Shown here: positions 1-24,525 of the stretch, in pieces
How the letters are laid out: each line of letters starts with the position of its first letter
How positions within the stretch are numbered: the stretch's first letter is position 1
Virus record (IMG/VR): IMGVR_UViG_3300047379_000050
Location: 1 to 24,525 of that record
Source of the DNA: a virus
DNA length: 24,525 nucleotides
Strand: one strand, 5' to 3'
Position numbers and translations under genes: made by a program
Notes under the pieces: generated by a model
The model's input: only the letters and a program-made list of their open reading frames with translations
The model's database searches: none
Told to the model about the DNA's origin: nothing

Positions 1-3000
1 CACCTTGTGTTCTCCTTGTGAGATACTTATCAGGGGCAACTCCACCACGTCCATCAACTCTCAGGTCTCCAGTAATACGCTGGGATCCATCTACTTCCAG
101 TCTATATGTGGTAGAAGCAGCACGACCGAGACCAATATTCTGTGCAGAAGCACCACCATAGGCACCAAATTGGAATACTCCAGTGTTAGTTAGACCAAAC
201 TTAACCCAAGCACCTTCATAATACATCCAACCTAAATTAGATCCAGGACTCCAGTCAATGTTATAAAGAATGTCACCATCAGAAGGTGCATTATAGTTCA
301 GAATATTGCTTAGATCAGGTACACCTTGACCAACAGGTGGAGTGCCTGTCTTTAACTCAGGTGCTAGTAATGTAGACTTAAGAACTGTACCATCTTGGTT
401 GTTATATGTAAGTTTCTTAGCAATAAATTCTTTCTGTGCTGTTAACGTGCCCTGAATCGTTACAGGACCAGAGAAAATAGATTCTAAGTTGTTTGATGCA
501 CCACCAATAACAGTGAGTTTATCAGTAACAACAACCTCAGAGAATGTCTCAATAGTAGTATTCTCTTCACCAAGAACGTTCAACTGAGCAATATCTTCAG
601 ATGTAATCTGACCCGTAACAGGGTTAATAACTTGGTTACCAATGAATAGGTCACCATTAGAGTTTAGACCCGAATAGAATGCAACTCCTGCCTCTTCTTT
701 GAGAGACTGTGATAGTCTAATCTGCTCATCAGTTAGTGTCTCAACCTGAGTTTGTGGGAATGCCGTGGAATAGTTACCAGGACCGAAACCAGTATACTCA
801 AACGTGTGATTACCAGATCTAAGAATAGAGTGACGACGAAGTTCTACGTTGATTGGAACAAGAGCATCATTGTCTGCACTATCTTGAAGGATAGGAATCT
901 TTCTCGCTTCTTCATCACCAAGACGAGAAGTGAGTGGGATATCTGATAGAGTTTCGTTAATAGAGTTCCAACCAGGAGAAGAACCTGCGACCCAACCACT
1001 ATCATTTAGAAGGAACAATACTGCTTCCTTAGTGATTGATCTCTGATCATCTCTTGCAGGGGTTGGTTGTGCTCCATCAGTACCATATACGAGACCAATA
1101 GTTTCATTATCGGCAACAGATATTGAAGGTTCAGGATCACTATTAGGATTGTCTCTATCAAAAGCAGGATATACTTCGTTTACGTTCTGAGAGAACGCCA
1201 TATCATCAAAGTTTGATGTAGTTGGTGCAATAGAACCACACAACAAAGTCAGATAGAATATACCATCAGTGACACCACGTTCAAACTTTGATACCTCAGT
1301 GATATCGTAGATATAGTAACACTTATTCAGTTGATATGCAGTGTTGTCAGTATTATATGGTTGAAGTACGAATCCTGCAATAGGTGAACGAGGAAGGGGT
1401 GGATTCTGTTCCTTAGGAATTACATAACGAACACGATATGTTCTGTCAGTAAGGTTTCTAGCGTCAGGAACACGCTTGATAAATGTTGTTGGAGTGAAGT
1501 TTAGATTGTTATATGTTGCAGTGTTATTAACTAGAGTCTGATAGATCTCATTATTAGTTGAGTTGACTGATAAGTACCACCCACCAACTTCATTCGCTAC
1601 ACCGTTAATAGTATAAGTATTGGCATCATATTGCAGAGGAGAACCATCACCACCTGCAACGGTTCCAGATACATCAGGACCGAATGGATTGATCTCTGCT
1701 GCTTGAATAGTTGGCGAAGTTGCACCAGAAGCAATCAATAGGCAGTAAAGTTTATCAGGTACAGCAGCAGCACCGATACCATCTTGTCTGGCACCAATAA
1801 CATAACCTTGGACCTTATTCGGTGGGGGTGCATTAACATTAGTATATCCGTAGATATACAATCTGGAACCAAGTGTGCCACCTTGACCAGCAAGAGCGTT
1901 GTTAATATCTTTGGTTCTCTTAATATCAATGTTAGTCCAGTTTGCAGAGATCTCATCAACATCTGACAAGGACTTGGGAGGAATAATATGAGTAATCGTA
2001 CCCGCTTTATCCTTGGTAAATGATGCTCTCTTGAACCCTTTTGATCTTAAAGCTGTGTTTCCAAAGTTACTATTACTGTTAGTAATAGACATGTCAGCGC
2101 CTTGATAACCAGCGAAGTGGTCAGCATATCCAACCGCGAACACAGAAACAACCTGAACAAATGAGTCATTGGAGCACATAACATGTGTACTTCTCCAACC
2201 TTTCTTATATTCAGCGAAACCATCTAGGTGAGCACCAGGACCACCCTCGTCATAGTTTCCTGTCGTAGAGTTATATTTAACAAACGCTCTATCATCTTTT
2301 TGAAGACTCAAACCAGTGAACTGGGCAACAACCATGGACTTAAATCCTGTTGCCTTAGCACCATCAGCGTGCATACCACACATGCCCCAAGTGGATCTTA
2401 GGGACAGGTTGAAGATATATGGAGAAGCAGAGTCTACAGTATCAATTTCAACTTTAACAACAATATTAGAACCGATAGCATTACCACTAGGTTCTTCTGC
2501 TAATTGATATGTAAAGACATTACCTGATGCTGAAGTTACAGCAAATGATCCGTTATAGTTTTGTGCATCTAGGTCTGTTTGTGGTCCAGTAGATCCAGTG
2601 ACACCAGAAATGTTAACGTTAACGCCGACAGAAAATCCGTGGTTCTTTGGGTTTCCTTGCTCATCAACAGTAATTGCTGTAGCAGTGTTGCCATTGCGTG
2701 TAATTTGGAGAACTCTAAATTCATCTGAAATCGGTCCAACAATACGATTTTCTTCTACTCTTGCCTGAATCTGGTCAGTTGCAGGATCACCAGAAGTATC
2801 GGGAATAGTAGCAAAACCACGAGATACTTTCTGATAGTAAATATCAAGGTCAGTTCTTTCTAGCAGGTTAGGGATAGAAGAACCAGTAATCTCTGAAGAG
2901 TTCTCTACAGTTCCAAGATCATTAATTAGTTGACTTAAAGTATTAGTACCATCAGCAAACTCAAATGCTGTTAGTTTATGGTGAGAGTATGATGGTGGGA

Positions 3001-3592
3001 TCAGTTCAGAATCATCTGGTTTGAAATATACACCACTTGAATCACCATCAAAGAATGAGAACTGCCAGAAGTAACAACCACCAGTAACACGGAAAACAGC
3101 AGTCTTAGAAGGAACTTGATCCTCTGTGTTAATACCTTTAGCAGGATAAGTTGTAGGATATGGAACGTACTTAGGAATGATTTTCGTTCTTCTAAGGTCC
3201 ATACCGACCAAAGAACAACCTCTAGGTACGATTACACCACCTTCAACGGAGTTAAATTTATATAATACATTATTGGGAGAAGTAATATCCATATTGGAAT
3301 TACTATCCAATGGTGGGATATTAGTGTATAGAATCTCACCAGGACGATTATCAATAATATACTCAGAAGGATAGAGCATGATACTGAAGGCATCAAACTC
3401 GTCATTAGACAAACCCACTCTATACGAAAATCTTGCTACTTCAAGAAACGCACGTTGCAGGGATTTGAATGGTCGGAGGGAAGAGTTTCCTCTGTTATCA
3501 ATATCATCACTCGCATCAAAGTCATCGGGGTTGACATAAATGATACGACCCGTACGGGACGTGATAATATTCTTAAGACGAGTAAGTGCCAT
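1..3592 (-). CDS. Large virion structural protein, pectate-lyase-like N-terminus (partial, C-terminus outside window)
   Basis: One open frame runs from an ATG at 3592 to the left edge (1197 complete codons, same frame checked at both ends), so the gene is cut at its 3' end. The N-terminus begins MALTRLKNIITSRTGRIIYV and continues with a 'nRGNSSLRPFKSLQRAFLEVARFSY' type pattern, the layout of pectate-lyase/right-handed beta-helix starts (YV-N-G-P-F-tiq-A). The remainder is Gly/Asn/Thr/Ser-rich and beta-like, and near the left edge it has tail-fibre-like wording such as RITGDLRVDG. Large proteins of this type are recurrent in T4-like cyanophages as virion structural proteins, probably baseplate or fibre related (recollection, not a search). 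It is the last of three structural genes transcribed leftward, 51 bp after its neighbour, with a late-promoter-like AATAAATA in that gap. A role in host contact or polysaccharide binding is inference. Confidence 0.8.
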   Translation of the reverse strand, partial: MALTRLKNIITSRTGRIIYVNPDDFDASDDIDNRGNSSLRPFKSLQRAFLEVARFSYRVGLSNDEFDAFSIMLYPSEYIIDNRPGEILYTNIPPLDSNSNMDITSPNNVLYKFNSVEGGVIVPRGCSLVGMDLRRTKIIPKYVPYPTTYPAKGINTEDQVPSKTAVFRVTGGCYFWQFSFFDGDSSGVYFKPDDSELIPPSYSHHKLTAFEFADGTNTLSQLINDLGTVENSSEITGSSIPNLLERTDLDIYYQKVSRGFATIPDTSGDPATDQIQARVEENRIVGPISDEFRVLQITRNGNTATAITVDEQGNPKNHGFSVGVNVNISGVTGSTGPQTDLDAQNYNGSFAVTSASGNVFTYQLAEEPSGNAIGSNIVVKVEIDTVDSASPYIFNLSLRSTWGMCGMHADGAKATGFKSMVVAQFTGLSLQKDDRAFVKYNSTTGNYDEGGPGAHLDGFAEYKKGWRSTHVMCSNDSFVQVVSVFAVGYADHFAGYQGADMSITNSNSNFGNTALRSKGFKRASFTKDKAGTITHIIPPKSLSDVDEISANWTNIDIKRTKDINNALAGQGGTLGSRLYIYGYTNVNAPPPNKVQGYVIGARQDGIGAAAVPDKLYCLLIASGATSPTIQAAEINPFGPDVSGTVAGGDGSPLQYDANTYTINGVANEVGGWYLSVNSTNNEIYQTLVNNTATYNNLNFTPTTFIKRVPDARNLTDRTYRVRYVIPKEQNPPLPRSPIAGFVLQPYNTDNTAYQLNKCYYIYDITEVSKFERGVTDGIFYLTLLCGSIAPTTSNFDDMAFSQNVNEVYPAFDRDNPNSDPEPSISVADNETIGLVYGTDGAQPTPARDDQRSITKEAVLFLLNDSGWVAGSSPGWNSINETLSDIPLTSRLGDEEARKIPILQDSADNDALVPINVELRRHSILRSGNHTFEYTGFGPGNYSTAFPQTQVETLTDEQIRLSQSLKEEAGVAFYSGLNSNGDLFIGNQVINPVTGQITSEDIAQLNVLGEENTTIETFSEVVVTDKLTVIGGASNNLESIFSGPVTIQGTLTAQKEFIAKKLTYNNQDGTVLKSTLLAPELKTGTPPVGQGVPDLSNILNYNAPSDGDILYNIDWSPGSNLGWMYYEGAWVKFGLTNTGVFQFGAYGGASAQNIGLGRAASTTYRLEVDGSQRITGDLRVDGRGGVAPDKYLTRRTQG

Positions 3593-3616
3593 CTTTTAGA
3601 CTAGATCCTATGGAGT

Positions 3617-3624
3617 TATTTATT
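3617..3624 (-). promoter_or_regulatory. T4-type late promoter candidate (AATAAATA)
   Basis: The minus strand reads AATAAATA, one mismatch from the T4 late -10 element TATAAATA. It lies in the 51-bp gap between two structural genes, 24 bp upstream of the ATG at 3592, the same distance seen at the other late promoters here. Confidence 0.45.
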
Positions 3625-3643
3625 GATAATATATTGTTGGGGA

Positions 3644-5134
3644 TCAATCTCCGCCGTCGCCACCATCACCGCTATCTTCAAGTCCAGTCTGATAATCAGA
3701 CGAACGCTGATACAATGCAGTTACAACTTCATTTACAGTATCTTGGAAAGCATCAAAAACAAAATTACAGCGACCATTAGTACATTCAACTTGAATAGAT
3801 TGACCAGGACCAATGATAATTCCAGTCTGTCTTTCAGTTGTTTCTTGTGCAATTGCGTCTGCTCTTACAATGAAGTCATCAGCAGGGGAACTAAGAACAC
3901 TATTAACAGTTGCAGTTGCTTTAGAAACTGATAACTGTCTTGGCGATTCAAAGAAAGTATCACTACCTGCCCATGCAGCAGAACCAGGACCGTTAGCAAC
4001 ATATAGTTTACTATTCACTTTATCCCATTCTAAGATAGTGCCATAACTATCACCAGCAATAGCATCAACTGCGTATGTTACATCGCGATAGATAAACGCA
4101 TCAGTGATGACCCACTGATCTGGAGTTTGTAGATACTCATCTTTCTGAGTATAAACATAAATCTCATTGAAAGTATATTCTTCAGAGAATGTAAAATACT
4201 GAGAATCATCTGCATAAGTTGCATCTGCTTGATCATATGGGTAGAAGTTTGAGATAAGTTCTGCACCAGTTAGATTATACTGAACGAAAGCACCTGCTTG
4301 TCCAGGTGTTCCACTTACAGTCTTACCAGTTACAAACTCATCACCACTATTGTTACTTCCTCCATTAGTATCAGAGAACTCAAGGATCTTGCCTGACATG
4401 CTAGCATTAGCAACATCAAACTTATAGACACGATCAGTCAATAGTTCGGGTTGAATCTCATTTTGCAGACGGAATACAGCACCACCAGCACCATCGTTGA
4501 ATACAAATCTGTTGGCAGCAGTAGCAATACCACCAGTAGAAACAGTACCTGAAGTAGTAGAAGAACCACCAGTTAGTACATCACCTTCAGAGAAAGTGCC
4601 TCCAGTAATATCACCAATCCAGAGAACTGCGTCGTCATTTGAACCAGGAATGTTCTCATATACAACACCACTAACACCACCACCATTGCTAACAGTCTCA
4701 CCGTTAGCATAGTCTGGATTAACAGATGAACCAGTATCAGCAACGTTTTCTAGTGTGAATGCAATCAGTGACTTATAACGTACTTCATATGTTGTAGTAA
4801 CAGGATCAGCAACATCCAGAAGATATGCACATTTTTCTCCATCACTACTGACGAATTTTGTGCCTGGAATTGCATCAGCGAGAGGGATAGAAGCAGAGAG
4901 AGTCCACTTCACGTTACTAATCAAATCTCCTCTATGTAAGAGATATGTATTAGCATCAAGAGTCAGTTCTTGATCCCAACGATTCAATTTAATGTTATAA
5001 GTATCTGCACCAGTACCATCACAGTTTACAAACACTGTGCCAGTGGTGCTACTCAATACATCATTCTTGAATAATGTTGTAAAAGTACCTGATGAAGGTT
5101 TAATATTGGCGAGAGCGCCTGTATTCGTTGCCAT
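3644..5134 (-). CDS. Virion structural protein, function unknown
   Basis: 496 residues starting MATNTGALANIKPSSGTF. The body is rich in Gly, Thr, Ser, Asp and Val with almost no basic clusters, as expected for a beta-rich virion protein. The C-terminus is a short acidic Gly-Asp tail ending GDGGDGGD. I see no catalytic motif, signal peptide or membrane segment. It starts 6 bp after the end of the upstream gene and ends 51 bp before the downstream giant gene, so the three form one late structural block. Proteins with this kind of N-terminus occur next to the large pectate-lyase-like protein in cyanomyoviruses; a tail-fibre or baseplate-periphery role is inferred from position only. Confidence 0.75.
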   Translation of the reverse strand: MATNTGALANIKPSSGTFTTLFKNDVLSSTTGTVFVNCDGTGADTYNIKLNRWDQELTLDANTYLLHRGDLISNVKWTLSASIPLADAIPGTKFVSSDGEKCAYLLDVADPVTTTYEVRYKSLIAFTLENVADTGSSVNPDYANGETVSNGGGVSGVVYENIPGSNDDAVLWIGDITGGTFSEGDVLTGGSSTTSGTVSTGGIATAANRFVFNDGAGGAVFRLQNEIQPELLTDRVYKFDVANASMSGKILEFSDTNGGSNNSGDEFVTGKTVSGTPGQAGAFVQYNLTGAELISNFYPYDQADATYADDSQYFTFSEEYTFNEIYVYTQKDEYLQTPDQWVITDAFIYRDVTYAVDAIAGDSYGTILEWDKVNSKLYVANGPGSAAWAGSDTFFESPRQLSVSKATATVNSVLSSPADDFIVRADAIAQETTERQTGIIIGPGQSIQVECTNGRCNFVFDAFQDTVNEVVTALYQRSSDYQTGLEDSGDGGDGGD

Positions 5135-5140
5135 TGGTTA

Positions 5141-6457
5141 TTAAATCTGTGAGAGGTAAAGTTGTTGTTGACGAACACGAGAAGTTAATCTCTGAGCACC
5201 AATACCAGCACCAAATTGTACGTCGTCTAGTGTTACGTTGTCAGTTGACAGAAGAGTAGCATTAGAATCTGGGAACTTAATAGTACGAGATTGACTAATG
5301 TTTGTAAGATCTAGTGTGATCCTACGTTGCTCACTAATATCATCTACTAGAACTACTCTATTTAGTTGCTTATTAGAAAGTTTTTGCGAAGCATTTGTGG
5401 AAACAATCTCAGAAGAACCTGTTGACTGATTAAGATTAGTAGCAGGGAACTGGAAAGCGTTATTTAGATTGGCAGTTTGGTTGTCTAGAGTTAGACGAAC
5501 ACGTTTAGCAGCATCAAGACCATCAGCAAGAATTAGATCCTTAATTACTTTGTTACTCATTGTCTGAGTAGCATCTGTTCCTGTAACAGTAATTGACAAG
5601 TTAGGGAACGTAACTGTACGATCAGCATCCAATGATGCAGTGTCAAATGTTACTGCTGGAGCATTAGTATCTGTAGTTGATGCAAACTTAGCATCAATAA
5701 AAGTTTTAGATGATAGTTTTTGGAAAGAAACATCATCAATCAATTCACTAGTGACGATGGAGATTCCAGGATCAGGTAGTTGATACGTTTTAGTACCAGT
5801 TACCGTGTTATCCCAATCAAAAGTAAATCTAGCATTCTTTTCATTATTACCAACACCATCACGGATAGTGAAACGTTGGTCTTCAATGATAATATCTTTG
5901 TTGGTGATTAACTGGTTGGTGTCATCACCAAGAACAACAGTACCACCACCCGTGACAATTTCTGGAAGAGTAAATACTCGGATACCCGAAGTATTACCAA
6001 TGTTACCTACTTCAAATCTTGCCTTTCTCGTATTGTCACTGTTATCGTACAGGACAAATTTAGAGTCATCAAGCAATAGTTGACCAGTAACTTCTACTCT
6101 ACCTGCACCTTTAGGCGAGATAATAATATTTGAGTTAGTAGCAGTATCATCAGCAACTGTGATCAGGTTAGTAGATGATCCGTCAGTATTTGAGAGTCTA
6201 GAAAAATAAAATCCACCAGATCCATATGCAATACCCATCTGATCGTACGCATTTTGGTACAATCCAGTGTCGCGATCTAGGTCAAAACATAGACCAGGTG
6301 CTGCTTTAGTTCCAGACGCGACAGTCTTAAACAGTTGGTTTACTTTTGACTTTCGGTTAGGAATTAGTGGGTCTGATACGACAACGGGGAGAATTGCTTC
6401 TCCCGACAAATTAGCGTCATCAATTCCATCTAACTGTGAGATTTTCTTAGTTGCCAC
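5141..6457 (-). CDS. Virion structural protein with internal tail-fibre-type repeats
   Basis: 438 residues. The N-terminus (MATKKISQLDGIDDANLSGE) resembles the 'KISQL..l..a....D..pvv' start of many phage fibre/baseplate proteins. From about residue 132 the protein is built of about five degenerate repeats of 50-65 residues. Each has an R-x-x-F/L-x-x-D strand, then a (F/Y)xxP turn (near 162-165, 226-228, 284-285, 337-338, 395-396), then an (L/M)(S/T)(N/S)K-x-(I/L/F) motif (near 186, 250, 302, 362). This motif recalls the 'LTNKTL' repeats of tail fibres. A TATAAATA late promoter lies 24 bp upstream. The next gene starts 6 bp after its stop. It may be a gp10-like or fibre-connector protein, but I cannot assign a T4 gene number. 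Confidence 0.75.
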   Translation of the reverse strand: MATKKISQLDGIDDANLSGEAILPVVVSDPLIPNRKSKVNQLFKTVASGTKAAPGLCFDLDRDTGLYQNAYDQMGIAYGSGGFYFSRLSNTDGSSTNLITVADDTATNSNIIISPKGAGRVEVTGQLLLDDSKFVLYDNSDNTRKARFEVGNIGNTSGIRVFTLPEIVTGGGTVVLGDDTNQLITNKDIIIEDQRFTIRDGVGNNEKNARFTFDWDNTVTGTKTYQLPDPGISIVTSELIDDVSFQKLSSKTFIDAKFASTTDTNAPAVTFDTASLDADRTVTFPNLSITVTGTDATQTMSNKVIKDLILADGLDAAKRVRLTLDNQTANLNNAFQFPATNLNQSTGSSEIVSTNASQKLSNKQLNRVVLVDDISEQRRITLDLTNISQSRTIKFPDSNATLLSTDNVTLDDVQFGAGIGAQRLTSRVRQQQLYLSQI

Positions 6458-6480
6458 AGACTCAATATCTTGCTACAAAT

Positions 6481-6606
6481 TTATTTATACGATCTGGGAT
6501 ATACCATGTTGTACTTCATGAATCCCCGTAGTCTACGAATAGGATCCCAAGGTACTCCAAGTGAAATACAACATTCACGATAACTTTCCCATTCAGTCAA
6601 GGGCAT
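6481..6606 (-). CDS. Small protein of unknown function (41 aa)
   Basis: 41 residues beginning MPLTEWESYRECCISLGVPW, rich in Trp, Tyr, Arg and Cys. Its ATG lies inside the last codons of the upstream 77-aa gene (14-bp overlap), the tight coupling seen throughout this cluster. The frame is open further upstream, but the upstream part reads as a low-quality shadow of the 77-aa gene, so I chose the internal ATG. No function can be assigned. The stop codon is shared with a late promoter for the next block. Confidence 0.5.
   Translation of the reverse strand: MPLTEWESYRECCISLGVPWDPIRRLRGFMKYNMVYPRSYK
6482..6489 (-). promoter_or_regulatory. T4-type late promoter (TATAAATA)
   Basis: A perfect TATAAATA on the minus strand, 24 bp upstream of the ATG at 6457. 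It overlaps the TAA stop of the tiny gene at 6481-6606. It probably drives the three-gene structural block to its left at late times. Confidence 0.75.
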
Positions 6607-6826
6607 CAAGATTACCATGACGAGCAGGTTGGATAAAACCATCCAACAAATCAGTAACTTTATTTGCTTTTTGCATTTGCTCCTGATGATATTTAGACCA
6701 ATCTTCAATAGAGTCTTTTAGATCCAAATAAAATTCAGATGAAGTGACATTTTGATCAGTCAGGTAATCATCAACAACAGATTGAAGACGTTCTTTACGC
6801 TGCTCTGCATAACTTTTGAGTTTCAT
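6593..6826 (-). CDS. Small hydrophilic helical protein, unknown function
   Basis: 77 residues, MKLKSYAEQRKERLQSVVDD onward, highly charged with heptad-like Leu/Ile/Val spacing that suggests helices or a short coiled coil. There are no Cys residues and no membrane segment. It overlaps the upstream 71-aa gene by 4 bp (ATGA type), which points to translational coupling, and the downstream 41-aa gene by 14 bp. It belongs to a run of accessory mini-genes, probably co-transcribed leftward. Function unknown. Confidence 0.65.
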   Translation of the reverse strand: MKLKSYAEQRKERLQSVVDDYLTDQNVTSSEFYLDLKDSIEDWSKYHQEQMQKANKVTDLLDGFIQPARHGNLDALD

Positions 6827-7038
6827 TGTTGGTACTCTTTTTTTGTTTTGAAGTAAAGTTTGTAGTAAGGTTTCTTCATTTGATCAAGTGTGTTCATGTC
6901 TTCCTCAAACCCCATGTATTTACAGAGTTGATAAGACCCTTCTAACTCACTGATCAATCTTAGTATATTGGCAGGATGTCTGTCAAGTCCACCAAAGTCG
7001 TATTTACTTAGACCCTGTGTCATATCCAGCGGCATCAT
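6823..7038 (-). CDS. Small protein of unknown function (71 aa)
   Basis: 71 residues starting MMPLDMTQGLSKYDFGGLDR. It contains several aromatic residues (Tyr/Phe) and a basic C-terminus ending KTKKEYQQ. It overlaps the upstream 52-aa gene by 35 bp in another frame and the downstream gene by 4 bp. A second in-frame ATG follows immediately (codon 2), so the start is uncertain by one codon. No recognisable domain. Confidence 0.6.
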   Translation of the reverse strand: MMPLDMTQGLSKYDFGGLDRHPANILRLISELEGSYQLCKYMGFEEDMNTLDQMKKPYYKLYFKTKKEYQQ

Positions 7039-7162
7039 CTTGCTCCTTCATACTAGCACGTCTTTGTGTATCATGCAACTTCTTCAATGCTTCAATAGTT
7101 TCAGGTGTTTCTTCCCATTCCCATTGTTGAGCATGCTTGTTCTTGAATGATTTCTTTCCCAT
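7004..7162 (-). CDS. Small basic protein of unknown function (52 aa)
   Basis: 52 residues beginning MGKKSFKNKHAQQWEWEETP, with a Lys-rich N-terminus and an acidic, Gln-rich C-terminal half. It starts 4 bp downstream of the 34-aa gene and overlaps the 71-aa gene by 35 bp. Composition and chained position support a real gene, but no family is recognised. Confidence 0.5.
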   Translation of the reverse strand: MGKKSFKNKHAQQWEWEETPETIEALKKLHDTQRRASMKEQDDAAGYDTGSK

Positions 7163-7166
7163 GGTC

Positions 7167-7271
7167 TCAGGTGTGTTTTACTACAAGTGATTTCAATTCT
7201 TTTGCTGTGAGTTTATCCAACCGCTCTGTGAAGTAATCCAGTAGCAATTGTTTGTATTGTTTCTTAGTCAT
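7167..7271 (-). CDS. Very small protein of unknown function (34 aa)
   Basis: 34 residues beginning MTKKQYKQLLLDYFTERLDK and ending in LVVKHT. It is predicted to be amphipathic and helical. The ATG overlaps the end of the upstream Cys-rich gene by 8 bp, and the stop is 4 bp before the next start. The overlap chain and sensible composition are the main support; no function is assignable. Confidence 0.45.
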   Translation of the reverse strand: MTKKQYKQLLLDYFTERLDKLTAKELKSLVVKHT

Positions 7272-7440
7272 TGTATTGTTTAATTATTCGTTCAACTTGC
7301 TTCTTGTCACATCCACAAGGAGCATTATTCAAACATCGTAAAATACACTCCGTATCACTGATAGTAGGTTTGATAGTAAACCCCCATTTGTCAACTTCAC
7401 CCTCTGTAGGTGCCTCAACGTAATCAAATTCACTCGGCAT
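7264..7440 (-). CDS. Small Cys-cluster protein of unknown function (58 aa)
   Basis: 58 residues beginning MPSEFDYVEAPTEGEVDKWG. Four cysteines cluster at 32, 36, 42 and 44 (C-x3-C-x5-C-x-C), which could bind a metal or form disulfides; this is inference from spacing only. The acidic N-terminal third is followed by a basic C-terminus. It overlaps the upstream 56-aa gene by 11 bp and the downstream 34-aa gene by 8 bp. Confidence 0.55.
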   Translation of the reverse strand: MPSEFDYVEAPTEGEVDKWGFTIKPTISDTECILRCLNNAPCGCDKKQVERIIKQYND

Positions 7441-7600
7441 TGTCTGTTCCCATAAGGTACTCTACTGTTCTTGCTACATCTTCCATTGCATCATGTAAGT
7501 AGATTCTTTGTCCAGTTTCTTGTACTCTAACATCATCAGCATCAGTGAGTGTCCATCTCCACATTTTCATATCATTACAATACCAGAGTTGAATTTGCAT
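7430..7600 (-). CDS. Small protein of unknown function (56 aa)
   Basis: 56 residues beginning MQIQLWYCNDMKMWRWTLTD. The N-terminus is rich in Trp/Tyr/Met and reads like a small beta-sheet, followed by an acidic helical C-terminal half. It starts 15 bp after the 98-aa gene and overlaps the Cys-cluster gene by 11 bp. A CATAAATA octamer just upstream (7613-7620) is too close to give a normal leader. No family recognised. Confidence 0.5.
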   Translation of the reverse strand: MQIQLWYCNDMKMWRWTLTDADDVRVQETGQRIYLHDAMEDVARTVEYLMGTDNAE

Positions 7601-7615
7601 AGATTTAGAAGTTAT

Positions 7616-7912
7616 TTATGAGGTGTACTTTTTCCAAAGTTCTAAGAAGTATCTGTCTACAAGATAAAGATCACCTTGAGGTGGTTGTTCTTCAATCTTA
7701 GACCATTCATCACATAACGATCTCATTTCCCGTGATATACCTGAAGGTTTAAACATTCTCCCAAATGATGACATGGCAAACGCAAATCGCATTCTAATGC
7801 GCTGTTCCATTTCCTGAGTAGGCGTCGGTTTCGTAATAGTTATTCTCACCTTTTCTGTGCCCGTAATATATGGTGGCACATATAAAGGGTAGTGATCCGA
7901 AAAGTAGGACAT
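7616..7912 (-). CDS. Protein of unknown function (98 aa)
   Basis: 98 residues starting MSYFSDHYPLYVPPYITGTE. An N-terminal Pro/Tyr-rich stretch is followed by a basic helical middle (RIRMRFAFAMSSFGRMF) and an acidic/aromatic C-terminus. No signal peptide or catalytic motif is evident. It lies 21 bp downstream of the oxygenase-like gene and 15 bp upstream of the next mini-gene, so it is probably part of the same leftward transcript. Confidence 0.6.
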   Translation of the reverse strand: MSYFSDHYPLYVPPYITGTEKVRITITKPTPTQEMEQRIRMRFAFAMSSFGRMFKPSGISREMRSLCDEWSKIEEQPPQGDLYLVDRYFLELWKKYTS

Positions 7913-7933
7913 GTGCTAGTGTCATAGCGTTCT

Positions 7934-8563
7934 TTAGATTGGGATAAATGATAGAGTAGTATCGCGATGTTTGTCTGATGGTCTCAAAACATTTCCTGCT
8001 AATGTAATGCGAGGCATGTTATCAAACTCACCAGACTTGACCACTTCATGTAGTCTATCACCTGGTCCTATGTATAGTTTTCCAGGTTCATTCTTAATAC
8101 GGTAAATTTCATTGTCACCTTTATAAAACACAGTCTCTGTATTCTGAGGATAAATGGACAAATACCAATGAATAGGATAATCGTGATGATGCTTATGTAA
8201 CAACCCACCTTCAAGGTGAGAATTGACCCAACATTGTGTCCATGCTCGTTCTTCCATACCAATGAAATCGCGAATACATGTTTTTACTTCGGAGAACAGA
8301 TCATAGATTACCACATCTTTGACTCTAGCGGAGAAAAAGTTGTAGTATCCATACAACCATGTTGAATTAGGACATTGATTAGGATCATGTTTGTGATGCC
8401 CACCTTGCCATTCAACACCATTCAACACTGAAGATACTACACCACTTGTTTGTAGTGCTGCGTCAGCAATTGCAGAAAGATTCTCACGTACGAATGAAAT
8501 GTCGTACAGTTTATAGTTTTTTGTACTGTCTGTCAAAGATGAACTCACTTTTAGTGTTACCAA
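7934..8563 (-). CDS. 2OG-Fe(II) oxygenase-like protein
   Basis: 209 residues in a double-stranded beta-helix layout. Candidate iron ligands are the H-x-D at H126/D128 (in a His-rich stretch HKHHHDYP) and a distal H172 (DRLHEV). R185, in PRITLAGNV, is placed to bind the 2-oxoglutarate carboxylate. This is the usual H-D-H-R order of 2OG-Fe(II) dioxygenases, which are abundant in T4-like cyanophages; the substrate is unknown. There is no ATG near the N-terminus: the frame opens at a TTG (8563, AGGTAAT just upstream), with a GTG at 8548 as alternative. With the TTG start it overlaps the CpeT-like gene by 53 bp, so the true start is uncertain. Confidence 0.7.
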   Translation of the reverse strand: MVTLKVSSSLTDSTKNYKLYDISFVRENLSAIADAALQTSGVVSSVLNGVEWQGGHHKHDPNQCPNSTWLYGYYNFFSARVKDVVIYDLFSEVKTCIRDFIGMEERAWTQCWVNSHLEGGLLHKHHHDYPIHWYLSIYPQNTETVFYKGDNEIYRIKNEPGKLYIGPGDRLHEVVKSGEFDNMPRITLAGNVLRPSDKHRDTTLSFIPI

Positions 8564-8969
8564 TTACCTGCTTACCATTCACAAACCCACGGTCCCATGA
8601 ACGATACTGACCTTTACTTAGGTATCCAGTATAGTATACCTCAAGATCTCCAATAGTGCAACTACCTTCACTCTTCCATCCATCATGAGCAACCTTCCAC
8701 TGTATATCACATCCTACAGGTTTCCACTCTAGAGTATGATTGACTAGTATAATATTGTCATTGGATTTCTGAACGATAAAGTTACGTTCACGATAAACTT
8801 CCCCATCATGGTGATACCATTGACGAGATTGTAGTTTAGAATCTCCAAGGTTTATCCATTGTATCCATGCCCAAATAAATCCTGTAGGATCTGATTGTGC
8901 TTGCTTCTTATTAGTATAAGTCCCTTCAATTACTCGGATGAACTCTTCGCATCCATTTGTTGCATCCAT
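8511..8969 (-). CDS. cpeT: CpeT/CpcT-like phycobiliprotein lyase
   Basis: 152 residues matching the CpeT/CpcT pattern. There is an N-terminal helix, then EGTYTNKKQAQSDP (family: GxFxNxxQAxxxP), Y-R-E-R at 59-62, GCD at 86-88 (family GCDxxW), GSC at 102-104 (family GxxC), and SWDRGF followed by a terminal FIFDR (family LDRGxD...F.F.R). T-type lyases attach or chaperone bilin chromophores on phycobiliproteins, and cyanophages are known to carry a version (PhiCpeT). The length is a little short of cellular homologues (about 200 aa), as in phage forms. Its ATG lies 40 bp inside the end of the upstream Phd-like gene. The gene suggests a host with phycoerythrin or its remnant. It sits among structural genes rather than with other photosynthesis genes. 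Confidence 0.82.
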   Translation of the reverse strand: MDATNGCEEFIRVIEGTYTNKKQAQSDPTGFIWAWIQWINLGDSKLQSRQWYHHDGEVYRERNFIVQKSNDNIILVNHTLEWKPVGCDIQWKVAHDGWKSEGSCTIGDLEVYYTGYLSKGQYRSWDRGFVNGKQVIGNTKSEFIFDRQYKKL

Positions 8970-9163
8970 TCTGATTTCAACTCCTCAATTTGCTCAACAA
9001 TTTCTGGATCAATAGTAGTCTTTTCCTGCACTGGAATCAACATAACAGTTTTACCATCTTTAGCAGTGATTCTGAATGGTTGTAGATTACTACCGCATAG
9101 ATCTACAATGAACTCAAAGTTCTTTTCAAGTTCTTCGTATGTGATATCAAGAGGCAACTTCAT
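8930..9163 (-). CDS. Phd/YefM-antitoxin-like small protein
   Basis: 77 residues. Residues 7-48 follow the Phd/YefM antitoxin pattern: ITYEELEKNFEFIVDLC matches 'vtxsELrkNlxevldxv', and FRITAKDGKTVMLIPVQE matches 'vxItrxGkpvavlvpxxe'. The C-terminus is an acidic helix (about 50-77), where antitoxins of this family bind their toxin. No neighbouring toxin (RelE/ParE/Doc-like) is visible, so it may be a solitary DNA-binding regulator or an anti-toxin factor acting on the host. It overlaps both neighbours (17 bp upstream, 40 bp downstream). The fold assignment is from pattern reading and is moderately confident. Confidence 0.6.
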   Translation of the reverse strand: MKLPLDITYEELEKNFEFIVDLCGSNLQPFRITAKDGKTVMLIPVQEKTTIDPEIVEQIEELKSEWMQQMDAKSSSE

Positions 9164-9380
9164 AGGTATAAGTAAAAAGATCTGGATTGTTAATGGATCG
9201 GAAGTTTTCTAGAGTTTCATAGAATCCTTCTGCACCTTCTTCGTCAAACTTCCATGATACGGTCTCATCGTATCCTTCATCGTCTATGAGAGTAACTTGA
9301 CGCTTTGACATGTTCACGAAAACATGCTGCAAATAAATGTCTTCCATAGAGATAGGTCTACTGCGTACCCAGTATAGCAT
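9147..9380 (-). CDS. Conserved-looking small acidic protein, unknown function
   Basis: 77 residues, strongly acidic, with alternating strands (MEDIYLQHVFVNMSKRQVTL, then a DDEG turn and a WKFDEEG segment). It starts 7 bp after the gp5 stop, preceded by CAGG. An in-frame ATG at 9347 (before EDIYLQ) is an alternative start and would give 66 residues. It overlaps the Phd-like gene by 17 bp. No catalytic motif is seen; function unknown. Confidence 0.6.
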   Translation of the reverse strand: MLYWVRSRPISMEDIYLQHVFVNMSKRQVTLIDDEGYDETVSWKFDEEGAEGFYETLENFRSINNPDLFTYTYEVAS

Positions 9381-9387
9381 GCCTGAG

Positions 9388-11883
9388 TCAGTTTAGCAAG
9401 ATGGTTGCAGCAGAAATTTTACAGATGGCAGCAGCGGTGATGTTCACAGCAGCACCAGCAGTCATAGAGCAAGCAGCACTAGCATTCAAAGTAACGGCAC
9501 CAGCACCAACGTTGGCAGCGAAAGCACCAGCGGCAACGGTGAATAGTGCTCCACCAGCAGCACAGTTAACCAAGAATGGTCCGACAGTGTTAATAGAGAA
9601 CCTGGGGATAGGATCAAATGAAACGGCAGGAGTTAGAACATAGTCAACAGGACCACTAACAGTGTTAAAAATACCAGTCTTTGCCTTTGGAATGACACCA
9701 CTAAGTGTGTTGATGAAGTGATACTCAGCAGGAGCAATAAAGGTAATAGTATTAGCAGCAGTTAACTTAATCTCCGATGCATTGATCTCATAACCTTGAG
9801 CATCAATCTTAGTATTACCTTGTGGTGCAACAATCTCAGCGTTAGTTCCACCTTTGCCGCAGACAGTATTACCAATGCCTTGAGTTTGCAGGTGTCCCTT
9901 CACATCAAGAGACAAATCTGAAGCAAAGTTTATAGTAGATTTTTGAGTTTGTGTCTCATCAGGACCAGGACCACCCGAACAATCAAGGAAGAATCCTCCC
10001 CCAACTTCAAGGTGCATATCTCCAGATACTTTCAGACGATAATCACCATCAATGGTAATGATATTATCCTTACCGATGGTATAGCACATGTCTTTTTTGA
10101 AATCCGCTGTAAAATTACCAGGGATGTCAACATTAGTTCCTAAGAGAGGATCAGCAGCATCACTTTTACTATCGTTTAGATTCTTAGCATCTGCTGCTGC
10201 ATCCTCAAGACTTTTATTTTGTTTTGATAGTATCTTATATTTTGCATGCTGTTGGTTTTCAATAGAAACGTCAGTAATAGTAGCACCAGATGCCATCCTA
10301 GTGATGGACGCTTCTCTACCAGGAGTACTTAATTGTAAATTATATGCACCGTTAATAAAACTGGTTGCAGCATTTAGATATGGATCAGCATCACTGAAAA
10401 TAGAATCAATGATCCCTCCACCTCCACCAGATTCACCACAACTAGGGTATGACTTTCCACCTCCAGGTGGTCCACCTAAATCATCAGCACTACATCCAGT
10501 TACACCAAAGAATGGGAAGAATTGTTTACTTGTTTGCGCTCGTTTTCCTGGTTTTCTATTACATCCACCAAAGTCAAATAGAGTGAAGATTAGATTAATA
10601 AAGCCAGTGATACTTGAGATGTCAAGTTTACTGACATTAGTTGCTTCAGTAAAGATATCCTTACCAGTCTCAAAAACTTCTTTGAGGGTATCAAACCCTT
10701 CCATAACAGATGTTGCTGCTTTAACCAGACTTAGAATATCTTTGACAAAACCAAGACCATTTTGAATAGAACATGTTACTTGGTTAATAACATCCTGAAC
10801 ACCAGCAACTGCTGCTGAGGCAGCATCCATTGCTCCAGATACGATATCATCAATCAGGTCAGTGACTACACTCATAGGGTCAGACAGCATGTCACTAATC
10901 AGACCATCAAGTGTACAAATTTGACTCAATAGTGCTTCAATGATAGTCTGAACAATTTGCAGAACAACAAAAGGAATACCAGTAAACTGAGAAATAAGTC
11001 CTGCTGCTGATAAACCTTGCCCTGCAATTACAGTAAGTTGTTCTTTAAATGCCGATACGATTTGAGAGAATACTGCTGATAGGAAGTTCTGAATCTTATC
11101 AGTAAACTCCTCCATTCTAACGATCTTGTTTTCAAATACATCAACAAAATCACCACTCTCGCTCTTCACTACTGATGATGCTGCACCAACTAGATCTTCT
11201 ACGAGTTGAGTTAGTTTAACCTCTAAAGTTTTCCAAGGTCCACCAACTCCAGATGCAGCAGGTGTGCCAGAAGATCTAACAGTTGGTTTTGTCTGGTTTG
11301 ATGCTGTTGCAGGTGCTTTTTGCGCTGCACTATTTGGACTCTTGGCAGTAATCTTAGTGTCTGGTTCTCCAGGAGTCTTTACAGTATTGGAGTTAGTATT
11401 AGTTTGTGTCTTACTAATATCTGCTGAACTAGAACCCAACTCCTTATTTACTGGGTTAATATCTTCTCTGTTAGGTGCATTAGTAAACAGGAAGGTACTG
11501 TTTTTTCCTTCTAGACTAGTACCAGGTGCCTGACTAATTCTAAGTACACCCATGACAATTGGGAACTGTGCTTCTTCACCATCAAGGAAGAATCCCATGA
11601 CGATAGCACCAGGACGTAAAGAGTGCGAGGATTTACCTACACCATCAATACCTGCCTGATCAGTTGGTTGAAGTACATTTGCCCATGGTAGATCTTTAGT
11701 CTGAAGATCTTTTTGAAATCCTGCTTCGGGACCAGTGTAAAAACCAAGTACGCGACACTTTACCCTGCCAATATATTGTGGGTCTTTGGTGTCTTCAACC
11801 TCACCAATCCACCACACAAATCCATCTTTACCTAGAAAGTCGGTAGAAGATTCACCTACAATATTGTCAACGTATGCAGACAT
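9388..11883 (-). CDS. gp5: Baseplate hub/spike protein gp5, without a recognisable lysozyme domain
   Basis: 831 residues. Residues about 20-125 form the gp5-type OB fold (GKDGFVWWIGEVEDTKDPQY, later GRVKCRVLGFYTG, PWANVLQP, LRPGAIVMGFFLDG), which sits on the gp27 trimer in T4. Residues about 140-220 are a Thr/Ser/Pro/Ala linker. Residues about 220-470 are long hydrophobic/amphipathic helices with no T4-lysozyme signature. After a Gly/Pro-rich patch (about 475-505) the C-terminal third turns to short beta repeats (KVSGDMHLEVGG, later Ala/Thr repeats ending ATILLN), the triple-stranded beta-helix needle. T4 gp5 has 575 residues with lysozyme in the middle; here that slot is helical. A weak late promoter (GCTAAATA) precedes the gene. 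Confidence 0.88.
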   Translation of the reverse strand: MSAYVDNIVGESSTDFLGKDGFVWWIGEVEDTKDPQYIGRVKCRVLGFYTGPEAGFQKDLQTKDLPWANVLQPTDQAGIDGVGKSSHSLRPGAIVMGFFLDGEEAQFPIVMGVLRISQAPGTSLEGKNSTFLFTNAPNREDINPVNKELGSSSADISKTQTNTNSNTVKTPGEPDTKITAKSPNSAAQKAPATASNQTKPTVRSSGTPAASGVGGPWKTLEVKLTQLVEDLVGAASSVVKSESGDFVDVFENKIVRMEEFTDKIQNFLSAVFSQIVSAFKEQLTVIAGQGLSAAGLISQFTGIPFVVLQIVQTIIEALLSQICTLDGLISDMLSDPMSVVTDLIDDIVSGAMDAASAAVAGVQDVINQVTCSIQNGLGFVKDILSLVKAATSVMEGFDTLKEVFETGKDIFTEATNVSKLDISSITGFINLIFTLFDFGGCNRKPGKRAQTSKQFFPFFGVTGCSADDLGGPPGGGKSYPSCGESGGGGGIIDSIFSDADPYLNAATSFINGAYNLQLSTPGREASITRMASGATITDVSIENQQHAKYKILSKQNKSLEDAAADAKNLNDSKSDAADPLLGTNVDIPGNFTADFKKDMCYTIGKDNIITIDGDYRLKVSGDMHLEVGGGFFLDCSGGPGPDETQTQKSTINFASDLSLDVKGHLQTQGIGNTVCGKGGTNAEIVAPQGNTKIDAQGYEINASEIKLTAANTITFIAPAEYHFINTLSGVIPKAKTGIFNTVSGPVDYVLTPAVSFDPIPRFSINTVGPFLVNCAAGGALFTVAAGAFAANVGAGAVTLNASAACSMTAGAAVNITAAAICKISAATILLN

Positions 11884-11903
11884 TCTTTTTAATTAGCGTA
11901 TTA

Positions 11904-12458
11904 TTATTTAGCGACAAAATCAAAGGCGATGACGACACGATCATCTGCCTCCATCTTAGGAAAGAAGTGTACTAAGTTAGATGGAAACAAGATTAATTGA
12001 CCTTCAGTAACAGGTGCAATAAAATTAGAAGTATTCCACATTGTTGGTTTCTCTTCATCCAATTCAATGACAGGAACATATGTGTTCTTGAATGGATTTT
12101 CAAATACTAGTGGAGTATGACCTTCCTTCTCATCATACTTTACCATAAAATATCCCGTGAGATAAGTTCCACGAGATGTATGAGCAGGAATTTGAGTTCC
12201 TAACTGAGATACCTGAACTTCGGTATGATTGATAGAGATTGTGTTACTATAACCAAGAATCTCTTTCAGAAAATATTGTGCCTTATCCTCAACCCAAGTA
12301 TAGAATCCTTCCATACCAGGCAATTGACCATCATAGATGAATACATCATCCTCTCTCTTCACATCATCCCAATTAAGATCCAACTTCTTAATAACAGTGT
12401 CTTGAATATCAAAATCTTCCGTGAGGATGGGATAAGAAAATGCTGGAATAATTTGCAT
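11904..12458 (-). CDS. 2OG-Fe(II) oxygenase-superfamily protein, possibly with a degenerate metal site
   Basis: 184 residues resembling the short phage-type 2OG-Fe(II) oxygenases. The C-terminal signature is clear: TEGQLILFPSNLVHFFP with distal H164, then R174 in DRVVIAFDF. The first ligand pair is unusual: the expected H-x-D/E/H position reads H93-T-S (PAHTSRGTYLTGYFMV), so D/E is missing and activity is uncertain. The gene starts 17 bp after the tRNA-Val with no visible terminator between them, so the sigma70-type promoter at 12574-12602 may drive it too. It ends 20 bp before gp5. Substrate unknown. Confidence 0.65.
   Translation of the reverse strand: MQIIPAFSYPILTEDFDIQDTVIKKLDLNWDDVKREDDVFIYDGQLPGMEGFYTWVEDKAQYFLKEILGYSNTISINHTEVQVSQLGTQIPAHTSRGTYLTGYFMVKYDEKEGHTPLVFENPFKNTYVPVIELDEEKPTMWNTSNFIAPVTEGQLILFPSNLVHFFPKMEADDRVVIAFDFVAK
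11905..11912 (-). promoter_or_regulatory. Possible variant late promoter (GCTAAATA) for gp5
   Basis: GCTAAATA on the minus strand shares the last six bases of TATAAATA and ends 21 bp before the gp5 ATG at 11883. The same octamer at the same distance precedes gp26 (21000-21007). It overlaps the TAA stop of the upstream gene, so chance conservation is possible. Confidence 0.35.
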
Positions 12459-12475
12459 AATAATTACATTACGAA

Positions 12476-12547
12476 TGGGTAATACTGGATTTGAACCAGT
12501 GACCTACTGCGTGTAAAGCAGTCACTCTACCACTGAGTTAATCACCC
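12476..12547 (-). tRNA. tRNA-Val (anticodon UAC)
   Basis: A full cloverleaf of 72 nt folds on the minus strand. The acceptor stem is GGGTGAT/ATTACCC (one G-T pair), the D arm ACTC-AGTGGTA-GAGT, the anticodon stem ACTGC/GCAGT with loop TTTACAC, variable loop AGGTC, and the T arm ACTGG-TTCAAAT-CCAGT, with discriminator A. Anticodon TAC reads GUA valine codons. No CCA is encoded. It sits alone between CP12 and an oxygenase-like gene and has its own near-consensus sigma70 promoter. Such tRNAs may help translate AT-rich phage codons in a host with different codon use (inference). Confidence 0.95.
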
Positions 12548-12573
12548 AAGAGGTTAACTTCCCTTGTGAGAGA

Positions 12574-12602
12574 AGTATAACACCCATGGACTAGATTGTC
12601 AA
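12574..12602 (-). promoter_or_regulatory. Near-consensus sigma70 promoter upstream of tRNA-Val
   Basis: On the minus strand TTGACA (12602-12597) and TATACT (12579-12574) are separated by exactly 17 bp. The predicted start is near 12567, about 20 nt before the tRNA. The -35 box overlaps the TGA stop of the CP12 gene. This is the host-RNA-polymerase type used for early phage genes and stands out among late genes. Confidence 0.8.
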
Positions 12603-12829
12603 TCTTCGTAGACTAGACATTCTGGTTCTGAAGGATTCTGATCACAAAACAATTCCAAATATGTTGGATCGTGATGATCTCCTGCTTCAATTTCTTTCTT
12701 GTGATGTTCTACATACTCTTCCAAGTCGTGTAGTTCACCTTCAATGTGGCGACGTTGTTGTGGGGATGTTGAATCCTTACCCAAAATTTCGCGGTCTGCC
12801 TGGATGTGTTGCTCTAGTGTTCTTTGCAT
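12599..12829 (-). CDS. cp12: CP12-like Calvin-cycle regulator
   Basis: 76 residues, the usual CP12 length. The C-terminus carries the CP12 signature: C62 and C71 eight residues apart in FCDQNPSEPECLVYED, the loop that in CP12 forms the redox-sensitive disulfide and binds GAPDH. The centre, HIEGELHDLEEYVEHHKK, lines up with the 'AWDxVEEL' helix of cellular CP12, but the two N-terminal cysteines (PRK-side disulfide) are absent. CP12 joins GAPDH and phosphoribulokinase and inactivates the Calvin cycle; phage copies are thought to divert carbon flux to the pentose phosphate pathway and nucleotide synthesis. It has an AGGA-type RBS before the ATG and a CATAAATA late-promoter candidate 29 bp upstream, between gp27 and the tRNA. 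Confidence 0.8.
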   Translation of the reverse strand: MQRTLEQHIQADREILGKDSTSPQQRRHIEGELHDLEEYVEHHKKEIEAGDHHDPTYLELFCDQNPSEPECLVYED

Positions 12830-12858
12830 ATTCCTAACCTCTGGACAATGCTTGGTAT

Positions 12859-12866
12859 TATTTATG
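12859..12866 (-). promoter_or_regulatory. T4-type late promoter candidate (CATAAATA) for CP12
   Basis: CATAAATA on the minus strand, one mismatch from TATAAATA, ends 29 bp before the CP12 ATG. It overlaps the TAA stop of gp27. The gap contains an AGGA-type ribosome site just before the ATG. Confidence 0.5.
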
Positions 12867-14199
12867 ACGGTGCCACTTTGATACTATCTTTCAATAGATG
12901 CAGAGTAGTCTGAAGTTCACTAACTTTATAGTTGTGAGTAACTCCTCCTATAAGATAGGTCCCCGAGTATACTTTGTCAAGTTCTGTTTTCTTTCTCTTA
13001 ACCTGCATTCTTGGAATCTGGACAGAAACAGCAGTACCAGCGAATAGATTCAAGTTTCCAGGTACAGTAATTTCCAATTGAATTGCTTCTAGAGATTTTT
13101 TTCTCAGAAAATTATATGCGGCAGTATCCAAATAACTATTCAAATTACGTGATCCTGGGACAGCACTTCCATCACTCTTAGCACTGTCCCATAGGTGCGT
13201 AGGAATTGCTCTATAGTGTACTCTCTTTGGGTTGTTAATTAGTTTCTTAATCTCTGGATTGCTAGTGTCAATGGGGAGTCTGCCGCCTTTCTCTAGTTTT
13301 GACATACGCTTAAATGTGTTCTCAATATTATAGTATCCTGTTTGTGCAGTTACTTTTTTATTCTTGGTTGGGAGAACAGATTCACCAAACGTACTAGGAT
13401 CAAGTCCAATAATATATCCCGACCATGTTCCCTGCCTCAGGTTTCTTATTGAGTTGAATGAATGTGGGAATGATAACTTACTAATTAGAAAATTATTCTT
13501 TGATGGGTTGTCTGATAATGCTTTTTGTCCGTAAACATATGTCGGTTTCTCTTGGTCTCTAGCATCCTCAATCATCTTATCAATTGTTTTGAAATGAAAA
13601 CCTAAAGCATTCTCATAGAAAACATATGCACCTTGAGGATTATCTGATGTGCCACCTGATCTAGTTGCTTTTGATGCAATATAGTTAATTGCATCGTATG
13701 GTCTCCAGTTAGGAGAAGTAAATCTCATCTTGTTTGCAGGTTCTGCATCAAACTTACCACCCTTTTTACCACCCAAAGTAGTAACAGTTTCAAGAATCTT
13801 TTTGACATGTACAGAAGCGTCTAAAGATTCAAATGCTCCAAAAGTATTAGTGACTTCATTATTAACAAATGCAGGACTACACAATTTCAAAACATATGAT
13901 TCTTTCTTCTCTGCTTTTACCCTAGCAGTAATCTCATAACATTGGAAGATATAGGTTATATTATAACCACCAGATTCTAGATCAATTCTCCAAAATTCAT
14001 TACCAATAAGTGTATTAATAAAGTCAGTAGCATCAAAGACTGCCACTTCAGCATACATCGTTGGACTACTAATACTTTCAGTAATCTTTATATTTGAAAT
14101 AAGTTCTACAAGATTTCGCGATCCATCCTTTCCAGTCCTAATTTTACCATTACCATCTAAGAGAAATGCTGCTAGAGCAGTTTGTCCTGACTTTTCCAT
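12862..14199 (-). CDS. gp27: Baseplate hub protein gp27
   Basis: 445 residues (T4 gp27 has 391). The N-terminus has the hub pattern: LVELISNIKITESISSPTMY followed by AEVAVFDATDFINTLIGNEF, then a strand-rich first tube-like domain. The middle has the hub-type helix and motif RPYDAINYIASKATRS then YVFYENALGFHF. Near the C-terminus, ITVPGNLNLFAGTAVSVQIP and YLIGGVTHNY are typical of gp27/gpD-family hubs (second tube-like domain). In T4 it forms the trimeric ring that joins the tail tube to gp5. It follows the 940-aa tail protein with a 1-bp overlap (TAATG). The nearby gp5 agrees with this role. Confidence 0.85.
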   Translation of the reverse strand: MEKSGQTALAAFLLDGNGKIRTGKDGSRNLVELISNIKITESISSPTMYAEVAVFDATDFINTLIGNEFWRIDLESGGYNITYIFQCYEITARVKAEKKESYVLKLCSPAFVNNEVTNTFGAFESLDASVHVKKILETVTTLGGKKGGKFDAEPANKMRFTSPNWRPYDAINYIASKATRSGGTSDNPQGAYVFYENALGFHFKTIDKMIEDARDQEKPTYVYGQKALSDNPSKNNFLISKLSFPHSFNSIRNLRQGTWSGYIIGLDPSTFGESVLPTKNKKVTAQTGYYNIENTFKRMSKLEKGGRLPIDTSNPEIKKLINNPKRVHYRAIPTHLWDSAKSDGSAVPGSRNLNSYLDTAAYNFLRKKSLEAIQLEITVPGNLNLFAGTAVSVQIPRMQVKRKKTELDKVYSGTYLIGGVTHNYKVSELQTTLHLLKDSIKVAPS

Positions 14200-17021
14200 T
14201 ATACTGATGCTCCAAATAATCCGAACGTTGGTAAAAATTCTAACAATTCAGGTTTGTTATTAGTTGGTACTACTACAGTAGCACCACCTCCACCTCCACC
14301 TGATGCAGAGGCACTTGATTTTGATGCCTGGGTACTAACAGCAGCAGCAACTTTTGTCATCGCTACCATCTTTTCTCCAGTTTTAACCTCTTCCTGATCT
14401 TCTGCCTTTACTTTAGCATCGGCAGTTGCGGTAGTAGTCTCTAAAAGACCGTCAGGATTGATTACCTTTCTAGTCTCCATGATAGCATCCTGAAGTGCTT
14501 GGAATGCTATATTCTTTTTTGCTTCTGGTGTTTGGGCAATTTGTGCTACTCCAGTGTCACCCCCAGTGTCATTATTAGGATTTCCCACTCCACTGAGTTT
14601 TCCAGAAGCAACATCAGCATTCATTTGAGACATAATGTCTGGGTTATCACTAACTAAAGGTGCTCCTCCTCTAGCAGCATCCAGAGCAGAAGCAACTTGT
14701 TCTACAGTGTGAGAAGATGCATTACCACCTCCATACATAGATCTCCCAGTAGCAGGATCAGGTAGAGATGCCCATTCTCCTGCCAATGCTTTCATAGCAC
14801 CAGTTCTATCATTATGCTCCTTAGATATATATCTCCAAGCATATGGTTGCTTATGCTTGATAAGTCCTATACCAATTTTATCCTGCATTGTCTTATCAAA
14901 CTTAGCACTCTTATCAATACCCATAGTATTGACAATTGCTTTCATTGTTCCAGGGATAACCTGATAACGACCAGCAGCAAATATACCATAATCCCCTTCT
15001 TGAGGATTAGACTTATTCATCAAAAATGACTGTCGTTCAATCAACTCACCGACACTCATATCAGTCAGTTTTTTCTTGACTATACTACTAGAATCGTGAG
15101 TACTTCCGACAATACGGTTACCCTTAGTACCTTGATTCATTGAGTTATATCCACCTTCACCAGATGCAATGAAATCTAGGAGTCCACCAGCAGCAAATTC
15201 GGGTGGTCTAGTTAGTGGTGCTTGAGCAAATAATCCACCAACATTAAAAGTGTATATGCTACTGCCGCCCTTAGTGTCTCCACCAGCAGAGTAACCCATC
15301 TCCCTCATCATCTCTTCTTGTTTCTTCCTTCTATTATATAACTTACCAGCAAAAGAGTCATTACTTACATTATCCAACTCACCTCTAGTTGCTTTCTGTG
15401 CTTGACCACTAAACCATGACATGGGGTTGAGTAGATTGAAATTGTTTTGAGTAGGTCCACCCTGATCAAAACTATTATACATGCCCCCCAGATTAAATCC
15501 GCCGCTATCTGCTTCCTTTATTCTACGAGTAGTAAGTTTAGGATTATTTTTTGTTGCAGGAGTATCAAATGGTACTATGAATGCACCACCTTGTTTCTTT
15601 TCTGCAACATATTCAGTTCCATGACCAATGAATGATGTTGATTTACCATCCAGAGATACTGGATAACCTGATTGGGGACCTTGAATCCAACCACCCATCG
15701 CTTTTTTGGGTAGTTTATTCTCTTTATCTGCCTGCTTTTCTTTCTTAGGAATTGAACCAGACACACTGGATGCAATTGCCTTCGCTGACATGTTCTTGAT
15801 AAACTTTGGTTTCCCTGCCTCCTCTGCCTGATCACCAATTACATAAGCACCATTAAACTTAGATTGAATTGCCTGAATAGACTTAGGCAGAATCTTACTA
15901 TAAGGTTCCTTATTGTCCTTATCGTAAGACCCATATTCAATCATTGCCCCCGCTTTTTGTGCAGATGCCACAGTAGCATCATGAACTGGTTTATATCTAT
16001 CATCCTGATTGGATGGAGGAACAAATACTGCTTGATACCCTAGTTCTTTAATTGCTGCGATTGCCGCCGCAACTCCTTCTGCTCCTTTCTGAGGATCAGC
16101 GAAATCCTTAGAACCAGCAGTAAGAATAACATGCTGCTTGTTACTTTGTTTACCTTCTGGAGTAGTGTTTGCACCATTGCCCTCGGTTTGTTGTGAATCT
16201 GCTATCGCACTTTCTTGATCATTACCATTATTATTAGCGAGCACAACGGCAGTAGTTCCAACAACAGCAGTAGTTGCCAGCAACGCCAATCCACCTCTGC
16301 CCCTCAATCGCATCTTCATCCCCTTCATCCCCTTCAGGAGATTCTTACGGAATGTTGTTAATACCCAGATGAAATCTTTAACTAACTTTGCTGGATTCTT
16401 TAACCATCTTAGACCTAATAGTAATGTTCCTAGTGATAAGAAGAATTGACCAAAACCTACCAGTTTTTCCCACCAAGTTGCCTCAGGGTCAAACATTGCA
16501 CCAAGACCATCCAGTATCCCTCCAACAGTACCTTTGAAGAAATTGAATATGAACGTTGCTACAGTGATAACACCATCAACAATATCTTCTAATTTTTTTA
16601 TATTATTTTCGTCTGCTAACCATTCCAAAATCCCCCTTACAACGAAGGTTTTAAATAACCATCCTCCTAGTTTAGCAAGACTCTCAAAAAATCCTGCTAC
16701 TACAGGAGCAATAAATTCGGTAAGACCACTTCCTTTCTTCTCATCATCTTTAGATACTCCCTGTAGATCACCAGAGTTTTCATTAATACCCTTAAAGAGA
16801 TCCGCTTCCATTGCTGCATTGACCTTTAGGTCATCAGCAATTTTTTGGAGAATAACTCCCATGCTATTGAGTGTTGCACCAAGTTGATTACTACCTTTTA
16901 CAACTTTTACAGAAATAATATTTGCTGATACAGTACCTTCAGAGTCATCTTTACTTACTTGACCCCTAGGACTTAAAAATTTATAAAAGTCTATCTTTGA
17001 TGTCTTACCAGACTTCTGCAT
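14199..17021 (-). CDS. Tape-measure-like tail protein with lambda-lysozyme-like (muralytic) domain
   Basis: 940 residues. Residues about 45-240 are hydrophobic helices clearly paralogous to the upstream 1018-aa protein (NQLGATLNSMG; RGILEWLADENNIKKLEDI at 129-147). A transmembrane-like segment lies near 245-262. Residues about 296-420 form an alpha/beta domain beginning HVILTAGSKDF. About 440-510 shows a tape-measure-type motif (SGYPVSLDG, FIGHGTEYVA, AFIVPFDTPA). Residues about 612-790 resemble lambda endolysin (GH104-like): LLDFIASGEGGYN with E622 as candidate catalytic residue, then FAAGRYQVIPGTM and GEWASLPDP. A Gly-rich linker and FLPTFGLFGASV end the protein. Likely function: tail tape measure or hub protein delivering local peptidoglycan cleavage. 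It has 1-bp overlaps with both neighbours. A CATAAATA lies 58 bp upstream, inside the neighbour's frame. Confidence 0.75.
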   Translation of the reverse strand: MQKSGKTSKIDFYKFLSPRGQVSKDDSEGTVSANIISVKVVKGSNQLGATLNSMGVILQKIADDLKVNAAMEADLFKGINENSGDLQGVSKDDEKKGSGLTEFIAPVVAGFFESLAKLGGWLFKTFVVRGILEWLADENNIKKLEDIVDGVITVATFIFNFFKGTVGGILDGLGAMFDPEATWWEKLVGFGQFFLSLGTLLLGLRWLKNPAKLVKDFIWVLTTFRKNLLKGMKGMKMRLRGRGGLALLATTAVVGTTAVVLANNNGNDQESAIADSQQTEGNGANTTPEGKQSNKQHVILTAGSKDFADPQKGAEGVAAAIAAIKELGYQAVFVPPSNQDDRYKPVHDATVASAQKAGAMIEYGSYDKDNKEPYSKILPKSIQAIQSKFNGAYVIGDQAEEAGKPKFIKNMSAKAIASSVSGSIPKKEKQADKENKLPKKAMGGWIQGPQSGYPVSLDGKSTSFIGHGTEYVAEKKQGGAFIVPFDTPATKNNPKLTTRRIKEADSGGFNLGGMYNSFDQGGPTQNNFNLLNPMSWFSGQAQKATRGELDNVSNDSFAGKLYNRRKKQEEMMREMGYSAGGDTKGGSSIYTFNVGGLFAQAPLTRPPEFAAGGLLDFIASGEGGYNSMNQGTKGNRIVGSTHDSSSIVKKKLTDMSVGELIERQSFLMNKSNPQEGDYGIFAAGRYQVIPGTMKAIVNTMGIDKSAKFDKTMQDKIGIGLIKHKQPYAWRYISKEHNDRTGAMKALAGEWASLPDPATGRSMYGGGNASSHTVEQVASALDAARGGAPLVSDNPDIMSQMNADVASGKLSGVGNPNNDTGGDTGVAQIAQTPEAKKNIAFQALQDAIMETRKVINPDGLLETTTATADAKVKAEDQEEVKTGEKMVAMTKVAAAVSTQASKSSASASGGGGGGATVVVPTNNKPELLEFLPTFGLFGASV

Positions 17022-20000
17022 TACTTAGTAGGATAAGATGAATTTGGGTCACGATATAGAACTATAGGTTCCCCACCAGTATTTATGATCTTGGTATTGG
17101 TGATTGGGAGTGTAATTGGTACTACAGTCTTACCCTTCTTATCTACTTCACTGTCTGCCTTATTTAATGCATTTGTTTTTGACATCGTTGCTACAGCAGG
17201 AGTGGCACCAGGTGCAGATGTAGAAGACATTTGTGGTGGAGGACTTGCTGATGCAGGAGCAAGACTACTCTTTTCATTACCATATAGTTGTCCACGAACA
17301 TCATTAATTGCAGAATCTAGCATACCAAAGATACGCGCCATCTTTTGCTCTTGAGTCTCTGCTGGTGCCTTTGATGCTTGATTATCACTATCTTGCGTAG
17401 TTGTACTATTACTAGTGTTGCCACCTGGAGTAGTATTAACACTTGTATCAGTACTTGTATCAGTACTATCGTCTGCTGTTACAGGACTAGTCTTAACATT
17501 TGCATTAGAAGAACCACTACCACTCAAGTTTTCAAAGTGCCATGCTTCAGTAGCGCCAGGTCTGTCCCTTCGTAAACCCCAAGCACTTTTACTCAGTGTC
17601 TTAAATCCAAAGGTTTCAGAATTATCCCACAACCACTTATATCCTGCATCAAAGTAGTTAAGGTCAGCAGCAAGACCAAATCCATGATTAGATGTTCCTG
17701 GAACTGCTGCTGTACCACGAGGTTTAGTATTATACATGTGCTGTTGATCAGCAAATGTTCTAAAGGTATCATTAATACCAATAGGATGACCCGCTTTCTT
17801 AGCAGCATCCAACATAGATTGAAACTGCTTTGCAACACTCTTATGCAACTTACCTTTTCCTGCTTGCCCCCAACCTGCATAACCTTTCACTCCTTGCATC
17901 TCGGAAGCAGGTACTTCTCCATTCTTATACTTACCTATTGGACCACCACCTGCGAAAGCAGGCAGTTCTCCACCAAGAGCAAATCCTGTCCATCCAGCAG
18001 CACGATAGTTAGACTTTGCGGGATTTGAAACAGGTGCTAAATCTTTTGGTTGTATTGGTTGTTCATTTTCGGTCTGCCACCTAGAAAGAGCACCAGTGTT
18101 TGTACTAGTAGACTTTAAACCACCACCCTTTGCAAGTTCTGGTGCCTTATCTTCATCCTTGTCTATTCCCTCAGGTTTTTGTCCTTCTTCATTGGTAAAC
18201 ATACCAATGAGTGCTTTAAGTGGACCAGCAGGAAGATTATCCTTTGCAAAGGTATTAACTTGGTCAATAAGACCTTTAGCACCAGGAATTGAACCTATCA
18301 TAGCATCTTCCATTTGTCTGATACCAGGAATCAGATCTCTAAACAAAGAGAATACGTCAAGTCCTAATGAAACATAGGGACCAGCAGCAAAACCAAATGC
18401 TCCAGATAAGTCAAACGCAGCAGATAATGCTTCAATACCAGCACCAACTACATCGCCATCAGTTAAGCGATCATATGCAAATAGTAAGTTAATAAGACCA
18501 CCAACAATTGGTAGTGCTTTACCACCAATTCTTTGAATAAGTGGTTTCGGTTCCAATAGAGAAAGACCTTTCTTCTGAAGGTACTCCTCCATCATTATAC
18601 CTGCACCAGAAGACATGACCTTGCCCATAACCTGTCCTGCCATTGCCTTGATGGGTTTCATCATTGGTTCAAAGAACTTACCCAAAGGTTCTACGATCTT
18701 TGCTGTCGCAAAATTCTTAACCCAATTTCCAGCACCTTTTAAACCATTATCTGCCCAAGCAACAGCATCTCCTGCCTTACTCTTAAGATTAGCACCAAGT
18801 GTTCTTGCCCTATCTCCGTATTTTTTTCCTATATCTAAACTCGTTTCCCATGCTTTTTTTGCCTTGTCAGAGAACCTAGCATAGATTTCTGCTGCGCTTC
18901 CACTCAATCCATACTTTTTACGTGCATCTTTTATTTGTTCTGCAATTACAGCGGCAGGTTTATCAATCAGAACACCTTTGAGATTCTTGGCATGATCACC
19001 CAAGAAATCTGCAAATTGCATCAGACTGCTTTTAATCCCCTCTGCTGCGGAGACTGACACATCCTCAAGAGTATTACCAAGTCTTCCCAGTAAACCTGCT
19101 GGTTTATTCTTCCTTGCTTGTTTTACTAATGCTTCTATACCTGCTTCAGTAAGTTCTTCGCCTGACTGTTTGGCAACTTTTCTTAATCTAGCATATTCTT
19201 CTGCTTGTTCAAGATTCTTAAAACCATGCCTCTTCTTAATATTTTCAAGAATTTCTGCTTTGGATCTTACATTATTAGTATTTGGAGTTGGTGTTGTTTT
19301 TGGTTTGGGATTATTTGGATCAGGTATATCATCAGACGACTGCAATGCATCAAACAATGTCATTGCGTCTTGGATAAGACTAAATGGATTTAGTAGATAC
19401 GATAATGCCTTTAGACCTATTATGCCTGTTAAAAGGGTTCCCACCCCTACAATCATATCCCATGCGCCACCTAGATTACCATTAGCAATCGCTTTAGCAC
19501 CGCCAAAGATCTTGGCAAGACCATCAAATATTGCGCCTACACTAAAAGTAACTAACTTATATACAAAATCCCCAACCATCTTAAGAGTATTGAAGATGTC
19601 TTCCATCTTCTTAAGATTTTTTTCATCAGAAAACCACTCAAGTATTCCTCTTGAGATTGCAGTTCTTGCTAACCAAGCAAACAAATTACCGAATGGTCCG
19701 AGAATTTTCTCTAACCATCCAAGAGGATTCTTTTTCTTCTTAATTTCATCCTCTAAACCGTCTTCTAATCCATCTTTACTTTCTGAACTTATCCCACCTT
19801 CTGCTTCTATCTCTGCTCTAGCATCTCTTCTGAGATCACTAAGTCTTTCTTGCTCTGCAAGTTGATCCCCTAAGAATGATGATCTATTGGATATTGTTTC
19901 AGAAATATCCATCATCACATAACCCATACCCTCCAGAGTCTTACCAATTTGATTGGCAGATGTAACTACAGAGTATACTGATTGTTTAACCGAGCTAGCA

Positions 20001-20077
20001 ACCTTTATCCCCCCAGATTCTTCACTAGAAACCGTAGTGGGGATCAACTTATGTGGTTTGATTTTGGATGCTAGCAT
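17021..20077 (-). CDS. Tape-measure-like tail protein with M15 (VanY-type) peptidase domain
   Basis: 1018 residues. The N-terminal part (about 40-240) is paralogous to the downstream 940-aa protein (NQIGKTLEGMG; RGILEWFSDEKNLKKMEDI at 143-161). The middle is helical and Lys/Ala-rich with hydrophobic segments (IVGGLINLLFAY region). From about residue 730 there is a zinc D,D-/L,D-carboxypeptidase-type domain of family M15: RTFADQQHMY, SNHGFGLAAD with H798 and D805, and EAWHFE with E844 and H847, matching SxHxxGxAxD...ExWH. After a Ser/Thr/Asn-rich linker the C-terminus returns to beta-like sequence. It probably cuts the peptide cross-links of host peptidoglycan during injection, complementing the lysozyme-like paralogue. 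It starts 5 bp after the gp51-like frame. Confidence 0.78.
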   Translation of the reverse strand: MLASKIKPHKLIPTTVSSEESGGIKVASSVKQSVYSVVTSANQIGKTLEGMGYVMMDISETISNRSSFLGDQLAEQERLSDLRRDARAEIEAEGGISSESKDGLEDGLEDEIKKKKNPLGWLEKILGPFGNLFAWLARTAISRGILEWFSDEKNLKKMEDIFNTLKMVGDFVYKLVTFSVGAIFDGLAKIFGGAKAIANGNLGGAWDMIVGVGTLLTGIIGLKALSYLLNPFSLIQDAMTLFDALQSSDDIPDPNNPKPKTTPTPNTNNVRSKAEILENIKKRHGFKNLEQAEEYARLRKVAKQSGEELTEAGIEALVKQARKNKPAGLLGRLGNTLEDVSVSAAEGIKSSLMQFADFLGDHAKNLKGVLIDKPAAVIAEQIKDARKKYGLSGSAAEIYARFSDKAKKAWETSLDIGKKYGDRARTLGANLKSKAGDAVAWADNGLKGAGNWVKNFATAKIVEPLGKFFEPMMKPIKAMAGQVMGKVMSSGAGIMMEEYLQKKGLSLLEPKPLIQRIGGKALPIVGGLINLLFAYDRLTDGDVVGAGIEALSAAFDLSGAFGFAAGPYVSLGLDVFSLFRDLIPGIRQMEDAMIGSIPGAKGLIDQVNTFAKDNLPAGPLKALIGMFTNEEGQKPEGIDKDEDKAPELAKGGGLKSTSTNTGALSRWQTENEQPIQPKDLAPVSNPAKSNYRAAGWTGFALGGELPAFAGGGPIGKYKNGEVPASEMQGVKGYAGWGQAGKGKLHKSVAKQFQSMLDAAKKAGHPIGINDTFRTFADQQHMYNTKPRGTAAVPGTSNHGFGLAADLNYFDAGYKWLWDNSETFGFKTLSKSAWGLRRDRPGATEAWHFENLSGSGSSNANVKTSPVTADDSTDTSTDTSVNTTPGGNTSNSTTTQDSDNQASKAPAETQEQKMARIFGMLDSAINDVRGQLYGNEKSSLAPASASPPPQMSSTSAPGATPAVATMSKTNALNKADSEVDKKGKTVVPITLPITNTKIINTGGEPIVLYRDPNSSYPTK

Positions 20078-20082
20078 TACGC

Positions 20083-20271
20083 TTACTTGTTGTTTCTATC
20101 TTTGTACCTCTTCTCCTCTTCTTTCAAATGGTTGATCAAGAGGTTAACATAAACATCTTTTTCCCATGGCATAATATTATCCAAATATTCAGGGTTCCAC
20201 TTATGATGGTGAATCAAAGCGAAATTAGTCTCATAATAAGTTTGAAGACTTGTATGGAGAAGGACTAGGCG
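20083..20271 (-). CDS. gp51: gp51-like domain in the -1 frame, probably made as a gp26-gp51 fusion
   Basis: An open frame of 62 codons follows the slippery site near the end of gp26 and stops at 20083-20085, 5 bp before the next gene. It has no ATG until late (IMPWEK). It reads RLVLLHTSLQTYYETNFALI, then HHHKWNPEYLDNIMPWEKDV and a charged C-terminal helix: clean, protein-like sequence. T4 gene 51 (hub assembly factor) also follows gene 26 directly. A -1 slip would give a 298-aa fusion (gp26 residues 1-236 plus 62), the same logic as lambda gpG/gpGT tail chaperones. A TTG within FALIHHH is a weaker independent start. The gp51 name is based on position and general resemblance. Confidence 0.65.
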   Translation of the reverse strand, partial: RLVLLHTSLQTYYETNFALIHHHKWNPEYLDNIMPWEKDVYVNLLINHLKEEEKRYKDRNNK

Positions 20272-20978
20272 AAAAAACTTGCTAAACCCTCAAGTTGGAG
20301 AGTCTGTTTTTTCTTAGTCTTAGGATTAGTAAATTTAATGTCGTGAGATAATTTAGGCATTGTTTCAAAAAACTTTTGAATTTCTTGAAACTGTGTAGTA
20401 TTCAATTGATCAAGGAACTCAATCAATTCTTCCTTTGAAGACTCTTTCGCTTCATATACTTCCTCACCTTCAACAATTTGAAGAATGCAATCTGTAGTCA
20501 ATTCAAATAGACTTTCTACAGTAGAATTGGTCTCAAAGTTATTTTTAACAAACATATCCATACTAGGATATTTCATAACCATTGAAATTTTATTATCCAA
20601 CTTCAAGATGTTTGTATGCTCAGGTTCAAATTTCACTTCAATCTCACTAAGATCAACTGTTACCTTAACCTGAGTCTCATTATCATCGGGTGAAGTTACC
20701 ATAAGATCAACAGTTTCACCTACAGACTTTGCACGAATGTTCAGGAAAATATATTCAAAGTCAAAAGTGGCAAGTCCTTTGATATCTGTATCAGATAGAT
20801 TAGTGCAGTTAAGCAGTAAAGTCTGTACAGTATCAACCATTTGTGCTTGATCTTCTGTTTCCATTGCTAACAATAGCAATTTCTCTTCTTTTACCAGAAA
20901 TGGGCGATATTTAATTCTTTTCCCGTCAGAAGGTAGTTTCAATTCATAACGAGGAACATTTAACTTAGGTAATGGCAT
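20265..20978 (-). CDS. gp26: Baseplate hub assembly protein gp26
   Basis: 237 residues (T4 gp26 has 208). It opens MPLPKLNVPRYELKLPSDGK, then YRPFLVKEEKLLLLAMET, the N-terminal pattern of the T4 baseplate/hub assembly family. This is followed by a helical and beta core (FDFEYIFLNIRAKSVGE), an acidic middle and a C-terminal helix FQEIQKFFETMPKL ending in KKKQTLQLEGLASFFA. In T4 gp26 helps assemble the hub and is related in role to tail assembly chaperones. It lies 24 bp after gp54 and is followed by the gp51-like frame through a -1 slippery site. A GCTAAATA element just upstream may be its late promoter. Confidence 0.82.
   Translation of the reverse strand: MPLPKLNVPRYELKLPSDGKRIKYRPFLVKEEKLLLLAMETEDQAQMVDTVQTLLLNCTNLSDTDIKGLATFDFEYIFLNIRAKSVGETVDLMVTSPDDNETQVKVTVDLSEIEVKFEPEHTNILKLDNKISMVMKYPSMDMFVKNNFETNSTVESLFELTTDCILQIVEGEEVYEAKESSKEELIEFLDQLNTTQFQEIQKFFETMPKLSHDIKFTNPKTKKKQTLQLEGLASFFA
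20271..20277 (-). promoter_or_regulatory. Candidate -1 programmed frameshift site (T TTT TTC)
   Basis: The heptamer TTTTTTC lies in the correct X XXY YYZ phase of gp26 (codons AGT TTT TTC), one sense codon (GCC) before the TAG stop. Nine bases upstream is GAGGG (20287-20291), placed like the Shine-Dalgarno stimulator of the dnaX frameshift. No strong downstream hairpin was seen by eye. Confidence 0.65.
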
Positions 20979-20999
20979 AGATAATCACTTCATTACAGA

Positions 21000-21007
21000 T
21001 ATTTAGC
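21000..21007 (-). promoter_or_regulatory. Possible variant late promoter (GCTAAATA) for gp26
   Basis: GCTAAATA on the minus strand, ending 21 bp before the gp26 ATG at 20978 and overlapping the gp54 stop. Octamer and distance match those before gp5. Confidence 0.35.
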
Positions 21008-21944
21008 GGTTCAGAGTTGGACCAAAGAAGTTCAAAGGTTCTGTCCCTGGAGGTTGGTTAAAGACAGCAGCGGAAAAATTATAGTTGCCAACTCTTGACG
21101 CTGCAGAGAAATCAAAGTTATTTCCAAATAACTCTGTATAGTTACCATCAAAATTTTGAAAGAATTTAGCAGCGTCTTTACCAAGACTATCTAGATACTC
21201 TTTTTCTGGACTCTTCTTATCTTGATTCTTAGTTGACATGTTAACATTTCTATTGTTTGGATAGAATCTGAAGTTTCTATATTGGAATCCAACATTAAAT
21301 GTAGTGTAGTTTGCTTGCCCTGATTGCATTTCTACTTGTCCCAAATTGTATGGGAACACATCTGCCAAGCACCAAACACCTGTAATATCATTCTCGTAAT
21401 AGAACCCTCTCTTACTATCTGTATTGCGACCAGTCCTTTGCTCTGGAATAAGATCGTCTTCTGTAAAGAATCTCTTCTTACCGCCACCCCTTTCCATCTT
21501 ATAAATCTTCATCGTACATGTGTAATTGTCTAAGAGATCCACATGTTGAGTAGTATCATTCATGATCAAATTTATCCACCTATCAAAAAAGGTATAGGTT
21601 TGCATTGATCTGGGCATGATGAATGAGACACTTATCTCACTATGACTCTGACCAGTAGCATACTTATAAGCAGAACCAATATTATTTACAGTTGCGGTTG
21701 TCAAGTTCCTACTAGGAGATGAAACACTAGATGCATAGTGATTCAATAGAGTTGCTAGTCTATCAGAGTTTCTACCATAAGGAATCAGAGCATTTCCATA
21801 CATCTCCTGGAGTACTCTAGGTTGCCCAAACTCAACTCCATAAAGATTATTAAGAGAAGGTGCATCCTTGTTACTCTTAATAAGTGATTGAAACTGTGTA
21901 AAAGAGTTATCACTAAAGCGACTTTCGTTGAATCTAATTGACAT
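21003..21944 (-). CDS. gp54: Baseplate tail tube initiator gp54
   Basis: 313 residues (T4 gp54 has 320). The central part reads like a tail-tube-family protein: ALIPYGRNSDRLATLLNHYA, then SSPSRNLTTATVNNIGSAYK, SEISVSFIMPRSMQTYTFFD and RWINLIMN. Later VWCLADVFPYNLGQVEMQSG and NYTTFNVGFQYRNFRFY follow the tube 'outer strand' pattern. The N- and C-termini are Phe/Asn-rich. It caps the hub so that the gp19 tube can grow. It overlaps gp4 by 1 bp (TAATG). Assignment to gp54 rather than another tube-like protein is by motif reading plus length. Confidence 0.75.
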   Translation of the reverse strand: MSIRFNESRFSDNSFTQFQSLIKSNKDAPSLNNLYGVEFGQPRVLQEMYGNALIPYGRNSDRLATLLNHYASSVSSPSRNLTTATVNNIGSAYKYATGQSHSEISVSFIMPRSMQTYTFFDRWINLIMNDTTQHVDLLDNYTCTMKIYKMERGGGKKRFFTEDDLIPEQRTGRNTDSKRGFYYENDITGVWCLADVFPYNLGQVEMQSGQANYTTFNVGFQYRNFRFYPNNRNVNMSTKNQDKKSPEKEYLDSLGKDAAKFFQNFDGNYTELFGNNFDFSAASRVGNYNFSAAVFNQPPGTEPLNFFGPTLNR

Positions 21945-22363
21945 TATACCTTAAGTTCCTTTTCGGTTATGAGCATAAACTCTAAAGAATGATCTTTGCA
22001 GAACTCTCGCGCTGCTTTCCATTTCGCTTGATTGACACTATAGGTGACAACTTCATTAATATATCTTTTCGTAACTCTTTTTTGAGTCTTTGGTTCTAAA
22101 GTTTGTTTGAAGGGTTTGACTTCCACAATATACTTTTTGTTTGATGCTTTAACATAGAAATCAGGAAAATATCTATGCCTCTTTCCATCCACTGGTGAAA
22201 TATATGGGATGATGATCTCTTCACTTCCCCATTCAGTAACTGAGGTAGTATTGTCGCACCATTTCATGAATTTATATTCCCAAGACGACCGATAAACAAT
22301 GCCAGTGACATCTCCTCGGTACTTAGCAGGAAAAGATGGTGTGTACTTCCCTCTATAGTGCAT
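21944..22363 (-). CDS. gp4: Head completion protein gp4 (gp50/gp4), nuclease-like fold
   Basis: 139 residues from the ATG at 22363, beginning MHYRGKYTPSFPAKYRGDVT, the characteristic gp4 start. The frame stays open to 22420, but that extension would run over the promoters and into gp48, so it is rejected. Conserved stretches are YRSSWEYKFMKWCDN, EWGSEEIIIPYISPVDGK, RYFPDFYVK and YIVEVKP; the latter two give the PD...ExK layout of TnsA-like/PD-(D/E)xK nucleases. The C-terminal YSVNQAKWKAAREFC is also typical. T4 gp4 is needed to finish DNA-filled heads before tail joining. A perfect TATAAATA lies 23 bp upstream. Confidence 0.92.
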   Translation of the reverse strand: MHYRGKYTPSFPAKYRGDVTGIVYRSSWEYKFMKWCDNTTSVTEWGSEEIIIPYISPVDGKRHRYFPDFYVKASNKKYIVEVKPFKQTLEPKTQKRVTKRYINEVVTYSVNQAKWKAAREFCKDHSLEFMLITEKELKV

Positions 22364-22368
22364 AAATA
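22361..22368 (+). promoter_or_regulatory. T4-type late promoter (CATAAATA), rightward
   Basis: CATAAATA on the plus strand, one mismatch from TATAAATA, 26 bp upstream of the gp48 GTG at 22395. It overlaps the gp4 ATG. It probably drives gp48 and gp53. Confidence 0.7.
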
Positions 22369-22386
22369 TAATTGGACCATTACTTA

Positions 22387-22394
22387 TATTTATA
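22387..22394 (-). promoter_or_regulatory. T4-type late promoter (TATAAATA), leftward
   Basis: A perfect TATAAATA on the minus strand, 23 bp upstream of the gp4 ATG, abutting the gp48 GTG start on the other strand. It probably drives gp4, gp54 and the genes to the left. Confidence 0.8.
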
Positions 22395-23426
22395 GTGGCA
22401 TCTAATAAGAAATCGGTCACGCTAAAGTATCCTGAGAAATTACCCTTTGCGGAGAAGGGTAGGGGAGCAGCTGATAGTTATCAAGCAGAATATGCAGATT
22501 ATATAAAATTTTCTAGATATCAATTTAAGAATAGTGGTGGTCCTCAATACTTTAACGTACCAGACAATTCAAATAAAACTAATAAGGAGTTAATTACATC
22601 TGCTTATATTGCAATGCCGTCGTCGCTCTCTGCCGACTACGGTGTTAACTATCAGCAGGCAAACTTAGGTGCTTTAGGTAAAGCAGCAGTTGGTGCATTA
22701 GCATCAGAAAGTTCTGGAGAAATTGCTGCAACTCTTCAAGAAGCAGCAAAAGCAGGTTTACCTGAATCTGCATTCAACAACCTATCTCAAGGCATCCAGG
22801 GTGTTGGTGGACTGATCGGTCTGAATACCGATGGCATCTCTCCTAATATGCTATCTGCAATCTCTCAAGGTAAAGTATTCAATCCTTACTCAGAACAAGT
22901 ATTTCAGGGTGTAGGATTTAGAAGTTTTAACTTTAACTTCAAGATGGTTGCTAGAAGTGAGAAAGAAGCACAAAGCATTCAAGATATTCTTGAGATGTTT
23001 AAGACTGGACTACTGCCCTCATATGGTTCTGGTGGCAGTGGTAAGGGAGGATCTCTTGGAGGTCTACTGACTAAAAGTGGTGCCAATCAAAGATTCTTGA
23101 ATGTGCCAGATAAGTTTCTGATTCAATTTATTAGAGTTGGAGAAGATTCATTATCATCACAAGCACTTGATCACTTCAAGATTGATTACTGTGTATGTAC
23201 CGCTATGAGTGTAAACTATACTCCAGATGGTCAATATGTCGCAATCAAAAATGAACGCTTGAAGAAAGCGTACAGAGCACAGAACAAAAATCTAAGTTCT
23301 GGTTCTCCAGATAATATGACTCAAGGTCAAGCACCTGGGATGATCTATGTCCCTGCAATTACCTTAGATCTTCAGTTTACTGAAACATCTATCATCACTC
23401 AAGAAAAAGCAATCGCTGGATACTAA
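22395..23426 (+). CDS. gp48: Baseplate tail tube cap protein gp48
   Basis: 343 residues (T4 gp48 has 364), starting at a GTG. It opens MASNKKSVTLKYPEKLPFAE and continues with YIKFSRYQF near residue 35. The middle is Ala/Gly-rich helix (LGALGKAAVGALASESSGEI), then FQGVGFRSFNFNFKMVARSE, a tube-type strand pattern, a Gly/Ser loop (about 212-225) and MSVNYTPDGQY near the end. gp48 sits on the hub with gp54 to start the tail tube. No ATG lies near this point and the late promoter spacing favours the GTG. The stop overlaps the gp53 ATG by 1 bp (TAATG). First gene of the only plus-strand operon. Confidence 0.85.
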   Translation: MASNKKSVTLKYPEKLPFAEKGRGAADSYQAEYADYIKFSRYQFKNSGGPQYFNVPDNSNKTNKELITSAYIAMPSSLSADYGVNYQQANLGALGKAAVGALASESSGEIAATLQEAAKAGLPESAFNNLSQGIQGVGGLIGLNTDGISPNMLSAISQGKVFNPYSEQVFQGVGFRSFNFNFKMVARSEKEAQSIQDILEMFKTGLLPSYGSGGSGKGGSLGGLLTKSGANQRFLNVPDKFLIQFIRVGEDSLSSQALDHFKIDYCVCTAMSVNYTPDGQYVAIKNERLKKAYRAQNKNLSSGSPDNMTQGQAPGMIYVPAITLDLQFTETSIITQEKAIAGY

Positions 23427-24379
23427 TGCCTGCATATTTCTCATATCTACCTAACATTTACGTTGGCACGGGAACATCCTCAGATGCCAAGCAAGAGTAT
23501 GTTGTTGTCAAAAATATCTTCCGTAGGGTAAAAGCACGAGAGGATCTAAACAAATATACTGAGTTCTTTGAACAAGTATCTATTGAAGATGGGCAAATGC
23601 CATGGCAGATTGCTGAAGAATACTATGGAGATCCTGAACTAGATTGGGTTGTACTCCTCACCAATAATATCATTGATATGTATGGTCAATGGCCCGTAAG
23701 TAGAAGGGAATTGGAATACTATACATCGCAGAAATATGATAACGTAGATGGAGTTCATCATTATGAAACTAATGAGATTAAATGGAACGACATTGTAATG
23801 GTTGAGAAGGGAACTATTGTTGATGAATTTTTCTCTTACAAAAACCCAGATGGAACTGTCATTAGTGGTCTAAATGCAAGACTGCCTGTAAGTAACTGGG
23901 AACATGAATATTTTCAGAATGAACTTAAAAGAAATATCTACATTACACTTCCAACTGCATTAGATGCATTCATTGAAGAATTTGATGATTTGATTGGATA
24001 CGAAGCGAGTGATGAACTTGACGAGAATGGTGTTAAGAAGACCAAATTGTCTATCTCAAGTAGGTTCCTGAGCAAATCAAGTGGTGGTGGTATTGGTCGT
24101 CAATACACTGCAACGTATACTGGAACTGGTAGAACAATCACTAATCTACAGGTTGCTACATCAGGTAGTACTAGTGGTGTATCATTTACGACTGTTCAGG
24201 CAGACGCTTCAACAGGAATACAAGTTGCTTCATCTTCCTCCTCAAGTGGAAGTACAGCATCAACCTCTAGCAGTAGTTCTTCCTCTAGTAGCAGTAGTAG
24301 TAGTAGTAGTTCTTCTAGTAGCAGTAGTTCTAGCAGCGGTAGTTCTGGAAGTTCTGGTGGTGGATACGGCGGATATTAG
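23426..24379 (+). CDS. gp53: Baseplate wedge protein gp53 with poly-serine C-terminal tail
   Basis: 317 residues, longer than T4 gp53 (196). The conserved part is residues 1 to about 200: MPAYFSYLPNIYVGTG, VKNIFRRVKARED, and MPWQIAEEYYGDPELDWVVL followed by NNIIDMYGQWPVS, the gp53 LysM-like pattern. Residues about 205-270 are Gly/Thr-rich. About 270-317 is almost pure Ser followed by GSSGGGYGGY. The serine run uses both TCN and AGY codons. gp53 joins wedges together and to the hub in T4. The tail is an extra feature, perhaps a flexible linker. The gene is followed at once by a strong terminator. Confidence 0.88.
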   Translation: MPAYFSYLPNIYVGTGTSSDAKQEYVVVKNIFRRVKAREDLNKYTEFFEQVSIEDGQMPWQIAEEYYGDPELDWVVLLTNNIIDMYGQWPVSRRELEYYTSQKYDNVDGVHHYETNEIKWNDIVMVEKGTIVDEFFSYKNPDGTVISGLNARLPVSNWEHEYFQNELKRNIYITLPTALDAFIEEFDDLIGYEASDELDENGVKKTKLSISSRFLSKSSGGGIGRQYTATYTGTGRTITNLQVATSGSTSGVSFTTVQADASTGIQVASSSSSSGSTASTSSSSSSSSSSSSSSSSSSSSSSSSGSSGSSGGGYGGY

Positions 24380-24384
24380 ATACT

Positions 24385-24412
24385 AAAAAACCTCCCCTTG
24401 GGGAGGTTTTTT
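24385..24412. terminator. Bidirectional intrinsic terminator
   Basis: A perfect inverted repeat: CCTCCC and GGGAGG around a CTTG tetraloop, flanked by A6 on the left and T7 on the right, so it can work on both strands. It lies 6 bp after the gp53 stop and between convergent genes. Confidence 0.9.
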
Positions 24413-24433
24413 TATGACATGAGGTTAGGTTTC

Positions 24434-24525
24434 TTATTCTTTTAATACTCTTTTACAGATACGTTTACAATACTGCTGGGTATCATCACATTCAATTAGA
24501 CAATCAAAGTAATCATTGATCAACT
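24434..24525 (-). CDS. Small Cys-rich protein with twin CX3C motif (partial, N-terminus outside window)
   Basis: The frame is open from the right edge to a TAA at 24434-24436. The visible end, about 29 residues, includes DYFDCLIECDDTQQYCKRIC and finishes KRVLKE. The four cysteines form two C-x3-C pairs six residues apart, the spacing of disulfide-linked helical hairpins. Small proteins of this type recur in cyanophages (recollection). It converges on gp53, with the terminator between. Function unknown; the start is not visible. Confidence 0.55.
   Translation of the reverse strand, partial: LINDYFDCLIECDDTQQYCKRICKRVLKE

Follow-up and report, generated by a model that had tools for sequence, protein, structure and literature searches.

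How is a conserved gp51-like domain translated when it follows gp26 in the -1 frame and offers no start codon from which the whole of it could be read? The question is raised by a 24,525-nt stretch of viral DNA (IMGVR_UViG_3300047379_000050; here, the window), which belongs to Synechococcus phage ACG-2014d, a member of the Kyanoviridae according to RefSeq NC_062734.1. The 4.5 kb around the locus are 99.8 to 100% identical to ACG-2014d records in the 15 matches listed, with 48 records reaching 99% or higher; for the gp26 gene of the window alone, the number of phage records at that level is likewise 48. All features of the locus lie on the minus strand. The gp26 gene occupies positions 20265 to 20978 (237 aa, 0 frame; PF12322, E = 2.5e-70; phrog_150, E = 5.8e-83) and ends at a TAG codon (20265 to 20267). 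Its last codons read AGT TTT TTC GCC TAG, which places the heptamer T TTT TTC (20271 to 20277) in the correct X XXY YYZ phase, with GCC as the only codon between it and the stop, and a Shine-Dalgarno-like GAGGG (20287 to 20291) lies 9 nt upstream of it. After a slip at the heptamer, the -1 frame would read CGC CTA GTC and onward from 20271 to 20086 and terminate at TAA (20083 to 20085). This segment of 62 codons plus stop (20083 to 20271) matches positions 56 to 117 of the 121 positions of phrog_634, “baseplate hub assembly catalyst” (E = 1.7e-27), and the next gene starts with ATG at 20077, 5 bp past its end. NC_062734.1 annotates gp26 and shows no CDS between it and that next gene.

The first-pass annotation had described the heptamer, the GAGGG, and a 62-codon -1 frame whose ATG comes only late, and all three are present at these positions. 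It had further proposed that the phage makes both gp26 and a 298-aa gp26-gp51 fusion by -1 frameshifting of the lambda G/GT type, a proposal that comparative sequence analysis strongly supports and to which the predicted fold adds only a suggestion. At a probability of about 0.93, we consider that -1 ribosomal frameshifting at T TTT TTC yields a short tail assembly chaperone (TAC), TAC-N (gp26), and a predicted 298-aa product, TAC-NC (20083 to 20978), which would comprise gp26 through its Phe-Phe dipeptide followed by RLVLL and the remainder of the -1 frame (TAC-C). Gp26 with its -1 frame is thus very probably the TAC gene of this T4-like cyanophage. In the sequences compared, this reading is based on the conserved site and its phase, the Shine-Dalgarno-like element, a -1 frame that is under purifying selection, and a natural T4-type fusion.

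With tblastn, we found relatives of gp26 in 676 phage records and relatives of the -1 segment in 526, with one place per matched record in each case (676 places in 676 records and 526 in 526). We assembled a comparison set from the window and 160 metagenomic viral loci retrieved with two gp26 queries; one locus runs off its contig, leaving 160 scored sequences, among which another is identical to the window over gp26 and both are counted. The -1 frame is open for 57 to 68 codons in 159 of the 160, the exception being cut by its contig end (L127). A TAC-C profile, built from 39 of these same sequences, matches the -1 frame in all 160 (worst E = 2e-16). We gave no weight to the fact that the -1 frame stays open between the heptamer and the gp26 stop, since neither codon at these places (NTA or NTG, then Gnn or Ann) can be a stop.

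In the window, a TGA (20290 to 20292) closes the -1 frame on the upstream side. The earliest start-like codons in this frame, TTG at 20217 and ATG at 20172, lie inside the conserved domain, so no start yields the whole of it. Sixteen of the 160 sequences, the window included, have no ATG, GTG, or TTG in this frame by position +35 after the gp26 stop. Among these 16 members, pN/pS is 0.37 in the -1 frame, 0.94 in the 0 frame, and 1.93 in the +1 frame, calculated over 117 of 120 pairs (identical pairs were dropped, and the pairs are not independent). These ratios indicate that the -1 frame is under purifying selection. Since the frame is selected even in members without a start, the TAC-C domain of ACG-2014d appears to be translated without its own start codon. 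One could instead suppose that a sequencing error or gene decay has split one frame into gp26 and gp51, as the single-base shift between the two frames would allow. We regard this as very improbable, given that the same -1 relation recurs in all 160 sequences and in named phages of several hosts, and that 48 phage records agree with the gp26 of the window.

The heptamer itself is conserved as the first-pass annotation had anticipated: TTTTTTC is present in 159 of the 160 sequences and TTTTTTT in the remaining one (L155). The distance to the gp26 stop is one codon in 159 and two codons in a single other sequence (L175). Because the relatives share ancestry, such counts are not independent events. 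Codon choice was compared among the 151 distinct coding sequences. The base preceding the Phe-Phe dipeptide is T in 151 of 151, despite five amino acids at that codon (AGT in 75, TCT in 33, GCT in 27, GAT in 12, AAT in 2, and GGT in 2). The first Phe codon is TTT in all 151 and the second is TTC in 150, while the same genes use 70% TTT and 30% TTC overall. As an internal control, a second Phe-Phe dipeptide of the same gene (FF203) occurs in at least 10 heptamer versions, the commonest in 39 of 150. When 127 columns are ranked by excess codon conservation, F235 and F236 stand second and third, behind only L3, which is near the start codon. Across the 13 larger coding sequences of the window (6,929 codons), this is the only in-phase T6N heptamer; the same scan found eight in-phase A6N heptamers spread over four other coding sequences. 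The slippery-site arrangement is far beyond what chance would produce.

A homopolymer run of this kind could also act during transcription, with RNA polymerase slipping on the six T residues and generating mRNAs one base longer or shorter, from which the fusion would be made without ribosomal frameshifting. RNA polymerase slippage usually requires longer runs, and here the run is not lengthened: in 159 of 160 sequences it stops at six T, with C as the next base. The codon phase and the Shine-Dalgarno-like element at a fixed distance are likewise features of ribosomal slippage, and we consider the transcriptional route improbable, at only a few chances in a hundred.

The Shine-Dalgarno-like element is partly set by the protein, as residues 230 and 231 are a conserved Glu-Gly dipeptide that forces the GAR-GG part of it. 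Synonymous choice nonetheless goes beyond the amino acid constraint. The Glu codon is GAG in 131 of 151 coding sequences against a background of 33%, with other conserved Glu columns ranging from 7 to 68%; where it is GAA, 17 of 20 sequences have GGG for the Gly, against a background of 9%. The predicted duplex with the anti-Shine-Dalgarno sequence upstream of the heptamer averages -9.1 kcal/mol, compared with -2.1 kcal/mol for random stretches of the same genes, and a 9-nt sliding profile has its lowest means in windows starting 15 and 18 nt upstream. Codon usage and pairing energy thus indicate that the element is maintained by synonymous choice, as GAG GGN or GAA GGG, and it is a likely stimulator. 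A downstream RNA stimulator was set aside, as RNAalifold found no consensus structure in 92 aligned sequences (0.0); the mean MFE z of -1.6, obtained on 60 of the 151 sequences with mononucleotide shuffles only, was not counted as evidence. The arrangement resembles E. coli dnaX, where -1 frameshifting involves a slippery heptamer, a Shine-Dalgarno-like element about 10 nt upstream, and a downstream stem-loop stimulator. The ACG-2014d locus shares the upstream element, 9 nt from its heptamer, but differs in having no conserved downstream stem-loop among the 92 aligned sequences.

The principal competing account holds that gp51 is a small protein in its own right, produced by termination and reinitiation after the gp26 stop and, in ACG-2014d, from a nonstandard start. 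Of the 160 sequences, 133 have an ATG in the -1 frame by +35, and 144 have ATG, GTG, or TTG. In 116 of the 160, an ATG falls at +2, +5, or +8 after the gp26 stop. Several distant phages have TAATG or TGATG overlaps, and gp51 is annotated as its own gene in S-SM1, P-SSM2, D482, DLP6, and others. The first-pass annotation had expected relatives to lack a start codon, which holds only for a minority (27 of 160 without ATG by +35) and fails for the rest. Missing start codons were accordingly dropped as a general argument, and a separate start is possible in most relatives of the 160-sequence set.

Initiation after the gp26 stop nevertheless leaves unexplained why T TTT TTC is invariant even where synonymous codons could vary, and it does not account for the 16 start-less sequences, ACG-2014d among them, in which the frame is conserved all the same. 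In none of the 160 sequences does the -1 frame contain a start codon between the stop that closes it upstream and the heptamer. The mean anti-Shine-Dalgarno energy is also weak before the candidate starts, at -0.77 before the ATG at +5 (n = 113) and -0.58 before the ATG at +14 (n = 16), compared with -2.76 before the gp26 start (n = 160). T4-type gp51, moreover, is a full fusion rather than a small protein. Taken with these points, a separate small gp51 is improbable, at about one chance in twenty. We also observed an ATG at +14 in the gp51 frame of 45 of the 160 sequences; the starts just after the gp26 stop are without a good Shine-Dalgarno sequence.

T4 provides a natural control for the frameshifting reading. 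PF12322 recognizes both T4 gp26 (208 aa; E = 8.8e-64) and T4 gp51 (249 aa; E = 3.9e-52), and gp51 also matches phrog_634. Residues 1 to 201 of T4 gp51 match the gp26 domain, and the last approximately 50 match the domain found in the -1 frame of ACG-2014d. The first-pass annotation had taken T4 to carry separate genes 26 and 51 in this order. The genes are indeed adjacent, but they are divergent (positions 7803 to 9229 of L081), and gp51 is not a small separate domain. The divergent layout also occurs in seven of the eight other T4-type loci fetched; in KP15, gene 51 precedes gene 26 on the same strand.

In all nine T4-type gp51 proteins aligned over their length, the C-terminal domain is in frame. 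A profile of 149 fused products matches these nine with E = 1.2e-17 and is ungapped at the junction, while the separate parts give 3.8e-8 (gp26 part) and 3.7e-9 (TAC-C part). The ungapped match implies that T4 gp26 is the counterpart of the short form and T4 gp51 that of the frameshift product. Judged from these alignments, T4 has one gene for the short form and another for the long form, and the two are paralogs. Both parts of T4 gp26 and gp51 (PF12322; phrog_150 and phrog_634) are thus homologous to the ACG-2014d TAC, but T4 carries two divergent paralogs, and its gene 26 end is without a slippery site. At the ACG-2014d locus, TAC-C follows immediately on gp26 but in the -1 frame, unlike the in-frame long-form gene of T4.

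The end of gene 26 lacks an in-phase T6N or A6N heptamer in 12 of 12 T4-type sequences. These comprise T4, eight of 50 listed matches chosen for spread, and three (L099, L101, and L103) of six loci found in metagenomic viral contigs with T4 gp26 as the query; as T4, L099, and L101 are nearly identical, the 12 are not independent cases. The Phe-Phe dipeptide is often kept at the T4-type gene 26 end without the heptamer, for example, as GAG TTC TTT. The PSTRCR_127 sequence has two in-phase heptamers, both distant from the gene 26 end. In the sample examined, the comparison amounts to a natural experiment: the slippery site is present where no second gene encodes the long form and absent where a second gene does. 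Frameshifting is reportedly conserved in several T4-like groups, with T4 using genes 26 and 51.

The arrangement extends to named phages of other hosts. The named relatives that we fetched from the tblastn matches, leaving out T4 and the ACG-2014d record, gave 16 loci. An in-phase T TTT TTN precedes the gp26 stop in 14 of them, with C as the last base in 10, T in phiM19 and C48C1, and G in phiM9 and P10VF; the carriers include phages of Sinorhizobium, Agrobacterium, Aeromonas, Pseudomonas, Stenotrophomonas, and Vibrio. The two exceptions are Vibrio phage D531 and Ackermannviridae phage BX-1, where there is no T6 heptamer but a TAATG overlap. The combination of a start codon for the gp51 frame and no slippery site, which the first-pass annotation had named as contrary evidence, is therefore found in none of the 160 sequences but in two of these 16 loci, both distant. 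In 14 of the 16, the TAC-C profile matches the -1 frame at E below 1e-3, and the two weak matches are BUCT608 (E = 0.033), which has the heptamer, and D531 (E = 0.11), which does not. The D531 and BX-1 loci, each with a -1 frame after gp26, are positions 2974 to 3900 of L091 and 2992 to 3920 of L095, respectively.

We infer the slippage itself, its rate, all binding functions, and assembly on the tape measure protein, and the following course of events is proposed. Most ribosomes would terminate at TAG and release TAC-N. A fraction would pause over T TTT TTC, aided by pairing of GAGGG with the anti-Shine-Dalgarno sequence of 16S rRNA, and the P- and A-site tRNA-Phe would slip one base back, carrying translation through the 62-codon -1 frame to produce TAC-NC. 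By analogy with lambda G/GT, the tape measure protein would be covered by many copies of TAC-N and a few of TAC-NC, and the subunits of the tail tube would be recruited by TAC-C. It is conceivable, though doubtful, that in most of the relatives examined the -1 frame is doubly used, as the C terminus of TAC-NC and as a free TAC-C made by termination and reinitiation at an ATG 2 to 14 nt past the gp26 stop. There would then be three products, the third having been lost in the ACG-2014d lineage, and T4 would have replaced recoding by gene duplication and in-frame fusion.

The heptamer of lambda G/GT is GGGAAAG, while that of ACG-2014d is TTTTTTC. In the lambda model, each gpGT on the tape measure is accompanied by many copies of gpG, and the T domain binds the tube protein (PMC5009743). 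Lambda G/GT and other -1 TACs are among the closest known systems to that of ACG-2014d; the N-terminal part of the gp26 model is nearest to the HK97 TAC and YqbN among the aligned chains, a suggestive likeness. The ACG-2014d system differs in that a PDB-sequence profile search found no relative and its tape measure partner is a candidate.

The link between T4-type gp26 and gp51 and the TAC scheme, which the first-pass annotation had offered as an inference of its own, is supported and was already in print. Vladimirov, Gautam, and Davidson (2022; doi 10.1016/j.virol.2021.11.003) treated T4-like TACs, according to the papers that cite them. As cited in the PRFect paper (PMC10885494), they described T4-like phages with one short and one fused long TAC gene, and as cited in the Adele paper (PMC12846349), polyT -1 signals in the TAC-N genes of T4-like phages. 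A frameshifted TAC is thus of a kind already described for T4-like phages, and the ACG-2014d case is unannotated in NC_062734.1. Among the titles and abstract openings searched, a scope that leaves out most subscription journals, we found no paper on this TAC locus in cyanophages. Sullivan et al. (2010; PMC3037559) noted that the cyanophage gp51 is about 20% of the length of the others, with the first approximately 200 residues missing. These residues would be missing because gp26 supplies them through the frameshift. Our reading corrects an annotation habit, as the cyanophage records viewed either list “gp51” as a short separate gene or, as for ACG-2014d, miss it.

The AF2 model of gp26 has a mean pLDDT of 86.6, and a Foldseek search of it against the PDB returned nothing significant (2ob9, E = 1.6). 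When the model was aligned to 725 chains with VIA-align, the top three were 3fgx, 2ob9 (HK97 tail assembly chaperone), and 3klu (YqbN), with Z scores of 7.4 to 7.6, under 8, over model residues 1 to 95; residues 1 to 86 align to 2ob9 at Z = 7.6, and the next rows score 5.6 and 2.8. Both 3fgx and YqbN belong to tail-chaperone-like families. The model alignment is therefore suggestive that the N-terminal part of gp26 is nearest to known tail assembly chaperones, with Z scores under 8 not being decisive. When the gp26 and TAC-C profiles were searched against PDB sequences, each had a single match, marginal and unrelated (E = 0.89 and 0.25). Against viral models, Foldseek matched the gp26 model to other gp26-like baseplate hub proteins, which added no function. 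The TAC-C model, with four predicted helices and a pLDDT of 77.1, had no significant match among the viral models.

Directly upstream of gp26 is a tail-tube family gene (21003 to 21944, minus strand; phrog_45 “tail tube,” E = 4.6e-64). Directly downstream is a 1,018-aa gene (17021 to 20077, minus strand; phrog_790, E = 4e-245), a candidate tape measure protein by its position right after the TAC, with a VanY/M15 peptidase domain (PF02557, E = 7.4e-10). Its match to a tape measure family is confined to the peptidase part, and NC_062734.1 labels it endolysin. In other phages, the large gene that follows gp51 matches tape measure proteins weakly in D482 and in two of nine scanned (phiM19 and DLP6), while the other seven of the nine have no such match. 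The 1,018-aa protein is perhaps a tape measure protein with a VanY/M15 domain, and it and the 940-aa protein encoded next to it (14199 to 17021, minus strand) may be virion proteins rather than endolysin. Both of these proteins match phrogs 790 and 1200.
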